55,259 nt of DNA from Pseudomonadota bacterium. Its GTDB lineage: Bacteria; Myxococcota_A; UBA796; GCA-2862545. Position numbers and translations under genes: made by a program. The stretch covers positions 1 through 55,259 of the forward strand of contig JAGSGY010000031.1 of assembly GCA_023954855.1 (NCBI GenBank), given 5' to 3'. Each line of letters starts with the position of its first letter. The first letter of the stretch is position 1. Below are positions 1 to 55,259 of this stretch, in pieces. The notes beneath the pieces are model-generated. The model searched no databases and was not told where the DNA came from. It saw only the letters and a program-made list of their open reading frames with translations.

Positions 1-1512
1 CGCGTCGTTGTCGTCGCAGTCGTTGCCGCCGCTGGGATCGTCGTTGAAGCCATCACCGTCGTCATCGGCGTAGATGGTTCCCTCGTCGACCTCGAGGTCG
101 CAGTCGTTGTTCTGGTAGTCCGGAATCTCGGGCGCCGTGGGGTAGGTGGCCGCCTCGGTGTCGTTGCAGTCGTTGATTCCGACCGAGGTGCACGTGTTGT
201 CGATGGAGCCACTGCAGTTGCCGCTCGTGGCCTCGCAGTAGCAGTCGCCATCGTCGTCGTAGCGGACCGTGCCCTCGTCGACCGTGTTGTCGCAGTCGTT
301 GTCCTTACTGTCCGCACGCTCGGGCGCGCCGGGGAACACGGTGCCGTCAGCATCGTCGCAGTCGCCGCCGCCGGGGCTGTAGCCGTCGCTGTCGCTGTCG
401 GTGCTTCCCTGGTCGACCTGACCGTCACAGTCATCGTCGATGCCGTTGCCCAGAACCTCGGTCTCGCCGGGGTTCACATTCAGGCCAGCGGGGTCGCCGT
501 CGTTGCAGTCGAGGTTCGCCGAGAGCGAATGGTCGATGGTCAGGCTGCTGTTCAGACAGTCAAACGCGCCGTCGCCGTCGGTGTCGCCACCTTCGCAGTA
601 GCCGTCACCGTCGTCGTCCCAACACGTCGACCCTTCGTCGGTGGTGTTGTCACAGTCGTTGTCGGCGCCGTCACAGACATCCTGGGCGCCGGGGTAGCTG
701 TCCTCGTCGAAGTCGTCGCAGTCACCGCCGCAGCTGGTGAAGCCGTCGCCATCGACGTCGTACTCAGCCGGGTCGCCGTTCTCGCAGTCATTGGCACGGA
801 GCGTGACGGTGCGGAGCGTGACGAAGTCGCCGAGGTCAAAGTCGAGCGTGGCCGACACGGGCGGCTGCGGGTCATTGCCACTCGGAGTGAACTCGACCGT
901 GAAGGTCGCAAGCTCGCCCTCGAGCACCTCGATACCGTCGCCGAACGCTTCGGTCACGGCGAACTGAGGATCGCTGACGGCGGCGCCGAAGATGGTGAAC
1001 GGCACGTCGCCATCATTGCTGACGGTAACGGTGAGGCCGCGCGAGAAGCCAGCGCCTACCGGGCCGTAGTCGAGCACCAGGGGCCAGACGCTTGCTGCGG
1101 CGAGTGCACCGTGGCCACGAACGGTCACCTGGACCTCGGAGAAGCGGCCGCCGTTGAGCACGTTCACCAACGCGAGGTGGTAGCCCTCTTCGTCGGGGCT
1201 GTACTCGAAGGGCACGTTGACGTTGCCGTCACGCTCGAGGGTGAAGGGTGTCGCACCATCGTTGTAGGCAAAGAAGTCGCCATCGATGTTGTTGACGGTG
1301 ATCGACTCGACGCCAAACTCGTTGCCATTCTGGCCGTTGGCGAAGCTGATCGGAAACTCGTGCGTCGATCCGACGGGCACATCGCCCACGTCGGTGAGTG
1401 CCGGCATCAACAGAACGCCTTGGCGCTGGTTGACTTCGGTCTCGTTGCAGCCGGCGGCGAAGGCCACCAGGGCCAAGGCCGGAATTCCGCGCTTGAGCAG
1501 GGACTGGGTCAT
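1..1512 (-). CDS. Partial lipoprotein with ASH/choice-of-anchor D and MopE-like repeats
   Basis: The gene starts at ATG 1512 behind GGAGAG and runs off the left edge of the window, so only the first 504 residues are visible and the C-terminus is unknown. The N-terminus is a lipoprotein signal with lipobox FAAGC (Cys22). Two beta-sandwich units of the ASH/choice-of-anchor D type follow, recognisable by DVGDVPVGS and LDYGPVGAG. After these come MopE-like acidic repeats built on CDGADNDCDNTTDEG and DDDGDGYCEGG, which are expected to bind Ca2+ or another divalent metal. It lies 53 bases downstream of the 1198-aa repeat protein on the same strand, so the two are probably co-transcribed. The likely role is a surface or periplasmic adhesin or metal-binding protein; the exact function is unknown. 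Confidence 0.85.
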   Translation of the reverse strand, partial: MTQSLLKRGIPALALVAFAAGCNETEVNQRQGVLLMPALTDVGDVPVGSTHEFPISFANGQNGNEFGVESITVNNIDGDFFAYNDGATPFTLERDGNVNVPFEYSPDEEGYHLALVNVLNGGRFSEVQVTVRGHGALAAASVWPLVLDYGPVGAGFSRGLTVTVSNDGDVPFTIFGAAVSDPQFAVTEAFGDGIEVLEGELATFTVEFTPSGNDPQPPVSATLDFDLGDFVTLRTVTLRANDCENGDPAEYDVDGDGFTSCGGDCDDFDEDSYPGAQDVCDGADNDCDNTTDEGSTCWDDDGDGYCEGGDTDGDGAFDCLNSSLTIDHSLSANLDCNDGDPAGLNVNPGETEVLGNGIDDDCDGQVDQGSTDSDSDGYSPGGGDCDDADGTVFPGAPERADSKDNDCDNTVDEGTVRYDDDGDCYCEATSGNCSGSIDNTCTSVGINDCNDTEAATYPTAPEIPDYQNNDCDLEVDEGTIYADDDGDGFNDDPSGGNDCDDNDA

Positions 1513-1565
1513 CGAGGTCTCTCCATCTGGCGCATTCTGCATGCTCGAAGGGGTCGTGTAAAGCA

Positions 1566-4500
1566 TCAGTTCACATCTCCGGCCGTCCGGCGGCGCCGCA
1601 GGCCAAGGACCAGCGGCAGCGCGAGAACAAGCGCACTGTAGGGGGACTGACTCGTGGTGCTACATCCGCAACCGTCGGTGGCCGGCGGGACGAAGCCTGT
1701 GTCACAGCCCTCGTCAATATCGCCATCACAGTCATTGTCGAGACCGTCGTCGCACAGCTCGTTGAGTCCAGGGTTGGACCAGCCGTTGTCGTCGTCACAG
1801 TCACCATCGGCCTCGGTGTAGCCGTCGCCGTCACGGTCGCTGATGCCCTCATCGTCGAAGCCATCGCAGTCGTCGTCGACGCCGTTCACGACCTCGTCGG
1901 CACCGGGGTACACGTCGGGGTTCGTGTCGTCACAGTCGCCGCCGTTCTCGGAGAAGCCGTCACCGTCGTCGTCCGTGCCCATGCCGCCCTCGTCGACCTG
2001 GCCGTCACAGTCATCGTCGATGCCGTTGTCGGTCTCGGTAGCCGAGCCAGAGGTCGTCGCGTCCACGTCGTTGCAATCACCGGGGGTGCTGCCGTCGGAG
2101 CACTCTTCGGTGCCGTCGCTGTCGAAGTCGACGCCCTCGCAGGAGCCGTCGCCGTCATCGTCGTATCCGGCAGTGCCTTCATCGACGGTGCCGTCGCAGT
2201 CGTTGTCGACCTGGTCCGCGACCTCGGGCGCTCCTGGGTAGGAGGTGCCGTCGGTGGGCTCGCAGTCACCTGCGCCGTCGGTGTAGCCGTCGCCGTCTTC
2301 GTCGAAGATGGTGTCGTCGACCTGGCCGTCGCAGTCATCGTCGATCGCGTTGCCGCTAATCTCGGTGATCGCGGGGCTGACGGCCGCGTCGCCGTCCGCA
2401 CAGTCGCCGATGGTCGCGCCGTCTACACACTCAAGGTCTCCGTCCGAGTCGGTGTCGAAGCCTTCGCAGAAGCCGTCGCCATCATCGTCGGTGCACTCGG
2501 TGCCCTCGTCGAGGCTGGTGTCACAGTCGTTGTCGGCGCCGTCACAGACCTCGATCGCGTTCGGCGCGATGGCTGCGTCGGCGTCGTTGCAGTCGCCGCC
2601 GTCTTCGGAGAAGCCGTCGCCGTCGTCGTCGTAGCAGGGCGTCGTCTCATCGACCGTGACGTCACAGTCGTTGTCGACGCCGTCGCAGGTCTCGGTCTCG
2701 CCGGGGTTGCGATTGCCGTGCACATCGTCACAGTCGGTCGCATCGGTCACGTAGTCGTCGGGCTGCAGGCAGGCCTGGACGGCCACGCTCGCGTCGCCGT
2801 ACTGGTCGCCGTCGCTGTCGGCGTAGAAAGTCGAGCCGGTCGTGGTGTCGAGGTCCGGGTCCGCGTCGTCGACAAGTCCGTCGCCGTCGTTGTCCACGCC
2901 GTCGCACTCTTCGGTGTCGAAGCAGTCGGCGATGCCGTCGTTGTCGACGTCGAAGCCTTCGTCGATGGCACCGTTACCGTCGTTGTCGAAGCCGTCACAC
3001 TCCTCGGTGTCGAGGCAGTCGGGAATCCCGTCCGCGTCGCCATCGGGCATGAACTCGTCGATGGTGCCGTCGCCGTCGTTGTCGAGGCCGTCGCACTCTT
3101 CGGTGTCGACACAGTCGGCGATGTTGTCGCCGTCGGTGTCGGCGTAGCCGTTGTCGACCACACCGTCGCCGTCGTCATCGTCGCCGTTACAGTCTTCGGC
3201 GTCGACACAGTCGGCCACGCCGTCGCCGTCGGTGTCGGCGAAGCCGTTGTCGACGATTCCGTCGCCGTCATCGTCGAGGCCGTTGCAGAAGTCCCCTTCG
3301 AGGCAGTCGGCGACGCCGTTGTTGTTGGTGTCGGGGAAGCCGTCGTCGATCACGCCGTTGCCGTCGTCATCGTCGCCGTTGCAGATCTCGGCGTCGACAC
3401 AGTCGGCCACGCCGTCACCATCGGTGTCGGGCATGTTCTCGTCGATGTTGCCGTCACCGTTGTTGTCGAGACCGTCGCACTCTTCGACGTCAACGCAGTC
3501 CGCGATGTTGTCGTTGTCGGTGTCGCCGAAGCCTTCGTCGACGTTTCCGTCGCCGTCGTCATCGTCGCCGTTGCAGTCTTCGGTGTCGACACAGTCGGCG
3601 ATACCGTCGCCATCGGTGTCGGTGAAGCCATCGTCGACGGTGCCGTTGCCGTCGTCATCGTCGCCGTTGCAGATCTCGGCGTCGACGCAGTCAGCAGTGC
3701 CGTCGCCATCGGTATCGGGGAAGAACTCGTCGGTGTTTCCGTCGCCGTCGTTGTCGACGCCGTCACACTCTTCGGTGTCGACACAGTCAGCAGTGCCATC
3801 ACCGTCGGTGTCGTCGTAGCCCTCGTCCACGCGACCGTCGGAGTCGTTGTTGACGCCGTCGCACTCTTCGGTGTCGACGCAGTTGGCGATGTTGTCGCCG
3901 TCGTCGTTGGGGAAGCCCTCGTCGACCTGGCCGTTGCCGTCGTTATCGAGGCCGTCACAGGTCTCGGTGTCGATGCAGTCGGCAATGCCGTCGTTATCGG
4001 TGTCGTCGAAGCCTTCGTTGTTGACGCCGTCGCCGTTGTTGTCGACGTTGTCGCAGGTCTCGACGTCGTTGCAGTCGGCAATGCCGTCGTTGTCGGAGTC
4101 CGGCGTGTTCTCGTCGATCTCGCCATCGCCGTCATCGTCGATGCCGTTGCAGATCTCGCTGCACTCGGGCTCGCCGAAGCAGTCCGGGTCGTCGCAGTCG
4201 ACGAGGTCGCCAGACGTGCCGAGCACACCGTTGCCGTCGTCGTCGTCGTTGTCGAAGCCGTCGTCGCAGTCTTCGCTGCAGCCGCCGGTGTCATCGACGA
4301 AGGACAGGTCGTAGTTGCTGGTCTCACCCGCGAAGGCCTCGACCACGATGTAGTAGGTGCGGCCCTGCACAGCGTTGAAGGTCACCGAGTCCACGTTGGT
4401 CGACTCATCGGTGGCGGATGCGACACACGAGGATTGCGTACAGAGATCCTCGAGCACGTAGAGATCGTGGTCGTCATCGAGACCGGAGAGCTCGAAGGTG

Positions 4501-5162
4501 ACCGATCCCGTGCGCTGCGGCGAGAACGAGTAGATCGCGTCGGGGTTGGCCTGCTGCAGGTGCGAGTACGGAGAGCCGCACTCGTAGTAGGACAGGTCAT
4601 TGCCCTTGCCGCGGGTCGAGGCATCGACGATGTCGCTCGAACACGACAGCACCGCATCCACGTCTTGGCTGGGCTCACAGTCTTCGGGACAGCTGACCTG
4701 GACATAGGTGTCGTAGAGCCAGCCACCGGCTGCGTCGTCGACCGTGAGTTTGTAGTCGGTCGTGCCGTCCGACACGAAGGACATGTGGTGGACGTCGGCG
4801 TTGAGGCTGTCCGTGATGCAGGAACCGTTCGCATCACAGCTGCCATCGTTGACCATGGCTCCCATCTTGATGGCACGTGCACCCGCGACCATGTACACAT
4901 CAACGAAGACATCCTGGCCGTTCGCCGGCGTCTGGATGTCGTAGTTGTAGTCGGCACCCTTCCAGTTGGTGCCGTTGCAGTCGTTGCTCGTGATGTCGTT
5001 GTTGTAGCCCTCGTTGACCGGAAGCGTCGTCGCGGTCGTTCGAATGACGTACGAGCCTTCGCCACAGGCGATGTTCTCGTCATCGGTGGGGCAGGCCAGC
5101 GCCAAGGAAGGCGCGATGAGGGCGAGTGCGAGGCCGCTCATCAGGGGTGACTTTGGAGACAT
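1566..5162 (-). CDS. Secreted PPC-domain protein with Ca-binding repeats and MYXO-CTERM tail
   Basis: This encodes 1198 aa. ATG 5162 was chosen because it follows GAGGA and gives a clean signal peptide (MSPKSPLMSGLALALIAPSLALA); a longer in-frame extension lacks these. Two beta-sandwich regions resembling bacterial pre-peptidase C-terminal (PPC) domains occupy about residues 24-300. Residues 336-750 hold thirteen 31-32-residue units with the pattern ECDGxDNDGDGxxDEG...DTDGDGxADCxDT. MopE-like DNDCDGxxDEG repeats follow to about residue 1155. The C-terminus has GCGCSTTSQSP, a hydrophobic stretch and RRRR, which matches the MYXO-CTERM signal processed by myxosortase and used for surface anchoring. 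The repeats resemble thrombospondin type 3/MopE modules, so Ca2+ binding is likely. A structural or adhesive surface role is inferred. Confidence 0.88.
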   Translation of the reverse strand: MSPKSPLMSGLALALIAPSLALACPTDDENIACGEGSYVIRTTATTLPVNEGYNNDITSNDCNGTNWKGADYNYDIQTPANGQDVFVDVYMVAGARAIKMGAMVNDGSCDANGSCITDSLNADVHHMSFVSDGTTDYKLTVDDAAGGWLYDTYVQVSCPEDCEPSQDVDAVLSCSSDIVDASTRGKGNDLSYYECGSPYSHLQQANPDAIYSFSPQRTGSVTFELSGLDDDHDLYVLEDLCTQSSCVASATDESTNVDSVTFNAVQGRTYYIVVEAFAGETSNYDLSFVDDTGGCSEDCDDGFDNDDDDGNGVLGTSGDLVDCDDPDCFGEPECSEICNGIDDDGDGEIDENTPDSDNDGIADCNDVETCDNVDNNGDGVNNEGFDDTDNDGIADCIDTETCDGLDNDGNGQVDEGFPNDDGDNIANCVDTEECDGVNNDSDGRVDEGYDDTDGDGTADCVDTEECDGVDNDGDGNTDEFFPDTDGDGTADCVDAEICNGDDDDGNGTVDDGFTDTDGDGIADCVDTEDCNGDDDDGDGNVDEGFGDTDNDNIADCVDVEECDGLDNNGDGNIDENMPDTDGDGVADCVDAEICNGDDDDGNGVIDDGFPDTNNNGVADCLEGDFCNGLDDDGDGIVDNGFADTDGDGVADCVDAEDCNGDDDDGDGVVDNGYADTDGDNIADCVDTEECDGLDNDGDGTIDEFMPDGDADGIPDCLDTEECDGFDNDGNGAIDEGFDVDNDGIADCFDTEECDGVDNDGDGLVDDADPDLDTTTGSTFYADSDGDQYGDASVAVQACLQPDDYVTDATDCDDVHGNRNPGETETCDGVDNDCDVTVDETTPCYDDDGDGFSEDGGDCNDADAAIAPNAIEVCDGADNDCDTSLDEGTECTDDDGDGFCEGFDTDSDGDLECVDGATIGDCADGDAAVSPAITEISGNAIDDDCDGQVDDTIFDEDGDGYTDGAGDCEPTDGTSYPGAPEVADQVDNDCDGTVDEGTAGYDDDGDGSCEGVDFDSDGTEECSDGSTPGDCNDVDATTSGSATETDNGIDDDCDGQVDEGGMGTDDDGDGFSENGGDCDDTNPDVYPGADEVVNGVDDDCDGFDDEGISDRDGDGYTEADGDCDDDNGWSNPGLNELCDDGLDNDCDGDIDEGCDTGFVPPATDGCGCSTTSQSPYSALVLALPLVLGLRRRRTAGDVN
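2913..4157 (-). repeat. Coding tandem repeat, 96-bp period, 13 units
   Basis: Thirteen consecutive units of 32 codons (the last has 31) lie head to tail inside the 1198-aa protein gene. Each unit encodes E-x-C-[DN]-G, a DxDGDG loop, D-[ED] and then DTDGDGxADCxD. A degenerate fourteenth unit follows. Unit length is almost invariant while the codons vary, which points to selection on the protein rather than recent DNA slippage. Confidence 0.85.
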
Positions 5163-5425
5163 GGAGTCCTCGGGGTTCGAGTCCAGTTTCCGTGGGGTAC
5201 GCACAGTCGTCCGACCGCCCGCGCTCTAGAGATGAGCGCGGCAAGAACCCGCAGCGAAAGCAGGACCCAGAGGGGTCGAAAGAGGGCGCAATATACATGC
5301 CCGCTACAACCCTGCCATATTTTCTTCACGATGGCGTTAACAACCCCGAATGCAGCGGCATCTCCGCTGTTCTGAGACGCCTGTCCGGAAAGCGTGAAGG
5401 ACCGATTGAGACGTCGCTCACCGCC

Positions 5426-8400
5426 CTAGGCGCGACGCCGCCGGCCCAGCACGAGCACGAATGGAAGAAGGAGCCAAGCCCCCTCCGCGCGACCCTTCTT
5501 ACAACACCCATCCGCCAACTCGGGACCGAGCTGCTGCGGAAGAGGGGTGGAGTGGTTGCCGGTGTTCATGGCGTCGTGAAAGGTCGATGCCCACTCTGGA
5601 GCCACATCCGCCGGCCCCGCAGTGGTCCATGCGTGCAGGGAGCCCGACCGAGTACCGACCACCACGTCCAGGTATCCGTCACCGTCGATGTCGCCGATGG
5701 CCGCGCCACCGAGAATCCATCCCCCAGACTGCTTGGGAAAGCCGGGCGCCGCTTGGCCTGTGCCATCCCAGGCGTGAAGCAAGAATCCGCCCGACCCGTA
5801 GATGACCTCGGGGACGCCGTCGCCTGTGATGTCGGCAATGGTCGGCGCCACAAGGAAGCTGATGTCGTCGACCTGCCGCGGAAATCCGGGAAGCATCTCG
5901 CCGGTGACGCCGTCCCATGCACCCACTCCGTGCTGAAACTCCATGACCGACGACATCGCGAGCGACACCAAGTAGCGAGGGCCACTGCCGCCCATGGCGA
6001 AGTCGGGTACGCCGTCTCCGGTGAGATCGCCAAACGAGGGCTGCGTGGCCATCGAGAGCAAGGAGCCGTCGTCGAAGTTGGTGTCGGGCCCAAAGCCGGA
6101 GGCGGTCCAGTTCAGCTCGACCACCGGCTCCCCTTCGACGTCGATGATGTCGGAGGTCCCGAGCATCGCGTTGCTGACCAGATCCGGGGCGCCGTCGCCG
6201 TCCACGTCGGCGAGGGCAATGCTGCTGGGGTGCCCTTCTCCGATCACCGGCAGCACCGTCTGGTTGATGAGGCCGTCGCGAAGGATCGGGGTGCCCTCCC
6301 AGATGGACGCGGACGCCAGATCGATGAGGTAGGCCAAGCCTTCGCCACCCTGCGGCAGCTCATTCGTACCCACCGCAGCATCGAGGTCTCCGTCGCCGTC
6401 GAGATCGCCGAGCGCTGGCGAGGTGAGGATGCGGTAGCCCTTGTCGCCACAGAGCACGGGCTGGCAGAGCTCGAGCGGGTAGCCGTCCATCAGCTCACCG
6501 GACTCGAGCCAAACGTAGACCCGCTGATCGAGCGCCGCGGCAATGATCTCGAGGTCGCCGTCGCCATCGACGTCACCCAGCGAAGGCGCACCGGCGATTC
6601 CGTGATCCCAGGACGTGTCGCGGGTGAACTCGGCCGCCTCGCGACCCACGATAGCGACGGGAAAGCCGTCGACAAGCGCACCGTCGGCAGACCATGCGTA
6701 CACACGCCCCGAGAGACCCGCGACCACGACCTCGGGTAGGCCATCCCCATCAAGGTCTCCCACTGCCGGTGAACCGGCGACGCCCTCCATTGGGGTCGCA
6801 AGACCGTCTGCATAGGCCGGAAGCTCGGCCCAGCCCTCCGCCACCCGTGGGTGCTCGAAAGTGGACACGGGGAAGCCGTCTCGTTCAGTACCGGAGCCAT
6901 CGATGACGTGGACCAAGCCTCCACTGGCCACAAGCACCACCTCGAGAACGCCGTCACCATCGAGATCTGCGAGCACGGGAGCCGACTCGAGACTGGAGCC
7001 GAGGTCCAGTGGAAAGCCGTCGAGACGATCGGGATCCGTGCGCGGCCAGATGCCTCGACGCGCATCGGAGGTGCGCCCGTCCTCGTCGGTGACCGTCAGC
7101 CGAAGAGTGACCATGGCACGATGGGCGCGCTCAAAGCGATCGGTGATCGTCGCGTCCTCGTCCGTATCCTCAAGAGAGCCTTCGCCGAAGCCCGCGAGAC
7201 TGACGTCTGCAAGATGGCCGTCGACCGCACTCGATCCAGAAGCCACGCTCTGCCAGCTGTCCGGCTCAGCACCCGTCCCGACCTCGAGCTCCCAGCTCGC
7301 CACACCCGCACGGGCGGTGATGCGTGCTTCGACGGCCACCGTGCCGTCTGCCCAGGTGAACCAGTACGGCGAGGTGATGGTGGCCGTCGGCGGGATCTCT
7401 CCGGCGAAGACGGCCTCGACAGCCGCGCCCGCATCGGCCCGTCCGTAGCCATAGAACGCGTCCCAGCCCGGCTTTGAGGGATAGGTGTTGGCCGCCTCGC
7501 GATCGGCCTCCGACAGCGCAATATCGAAGGCGGTGGTGCGCATCAACGCACGCACCTCATCGCCCGTGAGGGGCGTTCCCGCATCAAGACCGGCCGAGTG
7601 GAGAAGGCCCGCCATTCCCGAGAGTCGAGCCACAGCGCCCGTCGCACAGTCGGTGCTTGGAGCGACGAGGTCGAGTCGGGGCCCAAAGTTGTTGCAGTTC
7701 AGGAAGTTCGTGTAGGTGAGCGCATCGCCCGCCTCGTTCTGACGATCAGCGCGGACCGTGTGCACGAAGAGGATGGGGTCTTCGAGAGCAGGCACATTGG
7801 GGTGCCAGGAGTTCTCGTCCCCGGCGGCTCCGACCATGACTACGTCGTGATCCGCCGCATAGGCAATCGCTTCTCGGACGGCCTCGGGATGGGTGAGCGA
7901 GCCCACCGCCATGCCCGCGGCCTTCACACCCCGGTCGGTGGCGTACGCGAGTGCGAGGGCCACGCGGTCGCCGTCGGTGATGATGGCGTCCCCCACGCGA
8001 AGAGGCAGTGCCGCGCAGTTCGGACAGGCGCCGATTCCGCCGCCGTCATCGCCGCTCTCGGCAGCATCCTTCATGACACCGGTGCCGTGGTGGGCGTACG
8101 CGCTCGACTGGAGCTCAGTGTAGGGATCGTTGTCTTCTCCGAAGAAGTCCCAGCCTGCAATGTCATCGATGTAGCCGTTGCCATCATCGTCGACGCCGTC
8201 CGAGAACGCCGCGATCAGGTCGCTGGGATCGAGCCGATCATCCGAGCGATTCAGCCCGTCCGCGACGTCGACGCGCGCGTCCTCGGCGTAGTCGTAGAGA
8301 TTGAAGACGCCGTTGCCGTCGAGGTCGGTGACGACTTCGCCCGCTGCATTCTGTGGGGGCGGCAGTTCGTCCGCGTTGAGCAGGATCTTCTTGTAGAGGG

Positions 8401-8677
8401 AGGTGCTGGTCCAGTCGATGCCCGAGTCGAGGATCGCGACAGACACATCGAACCTGCCCGCGGTGTGGCGCACCGCGCGGTCCAGGCCAAGTCCAGTCCC
8501 TGCGGCCAGCTCCTCGGGCCGCACGGTGTCCCGCGAACCCGCAGGCACGTTGGAGAGCAGCGCCCAGCCTCGCAGGTCATTCGGACAGGCCGAGAGGTTC
8601 TCGGGGGTGCAGTCCGGAAAGGTCGGCATCGGAAACTCGGCGTGCGCCGAAGTGAAAAGAACGAGGAGCGAGAGCAT
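5426..8677 (-). CDS. Subtilisin-like (S8) protein lacking the catalytic Ser, with FG-GAP propeller and MYXO-CTERM-like tail
   Basis: This encodes 1083 aa. A short signal peptide (MLSLLVLFTSAHA) precedes a peptidase S8 fold. Asp84 (AILDSGIDW) and His197 (HHGTGV) of the triad are present. The block that should read GTSxAxP reads CATGAVARLSG (344-354), so the nucleophile Ser is replaced by Thr346 or Gly347, depending on alignment. The oxyanion-hole Asn of AAGN is Asp287 (AAGDENS). Residues of about 555-1045 hold at least eight FG-GAP/VCBS blades of the DxDGDGxxD type, forming an integrin-like propeller. The end (GCCKKGRAEG, hydrophobic stretch, GRRRR) resembles MYXO-CTERM. It is most likely a cell-surface pseudoprotease or binding protein. 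The start codon lacks a strong Shine-Dalgarno sequence. Confidence 0.85.
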   Translation of the reverse strand: MLSLLVLFTSAHAEFPMPTFPDCTPENLSACPNDLRGWALLSNVPAGSRDTVRPEELAAGTGLGLDRAVRHTAGRFDVSVAILDSGIDWTSTSLYKKILLNADELPPPQNAAGEVVTDLDGNGVFNLYDYAEDARVDVADGLNRSDDRLDPSDLIAAFSDGVDDDGNGYIDDIAGWDFFGEDNDPYTELQSSAYAHHGTGVMKDAAESGDDGGGIGACPNCAALPLRVGDAIITDGDRVALALAYATDRGVKAAGMAVGSLTHPEAVREAIAYAADHDVVMVGAAGDENSWHPNVPALEDPILFVHTVRADRQNEAGDALTYTNFLNCNNFGPRLDLVAPSTDCATGAVARLSGMAGLLHSAGLDAGTPLTGDEVRALMRTTAFDIALSEADREAANTYPSKPGWDAFYGYGRADAGAAVEAVFAGEIPPTATITSPYWFTWADGTVAVEARITARAGVASWELEVGTGAEPDSWQSVASGSSAVDGHLADVSLAGFGEGSLEDTDEDATITDRFERAHRAMVTLRLTVTDEDGRTSDARRGIWPRTDPDRLDGFPLDLGSSLESAPVLADLDGDGVLEVVLVASGGLVHVIDGSGTERDGFPVSTFEHPRVAEGWAELPAYADGLATPMEGVAGSPAVGDLDGDGLPEVVVAGLSGRVYAWSADGALVDGFPVAIVGREAAEFTRDTSWDHGIAGAPSLGDVDGDGDLEIIAAALDQRVYVWLESGELMDGYPLELCQPVLCGDKGYRILTSPALGDLDGDGDLDAAVGTNELPQGGEGLAYLIDLASASIWEGTPILRDGLINQTVLPVIGEGHPSSIALADVDGDGAPDLVSNAMLGTSDIIDVEGEPVVELNWTASGFGPDTNFDDGSLLSMATQPSFGDLTGDGVPDFAMGGSGPRYLVSLAMSSVMEFQHGVGAWDGVTGEMLPGFPRQVDDISFLVAPTIADITGDGVPEVIYGSGGFLLHAWDGTGQAAPGFPKQSGGWILGGAAIGDIDGDGYLDVVVGTRSGSLHAWTTAGPADVAPEWASTFHDAMNTGNHSTPLPQQLGPELADGCCKKGRAEGAWLLLPFVLVLGRRRRA

Positions 8678-8744
8678 CGAGACGACCTGTGCTGTAGAAC
8701 ACCATGCTTAGCCGTCGCACCCTTCTCCCGCCCGAGGTCGAGCC

Positions 8745-9236
8745 ATGAAGATTCATTTCCGCCATGCCTTCGACTGCGAGCCCGAGCAGCTGTGGGCGCT
8801 TCTCGCGAACCCAGACTTCGAGCGCATCCTCGAGGCGAAGTCGAATGTTCGGCGGGTCGAGACCTCGAGAGAAGTCGAGGGCGAGATCGAACGCAGTGTG
8901 CACGAGTGCACGTCCCTGCATGAGTTGCCGAGCTTTGCGACCAAGGTTCTCGGCAGCCGCCATCTCGTCTACGACCAGCACAGCAGCCTCCATCGCGGAC
9001 GCGGTGAGCTGACGTGGCGCATCGTTCCACGCGTGCTCACCGACCGGGTGGATGCCGGCGGCGTGACGCGCATCTTCCGTGAAGACGGACGCTGCATTCG
9101 CGAGGTGAATGGCGCCGTGGACGTTCGAGTGCGACTCGTGGGCTCGAAGCTCGAGGCCATCCTCGGACGCGTCGTCGAGACCTCCTACGCGAATGCGGCT
9201 GAAGCCATGCGCGCCTATCTATTGGAGCACCCGTGA
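8745..9236 (+). CDS. DUF2505-type SRPBCC-like protein
   Basis: A 163-aa protein without a signal peptide. The N-terminal half (FRHAFDCEPEQLWALLANPDF) and the overall length fit the DUF2505 family, which resembles START/SRPBCC lipid-binding folds. The molecular role of this family is not established. It is divergent from the S8-like gene (67 bp between starts). Its TGA overlaps the GTG start of the M1 aminopeptidase (GTGA), so the two are translationally coupled. Confidence 0.7.
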   Translation: MKIHFRHAFDCEPEQLWALLANPDFERILEAKSNVRRVETSREVEGEIERSVHECTSLHELPSFATKVLGSRHLVYDQHSSLHRGRGELTWRIVPRVLTDRVDAGGVTRIFREDGRCIREVNGAVDVRVRLVGSKLEAILGRVVETSYANAAEAMRAYLLEHP

Positions 9237-11710
9237 GCCCCCTGCTGATCAGCCTGGCCCTCGCCGGCACCCCTGAGGCCCCGGGCGACTACATGCCCAC
9301 GCGTCAGTTCGACCTCGTCCACCTGCACCTGGCCCTCGAGGTGGACGTAGACGCGGGAAGCGTCACAGGTACGGCCACCCACACGGTCGAACCCTTGGGC
9401 AAGCCATCGGACTGGCTGCGTCTGCACCAGACGGGGCTCGACATCACCGAAGTGCGCGTCGACGGCACCGTCGTGGAGGGATGGCGCGCGGGACACCACG
9501 GTCTCGACATCCCCATGCCCATCACCGGCGAGCAGCACGAAGTGGCCATCGACTACTCCGCGACCCCGGAGCTTGGTCTGCACTTCCGCCGCCCAGGCAA
9601 GGGGTCCCCGGACACCGTGCGGTCGGTGTGGTCACAAGGCCAGGACGCCGACAACCGGTACTGGTTCCCCTCTTGGGACTACCCGAACGACCGCTTCACG
9701 TACTCAAGCGCGTTCACGGTGCCGGAGGACTTCGTCGTCGCCTCGAATGGCGCACGCACCGCCACAGAAGCGGCCCGAACGGGCTGGAAGACAGAGACCT
9801 TTGCCCTCGAGCAGGAGGTTCCCACCTACCTGATCGCATTGGTGGTCGGTGATTACACCGTCTACACCGAGCAAGTCGAGGACCTCACCCTCGAGTACAT
9901 CGTGCCACGCACCACGAGCGAAGCCGACGCCCGTACCGCCGGTGGCTTCGCCGCACCACAGCTCGGCTTCTTCAACGAGCTGCTCGGCACCGACTACGCG
10001 TGGCCGCTCTACCGGCAAGCCTTCGTGCAGCGCTTCATGTACGGCGGCATGGAGAACACGAGCCTGACCATCAACAGCGACCGGGTGGTGGGCCAGTCCG
10101 CGTCACAACAGGCCAGTGCCGAGGGCCTGGTCGCCCACGAACTCGCCCACCAGTGGTTCGGCGACCTACTCACTTGCTACGGGTGGCGCGACCGCTGGCT
10201 GAACGAGGGCTTCGCCACCATGTACGCCTCGCGGTGGATCGAAGAGGCCCACGGACGGGACCTCTACGACGTGCACGTGCGAAAGCGCATGGCCAGCGCA
10301 GTCCGCTACAAGACCCCGATGGCGCGCCGCTCTTGGTCTCCTGAGGGCCCTGGATCTGCCGGCGTCTACGACCGCGGAATGATGGTGCTCCACATGCTTC
10401 GCGTGCACCTGGGCGACGACATCTACGACGCGGGCATTCGCCGATATGTCGCCGAGCACAAGCACGGTTTCGTCGAGACGGCCCATCTACGCCGGGCCTT
10501 GGAAGAAGAGAGCGGTCAGCACCTCGGCTGGCTGTTCGACACCTGGGTCCACGACGTCGGCGTTCCCGAGCTGAAGACACGATGGGCCCACGCCGACGGA
10601 GTGCTGACCGTCACGATCAGCCAAGGGGAGCGGAGCTGGCACGCGCCGGTGCAGATCGAAGTGGGCTCAGCCGAAGAAGCCACCACCCGCGTGGTCTGGC
10701 TCTCCGCCGGCGAGACCCAGCTGGTGCTCGACCTCGATAAAGCCCCACTCTACGTCGCCGTGGACCCCCAAGGCGGTGTGCTCGCGCGCTGGGATCAGAC
10801 CCAGTCCGCCGAAGCCTGGGCCGCACAGGCACGCTTCGCGACCACGCCCTACGCCCGGCTTGCCGCCTTCGACGCGATTGGTGCGGGACATGCCACAGAG
10901 GACGGCGTCGATGCACTGGTCGAGGCCCTTCGCACCGACGAACACGCTGAGTACCGGGCCTTTGCGGCACGCGCCCTCGGCAAGCTCGGCACCGCAGACG
11001 TCACCGATCCCCTGGTGGATGCACTGGATGACCGCGACGAGCGACTGCGAGCTGCCGCTGTGGAGGCACTCGGCCTGATGCCAAAGGATGGGGTCATCGC
11101 CCACGTGCGGAGTGCGTTGCGTGACGAGTCCGCCCTGGTGCGAGCCACAGCATTGACCGCCCTCGGTAAGCTCGACCCCGCGAACGCCGCAGAGGTGGCA
11201 AGAAAGCGGCTCGACGGCAAGGACACGAGCCAGCGGCGCCGCGTACACGACGCAGCCCTAACGGTACTCGGCGAGCACGGAACCGGCGCGGACCTCGCGC
11301 TGATCCGTGGCTACCTGTCCACAGACACGCCGACTCCCCTGCTGCGCACCGCTGTGACTGCGGCGACGAAGCGCGTCGCGGAGCTCGATGACAACCGTGC
11401 GGACAAACAGCGCGCGCGCCTGGCTCCGACGCTCGAAGCCCGCCTGTACGACCTCGACTACCGCGCGCGACAAGCCGCCATCAGAGGCCTCAGAAGCTTG
11501 GGGACCACGAGCTCACGCGCTGCTCTGCTTACCCTCGCCTCCGACACCGAGGTCGAAGCGCTTGCGAAGCTGGCCCGCGAGACGGCGGCGGCCATCCTGA
11601 CCCGTGGGACCGCCGATGCGCAGCCCACGCCCGTCGAAGACAGTGAGGGTCTCGGCGACCGCATCGACGATCTCGAGAAACGCCTCGAGGACCTGGAACG
11701 CTGGCGCTAG
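9233..11710 (+). CDS. M1-family metallo-aminopeptidase with C-terminal HEAT repeats
   Basis: This encodes 825 aa and begins at GTG 9233, which overlaps the stop of the DUF2505 gene; GGAG lies 7 bases upstream. The hallmarks of zinc aminopeptidases of family M1 are present: GGMEN at 271-275 (substrate N-terminus recognition), HELAH at 302-306 and the third zinc ligand Glu325 in NEGFA, giving the HExxH-x18-E pattern. A very short hydrophobic N-terminus (MSPLLISLALAG) suggests export. From about residue 530 the protein continues as HEAT-like helical repeats (for example ARALGKLG, AVEALGLM and ALTALGKL). It ends in a charged coiled coil (GDRIDDLEKRLEDLERW). The HEAT part replaces the usual ERAP1-like C-terminal domain and may dock partners or gate substrate. 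Confidence 0.9.
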   Translation: MSPLLISLALAGTPEAPGDYMPTRQFDLVHLHLALEVDVDAGSVTGTATHTVEPLGKPSDWLRLHQTGLDITEVRVDGTVVEGWRAGHHGLDIPMPITGEQHEVAIDYSATPELGLHFRRPGKGSPDTVRSVWSQGQDADNRYWFPSWDYPNDRFTYSSAFTVPEDFVVASNGARTATEAARTGWKTETFALEQEVPTYLIALVVGDYTVYTEQVEDLTLEYIVPRTTSEADARTAGGFAAPQLGFFNELLGTDYAWPLYRQAFVQRFMYGGMENTSLTINSDRVVGQSASQQASAEGLVAHELAHQWFGDLLTCYGWRDRWLNEGFATMYASRWIEEAHGRDLYDVHVRKRMASAVRYKTPMARRSWSPEGPGSAGVYDRGMMVLHMLRVHLGDDIYDAGIRRYVAEHKHGFVETAHLRRALEEESGQHLGWLFDTWVHDVGVPELKTRWAHADGVLTVTISQGERSWHAPVQIEVGSAEEATTRVVWLSAGETQLVLDLDKAPLYVAVDPQGGVLARWDQTQSAEAWAAQARFATTPYARLAAFDAIGAGHATEDGVDALVEALRTDEHAEYRAFAARALGKLGTADVTDPLVDALDDRDERLRAAAVEALGLMPKDGVIAHVRSALRDESALVRATALTALGKLDPANAAEVARKRLDGKDTSQRRRVHDAALTVLGEHGTGADLALIRGYLSTDTPTPLLRTAVTAATKRVAELDDNRADKQRARLAPTLEARLYDLDYRARQAAIRGLRSLGTTSSRAALLTLASDTEVEALAKLARETAAAILTRGTADAQPTPVEDSEGLGDRIDDLEKRLEDLERWR

Positions 11711-11717
11711 ACGCAGA

Positions 11718-11756
11718 AAGGGCGAGAGCCTGCGCAGCGCGCTGACCCCCGCCCTT
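11718..11756. terminator. Possible bidirectional terminator between convergent genes
   Basis: The arms AAGGGCG (11718-11724) and CGCCCTT (11750-11756) are complementary and enclose a GC-rich loop containing a nested GCGC palindrome. They lie between the convergent stops at 11710 and 11772. There is no clear T-run, so this is a weak call. Confidence 0.35.
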
Positions 11757-11771
11757 GGCAACCCGCAGCGA

Positions 11772-12497
11772 TTAGCTGGGGTTGGTGGCGCCACCGACCG
11801 TGTTCATCACGTCTTCGTCGGAGTACTTGGTCTTCTCGGCCGTAAAGGCGTTGGTGGTGCTCGTGGTGTTGGTCACTTCGTAGAAGCAGTCACCAGAGCA
11901 GTCGGCGAGCGTCGGGTCGTTGCTCACGAAGCCGCCGTCAGGGTACTCGAGGTAGTTGCTCGGGCTGATCTGCGAGGAGGTACCCGTGGAGTTGGTGTCC
12001 CACGTGTCGCTCTCGGTGAAACGCTGCACCTGGACGCGCTGCGAGCTGGCCGTTCCAGCCGCGGTACCACCGGACAGGTCCATCGAGATGGTCGTCGTGG
12101 ACGTCGTGCTGGTGAAGTCCTCGTTGAAGTAGCCGGTCGTGTGCTGCTCGCGGTCGGTCTCCTGCGAGGCGTCATCCCAGCTGAACGTGAACACGCCGCC
12201 GGCCTTCTGACCGGGAATCGCCATGCCGCCCATGATGAGGAAGGCATCGTCGGCGCCCTTGACCTTCACGATCTGAGCGAACTGAATCGTGTCAGATCCG
12301 GTGGTCGTCATGGTGTTGGTCCAGTCTCCGGTCGTGGTCTGACCGGCGTAGGGCTGGGCACCGTTGAAGTTATGAGCAATGGCCTGCTCACTGACGGGAT
12401 CGGCCGCGGGCGAGATGTAGAACACCCAGATCTCTTCAGATCCACCGCAACCGGTCGTGAGCGCAGCCATCGTGGCTGCGAAAAGTGCGTTTCGCAT
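11772..12497 (-). CDS. Hypothetical lipoprotein
   Basis: This encodes 241 aa. ATG 12497 was chosen because an ideal GGAGGAG lies 4-5 bases upstream and the next residues form a lipoprotein signal ending in TTGC (Cys17). The mature protein is rich in Ser, Thr and Gly with no internal membrane segment. It includes a long Thr-rich stretch (FNEDFTSTTSTTTISMD). I do not recognise a family. It is convergent with the M1 aminopeptidase and lies downstream of the double uvrA on the same strand, 136 bases away. Confidence 0.75.
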   Translation of the reverse strand: MRNALFAATMAALTTGCGGSEEIWVFYISPAADPVSEQAIAHNFNGAQPYAGQTTTGDWTNTMTTTGSDTIQFAQIVKVKGADDAFLIMGGMAIPGQKAGGVFTFSWDDASQETDREQHTTGYFNEDFTSTTSTTTISMDLSGGTAAGTASSQRVQVQRFTESDTWDTNSTGTSSQISPSNYLEYPDGGFVSNDPTLADCSGDCFYEVTNTTSTTNAFTAEKTKYSDEDVMNTVGGATNPS

Positions 12498-12633
12498 GTC
12501 TCCTCCAAAGGAATGCGCCAAAGAGCGCAAGAAGTGCGTCCCGTGACGGACTGTGCCTGGGACTTACTGGCCCAACGACCAATGGTCAAGAAGTTGTTGG
12601 GGCAACCCAGCTGAATCCAGCGCTTATCGAGGT

Positions 12634-15600
12634 TTAAGCTCCCATTGCGCGCTGAAGACAATGCCCGGATGGTGTATCCAATCCAGCAACATGCTCGGGA
12701 GTACCCTCACCGACCACCCGGCCACCTGCCTCGCCGCCCACGGGCCCGAGGTCCACGATGTGGTCCGCCTGCTGCCAGACGTCGACGTGGTGCTCGATGG
12801 TGAGCACGGTGTGCCCCTGCTCGACGAGGCGGTGAAGAACGTCGACCAAGCGCGCCACGTCCGCGAGGTGCAGGCCTGTCGTCGGCTCGTCGAGCACGTA
12901 CACGCAGTGCCCAGCGCGCGAGACGAGCTCCTTCGCGAGCTTGACCCGCTGCGCTTCTCCGCCAGAGAGCGTGGTGCCGGGCTGCCCCAGCGTCAGGTAG
13001 CCAAGTCCCACATCGACGAGGGCCTGCAGCAAGCGGCCGAGCTTGCGGTGATTTCGAAACAGCTCGAGCACCTCATCCGTTCGCATCGACAGCACGTCGG
13101 CGATGCTCTTGCCCTTGTAGCGAATCTCGGAGGTCTCGCGGTTGAAGCGCTTGCCCTTGCAGGTCTCGCAAGTGACCCAGACGTCCGGCAAGAAGTGCAT
13201 CTCGACAACGATGGCGCCCCGTCCCTCGCACGCCTCGCAGCGTCCGGCGGCCGCGTTGAACGAGAACCGGCCGGGCAAAAAGCCCCTCGCCTTCGCCGCT
13301 GGGGTCTTCGCGTAGAGCTTGCGCAGCTCGTCCATGACGCCGGTGTAGGTGGCGGCTGTACTGCGTGGACTACGGCCAATCGGCGCTTGGTCAACGACGA
13401 CGACACGGTCGATTTTCTCGCCAGCGCTGAAGGCATCCACATCGACGGGAGGGGCGTTCACGCCGGTCTCGCCGCGGAGCAGAGGCACCAAGGTATCGAG
13501 GACCAGGCTCGACTTGCCCGATCCGGAGACGCCGGTCACCGCCGTCCACACCCCCGTCGGAAAGCGAACGTCGACCGACTTGAGGTTGTTGGAGCGAGCA
13601 CCCTCGACGCTCACGAATGCCCGCGGAGAGCGTCGGACGTCTCTGACGGGAAAGCGCTCACGACCGGTCAGCCAAGCGCCGGTGAGGCTGTCCGGGTGCG
13701 CACGAAGCTCGGCGGGCGTACCGGCTGCCATCATCTGCCCGCCGTGAACGCCGGCGCCCGGCCCGAGATCGATGACGTAGTCGGCTCGATCGATGGTCTC
13801 GGGATCGTGCTCGACCACCACCAAGGTGTTGCCGAGGTCACGGAGCTCTTCGAGCGTCGTGAGCAAGCGCTCGGTGTCCTGTGGGTGCAGCCCGATGGTC
13901 GGCTCATCCAGCACGTAGACCACCCCCGTAAGCCCGGAGCCGAGCTGGCTCGCGAGGCGAATGCGCTGGGCTTCGCCGCCGGAGAGCGTGTCGGCCGAGC
14001 GGTCGAGCCCAAGGTAGCCGAGGCCCACGTCGACCAAGAACTCGAGACGCTTGCGAAGCTCGTGCAGAGGCCGTTCTGCGATGACCTCGCGCTCTCCGTC
14101 GAAGGACCAGCCGGCCACCACGGCGGTGGCCTCCGCGACGCTGAGCTTGGTAAAGCGATCGATGCCCAATCCTCCGATGTGCACCGACAGGAGGGCAGGC
14201 GCGAGCCGTCCCCCGCTGCAGAGTCGGCAGGTCGACTCGGAAGACAACCACGCCAGACGCGAGCTCCAGCCATCGAGAATGGCGGTCAGCCCACCCCATT
14301 CACGCTTCTCTTCCACGTGCTGGACGCTCTTGCCCCACTTGCGAGACCAGGAAAGCGACAGCTCGCCGGGTACGCCGTCCATCACCGCGGTCCAAGTGGC
14401 ATCGGACCAGTCCAACACAGGGGTGCGCTCATCGAGCTCGCACTTCGACAGGACGGCGGCAACCAGGGCGCGGTTTCGAGGAGAACGCGCCAAAACGCCT
14501 GCCACACGCGCATCGAGTGCGTCCCAGAAGCCTTCGTCCCGATTTGGGAAGAGAAGCTCCCAGTCGATCTGCCGCGTGCTTCCAAGGCCATCGCAGCGAG
14601 GGCAGGCGCCGACACGCGAGTTGAACGAGAAATGCCTTGGTGTCAGCTCGACGGGCAGGTGGCTGCCGTGGTCGGGACAGGCTGGGCGAGCGGTGAGGAC
14701 CACCGGGCTGCCCTCGCGGCGAGGGACAAAGCGCACGGCGCCGTCGCCCAGCGAGAAGCCTGTCGTCACCGCCTCGGCAACCCGGCTCGATGCCGCCTTT
14801 GCGGGGTTGAGTCGGTCGAGGACGAGCGTCGCTCCCGCGGCGACGAGACCCTCGGCGTCGGCGTGCTCCAGACGCACCTCGCGCTCGCCGTCGAGCAGAC
14901 GACTCCATCCGTCGTCGACGAGTCCAGCCAGCCGACTCGCCGGTTCTTCGGCGGGACGGAGGGAACAGGTGACCCAACCCACGCCCGACGCTTCCGCGGC
15001 GAGCTTTGCCGCCCCACTGGACGGGCTGTAGCCCATGATTTCGCGGGCACACGTCGGACAGTGCGCGGTCCCCACCCGTGCCCACAGCACGCGCAACACG
15101 TCGTGAATCTCGGTCACGGTGGCGACCGTAGAGCGCGGGTTTCTCGACGCGTTGACCTGGTCGATCGCGATGGCCGGTGCCAGTCCCTCCATGCGCTCCA
15201 CCGGCGCACGATCGAGGCGGCCCAGGAAACGCCGTGCGTAGGTCGAGAGGCACTCGACGTAGCGACGCTGCCCCTCGGAGAAGATGGTGTCGAACGCCAG
15301 GGAGCTCTTTCCCGAGCCGCTGACGCCGGTGACCACGGTCATCTTGCCGTGCGGGATGCGAACGTCGATGCCCTGGAGGTTGTGCTTACGGGCTCCTTCG
15401 ATGATCAGCTCCGTCGGCCCCTTGTGGCGCCGCCGCCTTCGCGGTGGGGGCTCGGCGACCAGCGGCACGTCCACCAGCTCCGGTAGGTGTGCGAGAGCCT
15501 GACCCGTCGGAGTGTCGAGCTTGGCGAGCTGCTCAGGCGTGCCCGTGCCCACCAGCTGCCCCCCGCCGTCCCCGCCTTCGGGGCCCATGTCGAGGACGTG

Positions 15601-18282
15601 GTCCGCACACTTGATCACGTCGGTGTCATGCTCGATGACCAGCACGCTGTTGCCGGCATCGACGAGCCGCTGGAGTGCACCCACGAGCTTTCTGACATCG
15701 TCGAAGTGCAGCCCGGTCGTCGGCTCGTCGAGTAGGTACAGGGTCTTGCCGGTCGCCCGTCGGTGCAGCTCGGTTGCGAGCTTGACGCGCTGAGCCTCGC
15801 CTCCGGAGATGGTGGTGCTCGGCTGACCCAGCGGTACGTAGCCGAGCCCCACTTCCACCATCGTTCCAAGAATGCGGGCGAGCGACGGCACCTTTCCGAA
15901 GACCTCGAAGGCCTCGTCGATGGTCAGGGCCAACACATCGGCGATGCTCAAGCCCTTGAAGGTGATCTCGAGCGTCTCGGCGTTGAAGCGCTTGCCCTCG
16001 CAAGTCTCGCAGCGAACCTCGACATTCGGCAGGAACTGCATCTCGATCGTCTTGACGCCCGCGCCCTCACACGCCTCGCAGCGGCCCCCCTTCACATTGA
16101 AGCTGAACCGACCGGGCTTGTAGCCCCGGGCCCTCGACTCTTGCGTCTTCGCGTACAGCTTGCGGATGTGGTCGAAGGCCCCCACGTACGTGGCAGGATT
16201 GGACCGCGGCGTACGACCGATCGGCTGCTGAGAGATGCGGATCAGCTTGTCGACATTCTTCATGCCATCGATGCGTGCACAGTTCTCGGCCCGAGGCTCG
16301 CCCTTGAGCATGTTGCGCACAGTGGCTTCGAGCGCCGCAAACATCAGGCTCGACTTGCCTGAACCACTGACGCCCGTGACGGCACAAAGCACACCCAAGG
16401 GCACCTTGGCATCGACATCGCGCAGGTTGTTCGCCGTCGCCCCCCACACCTTGAGCCATGCGCTCGGCTTGCGACGCGTCTCGGGCACAGGAATGAAGCT
16501 CTCGCCGCGCAGATAGGACGCCGTCAGTCCTTTGCCCCTAGCAAAGCGGCCAGGCGTGGAGCTCGCGACGATGTGGCCTCCCAGGCGGCCAGCGCCCGGC
16601 CCCACATCCACGACGTGGTCAGCCGCAAGCATCGTCTCGGTGTCGTGTTCGACCACGAGCACCGAGTTTCCGCGGTCTCGGAGCCGATGGAGGGCGTGGA
16701 TCAAACGTCGGTTGTCACGTGGATGCAGGCCAATCGAGGGCTCGTCGAGCACGTAGGTCACGCCCTGAAGCGCCGACCCGACCTGGGCCGCGAGCCGGAT
16801 CCGCTGCGCCTCGCCGCCCGAGAGCGTGGCCGAAGACCGGTCGAGCGACAGATAGCCGAGGCCCACCTCCTCGAGAAACAGCAGTCGGTGGCGGATCTCG
16901 TCGATGATCGCCTCGCCGACCTCGCGCTCCGCACCCTTCAGCTTCAACTCGCCAAAGAAACGGGTGGCCTCGGCGACCGACATCCGCGTGAACGCCGGGA
17001 CATTGAGTCCGCGGAAGTCAACGGCACGCGCCACTGCACTCAGGCGCTCTCCATCGCACTCGGGGCACACGGTCTGGGTGCGAAAGGCTGCGAGACTCGG
17101 CCACTTCGTCCATCTCCAGACGTTGGCCGTCAGCGGCACCAAGCCCTGCCAGGGTCGCTCGCGCACCTCGGTTCGGCCACCGGGTCGCTCCACCTCGACC
17201 TTCACGATCAGCGAGGGGTCGCCCCAGAGAAGACGGTCGAGAACGGCGGGGTCCCAAGACGCCAGCTTCTTGTTTCCCGGCCCACCGAGGGCCTTGGACA
17301 CCTTGACGAGCTGCGCACGGTTGAAGTGCGCGAAGGGCAGCTTTCCGTCGGCGTTAAACCCGTTGAAGGCCGAGGAGACGCGCTTCGACACATCGACGAG
17401 CCGGTCGACATCGAAGTCCTCGAGGCGTCCGAGGCCGTTGCAGGCCGGACACGCACCCTGCGGTGCATTGAACGAGAACAGGCGCGGCTCGAGCTCCGGA
17501 ATGGCGATGGCCGGATGGTTCGGACACGCTCGGGAGGTCGAGTAGGTGTGCTCCCCTTCCTCGCCAAGAATCGTGGCGACTCCAGGCTCACCCTTGGCGA
17601 GCGCCGTCTCGAGTGCCTCGGCGAGACGCCCACGCATGCCTTCAGAGACCTTGATGCGGTCGACCACGACTTCGATCGTGTGCTTCTCGTAGCGAGCCAG
17701 CTCGATCTCTTCGTCGAGTCGATGCAGCTTGCCATCCACGCGCGCTCGCACCCAACCATCGATTTCGAGCTGCTTGAGCTCCTGCCGATACTGCCCCTTT
17801 CGCTCGCGAACGAGGGGGGCGAGCACATGTACCTTCTGACCGTCGAAGCGCTCGAGCGCATCATCGATGACGTGATCGAGGGCCAGGCTGGCGATCGGCT
17901 CACGGCAGTCCGGGCAGTGTGGCTTGCCGAGGCGCGCCATGAGCAGCCGCACGTGGTCGTAGATCTCGGTGACGGTCCCGACCGTCGAGCGCGGGTTTCG
18001 ATTGACCGTCTTCTGGTCGACCGAGAGCGTCGGGGACACCCCGATGACGGCATCGACCTCCGGCCTCTCCATCTGTCCGAGGAACTGCCGTGCATAGGAC
18101 GACAGCGAGTCCATGAACCGCCGCTGGCCTTCCTTGTAGATCGTGTCGAAGGCGAGGGACGACTTGCCGCTGCCCGACACTCCCGTGAACACCACCAGCG
18201 CATCGCGCGGCACGTCCACATCGACGTCTTTGAGGTTGTGTGCACGGGCACGGCGGACGGAAATGTGGGTAGGTCTGGACAC
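12634..18282 (-). CDS. uvrA: Double-length excinuclease ABC subunit A (tandem UvrA fusion)
   Basis: This encodes 1882 aa, twice the usual ~940 of UvrA, the ATP-dependent damage-recognition subunit of nucleotide excision repair. The start is GTG 18282 behind GAAGG. Two complete UvrA modules are joined near residue 950 through an Arg-rich linker (PPRRRRRHKGP). Each module has two ABC ATPase domains. Four Walker A motifs (GVSGSGKSS, about 34, 636, 984 and 1583) and four LSGGEAQR- or ISGGEAQR-type signatures (about 485, 823, 1433 and 1770) all look intact. Both modules keep the second zinc module (CEAC...CETC). In the first zinc module both have CPxH instead of CPxC. UvrA normally works as a dimer, so this is in effect a covalent UvrA2. 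Chlamydial UvrA is also double-length, so the architecture has precedent. Confidence 0.95.
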   Translation of the reverse strand: MSRPTHISVRRARAHNLKDVDVDVPRDALVVFTGVSGSGKSSLAFDTIYKEGQRRFMDSLSSYARQFLGQMERPEVDAVIGVSPTLSVDQKTVNRNPRSTVGTVTEIYDHVRLLMARLGKPHCPDCREPIASLALDHVIDDALERFDGQKVHVLAPLVRERKGQYRQELKQLEIDGWVRARVDGKLHRLDEEIELARYEKHTIEVVVDRIKVSEGMRGRLAEALETALAKGEPGVATILGEEGEHTYSTSRACPNHPAIAIPELEPRLFSFNAPQGACPACNGLGRLEDFDVDRLVDVSKRVSSAFNGFNADGKLPFAHFNRAQLVKVSKALGGPGNKKLASWDPAVLDRLLWGDPSLIVKVEVERPGGRTEVRERPWQGLVPLTANVWRWTKWPSLAAFRTQTVCPECDGERLSAVARAVDFRGLNVPAFTRMSVAEATRFFGELKLKGAEREVGEAIIDEIRHRLLFLEEVGLGYLSLDRSSATLSGGEAQRIRLAAQVGSALQGVTYVLDEPSIGLHPRDNRRLIHALHRLRDRGNSVLVVEHDTETMLAADHVVDVGPGAGRLGGHIVASSTPGRFARGKGLTASYLRGESFIPVPETRRKPSAWLKVWGATANNLRDVDAKVPLGVLCAVTGVSGSGKSSLMFAALEATVRNMLKGEPRAENCARIDGMKNVDKLIRISQQPIGRTPRSNPATYVGAFDHIRKLYAKTQESRARGYKPGRFSFNVKGGRCEACEGAGVKTIEMQFLPNVEVRCETCEGKRFNAETLEITFKGLSIADVLALTIDEAFEVFGKVPSLARILGTMVEVGLGYVPLGQPSTTISGGEAQRVKLATELHRRATGKTLYLLDEPTTGLHFDDVRKLVGALQRLVDAGNSVLVIEHDTDVIKCADHVLDMGPEGGDGGGQLVGTGTPEQLAKLDTPTGQALAHLPELVDVPLVAEPPPRRRRRHKGPTELIIEGARKHNLQGIDVRIPHGKMTVVTGVSGSGKSSLAFDTIFSEGQRRYVECLSTYARRFLGRLDRAPVERMEGLAPAIAIDQVNASRNPRSTVATVTEIHDVLRVLWARVGTAHCPTCAREIMGYSPSSGAAKLAAEASGVGWVTCSLRPAEEPASRLAGLVDDGWSRLLDGEREVRLEHADAEGLVAAGATLVLDRLNPAKAASSRVAEAVTTGFSLGDGAVRFVPRREGSPVVLTARPACPDHGSHLPVELTPRHFSFNSRVGACPRCDGLGSTRQIDWELLFPNRDEGFWDALDARVAGVLARSPRNRALVAAVLSKCELDERTPVLDWSDATWTAVMDGVPGELSLSWSRKWGKSVQHVEEKREWGGLTAILDGWSSRLAWLSSESTCRLCSGGRLAPALLSVHIGGLGIDRFTKLSVAEATAVVAGWSFDGEREVIAERPLHELRKRLEFLVDVGLGYLGLDRSADTLSGGEAQRIRLASQLGSGLTGVVYVLDEPTIGLHPQDTERLLTTLEELRDLGNTLVVVEHDPETIDRADYVIDLGPGAGVHGGQMMAAGTPAELRAHPDSLTGAWLTGRERFPVRDVRRSPRAFVSVEGARSNNLKSVDVRFPTGVWTAVTGVSGSGKSSLVLDTLVPLLRGETGVNAPPVDVDAFSAGEKIDRVVVVDQAPIGRSPRSTAATYTGVMDELRKLYAKTPAAKARGFLPGRFSFNAAAGRCEACEGRGAIVVEMHFLPDVWVTCETCKGKRFNRETSEIRYKGKSIADVLSMRTDEVLELFRNHRKLGRLLQALVDVGLGYLTLGQPGTTLSGGEAQRVKLAKELVSRAGHCVYVLDEPTTGLHLADVARLVDVLHRLVEQGHTVLTIEHHVDVWQQADHIVDLGPVGGEAGGRVVGEGTPEHVAGLDTPSGHCLQRAMGA

Positions 18283-18358
18283 CTTCGAGACCTATCTCGC
18301 AGGGGCGTCGCAGGCTTCGAGACACTGCCGCCGGCTGTCAGCAACACCCCAAACGACA

Positions 18359-18384
18359 AAGGGCCCACCGAATGGTGAGCCCTT
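18359..18384 (-). terminator. Rho-independent-type terminator after the GYF_2-like membrane protein gene
   Basis: An 11-bp stem (AAGGGCCCACC at 18359-18369 with GGTGAGCCCTT at 18374-18384, one mismatch) has the tetraloop GAAT. On the minus strand it is followed by TTTGTCGTTT. It lies 17 bases past the stop codon of the gene ending at 18402 and before the uvrA start. Confidence 0.65.
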
Positions 18385-18401
18385 GGTTGCCGCCAGACCG
18401 A

Positions 18402-19409
18402 CTATTCGGTCGGCACCGCGCGAATCTCGAGGATGTCGATGTTCGCCTCGGTGAAGTCCTCGGCCTTCATGATCACCTCGACGCCCTCGGACCAGCGCAA
18501 CCGCAGGTCGGGGTCGGTCTCGGCCATGTCGCCGAAGGTCGAGCTGGTCAGCGAGCGGCTGGGGATGGGCTCGCCGTCCTCGCCCTTCGCGTCCGTCTCG
18601 GGGGCAAGCGTGCCCACCATCGTGTTCTTGCCGGGAGGCAGGATGCCCTCGACGGGAATCTCGACCGCTTCGAGCTGGTTGCCCTTGCTGTCCTTGATCG
18701 TCGCGAGCAGCATCAGGTCCGTCATCTCGTACTTCGAGTCGTTCGAGATCATGAACTGGAAGACCGTGACCTGGTCGTCTTCCTGGTCGAGCTGAAGCCA
18801 CGAGGCGTTGCTGACCCGGATGTAGCGATCGGGGTTGTAGAGCGGGTCGTAGTCGGCACGAACCTCGCCACCGCCGAGCTGGTACATCGGAATGACCTGA
18901 TCCTCGGCAATCCAGCCCTCGACGCCGTCGGGGGTGCGAGCGCGGTACATCGTTCCACGCTTTGCGAGCAGCTCGAGCTTCGAGTCCTTGGCGAGGGCCT
19001 GGAGGGCGCCTGCGTTGGCCTCGGGACCCGAGCGCAGCGAGGCCGCGGGGTCGGTGACCAGCATCTCGGAGAAGCTGATGTCATCGAGCAGCGACTCGTG
19101 TCCAGTCGGTAGCTGCTGACCGAAGATGTACATGCCGGCACCACCGGCAAGAATCAACACGACGAACACTACGCCGATGAGCGCAGCGGGGATGCCGCGC
19201 TTCGGAATCTCGAAGTCATCGTCCACCGCGCCGGCGCCGAGAATCGAGGCAAGCTCGGGGATCTCGCTCGCGTACAGCCACTCGGTAGCCCCAGGAGGCT
19301 GCACCATGTCGCCCGCCGAGACCTTACCGCTGGTCGCAAGGCGCTTCAGCTCGGAAAGGTCCTCGACCGCGAACTGAGTGCTGTTCTGAGTGACAAGCCA
19401 CCGACTCAT
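18402..19409 (-). CDS. Membrane protein with N-terminal GYF_2-like domain and SH3-like region
   Basis: This encodes 335 aa. ATG 19409 follows GGAG at 5-base spacing and begins exactly at the domain (MSRWLVTQNST). Residues 1-55 resemble GYF_2/DUF4339, a short cytoplasmic protein-interaction domain with the pattern W-L-V-T...L..L...G.V...D.V..PG...W. One transmembrane helix spans about 72-96. The following region (SLRSGPEANAGALQAL to GVEGWIAEDQVI) looks like a bacterial SH3 domain, and the C-terminal ~150 residues form a beta-rich extracytoplasmic domain. It is a single-gene unit with its own terminator. The function is unknown; a scaffold or signalling link across the inner membrane is inferred. 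Confidence 0.8.
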   Translation of the reverse strand: MSRWLVTQNSTQFAVEDLSELKRLATSGKVSAGDMVQPPGATEWLYASEIPELASILGAGAVDDDFEIPKRGIPAALIGVVFVVLILAGGAGMYIFGQQLPTGHESLLDDISFSEMLVTDPAASLRSGPEANAGALQALAKDSKLELLAKRGTMYRARTPDGVEGWIAEDQVIPMYQLGGGEVRADYDPLYNPDRYIRVSNASWLQLDQEDDQVTVFQFMISNDSKYEMTDLMLLATIKDSKGNQLEAVEIPVEGILPPGKNTMVGTLAPETDAKGEDGEPIPSRSLTSSTFGDMAETDPDLRLRWSEGVEVIMKAEDFTEANIDILEIRAVPTE

Positions 19410-19555
19410 ATGTGCTCCGCGGATCCGTGATTGCATCGGGTGTAGCGCGTGTCCTCTCGCGAACGCAAGCCGTGCACTCGGCAGTTCGCCCACTTTGACG
19501 GACCCCTGACCCCACTGCCCTCAACGGCCCTGTTTCGGCGACGTCCGCGATCCGC

Positions 19556-22258
19556 CTACCAGGCCATCGTCGCCCACAGGGTCATGTCCATGCCCTGGTA
19601 CGGCGCACCCCACCCGTCGGGGAAGTGATCACAGTAGTAGCTGGCCGAGCCGCAGTACCCGGTACCCCACCCAATCGTGACCACATTCTGTACGAGTTGC
19701 ATCTCGGGAATCGGAAGCTGGATCAGCACTGTCTGTGCATCGATCTCGATGAGACCCGCTCCGGGAAGGTCTTGGTAGCCGGTGATGTCACGACCACGAA
19801 GCCGAGTGACGCCCGACTGAATGATGACGTTGTAGTCGAAGAACGGGGACCCAGTGGAGTCCATGAAGGCTTCGAGGAACAAGGTCGAGGCCTCGTAGGG
19901 AACGGCCGAGACCATGCGAATCTCGAGCACATCGCCCACAACCCGCCACTGCGCTGAAACGAAGTCAAACGCGTAGTCGCTGGCATCGCCGACCGTGTCG
20001 TGGGTCGTGGTGAGCGCACGCCACGGGGGTTCGCCGACGATCAGCTCGAAGTCCAGCAGGTACGTGGTGTCATCGTCTGTGCAGGTCAGCAGTAGATCGA
20101 CGTCATCACCCGCAGTTCCCGCCACCGATAGGGCGGGTCCCTGGTCGCTCTGGGTCTGACCCGCTTCGATGGTGCTGAACAACGCATTGGCGTCGGTGAT
20201 GGTGGCCGTGGCCGCGCCACCCGTCTGCGAGAGCGTGCAGTACACCGGCCCAAAGGTGTCGAGTGCACCACTGTTGGTCAGGTCGAGCGACAACTCGAAG
20301 CTCTCGCCGGCATCGGGAAGACCGTCGCCGTTCCCGGAAGCGCCATCCTCGACGACCACCGCCGTGAGGTCGAGAAGGGGCCAAGGTACGGGCACATCGA
20401 CGAGCACGAGGAAAGACTCGAGTTCATCGGTGACCGCCACCTCGAAGCGCACGGGCTGCGAGTCATTCTGGGAGGGCAACGCGAGGAACGAGAGCGGAAG
20501 AGAGGCCGTGGCGTTCTCGGCCCAGTCGCTGCCGAGCGCAAACGGCCCAGGCGTGAAGAGCGTGATGTCGGTGTCTGCGGAAGAGACGTCAGCCGTCGTC
20601 ACCCCAACCGTCGGCGGACCGTGGTTGACGAGGGTGAGGGTCCACGTCGCGTTGTCGCCCGGCAACACCGGACTCGGGACGGTGACCGAGCTGAACACTT
20701 CGGGAAGCGGCGGACGGGGCAGCCAGAACAGCGTCTCGGTGGATGCCGGCCAGGCGCCGAGATCGTCGCTCACCCAAGCGTCGGTGCCCGAGTCGATGCG
20801 GAAGAGATCGGTGGTGCCCGCCGAGGCGGAGAGCATGCGAACCCACCACCGCCCCGGCCCTGGAGCCGGCGGAAGCAGGGCGGCATGGGCAGTCAGATCG
20901 ACCGTCAGCTCGTGGCTGCCGGCCGCGAAGACCTGGGTCGCCGCCTCGACTTCGACATCGGGCGTGTCGGGGTCACCGGTGCCCACGGTCGCGACCACAA
21001 GCCCCTCAGCGAAGGTCGAGAAGCCGATCGTTGCGACGGTCGCGTCACCCACGAGAACCTGCGTATCGAGGCTCTCGGAAAAGTCGTCGGCGACCGCGTC
21101 CAGCCGAATCGGAAGCCAACTGTTGTCGGGGAAGGTCGCGTCCACCGAGAGGTCGAGCACGGCCGGCGCGGAGGCCCCCGCCGCAAGCACGCCCACCGTC
21201 ACTGGCGCCGACACGGTCCCGTCCACGACATCCACGGTGCCGGAGACCACTACGTTCGCCGCATCCACTGGCCCGACGTTGGTCACGGTCACCGTCATGG
21301 AATCGGTCGCGCCCGGATCAAAGCGTGTCCAGTCGACGTCGACAATCCGCAGATCGGAGGTCACCGGCCCGACAGCCAGATCATCGACGGTCCAGATGTC
21401 GGCGAAGGTGCCTTCGTAGCGGAACGCCAAGTACACCAGTGGCTCGCCGACCAACGTCTCGAGCGAGACCGCCGCGGCGCGGGACCAGTCCCCTTCTTGG
21501 GGCGCGGGCAGCGCCGCAATCTCGACAAAGTCGCCGGACTCGGGGTCCGCGGAGCCCGTCGAAGCCCAGAGAGAGTGCTGAGCGCCACCTGCAAAGGTGC
21601 CGTGCTCCCACCACGAGAGCTGTGCGGTGGTCGCATCCCCGAAGTCGAGCGGCGGAGAGACGAGCCAGTCGTCCATCGCCCCGGTCTCTTCGAGGCCTCT
21701 GCGGTGCTGCACGGCGAACTGGTCGCGCGCACGGCCCTCGGTGAGCTCCCAGGCGTAGCCGGGAAAACCGTAGGAATACTCGGCCCATTCCAGGTCGTAG
21801 AGCGTCAGGGCATCGGTGCCCTCTTCGAAGTCCTCGGTCCACGGAACGGTCGCGCCCTCGGTCAGGACCTCGAGCTCGAACGGCCCATCGTCCCCGTCGG
21901 TCGGCAGAAAGCTGACCGCCACGAACTCGGAGCCGTCGGTGGCCCGAAAGAAGTACTCGATGCCGGGTGCCGGAGCCGAGGCCACATCAAGGGTGTACAC
22001 CCCCTCTTGGTCCTCGAGGACTGCGCTCTCCCAGGCCGCCACACCGATCGGGCGCCAGCTCGCCTGCACCGAGAGCACGCCATCGGGGTCGTCCGCGGTC
22101 ACCGCCAACGAGACGGCATCGCCCGCAACGAACACCCCAGAAGGCGCCTCGTGCGTGAGCGTAGGCCCTTCGACATCGACGGGCGCCGGCGAGTCGCTGT
22201 CCTCGGTGCCGTTGCCATTGCAGGCCACCAGCAGAGCGAGCAGGAGGCCGACTCTCAT
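19556..22258 (-). CDS. Large multi-domain lipoprotein (choice-of-anchor J and CARDB domains)
   Basis: This encodes 900 aa. ATG 22258 overlaps the TGA of the preceding gene (ATGA) and opens a lipoprotein signal with lipobox LVAC (Cys13). An Ig/FN3-like region spans about residues 30-135. It is followed by a choice-of-anchor J-type domain from about 138 (WTEDFEEGTDALTLYDLEW, then DDWLVSPPLDFGDA). At least three CARDB-like modules follow (from about 301, 513 and 629; the last contains GNGDGLPDAGESFELSLDL). The C-terminal ~170 residues form an unassigned beta-rich domain. It is the last of five overlapping lipoprotein genes. Adhesion or a structural surface role is inferred. Confidence 0.82.
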   Translation of the reverse strand: MRVGLLLALLVACNGNGTEDSDSPAPVDVEGPTLTHEAPSGVFVAGDAVSLAVTADDPDGVLSVQASWRPIGVAAWESAVLEDQEGVYTLDVASAPAPGIEYFFRATDGSEFVAVSFLPTDGDDGPFELEVLTEGATVPWTEDFEEGTDALTLYDLEWAEYSYGFPGYAWELTEGRARDQFAVQHRRGLEETGAMDDWLVSPPLDFGDATTAQLSWWEHGTFAGGAQHSLWASTGSADPESGDFVEIAALPAPQEGDWSRAAAVSLETLVGEPLVYLAFRYEGTFADIWTVDDLAVGPVTSDLRIVDVDWTRFDPGATDSMTVTVTNVGPVDAANVVVSGTVDVVDGTVSAPVTVGVLAAGASAPAVLDLSVDATFPDNSWLPIRLDAVADDFSESLDTQVLVGDATVATIGFSTFAEGLVVATVGTGDPDTPDVEVEAATQVFAAGSHELTVDLTAHAALLPPAPGPGRWWVRMLSASAGTTDLFRIDSGTDAWVSDDLGAWPASTETLFWLPRPPLPEVFSSVTVPSPVLPGDNATWTLTLVNHGPPTVGVTTADVSSADTDITLFTPGPFALGSDWAENATASLPLSFLALPSQNDSQPVRFEVAVTDELESFLVLVDVPVPWPLLDLTAVVVEDGASGNGDGLPDAGESFELSLDLTNSGALDTFGPVYCTLSQTGGAATATITDANALFSTIEAGQTQSDQGPALSVAGTAGDDVDLLLTCTDDDTTYLLDFELIVGEPPWRALTTTHDTVGDASDYAFDFVSAQWRVVGDVLEIRMVSAVPYEASTLFLEAFMDSTGSPFFDYNVIIQSGVTRLRGRDITGYQDLPGAGLIEIDAQTVLIQLPIPEMQLVQNVVTIGWGTGYCGSASYYCDHFPDGWGAPYQGMDMTLWATMAW

Positions 22259-22887
22259 CGGGACACCCGCTCGGCAGTGGTTCCATTCGGGAGCTTCAGG
22301 GTGCCCGGCATGTCTGGACTCGACGTCGCCAGGTCCTGCCCCGGATCGTAGTCGTCGTAGAGCCAGCAGTAGGTCCAGCACTGGTAGTCGGTGATGTTGC
22401 CGCCGCCATCGGTGAACGAGTAGCACTCGAAGCCGCCGGGGCAGGCGCGTCCTTCGGCACAGTCAACGCCGCAGAAGCCGCCGATACAGCGGTTGCCCTC
22501 GCCACAGTCCTCGTCAGCACTCGCAGTCGTGCACGGGCGACAGTACTGGTCGCCCGCGTCGTAGCAATCGCCGGTCAGCGTGTTGCAGAACTCACGGTAG
22601 CCACAGTCGACCGAGGTCTCTTCACAGGCATTGGCCACGCACTCGGACAGCTCGACATCGCAGGAGGAGCCCGGGTAGCAGTCGTTGTCGCGGTCGCAGC
22701 CCGGGGCGCACTCGCGATCGACGCAGGTGTGCTCGATAGGGCAGTCTCCGTTGGTCGAGCAGCTTCCGAGGACGCACTGGCCCTGGATGCACACCTCGCC
22801 GAACCCCTCGCAGAGCAGTTCCTCGTCGCACTCGGCCTGGGTGCCTCCGCAGGCGCTCAAGAACAGCAGCAGAGCCGCAACCCTCAT
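22255..22887 (-). CDS. Cysteine-rich lipoprotein
   Basis: This encodes 210 aa. ATG 22887 lies in a TGATG overlap with the upstream vWA gene, with GGAG upstream. The signal is MRVAALLLFLSAC (Cys13). The mature part is packed with cysteines at EGF/EB-module-like spacing (for example CIQGQCVLGSC, GDCPIEHTCVDREC and CGEGNRCIGGFCGVDC), so it should be heavily disulphide-bonded outside the inner membrane. Its stop overlaps the next start (ATGA). The family is a typical myxobacterial Cys-rich surface lipoprotein of unknown function. Confidence 0.8.
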   Translation of the reverse strand: MRVAALLLFLSACGGTQAECDEELLCEGFGEVCIQGQCVLGSCSTNGDCPIEHTCVDRECAPGCDRDNDCYPGSSCDVELSECVANACEETSVDCGYREFCNTLTGDCYDAGDQYCRPCTTASADEDCGEGNRCIGGFCGVDCAEGRACPGGFECYSFTDGGGNITDYQCWTYCWLYDDYDPGQDLATSSPDMPGTLKLPNGTTAERVSR

Positions 22888-24458
22888 CACTCGTCTCCAG
22901 GGCAGATGGTCGCGGGGAAGTAGGTAGCGGTCACGTATTGCTCGCTGGGTGGGACTTGTTCTTCAACGAAACGAAGCAGGTTGCCGTCGACGACGTAGGT
23001 GAAGTCCTCGTCGATGATCAGCTCGCGAACGAAGCTCTCGGTGCTGTCGTTCTCGTAGAGCTTCACGACCATGGTGCCGAGAGAGGGACAGCGGCTGAGC
23101 GAGAACTCGGCGACCAGGCCCGACAGGGTGAGGCCGAGCTCGGCGACGATCGGCGAGAAGTCCGACTCGCAGATCGACTCGGTCAGCCCCGAGGTCTCGT
23201 TGGCTGCCTCGAGATAGCGACGTCCGTACCAGCCAATGCCATCTTCCGTCTCGCAAGACGGGATGTCATCGCGCGGCGGCGGATCTTTCGCGACCACCGC
23301 CGAGACGTTCAGCAAGGTGCGGTCGCGGTAGGCCCGGTCGCCCTTGAGGTCGGTGAACTCACGCAAGTAGGTGTGCACGGGGTACGGCGACACATCGTCC
23401 TCGTCCGAGACGAAGAGAAGCGAAAACGTCGCGTCATCACGCAGGAAAGCGCCGTTCTGCTCGTACAGCGAGCCCTCGAGCTCAACCTGGGTCGACGGAT
23501 GGCCCTCGAACACGAGCCGAGCATTCTCGAGGCCCTGCTCGATGCCGGTTCCGATGGTGCCCTGGGCCACGTTCTCAGCGAAGATCTCCGAGGCGGCAGG
23601 CGTGTCCGGCGTGATGTGAAGCACGCCGTCGTTGAGCGAGAAGCCGGTCGCCAGCGCCACATCCACCGGCGTGTCGCAGTTCGCAGAATCGCTGCGTCCA
23701 ACCACGATCTGGCTGCGCGGAGTGAGGTTGAGCGGGGACGGCAAGAAGGCGCTGTTGCGACCCCGGTCCGCAATCTCGAGGCCGCCGATCATCAGGGTGT
23801 CGTCGGTGGTGTTGGTCAGCTCGAACCACTCGCAGAGCGCGTCATCGCCCGGAGACTCCGCCATGATCTCGGTGATGACGAGGTTCCCCGCGCGTGGCTC
23901 ACGCGGACCGGCGTCGATCCCAACCACCACCTCCTCGATGGGCTCGCCATCACAGGTGATGTTCGGGCCTCCCGGAGTGCCCACACCGCCCTCGGCGCCG
24001 AAGCTCGCCTCGGAGTTGCACCAGTAGTCGGCGATGGTGTTGGTCGAGATGCGCAGGTTGTTGGCATCGAGCTGCAGCGAGGTTCCCCGCTGAAAGCCCC
24101 AGTCGCGGGTGTACTCGACCCGATCGAGCTCGCCGGTGTTTCCGCGCAGGATGATCTCGTCATCCCCGCCCATCAGCCGCCCGCGGTATTCGTCGTGCTC
24201 GGCATCGGTCGTGGTCACCGAGAGCTGCCAGTCGACATCGGCGGCTTCAAAACTCTGAATCAGCGCATCGAAGTTGCGGGCGAGGTTCTCTTGCTCCTCG
24301 CGCATCGAGCAGGAGTTGTCGATCACGACCAGCAGGTCGACCGCGTTGCGGCGCTCCTGGTGGAAGACGTCGACGACGTTGATCTGGGTAAAGCCCTGCT
24401 CATTGCAGCCTGCAAGGGCGAGTGCCGCCAGTAAGACGCTAGAAATCCACGGTCTCAC
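22887..24458 (-). CDS. vWA-domain lipoprotein with nested, apparently permuted lamin-tail domain
   Basis: This encodes 523 aa. The start is GTG 24458 behind GGGAGG; it overlaps the previous gene by 20 bases. The lipobox is LAGC (Cys18). The vWA domain begins at about residue 38 with the MIDAS motif D47-x-S49-x-S51 (VIDNSCSM). It stops at GRLMG (97) and resumes at about 278 (VLHITPDTP), continuing through GTGIEQGLENA, FLRDDATFS and VSDEDDVSPYP. Residues 98-277 hold both halves of a lamin-tail domain in reversed order. The C-terminal half comes first (DDEIILRGN, TSLQLDANNL, WCNSE, GTPGGPN). The N-terminal half follows (NLVITEIMAES, CEWFELTN, ATGFSLND). The open frame is uninterrupted. A surface ligand- or metal-dependent binding protein is inferred. 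Confidence 0.85.
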   Translation of the reverse strand: MRPWISSVLLAALALAGCNEQGFTQINVVDVFHQERRNAVDLLVVIDNSCSMREEQENLARNFDALIQSFEAADVDWQLSVTTTDAEHDEYRGRLMGGDDEIILRGNTGELDRVEYTRDWGFQRGTSLQLDANNLRISTNTIADYWCNSEASFGAEGGVGTPGGPNITCDGEPIEEVVVGIDAGPREPRAGNLVITEIMAESPGDDALCEWFELTNTTDDTLMIGGLEIADRGRNSAFLPSPLNLTPRSQIVVGRSDSANCDTPVDVALATGFSLNDGVLHITPDTPAASEIFAENVAQGTIGTGIEQGLENARLVFEGHPSTQVELEGSLYEQNGAFLRDDATFSLLFVSDEDDVSPYPVHTYLREFTDLKGDRAYRDRTLLNVSAVVAKDPPPRDDIPSCETEDGIGWYGRRYLEAANETSGLTESICESDFSPIVAELGLTLSGLVAEFSLSRCPSLGTMVVKLYENDSTESFVRELIIDEDFTYVVDGNLLRFVEEQVPPSEQYVTATYFPATICPGDE

Positions 24459-25287
24459 CGGGTCCCTCCCGAAAGTCGCCCACGACCGTATTCAGCAGCA
24501 TGTCCATCGTGTTGTCCAGCTGCGCGTTGACGTGAAAGCTCGCGTAGACCACGCGACCGCCGCCATCGGGCTCGAAGCTGACCAGAAGCGGCGCATCGGA
24601 CAGCGATGCGAAGCCACCCCCATTCTCGAGGGCGTACTCGACATCGCCGCGCGCCCAGACCGCCACGTCGTCGGCGACGCGCTCGACCGGGGCCCAGTTC
24701 GAGAAGTTGAACTCGAGCGGCAGGGTCTCGGTCTCGAGCAGCTCGCTCAGGCCGGGCTCTTCAACCGTCGCCATGATCTGGCCGATCTCGCCGCGCTGAG
24801 CGGCGTCGAGCACCGCGTCATCCCCGAGGAAGTCGATCTTGTCGGGCCATAGCGCCTCGACCAGCTCGTAGCTCCAGTCCGAGACGAACAGCGTGCGGTC
24901 GAAGTCCTCGACGTAGGTCCGGACTTCTTCGAGTACCGCGGCATCGCTGACGAGATGGTCGTCGGCCTCGAGGCCGTTGTACTCGCGCACGCCAAAGCCA
25001 CGGGTACCGGAGGCGACAAAGACGGCGTCGTAGTCACCCATCACGCGGGAGTCCGAGAGCAGCCCCTCGACCTTGAGCGCGACGTCCTCGTGGGGCCACT
25101 CGGTGTCGTAGGTCGCCACCGAGATGATGCCTTCGTAGACTTCGTGACGGACCTCGATGCGCTTGAGCGGCTCGGTCATGTCGTCGAAGTCACCCGCCAC
25201 TACGCCCACGGACGTGAGCGGGCCGCCGTAGAGACCCGTGTCGCTCTTGCAACCCACGAGCATGGCCAGCAGAAACAGCCCTCTCAT
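24439..25287 (-). CDS. Hypothetical lipoprotein with amidotransferase-like fold features
   Basis: This encodes 282 aa. ATG 25287 overlaps the upstream stop (ATGA) and starts a lipoprotein signal with lipobox MLVGC (Cys13). The sequence has an alternating beta/alpha pattern (DYDAVFVASGTRGFG, RTLFVSDWSYELVEALWPD, GGRVVYASFHVNAQ). This resembles class I glutamine-amidotransferase/ThuA-like folds, but I see no catalytic Cys-His pair, so an enzyme role is not supported. Its 3' end overlaps the vWA gene by 20 bases. It is the second gene of the five-gene lipoprotein operon. Confidence 0.75.
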   Translation of the reverse strand: MRGLFLLAMLVGCKSDTGLYGGPLTSVGVVAGDFDDMTEPLKRIEVRHEVYEGIISVATYDTEWPHEDVALKVEGLLSDSRVMGDYDAVFVASGTRGFGVREYNGLEADDHLVSDAAVLEEVRTYVEDFDRTLFVSDWSYELVEALWPDKIDFLGDDAVLDAAQRGEIGQIMATVEEPGLSELLETETLPLEFNFSNWAPVERVADDVAVWARGDVEYALENGGGFASLSDAPLLVSFEPDGGGRVVYASFHVNAQLDNTMDMLLNTVVGDFREGPGETVDF

Positions 25288-27029
25288 GATGGGTCCTCCA
25301 AAATCAGCTGCGCAGAGGTCGAGAGCACCGAGGTCGACTGGATGGTCTGCACCGTGGACCCCGGCCAGCCCCACATACGGCCCTCGATGAACGAGTACGC
25401 CCCGAACTGGACAGGCCCCGCCTCGAGTGCCGAGAGCTGGAGCGAAGAGTAGGTGTGCGCACCGTCATCCCACGGCAGAGACCCGGCAAAACCAGGCTCG
25501 CCATCCGAGACAAGAATGCCGCTGATGCTCGTGCCAAAGATGGCGTCCGGGTAGGTCTCGGCGGCCGTCCACTCGTAGTGGAAGTCCTCGGTGCGCAGCG
25601 CAATCTCGTCGGCCCAGAAGCCCGGTTCCGTCAGGTAGTAGTCGGCGGGGACGGTGGGCTGAACGTCTTCGATGATCACCTCGGGAAGGCCGTCGGGGTC
25701 TCCCTGGGTGTGCAGGTCGTAGACGTTGTCGAACACATAGTCGGCGAGGGTCAGGTCGCGACCGACGTAGGCGATCTGGTTGGTCCCTTCGAACTCCTCT
25801 TTGTAGAGGGTCACGATGTTCGCGTCGGACTCGTACCAGACCACATCGCCCGCCGAGACGGTCTCGGCGTTGGGACAGTCGACCGGCTCGGGATCGGGCG
25901 GCACCGGGAACACGCCATTCACGTCGAAGGGCATGGGGCCCGAGCCCATCGGGGCCGCCGCGCCACAGGGCGGGTCGAGCGGAATGACGAAGTAGGTGAT
26001 GGCTTGAACGCTCTCGAGCAGCTCACCAGTGTCGTTGTCGATCTGCCGATACACATCGAAGAAGGTGCGCGGCACGAGGTCGGTCAGGGACGGGTCCTGG
26101 TCGAGCACCTCGATCGCGTCGGGCAGCAGAATCGCTTCGTCGTTGCTGCGGATCACGACATCGCGGTAACCGAGCGCCGCGGCGTTCGAGATCTGGATGC
26201 GGCCGTACATGTTCTCGTCGTCGATGACCGTGAGCGAGCCCACCTGGATGTCGGCATTGGCGCCGCCATCGTCGTAGAACTCGATGGTCGCATCGACGCC
26301 GAAGCGGGTGTCGAGACCGGTGACGGTGTAGGCCACCGAGTCGCCCTGGTAGGCCTGCGGCGGGTCCCACACCGCCGTGATCACCGCGCGGTCCACGGTG
26401 AAGCCGTCGTAGCGGGTGACCACCGAAGGTCCGTCTTCCATGGCGACGTCGCGCACACCGGGAGGGGCATCGGGATGCACCGCGATGGTTGCCACTGCCT
26501 CGGTCTCGGAGACGACGTCTAGCTCGAGCACATCAATGCCGGGACCGAAGGAGGCCCAGGTGTATCCCTGGCTCCAGTCCGTGCCCTCGCCCGTGACTTC
26601 GATCTCGAGCATCTCGCCCATCTTCGCGTCGGCTGGTGCCAGGGTGATCGACTGGTCTACCACGGTGAAGGTCTGCTCGAGCGGCCCGCTGGTGTTCTCG
26701 ACACTCAGGGTGACGTCATGGGCTCCGAGCTCTGCCGTCTCGGGAATCGTGAGCTCGGCCTCGACCGTGTACCCATCGAAGACGGTCACCGAGTCGACGG
26801 TGATGTCGGAGCCGAGGTCGAGGTCCGTGTCGCCAAAGACAAAGGAACTCAGCGTGCCGTAGACCCGCACGCGCATCGAGGTTCCGCGAGCGCCAATGGC
26901 GGGCTCGAGGGTGTAGCGAAGCACCGGAACGTCATCGACGACGACCGCCGAGTCGCCAGCCGCGGAACCGTCATCTGCGCACCCGACCGCAAGCACGGCA
27001 GCGCACAGCAAGGTGCAAGTGGTTCGCAT
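25284..27029 (-). CDS. Lipoprotein with IPT/TIG-like domains
   Basis: This encodes 581 aa. ATG 27029 follows GGAGAT and opens a lipoprotein signal with lipobox AVGC (Cys17). Three or four Ig-like IPT/TIG-type units occupy about residues 30-330. They show alternating strands and phrases such as LGAHDVTLSVEN, APPGVRDVAMEDG and LGYRDVVIRS. The C-terminal ~250 residues are an unassigned domain with several Trp and Tyr residues. It is the first gene of a run of five lipoproteins whose start and stop codons overlap. A promoter candidate lies upstream at 27063-27092. A surface scaffold role is inferred. Confidence 0.8.
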   Translation of the reverse strand: MRTTCTLLCAAVLAVGCADDGSAAGDSAVVVDDVPVLRYTLEPAIGARGTSMRVRVYGTLSSFVFGDTDLDLGSDITVDSVTVFDGYTVEAELTIPETAELGAHDVTLSVENTSGPLEQTFTVVDQSITLAPADAKMGEMLEIEVTGEGTDWSQGYTWASFGPGIDVLELDVVSETEAVATIAVHPDAPPGVRDVAMEDGPSVVTRYDGFTVDRAVITAVWDPPQAYQGDSVAYTVTGLDTRFGVDATIEFYDDGGANADIQVGSLTVIDDENMYGRIQISNAAALGYRDVVIRSNDEAILLPDAIEVLDQDPSLTDLVPRTFFDVYRQIDNDTGELLESVQAITYFVIPLDPPCGAAAPMGSGPMPFDVNGVFPVPPDPEPVDCPNAETVSAGDVVWYESDANIVTLYKEEFEGTNQIAYVGRDLTLADYVFDNVYDLHTQGDPDGLPEVIIEDVQPTVPADYYLTEPGFWADEIALRTEDFHYEWTAAETYPDAIFGTSISGILVSDGEPGFAGSLPWDDGAHTYSSLQLSALEAGPVQFGAYSFIEGRMWGWPGSTVQTIQSTSVLSTSAQLILEDPS

Positions 27030-27062
27030 CGGGGCAGATCTCCGGTTCGACAGGACCCAACG

Positions 27063-27092
27063 AGTATAGCCACGCCGAAACAGCACCGGCAA
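27063..27092 (-). promoter_or_regulatory. Candidate sigma-70-type promoter of the lipoprotein operon
   Basis: On the minus strand TTGCCG (27092-27087) is followed after 18 bases by TATACT (27068-27063), about 34 bases before the ATG at 27029. Each hexamer is close to consensus. This is a sequence match only. Confidence 0.4.
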
Positions 27093-27168
27093 CGAAGGCC
27101 TTTCGGGCTTGGAATGGCGGAGGAGCGCCCCGTCGTAGGACGTCGCCTGCTCGCCGTTCGTGGGCGGA

Positions 27169-27411
27169 CTAGCGGTGGTGCTCGGGGTTCGGGTGCCCGA
27201 TCTGGGCCAGCGCAACCAGCGGGTCGTCGGAGGGGCAGACCTCGGCCTCTTTCTTGACGCAGACGCCGCAAGAGATGCCATGGGCTTCGTGAAGGGCCTC
27301 ACCGGCACCGCCACAAGAACCCTGAAGTTCGCGCTCGTTCAGCAGAAGACCGACAGCCATCGCCGCCATGCAAGCGCCGAAGAACAGCACGACCAGGAGC
27401 ATCTGTGTCAT
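27169..27411 (-). CDS. nqrM: Na+-NQR maturation protein NqrM
   Basis: This encodes 80 aa. ATG 27411 follows GGAGG. One N-terminal transmembrane helix (MLLVVLFFGACMAAMAVGLL) is followed by LQGSCGGAG and four conserved-type cysteines at 33, 48, 51 and 59. This matches NqrM (DUF539), which is needed to deliver the membrane-embedded iron centre between NqrD and NqrE. Its position as last gene of an nqrABCDEF-apbE unit is the usual one. Confidence 0.88.
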   Translation of the reverse strand: MTQMLLVVLFFGACMAAMAVGLLLNERELQGSCGGAGEALHEAHGISCGVCVKKEAEVCPSDDPLVALAQIGHPNPEHHR

Positions 27412-27520
27412 GTGAACCTCCAGAGGCCACCCCATAACCCAGATTCGCGTGTCTCGGCAGCCCTCGCATCCGCCCTCCGTCACGCATGGACGAGCGGCAG
27501 GAGCTGGCATTCACCCGTTC

Positions 27521-28519
27521 TCAGCGAACCCGGTACGCGTCCAGGCCGGAAGAAGGCACCTCGCGAAGGCCCTCGTCTGCGGCGAGCACGAGCAGAGCCT
27601 CGACTCCGGGCCGCTCTTCGATGAGTGCCAAGCCGGGCTCACCGAGCACCATCAACGCCGTCGCAAGGCCATCGGCCTCGGTGCAGGTCGGAGCGATCAC
27701 GGTAGCGGAGCGCATGCCGTTCGTGGTCGGCCGCCCCGTTCGTGGATCGAGGGTGTGTCCAAAGCTCTCGTCGCCGATGGTGACCCGGGAGCGGTAGTTC
27801 CCACTCGTCGCCACCGCACCGTTCCTCGGCTGAACCGCGGCGAGGAAGTCGGTACCGGGGGCGGCATCCACCGGGCGCTCGACGCCCACGGTCCACGGCC
27901 CGTTCGGACCGGACCCTGAGGTCCGCGTCTCACCGCCGACCTCGACGAGCAGATCGGACGCGCCGACTCCGGCCACCGCTGTCGCCACGCGGTCCACGGC
28001 CCAGCCCTTCGCGATGGCGGACAGGTCGAGGGCAGTGCCCCCACCGTCGACCCGGCTGACGCCATCGACACGCGACACCGCAACCCGCTGCCAGCCGGTC
28101 TGTGCGAGCGCAGCGTCCACCGCTTCATCGCTCGGGATCGCATCGGGCACGTCTCCGTGAAATCCCCACAGTTCGACCAGTGGCTGCACCGTCGGGTCGA
28201 ACGCCCCGTCCGAGTCCCGGGCGAGCGTCAAGGACGCATCGACCACGTGCGCGGTCTCCCAGCTGACATCGACAGCACCGTCCGCCGCCCGGATGCGCGC
28301 GAGATCACTGTCGTCGCGCCAGGTCGACATCGACACATCGACCTCGGCCAGCGCGGTGACGACCGCCGCTTCGACCTCAGCTTTGGGGGCATCCCCCATC
28401 CACTTCACGGTCCAGGAAGTACCGAGCCCCGTGCCCTGAAGCGACTGGGCTTCGGGAGACGGGGCTGGGGTTTCGGCCGCACACGCCACCAGCGTGAGGA
28501 CCAGCGCGACGCGGTGCAT
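27521..28519 (-). CDS. apbE: FAD:protein FMN transferase ApbE
   Basis: This encodes 332 aa. ATG 28519 sits in a TGATG overlap with the nqrF stop. The lipoprotein-type signal (ALVLTLVAC) implies action on the periplasmic face. ApbE attaches FMN from FAD to Thr residues of NqrB and NqrC. Family motifs are present: MSTWRDDSDLARI, DLSAIAKGWAVD, ATSGNYR, HTLDPRTGRP and EADGLATAL. The operon position fits the maturation of the adjacent Nqr subunits. Confidence 0.93.
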   Translation of the reverse strand: MHRVALVLTLVACAAETPAPSPEAQSLQGTGLGTSWTVKWMGDAPKAEVEAAVVTALAEVDVSMSTWRDDSDLARIRAADGAVDVSWETAHVVDASLTLARDSDGAFDPTVQPLVELWGFHGDVPDAIPSDEAVDAALAQTGWQRVAVSRVDGVSRVDGGGTALDLSAIAKGWAVDRVATAVAGVGASDLLVEVGGETRTSGSGPNGPWTVGVERPVDAAPGTDFLAAVQPRNGAVATSGNYRSRVTIGDESFGHTLDPRTGRPTTNGMRSATVIAPTCTEADGLATALMVLGEPGLALIEERPGVEALLVLAADEGLREVPSSGLDAYRVR

Positions 28520-29754
28520 CAACCGAAGTCGTCGAAGTGCACCTGGCTCTTCGGCACACCGAGATCGTCGAGCATGTTCAGCACGGCGGACAGCATCATC
28601 GGCGGCCCACAGATGTAGAACTCGCAGTCCTCGGGCGCTTCGTGCTTCGCCAGGTACTCATCGAGGAGCACCTGATGGATGAAGCCCTCGTACCCGGTCC
28701 AGTTGTCCTCGGGAAGCGCGTTCGACAGGGCCAAGTTGAACTTGAAGTTCGGGAACTCGGCCTCGATCTTGTCGAAGTGGTCCTGGTAGAACATCTCGCG
28801 CATCGAGCGCGCGCCGTACCAGTACGACACCTTGCGGTCCGTCCCCAACGTGTGGAAGAGGTGGAACAGGTGCGAGCGGAGCGGTGCCATGCCAGCACCA
28901 CCGCCGATGTAGACCATCTCGCGCTTGGTGTCCTGGATGAAGAACTCGCCGTAAGGACCCGAGACAGTGACCTTGTCGCCCGGCTTCAGGTTGAAGATGT
29001 ACGACGACGCGACTCCTGGCGGAATGCCCTCGGGACCGCGCGGCGGCGGCGAGGCAATACGCACGTTGAGCATGACGATGTTGCCCTCGGCGGGGTGGTT
29101 CGCCATCGAGTACGCGCGGTAGACATCGTCTTCTTCGTTCTTGCCGACGTAGCGCCAGAGATTGAACTTGTCCCAGTCGCCGCGGTACTCCTCACCGATG
29201 TCGAACTCGGTGTAGGGCGCGTTGTACTGCGGGATGTCAATCTGGATGTAGCCGCCGGACTGGAAGTCCATGATCTTGCCGTCATCGAGCTCGATGACGA
29301 ACTCCTTGATGAACGTGGCGACGTTGTCGTTGCTGCGCACGGTGCAGGGGAAGCGCTGAACACCGAAGATCTCTTCTTCGAGCTCGATCTTCATGTCCTG
29401 CTTGACCTTGACCTGGCAGGCCAAGCGCACGCCTTCCTTGCGCTCCTTGAGCGTCAGCTGGCCGGTCTCGGTGGCGAGGACATCGCCGCCGCCCTCGAGC
29501 ACCTTGCACTTGCACATCGCGCAGGTGCCGCCGCCGCCGCATGCGGAGGGAACGAAGATCTTCTGGCCCGCGAGGGCACTGAGCAGGGTCTGACCCGCAG
29601 GGACCTGCTTGGACTTCTCGGGGTCGTCGTTGATGAGGATGGTGACATCCCCCTCGTTGACGAGCTGCTTCTTCGCGATGAGAAGCACGGCGACCAGGCC
29701 GAGAATGACAGCCGTGAACACTGCAACGGCGGCGCCTAGCGCGATGACGTCCAT
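28519..29754 (-). CDS. nqrF: Na+-translocating NADH:quinone reductase subunit F
   Basis: This encodes 411 aa. ATG 29754 follows AGGAGT. It is the NADH-oxidising subunit and carries a [2Fe-2S] cluster and FAD. An N-terminal transmembrane helix (about 4-27) precedes the ferredoxin domain with Cys72, Cys78, Cys81 and Cys113 ([14 protein letters not shown]...LAC). The FAD-binding RAYSMAN and the NADH-binding [12 protein letters not shown] and YICGPPMM motifs follow. Length and cysteine spacing match canonical NqrF. It lies nine bases downstream of nqrE and overlaps apbE. Confidence 0.96.
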
Positions 29755-29763
29755 GTTCGACTC

Positions 29764-30372
29764 CTAGAGCTTGATGCCGGCAAAGGCCATGAAGGCCACC
29801 GACATGAGTCCCGTCATCAGCATCGTGATGCCCAGGCCGCGAAGGCCCTCGGGAACGTTGGAGTAGCGGAGCTTGTAGCGAATGGCGGCCATCGCGACGA
29901 TTGCGAGGGCCCAGCCCACTCCGGAAGAGAAGCCGAAGACCAGCGTCTCACCGAGGTCGTACTCGCGCTCCTGCATGAACAGGCTCGTTCCGAGGATCGA
30001 GCAGTTCACAGCGATGAGCGGCAAGAAGATGCCGAGCGCGTTGTACAGCGCGGGGCTGAAGCGATCGAGCACCATCTCGACGAGCTGCACCGTCGCCGCG
30101 ATGGTCGCGATGAAGGTGATGAAGCTGAGGAACGACAGGTCGACATCCGGCAGGCCGGCCCAGGCGAGAGCCCCTTCCTTGAGCAGGAAGGTGTTCAGCA
30201 GCCAGTTGAGCGGTGCGGTGACCGTGAGCACGAAGATGACGGCCAGGCCGAGGCCGGTCGCTGTCTCGACCTTCTTGGAACAGGCCAAGAAGGAGCACAT
30301 GCCGAGGAAGTAGGCGAGAAGGATGTTCTCGACGAAGATCGACTTGACCGCGAGGGATAGATACGCTTCCAT
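29764..30372 (-). CDS. nqrE: Na+-translocating NADH:quinone reductase subunit E
   Basis: This encodes 202 aa. ATG 30372 is in a TGATG overlap with nqrD. It is a polytopic membrane protein with about six helices. The N-terminus ([37 protein letters not shown]) is diagnostic of NqrE/RnfA; NqrA/NqrB neighbours identify it as NqrE. Cys27 (GMCSFLA) and Cys120 (AVNCSIL) are suited to the membrane iron centre shared with NqrD. Confidence 0.95.
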
Positions 30373-31043
30373 CACGTCGCCTCCGAGTAGCCAGTCCAGG
30401 TGCGCTGCGCCCAGATCAGAAGACCGAGCAGGATGAACGCGCCCGGAGGCAGCACCATCAGGCCCATGTTCGAGTAGCCCATCGCGTAGACCGCATCGGG
30501 CACGACCTGGAAGCCGAGAAGCTTGCCAGAGCCGAGGAGCTCACGGCCGATGGCGATGAGCACCAGGATGGCGCCGTAGCCGAAGCCGTTGCCCAGACCG
30601 TCGAGGAAGGACTGCCACGGTGGGTTCGCCATGGCGAAGGCCTCGGCGCGTCCCATGATGATGCAGTTCGTGATGATCAGGCCGATGAACACCGAGAGCT
30701 CTTTGGAGAGCTCGTACATGTAGGCCTTGAGGAACTGGTCGACGACGATGACGAGCGAGGCGATGACCGACAGCTGCACGATGATGCGAATGGCCGGCGG
30801 AATCTTGTCGCGAATCAGCGAGATGACGATGTTGCTCACCGCGAGGACCGCGATGACCGCCGCAGCCATGACCAGAGCCTTGTCGACGCGAACCGTCACC
30901 GCCAGGGCCGAGCAGATGCCCAGGACCTGAACCGTGACCGGGTTGTTGTCAGACAGCGGATCGGTCACGATCTTGCGCGCCTTCTTGTCGAGTGGAAAGA
31001 GCGGGGCCTTCTTGGGCGCCAGCTCGGTAGCCGGGGAGCTCAT
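30372..31043 (-). CDS. nqrD: Na+-translocating NADH:quinone reductase subunit D
   Basis: This encodes 223 aa. ATG 31043 overlaps the nqrC stop (ATGA). It is a polytopic membrane subunit of the NqrD/RnfE family. It has the motifs [19 protein letters not shown] and [18 protein letters not shown], each with a Cys (47 and 146 region) that can ligate the central iron centre. The gene is overlapped at both ends within the operon, which supports stoichiometric expression with nqrE. Confidence 0.95.
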
Positions 31044-31777
31044 CGCTTTCCTCCGCGGAGGGACGTGAGGTAAGGGCCGTACAGCTCGAGAGCCTCGGCG
31101 ACCATGATGTCGACGCCATCACCAGTGATGGTGGCGCCAGAGACGCCGTCGACGCAGAACTGTTCAGCACCGGGGCAGAGCACCTTGGCCTCGCCCTTGA
31201 CGACGCGAATCGAGCGGGGGCTGCGGCCCTCGACGATCTTCTTGCCCTTCCACTGGTCCTTGAAGCTCGGCTGCGTGATTTCAGCGCCGAGTCCGGGGGT
31301 CTCTTTCGGAGCGAAGAAGGTGGCACCGAGCACGGTGCTCGCGTCGGGCTCGAGCGCAATGTAGCCGCTGATCGGGCCCCAGAGGCCGACGCCGTAGACC
31401 GGCAGGCCGTAGGCGCCGATCTTCTCGCCATCCTTGCGAGCGTAGACCGCGAAGAGCTCGGGGTCCGCATCGGTCCCCTTCACGGCTGCGCGAGCCGCCT
31501 CGACATCAGCGAGACCCTTGTCGGCGACAATCTTGCCGGACGGGTCGACGACCTGCACGAGAACGCGCGTGTCGTAGGCCGAGTCAATCCACTCACCCGA
31601 AGCGTTTCCGTCTTCGGGGCGAATGTCGAGGGCCTCGAGCACGCTGCCCTTGAGGTCGCGCTCGACGTTGAGGTCTTGCATGTCCTTGAGCGAGAGTGCG
31701 GCCGAGCCGACCAGCAGCGAACAGCCGATGCAGATCGCCGTCGCGAAGCCCAGGGTGTAGCCAGTTGAGAACGCCAT
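31040..31777 (-). CDS. nqrC: Na+-translocating NADH:quinone reductase subunit C
   Basis: This encodes 245 aa. An N-terminal transmembrane helix (about 8-30) is followed by a periplasmic FMN-binding domain. The covalent-FMN motif reads VSGATITGDGV with the acceptor Thr at 216. NqrC carries FMN attached by ApbE, whose gene lies in the same operon. It begins nine bases after nqrB. Confidence 0.95.
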   Translation of the reverse strand: MAFSTGYTLGFATAICIGCSLLVGSAALSLKDMQDLNVERDLKGSVLEALDIRPEDGNASGEWIDSAYDTRVLVQVVDPSGKIVADKGLADVEAARAAVKGTDADPELFAVYARKDGEKIGAYGLPVYGVGLWGPISGYIALEPDASTVLGATFFAPKETPGLGAEITQPSFKDQWKGKKIVEGRSPRSIRVVKGEAKVLCPGAEQFCVDGVSGATITGDGVDIMVAEALELYGPYLTSLRGGKR

Positions 31778-31786
31778 AGTGCCCCC

Positions 31787-32995
31787 CTACGCCGCTGCCA
31801 GGCGCGCTACGCGACGACGCGTAGTGCCCTGGACGATGTAGTAGTCGATGAGCGGTGCGAACACGTTCATGAACAGGATGGCCAGCATCATGCCCTCTGG
31901 GTACGCCGGGTTGACCACCCGGATAAGACCGCAGAGAACGCCGATGAAGAAGCCGTAGATGAGTCGTCCGAGCTCGGTCGTCGCGCTCGAGACCGGGTCG
32001 GTGGCCATGAAGACCGTGCCGAAGGCGAAGCCGCCCATCAGCAGGTGGTAGGCCGGCGGAAGCGAGAGCATGACGCCCGAGTCGGCACCGTAGACGCCGT
32101 AGGCGAAGAACGCGGTGACCGCGGACAGGCCAGCGACGCAGCCCACCATCGTGCGCCAGGAAGCGATCCCAGTGACGATGAGGAACAGCGCGCCCGCGGC
32201 GATGGCGACCGTCGAAGTCTCGCCAATGGACCCCGGCACCATGCCGAGTGCGAGGGTCTGAAGGTCGAAGCCGGCCTCGTTGAGCGCGGCCACTGCAGAG
32301 GTCTCTGCACTTGCTGCGGTCAGGAGAGGCGTTGCGCCCGTGTAGGCGTCAATCGGCGTTCCGCTGTGCGTGATCAGGTTGCTGCTACCGGCAACATCCC
32401 AGACCTTCGCGCCAGACATCTGCGCCGGGTAGGTGAAGAACAAGAACGCGCGGGCGGTGAGCGCCGGGTTCAGGATGTTCATGCCCACGCCGCCGAACAC
32501 TTCCTTGCCGATGACCACACCGAAGGCGCAGCCGACCGCGACCATCCACAGGGGAATGGTCGGGGGCAGGGTCAGCGGGAAGAGCATGGCGGTGACCAGG
32601 AAGCCCTCGCTGACCTCGTGTCCGCGCACGTGGCAGAAGATCAGCTCTGCGATGCCACCCGCCGTGTACGAAGTGATGATGATCGGCAGCATGTGGTAGG
32701 CGCCGCGCAGGAAGCAGTCGAGGCCCGAAGCCGTCAGGTTTTCGGCGCTGTACGCCTGGTACCCGATGTTGTACATGCCGAAGATGATCGCGGGCGCGAG
32801 TGCAAAGAGCACGAAGATCATCAGACGCTTCATGTCCATGTGGTCGCGGATGTGGGCGCCCTTCTCGGTGCGCTCACCCGGCGTCAGGGCGACGGTCTCG
32901 ACTCCATCAAGTGCCCACCAGAACTTGGCGAACTTGCCCTCGCCCTCGAAGTGGGGGCGCTGGGAATCGAAGAAGTTCTTGAGGAATGCCTTCAT
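31787..32995 (-). CDS. nqrB: Na+-translocating NADH:quinone reductase subunit B
   Basis: This encodes 402 aa. It is the large membrane subunit that binds riboflavin and covalent FMN and forms part of the Na+ path. The covalent-FMN motif is DAYTGATPLL (acceptor Thr222). Further typical blocks are GGVGMNILNPALTARAFLFF and NPAYPEGMMLAILFMNVFAP. About ten transmembrane helices are visible. The start codon is one base after the nqrA stop codon. Confidence 0.96.
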   Translation of the reverse strand: MKAFLKNFFDSQRPHFEGEGKFAKFWWALDGVETVALTPGERTEKGAHIRDHMDMKRLMIFVLFALAPAIIFGMYNIGYQAYSAENLTASGLDCFLRGAYHMLPIIITSYTAGGIAELIFCHVRGHEVSEGFLVTAMLFPLTLPPTIPLWMVAVGCAFGVVIGKEVFGGVGMNILNPALTARAFLFFTYPAQMSGAKVWDVAGSSNLITHSGTPIDAYTGATPLLTAASAETSAVAALNEAGFDLQTLALGMVPGSIGETSTVAIAAGALFLIVTGIASWRTMVGCVAGLSAVTAFFAYGVYGADSGVMLSLPPAYHLLMGGFAFGTVFMATDPVSSATTELGRLIYGFFIGVLCGLIRVVNPAYPEGMMLAILFMNVFAPLIDYYIVQGTTRRRVARLAAA

Positions 32996-32996
32996 C

Positions 32997-34367
32997 TCAG
33001 GCCTCTCTCTCGTAGGTGTCCAGCCCCTCGCGGAGCAAGATGTCGAAGTCGATCTTGGAGGGACAGACGTAGGAGCACAGCGCCGCTTCTTCCATCGTCA
33101 GGTCCAAGAGGCCGAGCTGAATGCTCTCCTCGAGGTCGCCGGCGATGATGCTGCGGAACAGGAACTCAGGAACGATGTCGGGGGTCGCGATGACCTTGGC
33201 GTACTGGCCAATCGGCACGATGGCGCGATGGCCGCCGTACAGGCCGGGGCGCAGGTCAAAGGTGCCTCCGCTTCCGAGCAGACCCTTGGGGTAGGCGCGG
33301 TGTGCGGACCACTTGCCGAACTGCGGAAGGGCCCAGCCAACCACTTCGCGCTCGACGGCTTCGGGAAGCACGTGCACTGCGCGGCCGTACCAGCTCGCCC
33401 AGCGGCCAGAGTCGACCTTCTCGCCGGTGAGGACGGAGCCGCGAATCCAGCGAACCTCTTCGTCGACGACGTCGCCAACGATGTGGGCGAGCGGCGCGCC
33501 AAGCACGGTGCGGACGAAGCGAGGTGTGCGAACACCGGTGCCGACCGCGGCGTAGACGCGCTCTGCGGGGAAGCGTCCCTCGAGGGCAAGCCGACCGATG
33601 AGTACGGCATCCCAAGCGGACAGGTACCAGACCTCGTTCTTGCCGCGCGGCGGGTCGACGAGGTTGACCTGAACGCCGGCGTCGCCTGCGGGGTGGGGTC
33701 CGGCGAACTCGTGGACCTGAAGTCCGAGTCCAGCGGCACCCTTCGTGAGCCCGGCCCACGCAGGATGGGCGGCGCCAGCAGGTACGGTGAGGTGGATGGA
33801 AGGCGCGAGCTTCGACAGCACGGTGACGGCTGCCTGCAGGGCATCTGCGTCGCCCTCGCCGAGGAGCTCTGCGGCACCCGGCATGAGCGGCCCCGTCTCG
33901 GTGGCGCTGATGAAGATCGCCTGCGGCGCCGAGTCAACGGCGGGGATGCGGTCGAGGGGACGCGTGCGGAGGTTGCCCCACATGCCGCCCTCGAGGAGCA
34001 GCTTGCGCGCGGCGTCCGCATCGAGAGCACCGAGCCCATCGAGCGTCCACTTCTTGAACTCGACGACGTCGTCTCCACCGCGCTCGACGACGATGTCGGT
34101 GATGACCCGACGACGACCGCGGCGGACCTCTTTGACGGTGCCGCTGACCGGAGACAGGAAGACCATCTCGGGGCTGTGCTTGTGGAAGAAGAGCGCTTCG
34201 CCGGCCTTGACGGTGTCACCTTCACGCTTGGCGAGCTTGGGGACGATCCCCTTGAACTCGACGGGCGTGTAGGCCACGGTGGCGGGGAGATCGAGCTCGA
34301 CTGCGGTGCCAGAAGCGGCGCCCGCAATGGGAATGTCGAGTCCGCGCTTGATTTGGTGCACTGACAT
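32997..34367 (-). CDS. nqrA: Na+-translocating NADH:quinone reductase subunit A
   Basis: This encodes 456 aa, the expected NqrA length, with no membrane segments. The biotinyl-lipoyl-like N-terminal part (IKRGLDIPIAG, KREGDTVKAGEALFFHK, SPVSGTVKEVRRGRRR) is characteristic. NqrA is the cytoplasmic quinone-binding subunit. It is the first gene of nqrABCDEF-apbE-nqrM. The Shine-Dalgarno sequence is weak (GGGAAACC region). Confidence 0.95.
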   Translation of the reverse strand: MSVHQIKRGLDIPIAGAASGTAVELDLPATVAYTPVEFKGIVPKLAKREGDTVKAGEALFFHKHSPEMVFLSPVSGTVKEVRRGRRRVITDIVVERGGDDVVEFKKWTLDGLGALDADAARKLLLEGGMWGNLRTRPLDRIPAVDSAPQAIFISATETGPLMPGAAELLGEGDADALQAAVTVLSKLAPSIHLTVPAGAAHPAWAGLTKGAAGLGLQVHEFAGPHPAGDAGVQVNLVDPPRGKNEVWYLSAWDAVLIGRLALEGRFPAERVYAAVGTGVRTPRFVRTVLGAPLAHIVGDVVDEEVRWIRGSVLTGEKVDSGRWASWYGRAVHVLPEAVEREVVGWALPQFGKWSAHRAYPKGLLGSGGTFDLRPGLYGGHRAIVPIGQYAKVIATPDIVPEFLFRSIIAGDLEESIQLGLLDLTMEEAALCSYVCPSKIDFDILLREGLDTYEREA

Positions 34368-34404
34368 GCTGGTTTCCCGGGGTGTCCTGCCAACTGGGTG
34401 TGGC

Positions 34405-34477
34405 GGGCGGAAGACCGCCCTTTAAGGCGCCGAGGGGGGGCGCGTCCACACACGCGACTGACGTCCCTTAAAGCGCC
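34405..34477. promoter_or_regulatory. Hairpin and repeated element upstream of the nqr operon
   Basis: A perfect GGGCGG-AAGA-CCGCCC hairpin (34405-34420) lies 38 bases upstream of nqrA. A second inverted repeat (CGCGT/ACGCG) is at 34441-34456. Two similar elements, CTTTAAGGCGCC (34420-34431) and CTTAAAGCGCC (34467-34477), lie 47 bases apart. Together they could be a leader structure or operator. No convincing -35/-10 pair was found. Confidence 0.3.
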
Positions 34478-34585
34478 GGAACAAAGTGCGATCCCAGCGT
34501 GAATTTCTCGCGAGCCCTCTGGGGCAAGAGGGAGCGTGTTTGGGGTCGATGCCCCAAGCTGGGCCGCTTCGGGGTAGTCTGGCGC

Positions 34586-35929
34586 ATGGACGCGATGGAC
34601 GAGCTCTACCAGAAGGTCGCCGCCGGGTCGCACAGCGAGGTCGAGCTACGGGCCCGTATCGGTGCGATCAAGAAACGGGTGCGTGAAGCGCGCGCGGGCA
34701 CGGCCGAGGAGCGCACGGTCGCGCTGACGGTGGCCTCTGCGATGCCCACTGAGGCACGCGCTGAGATGCTCGGCTTCTACCTGTCGGATGAACTTCCAGA
34801 CATTCGCGCACGCGCGCTCAACCTGGCCGTCGAGCTTAAGGGTGAGGGGCTCCGCGTGTTGCGTGCCGCGTGCCTGATTCCGCACGCCGATGTGGCCGTG
34901 CCCGCGCTCGCCCTGATCACGCGCGGCGTGGACAAGACCTCGACGGGCCGAATCATGCGCCTGCTGTCCTCTGGCAATCCGAAGATTCGCGCGGCAGCGG
35001 CTCGCTTTCTGGGACACGCTGGCGGCCCCGCGGTCATTCCGCGCCTGACTCGTTTGCTCGCCGACCCCTACCGCGAGGTCTCCTATGCGGCCGAGGTCGG
35101 CATCGAGCGCCTCCGCGGCGAGCGGACAAAGCGGCCCCCGATGAACTGGTGGGACGCCCCCGAGCTCGAGGACGAGCAGCCCGAAGAAGACGAAGAGGAG
35201 AACGAGGTGGTCGAGCTCGACACCGCCGATCTTCCTCCTCCGCCCCCCATCGACGGTCTGGGCGACCTCGGCGGACTCGGGTCGCTCGCAGCGCTGGCAC
35301 CTCCGAAGCCTGCAGGCGCGACCCAGCGTCCACGTCGGCCCGCCCCGCGACATCAGCGCACGGCCGCACCGAGCCCCGCTCCGCAGCCCCTGACGCGCAG
35401 GCCCCCGCTGGATTGGGAGCCTGAAGACGCCGCACTACTGCCGACTCCCCTACCTACAGAGGCGTACGCGCTCGCGAAGCTGCTCTCACTCGTGTCCGCC
35501 TCGGATCGCGCATCCTTACTGGGTCCCCTCTCGGCGGACAGTGAGGCCCGTGCCGCCATCGACCGACTCGCACGCTCGCAGGCAATCCCCGAGCGCACCG
35601 CCGCAGCGCTCGCCATCGGCGGTCTGAAGATGGGTGCCCGGCTGCCGCTGTTGACCCGCATGTTCCGAGACGCCGATCCTCGCGTGCGCTCCGCCGCCGC
35701 CGCTGCAATGGCCCCACTGGCAGGCGCAAGCGCGCTCGCTCAGCTGTCGCGCCTGTTCAGCGACTCGAGCCCGGCCGTGCGCCGTGCTGCCGCACTCGCG
35801 CTCGCGAAGGCGGCCAGCCGCATCGATCATGTCGGGTTTGCCCAGAACGCGCTGTCCCGACTCGACGCCGATCCCGACGACGGGGTAGCAGAGGCCCGAG
35901 AGACTGCCAGGCAGATCCTCGGAGGCTGA
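34586..35929 (+). CDS. HEAT-repeat protein
   Basis: This encodes 447 aa. ATG 34586 (MDAMDELYQKV) is preferred to an upstream in-frame ATG because the extension is basic and non-helical. HEAT-like helical pairs cover about residues 50-200 (IRARALNLAVEL, IRAAAARFLGHAGG, REVSYAAEVGIERLRGE) and about 310-440 (VRSAAAAAMAPL, VRRAAALALAKAA). They are separated by an acidic then Pro/Ala-rich linker (DEQPEEDEEENE, LPPPPPIDGLG). There is no signal peptide. It probably acts as a cytoplasmic scaffold. It ends four bases before rnhB and may be co-transcribed with it. Confidence 0.8.
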   Translation: MDAMDELYQKVAAGSHSEVELRARIGAIKKRVREARAGTAEERTVALTVASAMPTEARAEMLGFYLSDELPDIRARALNLAVELKGEGLRVLRAACLIPHADVAVPALALITRGVDKTSTGRIMRLLSSGNPKIRAAAARFLGHAGGPAVIPRLTRLLADPYREVSYAAEVGIERLRGERTKRPPMNWWDAPELEDEQPEEDEEENEVVELDTADLPPPPPIDGLGDLGGLGSLAALAPPKPAGATQRPRRPAPRHQRTAAPSPAPQPLTRRPPLDWEPEDAALLPTPLPTEAYALAKLLSLVSASDRASLLGPLSADSEARAAIDRLARSQAIPERTAAALAIGGLKMGARLPLLTRMFRDADPRVRSAAAAAMAPLAGASALAQLSRLFSDSSPAVRRAAALALAKAASRIDHVGFAQNALSRLDADPDDGVAEARETARQILGG

Positions 35930-35933
35930 CCAC

Positions 35934-36575
35934 GTGCGTATCTTGGGAATCGATGAAGCCGGCCGCGGCTGCGTTCTGGGGCCTCTCGTCGTAGGCGCCT
36001 ACCTATTCGACGGCGACGAGAGCATCCTGCGTGACGCCGGAGCCGACGACAGCAAGCGCCTCTCCGCGAAGAAGAGGATCAAGGTGAGAGCCTCCCTCGA
36101 CGCGTTGGGCGAGCACGCGATCGTCGCGATCACGCCCCACCAGATCGACCATGGCAACCTCAACACCCTCGAAGAGGAAGCGATCGTCGATCTCATCCGT
36201 CGGTTCCGGCCTGACGAGGTGCGCATCGATGCTCTCGGCCCTCCGCGAGGCATTCCCAAGGTGATCGCGCGCCTGCAGGCACAGCTCGACTTCACACCGA
36301 AGTGGATCATGGAGCCAAAAGCAGACCACACCTACGCCGTGGTGGGCGCCGCCTCGATCTACGCCAAGACCACACGTGACGGCGCCCTCGACGCCATTCG
36401 CGAGGCTCACGGTGCGCTCGGCTCCGGCTACCCGTCCGACCCGAAGACCCGCGGCTGGATGCTCGAGTGGGCCAAGACCGGCGAGGACTGGCCCGACTTT
36501 GTACGCACGCGCTGGGGCACGGTGCAGGCCATCGCCCAACAAGCCCTATTCGGCGCCCAGACCCCGGGAGACTGA
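35934..36575 (+). CDS. rnhB: Ribonuclease HII, archaeal-type
   Basis: This encodes 213 aa. GTG 35934 follows GGAGG. RNase HII cleaves RNA in RNA/DNA hybrids and removes misinserted ribonucleotides. Catalytic acids Asp7, Glu8 (GIDEAGRG), Asp99 (RIDALGPP) and Asp131 (KADHTYAVVGAASIYAKTTRD) are in place. The block GSGYPSDPKTR (163-173) followed by WPDFVRTRWGT is typical of archaeal RNase HII; bacterial enzymes have an HKGYGT-type segment there. The gene sits between the HEAT protein and a membrane protein on the same strand. Confidence 0.9.
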   Translation: MRILGIDEAGRGCVLGPLVVGAYLFDGDESILRDAGADDSKRLSAKKRIKVRASLDALGEHAIVAITPHQIDHGNLNTLEEEAIVDLIRRFRPDEVRIDALGPPRGIPKVIARLQAQLDFTPKWIMEPKADHTYAVVGAASIYAKTTRDGALDAIREAHGALGSGYPSDPKTRGWMLEWAKTGEDWPDFVRTRWGTVQAIAQQALFGAQTPGD

Positions 36576-36577
36576 GA

Positions 36578-38068
36578 GTGCCTGTCGTCGTGATGTTCAA
36601 GGAAGGCGGCCCCTTCATGTACCTGCTGCTGCTGGGCTTTCCCGCAGCGGCGCTGGCCACACTGGTGCTGATGGTCTTCGGAGCCTTTCGGTTTCGGGTG
36701 CCGCTCGGCATCTGGCTCGCCCCAGCCTTCGCGATGCTGGCTGTCGGCTGGGCAGGAACGGCGTTGGGCGCGACCCAAGCCCTCGAGGCGATGGCCTACG
36801 TGTCCGGCGAGATGTTCGTCACACTCAGCGCAGCGGGGCACTCGGTCGCGTTGTACACGACCATCATGGGAGGGTTCGCCGCGTCGCTTCTGTTCATTCT
36901 GGTCGCTGCGAGCGCGAGCGTCGGCAATCTCGTCACCGCAGGCGACAAGAAGGTCTGGACCTACGGTCAGGCCGTATTCATCTGCGTTCTCGGCTGGACG
37001 GGCGCGCTTGCGGCCTTCGGCTCGGAGTTCTGGACATCCCAAGAGCTGATGCGAAGCCTGGGTCCCCTGATGGTGGCGGGTGCCGCCTTCGTCGCGACCC
37101 CCTTCCTGGCGCTGACCTCCCTTGTGACCAGCAAGCGTTCCGAGGACGCGAGTCGCCTGGCCGGCGGACGTCTCGTTGCGGCCGCCGCCGCGCTGTTGGC
37201 CGTCGGCGCGCTCACCGTCGGCCTCTACGACCTGGGCAGCTCGCACATGTCGGGTGCCGTGGCCTACGCCAGCGCCGAGACCCGACTGCACCTGCTCGGC
37301 CACGCCGACAGCAGTCGTTACGCGGCATTGGTCGCAGGCCTGATCGCCACCGGTGGCGTGCTACTGGCATCGGCGGTCGCTGTGCTCCCCGTCGGTGGCC
37401 ATCTCGGTGATCGACGCGGCGTAGTCGACGCCCTCAGCCTCGTCGTTCTGCTGCCGATGCTCGGCGTCTTCGGCTGGCAGCAACTGCAGATCGGCCAGGT
37501 GTCCTCGGTCGCTGACGACCGCGCGTCGTTCAGCGAGTGGGCGGCGAAGACCGCTGGCCTGCCGACCATGGGGGCGAGCGGGTCAGGAACCGGGCTCTGC
37601 CTGGTGCGTCGGCGCGGGAGCGAGTGGGTCGCAAAGCGGCGCTTCATCGGACGGGACTCGGCCGACTGCGGGCCCGAAGAAGCCCCAGCCCTCCTTCCCT
37701 TCTCGAGCGAGGCGCTGCCTGTGATCGCGCTCGAGGCCTCCACCGGCATCGGCGCACTCGTGAACACGCAGTGGACCACCGACGAGACGACCCTGACGCT
37801 GGTCGGTGCCATTCTGCACCCCCTACCGCCGCCGAACCCCACCATGCGCATTCGCTGGCGGAGCACCGGCCCCCGCCCTGGCGAGGCCATCGCAGAGATG
37901 GGCGTCACCGAGACGTCGATCACCTACGAAGGCACCGCGTACACCGAGCTCAGCGACCTTCCGTACGACGTCGAGGCCGTGTTCGTGCGTCCCGACCCGC
38001 GACTGAAGGTGCAGGACCTGGTCAACGCCTGCGAGGGTCAGAGCTGCGTGATCTCGCCGGCGCGCTGA
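36578..38068 (+). CDS. Polytopic membrane protein with C-terminal soluble domain
   Basis: This encodes 496 aa. GTG 36578 was chosen because GGGAG lies eight bases upstream; ATG 36593 is an alternative. The N-terminus FKEGGPFMYLLLLGFPAAA resembles the start of ExbB/TolQ/MotA-type proteins, but no other motif of those families was found. About eight hydrophobic helices reach residue ~310. The rest (about 186 aa) is soluble and contains GSGTGLCLVRRRGSEWV. Three cysteines near the soluble part could form disulphides. It starts two bases after rnhB and is convergent with rnhA, with three bases between stops. The function is unknown. Confidence 0.75.
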   Translation: MPVVVMFKEGGPFMYLLLLGFPAAALATLVLMVFGAFRFRVPLGIWLAPAFAMLAVGWAGTALGATQALEAMAYVSGEMFVTLSAAGHSVALYTTIMGGFAASLLFILVAASASVGNLVTAGDKKVWTYGQAVFICVLGWTGALAAFGSEFWTSQELMRSLGPLMVAGAAFVATPFLALTSLVTSKRSEDASRLAGGRLVAAAAALLAVGALTVGLYDLGSSHMSGAVAYASAETRLHLLGHADSSRYAALVAGLIATGGVLLASAVAVLPVGGHLGDRRGVVDALSLVVLLPMLGVFGWQQLQIGQVSSVADDRASFSEWAAKTAGLPTMGASGSGTGLCLVRRRGSEWVAKRRFIGRDSADCGPEEAPALLPFSSEALPVIALEASTGIGALVNTQWTTDETTLTLVGAILHPLPPPNPTMRIRWRSTGPRPGEAIAEMGVTETSITYEGTAYTELSDLPYDVEAVFVRPDPRLKVQDLVNACEGQSCVISPAR

Positions 38069-38071
38069 CCG

Positions 38072-38839
38072 CTAGTCGCCGTTCGACCAGCGCACATCGG
38101 TCACCCCGCCGACCGCGGCATTGGCGAGGGTATCGGCGAGCTCGTTGCCCTCGATCCCCACGTGGCCAGCAATCCAGTGCACCTTGAGATTCGGCCACAG
38201 CACCAGCTTGGCGCGCACGGTCTCGATGATCTCCTTGTTCGCCTTGGCCTTCCAGCCGAGCACCAGCACGCCGTTGCAGTACTGAGAGTCCGTCAGCAGC
38301 GCGACGGGGGTGGTGCGATCGATGCCCGACTCCTCGAGCAGGTGAAGGGCCAGCCAGATCGCGGTGAGCTCGCCGACGTTGTTGGTCGCTCGACCCAGGC
38401 TCTTGCAGGCCTCAGCGCGACGGCCATCGGGAAACAGCACCACGGTGCCGCTTCCGGCCGGTCCGGGGTTCCCCTTGCAGGCGCCATCGGTGTACGCCAC
38501 GACGGTGCTCGCTGAGAGGCCGCCGATCAGCTCGAGGGCCGCAGCCTCGGCCATGGCCGCCTGCGCGCGGGTTCGGGTACCCGCCTTTCCAAAGCCGCTG
38601 CCGCGCGACTTCTTCTTGGCCGGCGACCGCGGTGCATCCGCGCTGGCGCCGTCCGGAAGAGCGACCGGTGGCTTGCTGACGTCGACACTGACGCCCCCTG
38701 CACCACCGCGGTAGACCTTGGCCCCCGCCTTGTCGGAGTACCGAATGGGCGTGCGTCCGCCATCGACGACGGGTGCGCCAAGTGCGTCGACTTGCGCCCA
38801 CACGTCTTTGCCCTTGAAAGTGGCCTTGCGCCAGTTCAC
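38072..38839 (-). CDS. rnhA: Ribonuclease HI with ~110-residue N-terminal extension
   Basis: This encodes 255 aa. GTG 38839 overlaps the upstream stop (GTGA), with GAGGAG upstream. The C-terminal 145 residues are a complete RNase HI. The catalytic Asp118 (YTDGACKGNPGP), Glu157 (NNVGELTAI), Asp184 (LLTDSQYC), His226 (HWIAGHVG) and Asp236 (GNELAD) are all present. The N-terminal extension contains KDVWAQVDALGAPVVDGG and a Lys/Arg-rich segment (SPAKKKSRGSGFGKAG). It is not the Cys-containing hybrid-binding domain of eukaryotic RNase H1 and I do not recognise it. The partner gene encodes a small membrane protein. Confidence 0.9.
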   Translation of the reverse strand: MNWRKATFKGKDVWAQVDALGAPVVDGGRTPIRYSDKAGAKVYRGGAGGVSVDVSKPPVALPDGASADAPRSPAKKKSRGSGFGKAGTRTRAQAAMAEAAALELIGGLSASTVVAYTDGACKGNPGPAGSGTVVLFPDGRRAEACKSLGRATNNVGELTAIWLALHLLEESGIDRTTPVALLTDSQYCNGVLVLGWKAKANKEIIETVRAKLVLWPNLKVHWIAGHVGIEGNELADTLANAAVGGVTDVRWSNGD

Positions 38840-39246
38840 GTGAAGCTCTCCTCGCGGCCATGTTCCGAGAACTCGGCGGCCGCTTGTTTGTCGACGAGGA
38901 CAATGAATCCGAAGATACCGACGATGGTTCCAATCGGCATGTTGAGAACGGCGAGCGCGCAGACCACGAAGCCGAGAATGCGACCGAGCTGCGTCCGGCG
39001 ATAGATACCCGATGCGGCAAACAGCGCGAGGATGGGCTGCAGAAGCAGCATCACGGCCATGACCAACATGGCCATCACGAGCACGCCTCCAACCATCGCC
39101 ATCTCGGGCTCGTTCTCGGCCACGCCGATGGCGACCATGAAGCCGCCCATGCCGCCGTAGATCGTGCCGACCATGCAGGCAATTCCGAGCTGAAACACCG
39201 CGTAGACCACGAACATGATCGCGACGGCATCGACGTAGCGGGCCAT
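38836..39246 (-). CDS. Small four-helix membrane protein
   Basis: This encodes 136 aa. The start ATG 39246 lies two bases past the stop of the preceding gene, with only a weak ribosome-binding site. About four hydrophobic helices are visible. The C-terminal part (GIYRRTQLGRILGFVVCALAVLNMPIGTIVG) is typical of small DUF4870/YIP-like membrane proteins. It overlaps rnhA by four bases (GTGA). The function is unknown. Confidence 0.7.
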   Translation of the reverse strand: MARYVDAVAIMFVVYAVFQLGIACMVGTIYGGMGGFMVAIGVAENEPEMAMVGGVLVMAMLVMAVMLLLQPILALFAASGIYRRTQLGRILGFVVCALAVLNMPIGTIVGIFGFIVLVDKQAAAEFSEHGREESFT

Positions 39247-39248
39247 GC

Positions 39249-41309
39249 TTAGACCACCGTCGCCCGGCCGTTGACGACCACCGGCTTGCCGCTGTCGTTC
39301 TCGGTCATGAACTGAATCTCGCCACTGGTTCCCCACGCCTTGAGCATCAGGGTCTCACCCGGAAACACCGGGGAGGCCCAGCGAACCGCGAGCCGCTTGA
39401 GTCGAGCCGGGTCGCCATCCGCGAGGCGATCGATGATGTCGCGCTGCGCGAAGGCCATCGAGCAGAGGCCATGCAAGATCACGCCGGGGAGCCCCGCCGA
39501 CTTCGCGGTCGCGTCGTCGACGTGGATGGGGTTGTCATCGCCTGAGGCCACAGCGTAGCGATCGGCCTGGTCAGCGGTCACCGGCTGGGACGCGGTCCAC
39601 TCTGGATCGGGAACCTCTGGTGGCGCCTTGCGCGCGGGCTTCGGTCCGGAGCTCTTCTTCTTCTTTCCGCGGATGAAGTAGGAAGTGCGTCCCTCGATCG
39701 CGAGCTCGCCGTCCACGAAGCCGTACAGGCCGAAGGCCACGATCTTTCCGGACGACTTCTCTTCGACGCTCTCGAGCGTGCCGCGCAGCTGAAGCACATC
39801 CCCGTGCCGAAGCAGGCGGTGGAAGCTCATGTCGTGCTCGCCGTGGACCAGGCGGAGCAAGTCGATGTCGAGCTCGGGATCGGTCGCCAGCTTCATCATC
39901 AGGCCGATGAACGGACGGACGTGGTACATCGGCGGCGCAACGGCATCGGCGCCCCGATAGCGCGGATTGGCGTCGTCGGTCGCGTCGGCGTAGGCGCCAA
40001 ACTCGTCACCGCTCACCTGCCAGAATCCGCCGTCGTAGCGCTTGCCCAGTGGCCATGTCTTGGGCTCGTCGGTCTCGGGTGCCGGCTCCGGGGCGGGAGC
40101 GGGCTCGACGGCCCCTCCCTGGTAGGCGGCGGCAATGGCCTTGAAGTCGAAGGCCGTGGCGAGACGCATCAGATCGCCCATGTTGTCGGCCTTGGCCTTG
40201 CCAGTCATGAACGCCTTCTGCGCGTCGATCTCGCCGGTGAACATGCCGATGAGCACGTCGCGGCTCACTTCGACGGTGCAGGTTGGGTTGCCGTGCAGGC
40301 CGGGCGACGAGGTGCACACGCCATCGGCGACGGACAAGGTCTGGTCGACGCCCCCGCCCACGCGCCAGTGAATGACCGCGGTCCAGCCTGCGGCCGCGGC
40401 GGCCTTGAATCCCTCCGGGAAGTGAGCGAACACCGTGCTCTCGACGTCGTCTCCTCCCGCGGCGGCGGCCTCGGGAACGGGAAAGCTAGTGATCTCGCCA
40501 AAGCGCGCGGCAATCTCGTCGGTAGTCCAGAGATCGGTGCCCTCTTTCTCGGCGCCATCGTTGGTGTGCACTTCGTACACATGGATGCGCTGGCCCTGGA
40601 CGCCGAAGACCCGGCCCGTGACGCTCTTCCCAGCCTCGGAGGCGAGAAAGACGACGATCGGGCTGATGTGTTCGGGACCCCACTCGTCCTCGACCATCTC
40701 GATTTCTTCGGTCATGCGGGTCTTGGCCACGGGCGCGACGCAGTTCGCAGTCACGCCGTACTTGCGCAGCTCCATCGCGAGCACGCGCGTGAAGCCATAG
40801 ATGCCGGCCTTGGCCGCGGCGTAGTTGCTCTGGCCGAAGTTGCCGAGCAGGCCCGAAAGCGAGGTGGTGTTGATCAGCGCGCCGCCGTTCTCCATCAGGG
40901 CCGGCAGAGCGGCCTTGGTCACGTTGCGCGTGCCGTGCAGGTGGACATCCACCACCGGGCCCCACTCGGCATCCGTCATCTTGCGGAAGGTCTTGTCGCG
41001 CAGGATGCCGGCGTTGTTCACGACGACGTCGAGGCGACCCCATCGCTCCGTGGCGGCTGCGACCATGCGCTCACAGCCATCGTAGTCGGTCACCGAGTCG
41101 TAGTTTGCGACGGCTTCGGATCCGAGCGCCTCGATTTCGCTCACCACAGCGTCAGCCATTCGAGCGCCTGCGCCCGTTCCGTCGCGCGTGCCGCCGAGAT
41201 CGTTGACGACGACGCGTGCGCCTGCGCGCGCGCATGCAAGTGCGTGAGCGCGGCCGATTCCACCGCCCGCTCCCGTGACCAGTACGACCTTGCCGTCCAA
41301 GTGACCCAT
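39249..41309 (-). CDS. SDR-SCP2-MaoC fusion, multifunctional beta-oxidation enzyme of MFE-2 type
   Basis: This encodes 686 aa. ATG 41309 follows GGAGGG. Residues 1-300 form a short-chain dehydrogenase of the peroxisomal MFE-2/17-beta-HSD4 type: TGAGGGIG, VVNDLGG, EAVANYDSV and catalytic Ser150, Tyr163 and Lys167. Residues of about 300-400 resemble an SCP2 sterol/acyl-CoA carrier domain (CTVEVSRDVLIGMFTGEIDA, FMTGKAKADNMGDLMRL). An Ala/Pro-rich linker follows. The C-terminal half is a double hot-dog hydratase with the 2-enoyl-CoA hydratase-2 motif YAVASGDDNPIH (Asp591, His596). Expected activities are (R)-specific hydration and 3-hydroxyacyl-CoA oxidation. The eukaryotic order is SDR-hydratase-SCP2; here SCP2 is central. 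Confidence 0.88.
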   Translation of the reverse strand: MGHLDGKVVLVTGAGGGIGRAHALACARAGARVVVNDLGGTRDGTGAGARMADAVVSEIEALGSEAVANYDSVTDYDGCERMVAAATERWGRLDVVVNNAGILRDKTFRKMTDAEWGPVVDVHLHGTRNVTKAALPALMENGGALINTTSLSGLLGNFGQSNYAAAKAGIYGFTRVLAMELRKYGVTANCVAPVAKTRMTEEIEMVEDEWGPEHISPIVVFLASEAGKSVTGRVFGVQGQRIHVYEVHTNDGAEKEGTDLWTTDEIAARFGEITSFPVPEAAAAGGDDVESTVFAHFPEGFKAAAAAGWTAVIHWRVGGGVDQTLSVADGVCTSSPGLHGNPTCTVEVSRDVLIGMFTGEIDAQKAFMTGKAKADNMGDLMRLATAFDFKAIAAAYQGGAVEPAPAPEPAPETDEPKTWPLGKRYDGGFWQVSGDEFGAYADATDDANPRYRGADAVAPPMYHVRPFIGLMMKLATDPELDIDLLRLVHGEHDMSFHRLLRHGDVLQLRGTLESVEEKSSGKIVAFGLYGFVDGELAIEGRTSYFIRGKKKKSSGPKPARKAPPEVPDPEWTASQPVTADQADRYAVASGDDNPIHVDDATAKSAGLPGVILHGLCSMAFAQRDIIDRLADGDPARLKRLAVRWASPVFPGETLMLKAWGTSGEIQFMTENDSGKPVVVNGRATVV

Positions 41310-41371
41310 TTCCAGCCCTCCGAGCGTCCACGGGAGGTATCCTGCCACCCCCAGGCACACCAGGGAGTCAC

Positions 41372-41977
41372 ATGCGGGGCCTCACCACTATTGCTGCCAT
41401 CCTCGGCATCTGCACCGCGTGCGGATCGGGCGGTCCAAGCTTCAGCCGCTCGAAACCCGAGGTGATCAAGAATCCCCCAGAGGTCGTGCAGTGCGGCTTT
41501 GGCGCCCAGGCGCTTGCCGGACTGCAAGATCAGCACTGGGATCAGTGGTGTGAGCGCTCGCGCGAGATGCATGGCCCGTTCGAGCGCTACTCCCTCGAGG
41601 GCACCCTGCTGATTCGCGGAGAATTCGCGAAGAACGAGCCCACTGGCACGTGGGAGTGGTTCCATCCGAGCGGCGATCGCATGTTGCGAGGCGGCTACAC
41701 GGCTGGTTCACCCATCGGCGAGTGGGAGTGGCGTCACAAGAATGGGGAGACCGCCCAGCGTGGCACCTACCTCGAGGGTGTGCGCGATGGTCAGTGGATC
41801 ACCTACTTCGAAGACCGCACGGTGGCGTCAGACGGCCTCTACGCGGCTGGGGTTCGCGCCGGCAACTGGAAGTTCTGGACGCCAGAGGGTCTCGTGATGC
41901 GCGACCAGGACTGGAAAGACGGCACATTGGCTCGCGACGAAATCCCCGAACAGGTACCGGAGTTGGTCGGGCCCTGA
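41372..41977 (+). CDS. MORN-like repeat lipoprotein
   Basis: This encodes 201 aa. ATG 41372 follows GGGAG. A lipoprotein-type signal (ILGICTAC, Cys17) is followed by MORN-like units of the form G-x-W-x-x-[WFY]-x-x-x-G-x-x-x-x-x-G. Examples are TGTWEWFHPSGDRMLRGGY, IGEWEWRHKNGETAQRGTY, DGQWITYFEDR and AGNWKFWTPEG. Such proteins are often labelled YwqK-like. It is divergent from the fused SDR gene and 43 bases before the M50 protease. The likely location is the periplasmic or outer-membrane face; the function is unknown. Confidence 0.8.
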   Translation: MRGLTTIAAILGICTACGSGGPSFSRSKPEVIKNPPEVVQCGFGAQALAGLQDQHWDQWCERSREMHGPFERYSLEGTLLIRGEFAKNEPTGTWEWFHPSGDRMLRGGYTAGSPIGEWEWRHKNGETAQRGTYLEGVRDGQWITYFEDRTVASDGLYAAGVRAGNWKFWTPEGLVMRDQDWKDGTLARDEIPEQVPELVGP

Positions 41978-42020
41978 CGTCGGGCCGCCGGTCCGGCTAT
42001 GATCGAGGAAGGAGGCCCCC

Positions 42021-43211
42021 TTGCCCTCGGTCGTGATCGAGCTTGCGTCGCTGCTCTTGTATGCACCCGCGGTGGTGTTGCTACACGAGCTCGGGCACGC
42101 TCTGGCCGCGAAGCCAGGCGGCTATCGCGTCACGTCGTTTGGCATTGGCTTCGGCCGAACCCTCTGGCGCACCCGCTTGGGCGGTGGCGTGGTGGTTCAC
42201 GTCGGGCGGTGGTTCCTGGCCGGGGGCGCGTGCACGGCCATCCCGACCCAACAGGCCACCGGCCGGCGCGCCCTCTTTCACGCTGGCGGTCTTATCGCCC
42301 AGGCGCTGCTCACGGTGGTGTTGGTGCTTTTGCCCCCGCACTGGCTCGTCGATCGGGTGCTGCAGTTCAATCTCTTGGTCGCCCTCACCAACATCGTGCC
42401 GTGGCGACTGGGCGCGAGCGCATCGGACGGCTGGCACCTGCTCGACGCGGCCACCGGAAGCCGCCGAGGCGGAAGCCTACTCGCCCAACGACCTGAGCTC
42501 GAGCGGCTGGCCATGAGGGAGGCGGAGATTGGCTCCCCCATCGGTTCCTTGTGGGCCGACCTCTGCCTGGCGTGGATCGACGTGCAGCTGCACGCTGCCA
42601 ACCGGGCCGACAGCTTCTTCCAAGAAGATCCGCCGGAGACCGCCGTCGATCCCTGGATTGACGCCGTCTACCACGCTGTGCGAGCCGACTGGCACCGGCT
42701 CAGCGGTCGCCCTCTCCCGGCGCTCAAGTTGGTACGCGACACCCGTGCAGCGCGCCTCGATGAGCTGTCTCTCGACGCGGAGGGGCTGCTCACCCTCGCC
42801 GAGGCCCGCGCACTGCTCGACTTGGACTCCGCGGCGGTAGCAGAGCGTGTCCTCGCCCGCGTAGTCGGACACACGGGCCCTGTGGCTCGGCAAGCCGCTG
42901 CCGTGCTGCTACGGGCCGCCCTCAATCAGCCGTCGGAAGAGCTCGAGTTTGCCACATGGCGCGTGCTTCGCCGCTCACACGAGGCCTGGCTCGACCCCAC
43001 AGAGGCCGCGGCCACACTCTGGCAGGCCGCAGAACGCCTGCAGAACCATGGGCGACTCGAGGCGGCCGCTGGCGCACGCAACACGTCGCGACGGATGGCG
43101 AAGCGAACCCTGAACCGAGCCGCACTCGACGATCGCGCCGCACTGCGGAGGCGCCTTGGGCCAGCAGCTGGGCAACCGCCGCCGAATACGCGGGCCGTCG
43201 GCCCGAGCTAA
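42021..43211 (+). CDS. M50 family site-2-type intramembrane metalloprotease
   Basis: This encodes 396 aa. The start is TTG 42021, preferred because AGGAGG ends six bases upstream and residues 22-26 then give LLHELGHALAAK (HExxH zinc site). A second conserved block NIVPWRLGASASDGWHLLD (Asn124, Pro127, Asp136-Gly137) supplies the third ligand, as in S2P/M50 enzymes. Four to five hydrophobic helices end by residue ~125. The remaining 270 residues are soluble and helical, possibly TPR-like (ALLDLDSAAVAERVLARVV). Site-2 proteases usually release membrane-tethered regulators; the substrate here is unknown. Its stop codon overlaps the convergent gene's stop (CTAA). Confidence 0.85.
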   Translation: MPSVVIELASLLLYAPAVVLLHELGHALAAKPGGYRVTSFGIGFGRTLWRTRLGGGVVVHVGRWFLAGGACTAIPTQQATGRRALFHAGGLIAQALLTVVLVLLPPHWLVDRVLQFNLLVALTNIVPWRLGASASDGWHLLDAATGSRRGGSLLAQRPELERLAMREAEIGSPIGSLWADLCLAWIDVQLHAANRADSFFQEDPPETAVDPWIDAVYHAVRADWHRLSGRPLPALKLVRDTRAARLDELSLDAEGLLTLAEARALLDLDSAAVAERVLARVVGHTGPVARQAAAVLLRAALNQPSEELEFATWRVLRRSHEAWLDPTEAAATLWQAAERLQNHGRLEAAAGARNTSRRMAKRTLNRAALDDRAALRRRLGPAAGQPPPNTRAVGPS

Positions 43212-44392
43212 CGCACGTCGAGCAAGAGGCAGAGGGTCCGAAGCTGAAGTGCGGTCGCCACCCAGCGGCCCGCCACATCGGCATAGGCTGGGTCCCCGCC
43301 CACTGCCGCATCGAGCCTTGGATTCGGCGGCGCGGCCGCCCGCGCACGGAGTAGCCGGCGGCCGAGCTTGGCATCGAGGTCTTCGGCGAACACCGGCTCC
43401 ATCGCCGTGGTCGTTCCCCACCAGAGCGTGCCGTCGGGACGACCCTCGACCACCGTCGTCTGGCCATCGAGGTCCACGCCCACTGCACCGCGACCCTGTG
43501 GCGGTGGCACAGCCTGGCGAAGCCGAGTCAACAGGCTCGCCAAGCGAGAGGCACGGTTGTCGGTGAACACCTGCTGGCGGCGCTTTTGAAGAGCATGGCG
43601 CTCGCCAGCGAGCAACATGGCCGCCTCTCGACGCCAGCTCTGCAAGGCCTCGCTTGCCGACGCCGGCGGAAAGGCCGCCATGCCCGAGACCAGCTCGAGC
43701 CCGGGGCCCTCATCGCGGTCCCACCAGTTTCGCAGCACGGTCGCAAGATCTTCGAGCACCACATTCGGTGGAATGCGCCCTGCCGGAGGCGTGAGGCAGA
43801 CCACCGCGAGGCGCTCTCCATCGAGGCGCAGGTCCGATGGACCGACGCCAGGGATGCCGATGCTCGACTCCCAGCGCACCAGATCGGTCAGTGCGGCGCC
43901 AAGCATGTTCAGCAGCCGAAGGGCCGGCTCGTGTCCGTCGGGCTCGGACGCGTGGGCCAACGACGGCCCGGGCAGAGGCACGGCCACGCATGCCCACGGT
44001 TGATCGGAGGCACTCGGCTGCAGACCTTGCATGCGCGCGAGGGCGCGAGACTCACGCAGCAGCTGCCGGCCCAATGTCGGGTCCTTCGCCGCGGCGCTTG
44101 TGACCGCGCGCACACGCCAGGGCTTGCCGGTCTGGACGTGGGTACCATCCCACTCAGCGCTCCAGCCGTCCCAGCGGACGAGGCGCTCGCGACGAACTTC
44201 ACCGAGCACCCGCGGCACGCCGCGCTCTGCGAACATTTGGTCGCGCACATCGAGCAGGGCCGCCCGCACATCCACGTTGAGAGGGTGCCGGGTCGCCTCG
44301 TCCTCGAGGGTTCGCAGCAGCGTCGACGGGTCGTGGGCCAGGGTGGCGAGGCGAAGCGCGGAGAGCGCACGGAGCAGATGGTCGGGGGTCAT
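43208..44392 (-). CDS. Kinase-like protein of uncertain activity
   Basis: This encodes 394 aa. ATG 44392 is used; an in-frame TTG at 44434 has no better ribosome-binding site. The region WDGWSAEWDGTHVQTGKPWRVRAV followed by RESRALARM resembles a protein-kinase N-lobe (Gly-loop-like strand, helix C-like Glu). A later segment PGVGPSDLRLDGERLAVVCL resembles the catalytic loop and following strands. The usual HRDxxxxN and DFG motifs are absent, so it would be a pseudokinase if the fold is right. No signal peptide or membrane helix is seen. Confidence 0.55.
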   Translation of the reverse strand: MTPDHLLRALSALRLATLAHDPSTLLRTLEDEATRHPLNVDVRAALLDVRDQMFAERGVPRVLGEVRRERLVRWDGWSAEWDGTHVQTGKPWRVRAVTSAAAKDPTLGRQLLRESRALARMQGLQPSASDQPWACVAVPLPGPSLAHASEPDGHEPALRLLNMLGAALTDLVRWESSIGIPGVGPSDLRLDGERLAVVCLTPPAGRIPPNVVLEDLATVLRNWWDRDEGPGLELVSGMAAFPPASASEALQSWRREAAMLLAGERHALQKRRQQVFTDNRASRLASLLTRLRQAVPPPQGRGAVGVDLDGQTTVVEGRPDGTLWWGTTTAMEPVFAEDLDAKLGRRLLRARAAAPPNPRLDAAVGGDPAYADVAGRWVATALQLRTLCLLLDVR

Positions 44393-44460
44393 GGCACCCA
44401 AGGCTAACCCATGCGCGACGCTCACCGTCAGCAAGGATAGAAGCCAGGTCCGGAGTCCCC

Positions 44461-45447
44461 ATGCGCCATCTGCCCCTACTGCTGTTGCTCACGGCCTGCC
44501 CGAAGAACACCGCGCCCCCCGAAGTGGTCGCAGAGCCCAGGCCCGCCGAGCCGATCGCCGAGCCGCAGGAGGCGCCATCCGCCACGGTTCCCGTCGATGG
44601 ACCTGACCTCTCCGTGCACTTCGCCTTTGCCGATGGGCAGTCCGCAGTTCTGACCCAGACGCTCATCGAGCAGACCAGCCTTCCCGGCATGATGGCCAAT
44701 CGGGTGGTCATCGAGAGTCAGCAGCACTTCGAGGTGCGCGCCGATGGCGACAACTTCATCGTGGCGCAAGTCCCCGATGAGGTCACCGTCGAGATGGAGG
44801 GTCCCGAAGAACTGATCGCGCCCCTCGCGCAGAGCCTACAGCGTGCACTTCAGGTCAGCCCGTCCGTCATCGTCGACGTTCAAGGTGATGTGCAAGACGT
44901 CATCGTGTCCGACGAGGACATTGCGGCCGCGCACGCCGATATCGCCGCCATCGCAGCCGAAGCCGATCCCCTCGTGCAGCCGGCCATCGAGCAAGCCGCC
45001 GGAGCACTCCTCGATCCTGAGAATCTGACCTCCGCGAGTGAGCGGGGCATCGCTCCATGGAACGTCGGCGAAGTGATCTTGCCGTTCAACGCCAGCGAGA
45101 CGATCGGTCCCAAGACCTACACCTTCGTGGGCTGGATTCCGTGCGCCGAAGGCGACACCGAGCCCGACTGCGCTGCGCTGGTGATGCAGGTCGAGAGTGA
45201 CACGGACGCCAAGGCAGAAGTGGCCGAAGCCCTCACCACCCAGTTTGCAGACCTCCCCGACGACAAGCGCCCCGTCGTGGGCGACGTGAACATCGACGAG
45301 CAGTACGTTTTTGTGCTTCAGCCCGAAGATGGGCTCGTGCGCAGGTCCGCCCACGACAAGCGCACCACCGTCATGCTCGACATGGCCGGCCAGCCCCTGC
45401 CCTACGTCAAGAACCTGGCGACGGCTGAGATCTGGAGCTGGGAGTGA
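44461..45447 (+). CDS. Hypothetical lipoprotein
   Basis: This encodes 328 aa. ATG 44461 follows GGAG. The lipobox is LTAC (Cys13, MRHLPLLLLLTAC). A Pro/Glu/Ala-rich linker (PEVVAEPRPAEPIAEPQEAP) precedes a globular domain of about 270 residues with an alternating strand/helix pattern. The linker is typical of lipoproteins that extend from the membrane. I do not recognise the domain. It overlaps the next gene by four bases (GTGA), so the two are probably an operon. Confidence 0.75.
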   Translation: MRHLPLLLLLTACPKNTAPPEVVAEPRPAEPIAEPQEAPSATVPVDGPDLSVHFAFADGQSAVLTQTLIEQTSLPGMMANRVVIESQQHFEVRADGDNFIVAQVPDEVTVEMEGPEELIAPLAQSLQRALQVSPSVIVDVQGDVQDVIVSDEDIAAAHADIAAIAAEADPLVQPAIEQAAGALLDPENLTSASERGIAPWNVGEVILPFNASETIGPKTYTFVGWIPCAEGDTEPDCAALVMQVESDTDAKAEVAEALTTQFADLPDDKRPVVGDVNIDEQYVFVLQPEDGLVRRSAHDKRTTVMLDMAGQPLPYVKNLATAEIWSWE

Positions 45448-45977
45448 GCCGTAGCGTCTCGACGTTGGACGAGCAGACCACTCTCGACGGCATCGAGCTC
45501 CAGCTCGCCCAGCAGCCCCTCGCCGCATGGGTCTTTCCGGCCTTCGGCCTGAGCTTCGCCAGCATGTTCATGCTCGGCCCCATCGGCATTCCCCTCTTCA
45601 TCGTCTGCTTCGCGATCCTGTTCGGCATGGGCTTCGTGGGACCGAAGGCCCAGCTACAGATCGGCACCTCGCGCCTTCGGGTGAAGGCGTGGATCGGCCG
45701 CCTGCCCGTACCAAAGACCATCGACCTTCCGGTTCTCGGCACCACCGCCGAGATCCGACCCGGAGCGGTCATCAACGAGATTCAGGTCTGGGTGCTGACC
45801 CTCCACAACGGCGACCGGAGGTGGGTGATTCCCGGACTGCGCTGCACGAGGAACGAGCTGAACGAGGTCGAGGACCGGCTGCTGGGCATGCAGGAGCTCG
45901 CGCAGCTCGCGCACGGTGATGGTGCGGTGCCGGAGCAGTTGATGGCGGTGCGGGGGAGGGAGAGCGGAGGCTCGTAG
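45444..45977 (+). CDS. Hypothetical membrane protein with PH-like soluble part
   Basis: This encodes 177 aa. GTG 45444 overlaps the preceding stop. Two adjacent hydrophobic helices (about 27-65) are followed by a beta-rich stretch (LQIGTSRLRVKAWIGRLP to VWVLTLHNGDRRWVIPGL). This is reminiscent of bacterial PH-like membrane proteins, but that is a weak match. The C-terminus is helical. It is coupled to the upstream lipoprotein gene. The function is unknown. Confidence 0.7.
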   Translation: MSRSVSTLDEQTTLDGIELQLAQQPLAAWVFPAFGLSFASMFMLGPIGIPLFIVCFAILFGMGFVGPKAQLQIGTSRLRVKAWIGRLPVPKTIDLPVLGTTAEIRPGAVINEIQVWVLTLHNGDRRWVIPGLRCTRNELNEVEDRLLGMQELAQLAHGDGAVPEQLMAVRGRESGGS

Positions 45978-46040
45978 TCAACGTCAGTGAAGACCATGGC
46001 CCGATCAGTTCGACTGGCGGCTCGAGGCCAGCACGGTCGC

Positions 46041-47345
46041 TCATTCGATGTAGCCCATCTCCTTAAGTTGCTTGATAAGGGCTTCATCAACGTGGTCCTC
46101 GGGAGAGGCCTGTCCCGACTCTTGCATCTGATGCAGGTAGGCAGGGAGCACTTCACCGACCTCAGTGACGCTAACCCCCACTGGGCTCATCTCCTCCGGG
46201 TCCGCCTGGAGGTCGACCGCTGAGTACTCGCCATGATGCCAGACGTACTTCTGGGAATCGTGCCATTCAGCCACCCACATGGAATCCGTCGTCCCCTCAA
46301 CGTCATTGAGCCCCCTGCCGGCGAAGGTGGCTGACAATCGACGGTACCCCTCCGAGGTGCCGTCGAGCAACAGACTGTGGGCCTCGAGCAGGCTCGGTCG
46401 GTCACCCAGGATGGGTGGAGTGGGGCCGGGCTCCTCGTAGTACACCAGTGGCACGGTGACGACCGGCTCGTACGTCGTGGTGGTGTGGCTATACAGTCCG
46501 TGCTCTCCAAGGAACTCTCCGTGGTCGCTCACGACCACAAGTCGAAGACCTTGGTCGGTCCACCCGTGGCCCCTGAGAACGTACAAGGCCGCCGCTAGGG
46601 CCGTATCGTCCAAGAAGATGCCGTAGTCATAGACATCCACGAGCCGCTCAATGTCGTTCAGTACCGGCTCGTCAGCCTTTGCCGGGCCCCGCTCCGGGAC
46701 CCACCCCACGCCAGGAGGCACCGTGGGGTATGGGCCATGCGCATCCATGACGTTCAGGACCAGGAAGAGCGGACGCTCCGGGTCAAGTGAGCCACGCACA
46801 AACCGCCGAAGGATCTCGACAACATCCATCGCTGACAGCCCGCCCCCAGACCACGTCAGGTCAAACCCTTGATCCAACCCTGTCGCAGAAGACACGAGGC
46901 GATTCGACGACACCAGCACTGTCTGGTAGCCACGATCTTGGAAGCGCTCGGCAATCGTCACCGCATCCTGTGGAAGGGGACGGACCGGGCCAGACAAATC
47001 GACGTCCTCGCCCACGCTAACGAAGTGGGTCCCATGATCCGCCGGATGCAAGCCTGTGAACATCGACGCGTGACTGGGCACGGTCCAAGAGCTGGGTGCA
47101 ATGGCGTCGCACCGAACGGAGGCGCCACTCTCACGCAGAACAGAAAGAGTAGGAGAGGTCGGGCGCTCGTAACCGCACTCGGAGAGGTGGTCCGCGCGTA
47201 CCGTGTCCATGACAAAGAGGACCACCGTGGGCTGATCTGCCCCCGCCTGATAGTACCAGCGTAAAGCTGGTTCTCGGCTTGCGAGAACACCAGCGGCAAA
47301 AGCGGCGCCTATGATCCCGGCGAACACAATCTCACGATAGCCCAT
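46041..47345 (-). CDS. Sulfatase-superfamily hydrolase with Thr nucleophile
   Basis: This encodes 434 aa. One N-terminal transmembrane helix or signal anchor (about 5-22) is followed by an alkaline-phosphatase/sulfatase fold. Metal-site motifs are FVMDTVRADHL (Asp47) and VSDHGEFLGEH. The nucleophile block reads SSWTVPSHASMFTG, so the formylglycine Cys of true sulfatases is Thr88. Such proteins usually act as phosphoester hydrolases or transferases, for example on envelope glycopolymers. It is divergent from the rml polysaccharide operon, which would suit glycan modification, but the substrate is unknown. Confidence 0.82.
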   Translation of the reverse strand: MGYREIVFAGIIGAAFAAGVLASREPALRWYYQAGADQPTVVLFVMDTVRADHLSECGYERPTSPTLSVLRESGASVRCDAIAPSSWTVPSHASMFTGLHPADHGTHFVSVGEDVDLSGPVRPLPQDAVTIAERFQDRGYQTVLVSSNRLVSSATGLDQGFDLTWSGGGLSAMDVVEILRRFVRGSLDPERPLFLVLNVMDAHGPYPTVPPGVGWVPERGPAKADEPVLNDIERLVDVYDYGIFLDDTALAAALYVLRGHGWTDQGLRLVVVSDHGEFLGEHGLYSHTTTTYEPVVTVPLVYYEEPGPTPPILGDRPSLLEAHSLLLDGTSEGYRRLSATFAGRGLNDVEGTTDSMWVAEWHDSQKYVWHHGEYSAVDLQADPEEMSPVGVSVTEVGEVLPAYLHQMQESGQASPEDHVDEALIKQLKEMGYIE

Positions 47346-47576
47346 GTACCGCCGCCCCTATTCTCGACCGCCGCGCAGCGGTAGTGGATGACCGAGGCGA
47401 AGCTTAGACGCCTGAGAGTAGGCGGACGTCGCCGCCACACCGCTAACTGGTCTTGGCAGAAGCAGCGTGTCGCGCACTCCTTGTCTTGGGTCCTGGCGCC
47501 GCCACGACCCACCAACTGAGGCCCGCCGAGCAGCCAAGGCCCACGCCGCGGCTATACTGCGCGCAACCGAGGGTTC
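47346..47576. other. Divergent intergenic region between hydrolase and rml operon
   Basis: This 231-bp stretch separates the divergent sulfatase-like gene and rmlB. TATACT at 47553-47558 sits 18 bases before the rmlB ATG and could be a -10 element, but no -35 hexamer was seen at the right distance. No gene was found here. Confidence 0.4.
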
Positions 47577-48632
47577 ATGGTCGTCCTAGTCACCGGCGGT
47601 GCCGGCTTCATTGGCTCCAATTTCCTGCTGCGAAGCGTCGTCGCCCGCCCAGATCTCACGTTCGTGAACGTCGACGCGCTCACCTACGCCGGCAATCCAT
47701 ACAGCCTCGAGGCGATTGCGGAGGCTCCGAACTACCGCTTCGAGCACGTGGACATCACCGATCGTGCTGCGGTCGACCAGGTGTTCGACAAACACGACCC
47801 AACCGTCGTCGTGCATCTCGCCGCAGAGAGCCACGTGGACCGGTCGATCGCCTCGCCGGATGCCTTCATTCGCACCAACATCAATGGAACCTTCCATCTG
47901 CTCGAAGCGTTCCGCGGGCACAGTGCCGGAAAGGAGGGTGCGCGCTTTCACCACGTGAGCACCGATGAGGTGTATGGCTCCCTCGGCCCCACCGGCTTGT
48001 TCCGCGAGGACACGCCCTACGACCCGTCGAGTCCGTACTCCGCCTCCAAGGCCGCAAGCGACCACCTCGTGCGCGCGCACGCGCGAACCTTTGGCGTTCC
48101 GGTCACGATTACGAACTGCAGCAACAACTACGGTGCCCGGCAGTTCCCCGAGAAGCTCATTCCACTCATGGTCCTCAAGGCCCTCGCGGAAGAGCCGCTG
48201 CCCGTCTACGGCACGGGCGAGAACGTACGCGACTGGCTGCACGTCGACGACCACTGCGAAGCCATCTGGGCGGTGCTTGATCGGGGCAAAGTCGGCGAGA
48301 CCTACAATGTGGGCGGTCGCTGTGAGCTCACCAACCTCGACGTCGTGCACCAGATCTGCGACGTGGTCGCCGCCGAGACCCAGCGGGATTCCGACGCTCT
48401 GCGCAAGCTCATCACCTTCGTGCGCGACCGACCGGGTCACGACCTTCGCTATGCCATCGATGCGTCGAAGATCGAGCGCGAGTGCGGCTGGACGCCCAGC
48501 GTGAGCTTCACCGAGGGTCTGCGTCAGACCGTGCGGTGGTACTTGGAAAACCCGGAGTGGATTGCGAGGGTTCGCAGCGGCGAATACCGTCGCTGGCTCG
48601 CCGAACACTACGACGGGAGACACTCCGCATGA
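47577..48632 (+). CDS. rmlB: dTDP-glucose 4,6-dehydratase
   Basis: This encodes 351 aa. ATG 47577 follows GAGGG. It converts dTDP-glucose to dTDP-4-keto-6-deoxyglucose, the second step of dTDP-L-rhamnose synthesis. It is an extended SDR with [10 protein letters not shown] (NAD), DALTYAGN and [10 protein letters not shown], plus the catalytic [12 protein letters not shown] (Tyr-x3-Lys). It also has [10 protein letters not shown] and YNVGG. Length is normal. It overlaps rmlA by four bases (ATGA). Confidence 0.96.
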
Positions 48633-49513
48633 CCATCCGAAAAGGCATTATTCTCGCGGGCGGCTCCGGCACGCGCCTCGCGCCGATGACCACGGCCGTC
48701 AGCAAGCAGCTGATGCCGATCTACGACAAGCCGATGATCTACTACCCGCTGTCGGTACTCATGCTCGCGGGTCTCCGGGACGTCCTGATCATCACCACCC
48801 CCCACGACCAGGCGCAGTTCCAGAAGCTGCTCGGCGACGGCAGCCAGTGGGGCATGTCGCTGTCGTACGAAGCCCAGCCGAACCCCGGCGGTCTCGCCCA
48901 AGCCTTTCTGATTGGCGAGGACTTCCTGGATGGGGAAGGCGCCGCCCTGGTGCTCGGCGACAACATCTTCTACGGCGACGGGCTTCACATCACCCTGCAG
49001 TCCGCGGCCCAGCACGAGAAGGGCGCGACCGTGTTCGCCTACACCGTGTCCAATCCGCAGGCCTTCGGGGTGCTCGAGTTCGATGAAGACGGCAAGGCCA
49101 TCGGGATCATCGAGAAGCCCGCAAATCCCCCGTCGAACGCCGCAGTCACAGGCCTGTACTTCTACGACGAGCAGGTGGTCGAGATCGCCAAGCAACTCAA
49201 GCCCTCGCCCCGCGGCGAGCTCGAGATCACCGATCTGAACCGCGTGTACCTCGAGCGAGGCGAGCTGGACGTCGTGCACCTGAGCCGCGGCACAGCCTGG
49301 CTCGACACGGGTACACCCGCCGCGCTGCTCCAGGCCGCGAGCTTCGTGCACACCCTACAAGAGCGGCAAGGCCTTCAAATTGCGTGCCCCGAAGAGATCG
49401 CATGGCGCATGGAGTGGATCAGCGACGACGAGCTTCGCGCTATCGCCATCCGTATGGGCAAGACCAGCTACGGAAGCTACCTCGCAAGACTCGTCGAGCA
49501 GGGACATCGATGA
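48629..49513 (+). CDS. rmlA: Glucose-1-phosphate thymidylyltransferase
   Basis: This encodes 294 aa. ATG 48629 overlaps the rmlB stop. It makes dTDP-glucose from glucose-1-phosphate and dTTP. Nucleotide-binding [16 protein letters not shown], then [39 protein letters not shown] and TAWLDTGTP are all diagnostic. The stop overlaps rmlC. Confidence 0.96.
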
Positions 49514-50067
49514 AGGTGGAGACCACCAGCCTTCCGGGCGTCCTTCACATCCTGCCGAGGGTGTTTCGAGATGACCGGGGCTACTTCCTCGAGACGTTTC
49601 GGGAGTCGCGCTACGCCGAGGCGGGCATCGCGGGCCCCTGGACACAAGACAACGTGTCGTCTTCGGCCTTTGGCACCGTGCGCGGCCTTCACCTGCAGGC
49701 CCCCACCAGTCAGGGCAAGCTGGTCTCCGTGCTCCGAGGTCGGGTCCGCGATGTCGCCGTCGACGTGCGTGTCGGCTCCCCTCACTTTGGCGAGTGGGTT
49801 GCCGTAGAGCTGGACGACGTTCGGCACAACCAGCTGTGGATTCCCCCCGGATTCGCACACGGATTCGCTGTGTTGAGCCCAGATGCCCTGTTTGCGTACA
49901 AGTGCTCGGCGCATGCTTACACCCCGGCAGACGAAGTCGCGATCCGATGGGACGACCCAGACCTCGGCATCGATTGGGGCGTCGAAGAGGGCCACGCATC
50001 ACCGAAAGATGCAGCAGCACCAGTCCTCGCCGACGTCCGGGACCGACTGCCGCTGTTCGCCTCCTGA
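49510..50067 (+). CDS. rmlC: dTDP-4-dehydrorhamnose 3,5-epimerase
   Basis: This encodes 185 aa, the usual length. ATG 49510 overlaps the rmlA stop (ATGA). It is a cupin-fold epimerase for the third rhamnose step. Motifs are [30 protein letters not shown] (catalytic His), [12 protein letters not shown], and [20 protein letters not shown]. It shares TGATG with rmlD. Confidence 0.95.
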
Positions 50068-50894
50068 TGCGCGTTCTCGTCACCGGAGCCGCCGGCCAGC
50101 TCGGGCAAGACGTGGTTCGAACCCTTTCGGCCCGGGGGCACGAGGTCATCGCTCGGACGCGGGAGCATCTCGACATCACTGACGCCGCTTCCGTGCGTTC
50201 GGCCATGGAAGGCACCTCGCCCGACCTCGTCATCAATACGGCTGCCTACACCGCCGTCGACGCGGCCGAGACCGAGGTCGACAAGGCCTTCGCCGTCAAC
50301 GCCACGGGCGCGCTCTACGTCGCGCGCGAAGCCCACCGGTGCGGTGCGGGCATCGTGCACATCAGCACCGACTACGTGTTTCGCGGAGAGTCGAGTCGGA
50401 CGGCGGCGTACAAGCCTGATGACCTCCCGAGTCCACGAAACGTCTACGGCGCATCGAAGCTGGCCGGTGAGCACCTTGTCCGTCAGTCCAATCCTCGGCA
50501 CTGGATCGTGCGCACCCAGTGGCTGTACGGAAACGGCGGATCTGGGAACTTCGTGGAGACGATGCTGCGACTCGGGTCGGGGAACCGAACGCTTCGAATC
50601 ATCGACGACCAAGTCGGCAGTCCGACCTTCACCGCCCACCTGGCCGAGGCGATTGTCGAGCTGCTCACCGAGGCACCGGGCACCTACCACCGCACCAACT
50701 CCGGGCAATGCTCGTGGTTCGAGTTCGCCCAGGCGATCTGGCAGATGGCGGGGATGAAACCCACGGCGCAACCCATCCTCACCGAAGAGTACGGGGCCGC
50801 GGCAGATCGACCGCGCTTCTCGGTCCTCGGTGACGATAGAGGCCCCGCGTGGACCCAGGGTCTCGCCGACTACATGAGCCGCCGCTCCCCATGA
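50067..50894 (+). CDS. rmlD: dTDP-4-dehydrorhamnose reductase
   Basis: This encodes 275 aa. ATG 50067 lies in a TGATG overlap with rmlC. It is an extended SDR that finishes dTDP-L-rhamnose. Motifs are VTGAAGQLGQD, NTAAYTAVDAAE, ISTDYVFRG, NVYGASKLAGE and DDQVGSPTFT. It closes the rmlBACD set; the flippase gene starts 19 bases later. Confidence 0.95.
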   Translation: MRVLVTGAAGQLGQDVVRTLSARGHEVIARTREHLDITDAASVRSAMEGTSPDLVINTAAYTAVDAAETEVDKAFAVNATGALYVAREAHRCGAGIVHISTDYVFRGESSRTAAYKPDDLPSPRNVYGASKLAGEHLVRQSNPRHWIVRTQWLYGNGGSGNFVETMLRLGSGNRTLRIIDDQVGSPTFTAHLAEAIVELLTEAPGTYHRTNSGQCSWFEFAQAIWQMAGMKPTAQPILTEEYGAAADRPRFSVLGDDRGPAWTQGLADYMSRRSP

Positions 50895-50913
50895 CCTCCG
50901 GACCTAGCCCTCG

Positions 50914-52389
50914 ATGACGCCGCTCGTCAGAAACACGCTCTGGAACGTCTTCGGCGCCGGGCTCCCGATTCTCGTCGCCGTCCTCGCTGTGCCTGCGATC
51001 ATCGAAGGCTTTGGCACCATCCAGTTTGGGCTCCTGACCCTCGTCTGGGCCCTGCTCGGCTACTTCACGGTGTTCGACCTCGGTGTGGGCCGGGCGATCA
51101 CGCAGAGCGTCGCAGCACTCCCAGATGACCAGAAAGCCGGAGAACTCCCCAGCATCTTCTGGACCGGTGCGGGAATCATCACCGTCGTCGGCCTGGTCGC
51201 GGCGGCCACCATGTCCACGGGCGCCCACTTGATTGTGGACCGGTTCATTCAGCCGCCGCCCGAGCTTCGCCTGCACACCTACAACGCTGTCCTCATCACC
51301 GCGTTTGGCATTCCCGTGGTCACCGCATCGGTCGCCGCAGCCGGCGTGCTCGAGGGGTACAAGCGGTTCGACATCGTCAACAAGGGACGGGCGGTTCTCG
51401 GTGTGTGGATGGTGGGAAGCCCCCTCTTCGTACTTCAATCATCCCAAAAGCTACCCCTGGTGTGCGGACTACTCATTGCCGGCCGGTTCGCAATGACGGT
51501 CTACTATTTCGTCCATTGCAAGACACTCAGTCCCTATTTCTTCGACCTGAGTAGAGTCAGCTTCAGTCAGGTTCGTCGACTTCTCGCCTTCGGTGGGTGG
51601 ATGACCGTGTCGAACGTCATCAGCCCCCTGCTTGTCTCGGCCGACCGATTCTTCATTGGTGCCACTCTCGGGATGAGTTGGGTCGCCTACTATTCGACGC
51701 CCTTTGAGGTGATCGCGCGAACCACGATCATCCCGGTGGCCCTTTCGGCCGCTCTGTTTCCCGGATTCGCGGCCCTCCTCACAAAGGGAAGCGAAGAAGC
51801 CTCGAAGGTCTACTCGCTTGCGAGTCGGGTCCTGGTCGTTCTCTTGTTCCCGATCTACCTATCCATTGTATTCGCGGCGCCATACGGACTCGACCTATGG
51901 CTGGACGACAGCTTCGTGAGACACAGCACCTCCGTGCTCCAGATTCTCGCAATCGGAGTATTTTTCAACTCTTTGGCCCAGCTTCCGTTTGCTTTGGTGC
52001 ACGGAGCCGGCCGACCAGACCTGACCGCTTTCCTCCACTTCGCCGAGGCCCTCGTCTACTTTCCCCTACTCGCTATTCTGACGTCGATCCTTGGTATCGA
52101 GGGTGCAGCTATCGCCTGGACTGTCCGCGTCGGCGTAGACTTCATCGCCCTCACCGCGCTGGCGCGGCGATGGGTCGACGACGAGAGCGGAATGCTCATG
52201 CGCACCGGGGTGGTCCTCAGCGCCGAGACCGCGGTCCTCGTCTTGATGGCCATGGCGACGCCGAGGTCCGCGAGTGCCTGGGCACTACTTAGCTTGGGCA
52301 TGTTCGTCATACTTGCGTCCGCCATCGTCGCTTTCACGTCTACCGAGCGTATCCGGGCCGTCGCACGCATTCGGAAAGCGGTCCGCTGA
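50914..52389 (+). CDS. Polysaccharide flippase (Wzx-like, MATE/MOP superfamily)
   Basis: This encodes 491 aa with about twelve to fourteen hydrophobic helices and a typical MOP-superfamily N-terminus (NTLWNVFGAGLPILVAVLAVPAIIEGFG). The segment FGLLTLVWALLGYFTVFDLGVGRA is also typical, as is the mid-domain TVSNVISPLLVSADRFFIG. It should move lipid-linked saccharide units across the inner membrane. Codon use is visibly less GC-rich in the middle (about 51400-52000) than in the rml genes, which suggests a different origin or faster turnover, as is common in O-antigen clusters. Confidence 0.85.
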   Translation: MTPLVRNTLWNVFGAGLPILVAVLAVPAIIEGFGTIQFGLLTLVWALLGYFTVFDLGVGRAITQSVAALPDDQKAGELPSIFWTGAGIITVVGLVAAATMSTGAHLIVDRFIQPPPELRLHTYNAVLITAFGIPVVTASVAAAGVLEGYKRFDIVNKGRAVLGVWMVGSPLFVLQSSQKLPLVCGLLIAGRFAMTVYYFVHCKTLSPYFFDLSRVSFSQVRRLLAFGGWMTVSNVISPLLVSADRFFIGATLGMSWVAYYSTPFEVIARTTIIPVALSAALFPGFAALLTKGSEEASKVYSLASRVLVVLLFPIYLSIVFAAPYGLDLWLDDSFVRHSTSVLQILAIGVFFNSLAQLPFALVHGAGRPDLTAFLHFAEALVYFPLLAILTSILGIEGAAIAWTVRVGVDFIALTALARRWVDDESGMLMRTGVVLSAETAVLVLMAMATPRSASAWALLSLGMFVILASAIVAFTSTERIRAVARIRKAVR

Positions 52390-52493
52390 CTGGGTTCGGA
52401 TCGTCAGCGCTTGGAGGCGCAGCTCGTGTGGCTCGCCGTCGTCCTTCGCCATAGGAACCACGCCCCAATTCGCCCGTCGTTCGAAGGTCCTCT

Positions 52494-53561
52494 ATGAGCA
52501 TAGAATCCCACAGTCGCAAGGAAGTAGGCGGCTGGCCCGCAGAGGGGCTCGAGCAAGTCGCCGCCTGTCCGTTGTGTGAGAGCCCCGACAGCGCGACTCT
52601 TCACGAGCGCCTGGAGGACCACATGTTCCAGTCTCCAGGGAAGTGGACACTGAGCAAGTGCCTTGATTGTGGCTGTGCTTACCTGAACCCGCGCCCGACC
52701 CTCGCGACGATCGGCCGAGCCTACGAGGGCTACTTCACACACGGAAACAGCGCCGATGAAACCACATTTGCGAGGGTCTGGCCCCGGGTCGCTCACGCCT
52801 ACCTCAATGCCAGATACGGGACGTCGTATCCGGACACACTCCGAGGAAGTGAGTACGTGTCTAGACTGATCCCGACGGTCCGACGCTACCTGGAAGCGAG
52901 TCATGCTCGCCATCTCCCTTTCACGTCGAGGAGAGGGCGCTTGCTCGATGTGGGCTGTGGTAGCGGTGATTTCGTGCAATTCGCCTCGCACCTTGGCTGG
53001 AGTGCAGAGGGCATCGACAACGACCCAGCGGCTGTCGCGTCAGCGCAGGCCGCAGGCCGCAACGTGCTCCACGGCACAGTGAACAGTCTGCCCCTTCGTC
53101 CAGCCTCGTACGACCACATTACGCTCGGTCAGGTCATCGAGCATGTGCATGATCCCGTGTCCCTGCTCCAGCGCTGCTTCGACCTCCTGGTTCCCGGAGG
53201 CCGACTCTGGCTTGAGACCCCCAATCTGCAGAGTACGGGGCACGACGTCTTTGGCCCCTCCTGGCGAGGCCTCGAGCCTCCTAGGCATTTGGTTCTCTTC
53301 GACCGACAGTCGTTGTCTGCAGCGCTGCTGCGTGCAGGCTTTTCGAGCGTAGACTATCGCCCGCATCCCGGGGTTCCGGCTTTCATGTGGCTCAAGAGCA
53401 GAGTCATCGCGGACGCGTCCGGCGGGCCGCCCCCAACAGGAGCGAACAGGCTGATGACGTCCATGGCGGGGGCCCTCGTCGCCGAGGCATGGTCCACTCG
53501 TCGACCCAAGAAGAGTGAATTCCTCACCTGTCTTGCGTTTCGACCAGATGACGCGAAGTGA
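52494..53561 (+). CDS. Class I SAM-dependent methyltransferase with zinc-ribbon
   Basis: This encodes 355 aa. An N-terminal zinc ribbon (CPLC at 25-28, CLDCG at 56-60) precedes a methyltransferase domain with motif I LLDVGCGSGDF (150-160), the acidic EGIDNDPAAV loop and LGQVIEHVHDP. The C-terminal part has WLETPNL, PPRHLVLFD and LLRAGF. This layout matches methyltransferases found in polysaccharide and nucleotide-sugar clusters; the target here is probably a sugar of the surface glycan. Its stop overlaps the next start (GTGA). Confidence 0.88.
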   Translation: MSIESHSRKEVGGWPAEGLEQVAACPLCESPDSATLHERLEDHMFQSPGKWTLSKCLDCGCAYLNPRPTLATIGRAYEGYFTHGNSADETTFARVWPRVAHAYLNARYGTSYPDTLRGSEYVSRLIPTVRRYLEASHARHLPFTSRRGRLLDVGCGSGDFVQFASHLGWSAEGIDNDPAAVASAQAAGRNVLHGTVNSLPLRPASYDHITLGQVIEHVHDPVSLLQRCFDLLVPGGRLWLETPNLQSTGHDVFGPSWRGLEPPRHLVLFDRQSLSAALLRAGFSSVDYRPHPGVPAFMWLKSRVIADASGGPPPTGANRLMTSMAGALVAEAWSTRRPKKSEFLTCLAFRPDDAK

Positions 53562-54889
53562 GTCAGAACATGCAGCCCGCCAAGATCATCGCCTTTCACC
53601 TCACTCAATTCCACCCGATTCCGGAGAACGACGAGTGGTGGGGAGAGGGGTTCACCGAGTGGACGAATGTGCTCCGGGGGCGGCCAGTCTACCCACGCCA
53701 CCGCCAGCCGCAGCTGCCAGGCGAGATGGGTTTCTACGACCTGCGCGATGAGTCCGCGCGCACTGCCCAAGCCGAGCTCGCGAAGCGCTTTGGCATCGAT
53801 GGGTTCTGCTACTACTACTACTGGTTCGGTGGAAAACGGCTGCTCGAGCAGCCCGTCGAAGCGATGCTGGAAGGGGGCGCCCCCGACCTGCCGTTCTGTC
53901 TGTGCTGGGCAAACGAGAACTGGACCCGCCGATGGGATGGCAAGGACCACGAGGTCCTGATCGGCCAGAACCACTCTCCAGAAGACGACATCGCGATGAT
54001 CAGGGACCTGATCAGGCACTTTCGCGATCCCCGCTACATCCGCGTAGACGGCAAGCCCATGCTGATCGTCTACCGCACCGAGCTCCTCCCCGACTCGGTC
54101 GCCACGGTGAAGCGATGGCGTGAGGAATGTCGCCGAGTGGGAATTGGCGAAATCTATCTGTGCGTCATTCGTCGACGCTTCGACATGCCCGCCGAAACGA
54201 CGGCGGGATTTGACGCGATCGTCGACTTCCCTCCGAACGGCCACGTGGCCACGGAGCTAGCGAAGGGAATCCGCGGCGTGGCGACCGAGTTCGCGGGTCG
54301 GATCTTCGACTACCGCGACCTCATTCGCGATGCCATGGACCGACTCGGACAATCCAGGACGCCGATCCCGATTTTTCCCGGGGTGACCCCGTGCTGGGAC
54401 AACTCTGCGCGAAAAGGACCGGCGGCGCACATCTATCACGGCGCGAGCCCTCTCCTTTACCGGGCCTGGCTGGCGGAAACAATTCGGTCCGCCACGCGGA
54501 AGAGCCACAGGGTCGAACCGTTCGTGTTCGTCAACGCGTGGAACGAGTGGGCGGAGGGCTGCCACCTCGAGCCCGATGAAGAGTACGGGCTCGCCTGGCT
54601 CGAAGCCACCCAGGCCGCTCGAGAGGACGCCAACGCATCGGAGCGGCTGTGGGGGCGATATGGCACGGAGTTTCCGGAGCTCCCATCCCATATCGAGCGG
54701 GACCTCGCCGGACTTCCGCTCGACGAGGTGACGCCGACCGTCGACCATCTCCGGAAGTATCGCGGTCGAGGCGCGAAACCGACCCGATCCGAACGCCTTC
54801 TCTCCAAAGTGCGCAGAAGGGTTGAGGCCTCGTCTCGACTGAGGCGAATGGTCCTACCAGTGGCCGAGCGTCTCGGCTTGGCGGACTGA
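53558..54889 (+). CDS. WbsX-like glycosyltransferase (GH99-like fold)
   Basis: This encodes 443 aa. GTG 53558 overlaps the methyltransferase stop; ATG 53570 is an alternative. The N-terminus (IIAFHLTQFHPIPENDEWWG, GFTEWTNVLRGRP) and FGIDGFCYYYYWFGGKRLLE match the Glyco_tran_WbsX family. WANENWTRRWDG and FVFVNAWNEWAEGCHLEPD do too. The family is associated with O-antigen and exopolysaccharide assembly and is related to endo-mannosidases. No signal peptide is seen. The C-terminal ~45 residues are basic (TRSERLLSKVRRRVEASSRL). Confidence 0.88.
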   Translation: MSQNMQPAKIIAFHLTQFHPIPENDEWWGEGFTEWTNVLRGRPVYPRHRQPQLPGEMGFYDLRDESARTAQAELAKRFGIDGFCYYYYWFGGKRLLEQPVEAMLEGGAPDLPFCLCWANENWTRRWDGKDHEVLIGQNHSPEDDIAMIRDLIRHFRDPRYIRVDGKPMLIVYRTELLPDSVATVKRWREECRRVGIGEIYLCVIRRRFDMPAETTAGFDAIVDFPPNGHVATELAKGIRGVATEFAGRIFDYRDLIRDAMDRLGQSRTPIPIFPGVTPCWDNSARKGPAAHIYHGASPLLYRAWLAETIRSATRKSHRVEPFVFVNAWNEWAEGCHLEPDEEYGLAWLEATQAAREDANASERLWGRYGTEFPELPSHIERDLAGLPLDEVTPTVDHLRKYRGRGAKPTRSERLLSKVRRRVEASSRLRRMVLPVAERLGLAD

Positions 54890-55037
54890 CGCTCGACGGA
54901 CCCAAAGTGTAGTGTCGGGGAGGATCGAGCTAGCCAATTTGGCAAGTTTCTGTACCATGCGTAAACCCGGACAAAGCCTCGCTCACCCGGCTCGAACCTG
55001 CCGAATGACGAGTCGGCGTACTTTCCAACCTCGGCGC

Positions 55038-55066
55038 TTGACAACAGTTTTTCACCGCCCTACCAT
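55038..55066 (+). promoter_or_regulatory. Sigma-70-type promoter of the right-edge gene
   Basis: A perfect -35 hexamer TTGACA (55038-55043) is followed after 17 bases by TACCAT (55061-55066, four of six consensus bases). The ATG is at 55129, giving a predicted leader of about 55 bases. The rest of the 239-bp gap after 54889 shows no gene or clear terminator. Confidence 0.6.
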
Positions 55067-55128
55067 CCCGTGGTCGGTTCGGTTCAACGCTGACCGTTCG
55101 AACAACCGCACCCCCCACGAGGAACACC

Positions 55129-55259
55129 ATGACAAATCACCTGGTTCGTATGTCTTTGACGCTCGCCGCAGCCTCCATCCTCGGAGCCGCCCCTGCCGTG
55201 GCTGGAGTCCCCGCGCAGCTCGCATTCACGCCCGTTGAGCCTTGCCGAATTCTCGACAC
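55129..55259 (+). CDS. Partial secreted protein, N-terminus only
   Basis: ATG 55129 follows GAGGAA. The visible 43 codons encode a Sec signal peptide (hydrophobic MSLTLAAASILGAAPAVAG) and then FTPVEPCRILDT. The phrase [FY]-x-P-x-x-P-[CV]-R-[IV]-[LV]-D-T recurs at the start of many secreted bacterial surface proteins. The rest lies beyond the window, so the function cannot be judged. Confidence 0.7.
   Translation, partial: MTNHLVRMSLTLAAASILGAAPAVAGVPAQLAFTPVEPCRILD

Follow-up and report, generated by a model that had tools for sequence, protein, structure and literature searches.

The nesting of a vWA domain with an immunoglobulin-type fold is familiar from the integrin beta subunits, in which the I-like (vWA) domain is nested in the Ig-type hybrid domain. 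In the vWA fold, the MIDAS face includes the loop between the second and third beta strands; in the integrin beta subunits this beta2-beta3 segment is the specificity loop, which helps to choose the ligand. Another Ig-like fold is the lamin-tail domain (LTD, Pfam PF00932), which is found in human lamins A/C and B and as the repeating unit of bacterial LTD arrays. Among bacterial lipoproteins, CglD (NF033765) of the myxobacterial gliding system contains a vWA region, and Bd0875 of Bdellovibrio (NF052240) is a surface adhesin with a lipobox and a MIDAS, whose authors linked a cap beside the MIDAS to its special role (PMC11003981). A circularly permuted domain order can also be conserved in nature, as exemplified by the cpRAS GTPases (PMC2430557). 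The origin of such natural permutations is seldom visible, and usually only the end product survives.

Here we describe a bacterial lipoprotein gene in which an LTD with swapped halves is nested in a vWA domain. The window, that is, the whole stretch of DNA analyzed, comprises the 55,259 nucleotides of contig JAGSGY010000031.1 (assembly GCA_023954855.1), and the features of the gene and its neighbors are collected in Table 1. The encoded 523-aa protein reads, in order, vWA N-terminal part, LTD C-half, linker, LTD N-half and vWA C-terminal part. The insert occupies 180 residues after residue 97, and the rest of the protein aligns to insert-free vWA proteins in its own genome. As the initial annotation of this DNA described, the segment at 23628-24167 (residues 98-277) lies inside the 523-aa reading frame without any break in frame.

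Table 1. The vWA-LTD lipoprotein gene, its domains and its conserved neighbors (positions in the window).
Feature	Position	Strand	Basis
CDS, 523-aa lipoprotein, vWA/MIDAS domain with nested permuted LTD	22887..24458	-	full-length homologs
Lipobox Cys18	24405..24407	-	Cys in 30/30 homologs
vWA N-terminal part, residues 41-97	24168..24338	-	alignment to uninterrupted paralogs and orthologs
MIDAS motif DNSCS, residues 47-51	24306..24320	-	D47, S49 and S51 invariant, 30/30
LTD C-terminal half, residues 98-169, with invariant C147 and C169	23952..24167	-	array-unit HMM 84-163; Cys invariance
Linker from LTD C-half to N-half, residues 170-191	23886..23951	-	12-41 aa across homologs; comparable linkers between array LTD units
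LTD N-terminal half, residues 192-277	23628..23885	-	PF00932 positions 4-73; array-unit HMM 1-91
vWA C-terminal part, residues 278-440	23139..23627	-	alignment to uninterrupted paralogs and orthologs
D352, candidate MIDAS acidic residue in SDEDD	23403..23405	-	invariant, 30/30
C-terminal region, residues 441-523	22890..23138	-	conserved across homologs
Cys-rich lipoprotein-like gene, 211 aa, conserved neighbor	22255..22890	-	synteny; no Pfam match
Conserved neighbor, 311 aa	24439..25374	-	synteny; no Pfam match
Conserved neighbor, 676 aa	25284..27314	-	synteny; one short Pfam match, PF09099
Conserved neighbor, 956 aa, choice_anch_J domain, CARDB borderline	19556..22426	-	synteny

The insert matches PF00932 above the Pfam cut-off and is the same unit as the arrays of these bacteria, but its halves are swapped and it is nested in another domain. 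As in integrin beta, vWA and Ig-type folds are nested, and the insertion appears to fall in the loop that helps integrins to choose their ligands; however, there the vWA domain sits in an Ig-type fold, whereas here a permuted Ig-type fold sits in a vWA domain. With Bd0875 and NF052240 the protein shares a lipobox, a vWA domain with a DxSxS MIDAS and, presumably, extra protein adjoining the MIDAS, but its score of 49.5 against a cut-off of 700 does not make it a member, and the cap in Bd0875, a short linear stretch (aa 143-176), is not an LTD and, by residue counting, sits at another loop (PMC11003981). Its vWA region is weakly similar to that of CglD, but the cut-off of NF033765 is 400 and the protein scores 23.7, which places it outside that family; size and architecture differ as well. 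The likeness to the cpRAS GTPases (PMC2430557) is that of a known domain conserved in a naturally permuted form, whereas in the present protein the permuted LTD additionally lies within another domain, and both its empty site and its array relatives were found. Searches of the open-access literature turned up no previous account of an LTD inside a vWA domain; circular permutation and domain insertion are each known as kinds, and what is new is their combination with the empty site and the array relatives in view.

The swapped order is evident from profile comparisons. The Pfam match to PF00932 covers residues 189-259 only, corresponding to profile positions 4-73 of 109, and scores 44.2 bits against a gathering cut-off of 34.3 bits; the C-half alone gives no Pfam match. 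When the halves are rejoined on paper in native order, the match grows to positions 7-108 and 52 bits, bearing out the initial suggestion that joining them would restore a normal LTD. A second profile, of 164 positions, was built from 39 LTD units of tandem-array proteins and holds no sequence of the permuted family; a profile of the rejoined family had served to locate these units, which affects the proteins sampled and not the order of the halves. This array-unit HMM aligns residues 90-169 with positions 84-163 and residues 191-278 with positions 1-91, and the two halves jointly cover positions 1-163 of the 164 with nearly no gap or overlap. All 30 aligned homologs have the same order (roughly positions 87-163, then 1-91), with a first-half match that begins earlier or a second-half match that extends further in some of them, and with one exception, L020, in which the N-half match ends at position 72. 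When searched against the genome that contains the window, the array-unit alignment likewise finds the permuted gene as two half-matches, 81-163 and then 1-91.

The insert is thus without the native linear strand order, and because its C-half precedes its N-half in the 30 homologs examined, this LTD by sequence is best called a circular permutant rather than an ordinary LTD. Such a permutation had been proposed from the first reading of the DNA, together with the contrary outcome of two unrelated domains; the array-unit HMM finds complementary halves of one unit in the homologs. Among the 30 homologs the insert measures 161-203 aa, and C147 and C169 never vary. A second cysteine pair, residues 209 and 261 in the N-half (about 23676-23834), is present jointly in six homologs (the window gene, L016 and L018-L021) and absent from the other 24, which suggests a lineage-specific disulfide. 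Some linkers of the permuted inserts, like those between LTD units of arrays, are D/T/G-rich low-complexity repeats (among L022, L035, L046, L106, L107, L109 and L111), and other array linkers are made of calcium-binding-like DxDGDG repeats (L109, L111).

The state of the gene before the insertion can still be seen in relatives. In families f7 and f8, class members that lie outside the order, the gene between the same neighbors (676, 311, vWA, 211 and 956 aa) is insert-free. The empty site of the ortholog L104 reads GRLLG-DVPFITPQTP, where the window gene has GRLMG, the insert and GVLHITPDTP, in agreement with the expectation that removing the insert restores the vWA domain. The break after residue 97 stands as first drawn, and the resumption, which had been set at VLHITPDTP, is corrected to about residue 278/279 (G278, V279); no vWA residues appear to have been lost at insertion. 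The corresponding hairpin of family f9 is also empty (GRLVG-ETKLIT and similar), and the neighbors were seen in each of the six loci examined that extend to the gene. In a tree of the vWA region all insert-bearing proteins fall on one branch (support 100/99), and in a tree of rejoined LTD units all permuted units do so as well (100/99), beside and not inside the sampled array units. A single gain after the split from the empty-site lineages explains these data, and the trees portray the permutation as one old event common to an order. The f9 orthologs L164, L165, L166, L168, L169 and L172 carry another kind of insert, about 200 aa in length or longer, between VVGDxPDGC and NPYPI; it is rich in DxDGDGxxDCxDxDC motifs (calcium-binding-like repeats), and the beta2-beta3 loop of these proteins is empty. 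The same vWA gene has acquired different domains from lineage to lineage.

The full-length gene is present in 36 of the 63 genomes of the order, with partial copies in four more. No full-length copy was found in the eight genomes of the class outside the order, nor anywhere outside the order among the 379 phylum genomes searched. Order members that lack the full gene mostly also lack the 676-aa neighbor, a pattern consistent with a lost cluster or absent contigs rather than with an empty site within the order. A genome of the same genus encodes the protein at 78% identity over residues 2-523. When these two genes are compared, the LTD halves have dN/dS ratios of 0.31 (C-half) and 0.38 (N-half), and the two vWA parts have ratios of 0.18 and 0.12. 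Both LTD halves are thus under purifying selection, and the early impression of a functional protein gains weight from these ratios and from the full-length gene in 36 genomes. The five neighboring genes (19556-27314; 676, 311, vWA, 211 and 956 aa) remain linked throughout the order and also in members of the class beyond it; several have lipoprotein-like starts and most are without a clear family. In L173 (G003:C11:13000-22500), from a genome that is 98% complete, the cluster is kept, with no match to the vWA or 211-aa gene between the 311- and 956-aa genes.

A plausible source of the insert is found in the same group of bacteria. Proteins with two to five head-to-tail LTD units occur in the order, in the class and more widely in the phylum, and their units have a signature in common with the insert, namely Trp-Cys followed by GTPG..N..C, a linker and G.LVITE. 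When the insert is turned into a profile without reordering its halves, it matches the array proteins continuously through a C-half, the linker and the next N-half. Because the array units carry this signature and are matched without interruption, the simplest source of the insert would be a single array period whose phase is shifted. In the tree of rejoined units, the permuted ones group next to the sampled array units and not within them, so that no particular donor array is singled out. By composition there is no sign of foreign origin (GC 0.66 and GC3 0.86 in the insert, 0.63 and 0.83 in the rest). Searches of viral contigs for homologs returned vWA proteins that lack an LTD, together with a single remote LTD.

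In the ancestor of families f1-f5 of the order, one period of a tandem LTD array would have been cut in the middle of one LTD and in the middle of the next, and placed in the loop between the second and third vWA strands. Owing to these two cuts, the product would read LTD C-half, inter-repeat linker, LTD N-half, which is a permuted LTD. Both halves would then most likely fold as one LTD beta-sandwich. As sequence neighbors in the parent LTD, the new ends could exit side by side, which would suit a tight loop, and the old inter-repeat linker would connect the native ends. These ends, which the initial annotation took to lie close to each other, are bridged here by 12-41 residues. Overall, we regard it as probable that an array period with shifted phase was inserted in the vWA loop, folds as one LTD and is part of a MIDAS adhesin on the cell surface.

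The permutation could alternatively have arisen in place. Duplication and deletion is one of the standard models of how natural circular permutants arise (PMC3281007), and an identical outcome would be reached if a normal LTD had entered the vWA loop, been tandem-duplicated there and then lost the N-half of the first copy and the C-half of the last. We consider this course unlikely, as no normal-order or double-LTD intermediate is seen among the genomes with the gene, the empty-site orthologs hold no remnant, and ready-made LTD arrays or repeats already exist in the same genomes.

Integration of a circular segment, one of the two origins first put forward for this gene, can be recast as a one-period circle that inter-repeat recombination excised from an LTD array. 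Such a circle accounts for both cuts at equal phase (HMM 84-91 at both ends), and the arrays that could supply it are present; however, selection for one complete domain would produce that phase match as well, and the circle is unnecessary because the LTD unit exists as head-to-tail arrays in the same genomes. Neither is the event recent. The short GGCG shared by the two junctions is present in this DNA, but as microhomology left by the integration it was rejected, since it is not conserved among the 30 homologs: residue 278, where the second GGCG lies, is Gly in only two of them, the junction codons have diverged and no DNA trace is left. The present junction DNA is uninformative on the mechanism because the event is old. 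We grant the circle the same low probability as duplication in place, and the linear array fragment is preferred.

The array fragment is further expected to fold as one domain, for which structure prediction, proposed early on as a check, gives weak support. With only two or three sequences as input, AlphaFold produced a full-length model too poor to use (pLDDT 32, two sequences) and a weak model of the insert (pLDDT 50). The top Foldseek matches of the insert model are the Ig domains of lamins A/C and B (E 0.011-0.018, probability 0.93-0.99) at low TM-score, and with VIA lamin chains fill five of the first six rows at Z 6.0-6.4, values that are common among beta-sandwiches. Much of the lamin match comes from the N-half of the insert. 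The insert model also contained vWA residues 278-285, which may substitute for a missing LTD strand. No true relative emerged from PDB sequence searches that used the rejoined LTD, the profile of the family or the array units as queries. A single LTD fold is likely. In the full-length model, at its pLDDT of 32, predicted strands 76-83 and 278-284 flank the insert, which fits an insertion site in the loop between the second and third vWA strands.

Conversely, the two halves could be independent elements, or the C-half could pair with the N-half of another molecule in a domain swap. In favor of this, the structure models are of low confidence, and certain linkers have as few as 12 aa and a low-complexity sequence, but in the 30 homologs each half supplies almost exactly what the other lacks of one unit, and the two always co-occur and both evolve under constraint, which makes their separation quite improbable. 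An assembly or binning artifact, against which the initial annotation had cautioned, was rejected as having a negligible chance: the window is one of 178 contigs of its assembly, but the full-length gene has the same architecture in 36 genomes and, where checked, one conserved gene neighborhood.

The Pfam match of the host domain to VWA_2 (14 bits, E 0.083) stays below the cut-off even when the insert is left out. The MIDAS residues D47, S49, S51 and D352 and the lipobox C18 are invariant in all 30 homologs; the candidate MIDAS threonine T301 is Thr in 21 of them, and residue 304 is Ser or Thr in 24. Because the MIDAS and the lipobox are invariant, the protein is weakly similar to the NF052240 and CglD models and Bd0875 provides a precedent, we infer that the lipoprotein is most likely a metal-dependent adhesin, presumably located on the outer surface. 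An LTD on the MIDAS face would then shape or add to ligand binding. By analogy with Bd0875, residues 441-523 probably form a small beta domain together with the N-terminus (PMC11003981).

Insert-bearing genes, syntenic empty-site orthologs and array relatives all survive in living relatives, so that models of permutation by array fragment, by duplication and trimming in place or by a circle can be compared in one system. The locus also offers a structural reason why a permuted domain can suit insertion in a loop better than its normal counterpart, and an experimentally accessible example in which a putative vWA adhesin would have acquired an extra domain beside its metal site. More tentatively, tandem domain arrays may be a general source of ready-made circular permutants, as a one-period fragment of any phase would have adjacent ends suited to a tight loop; here, one such fragment would have been fixed in a MIDAS adhesin beside the ligand face and kept for the life of the order. 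Elsewhere in the window, a UvrA of 1430 aa (14002-18291) has a standard UvrA portion of about 940 aa, after which an additional stretch at the C-terminus resembles UvrA once more; the protein also matches the long model PRK00635.
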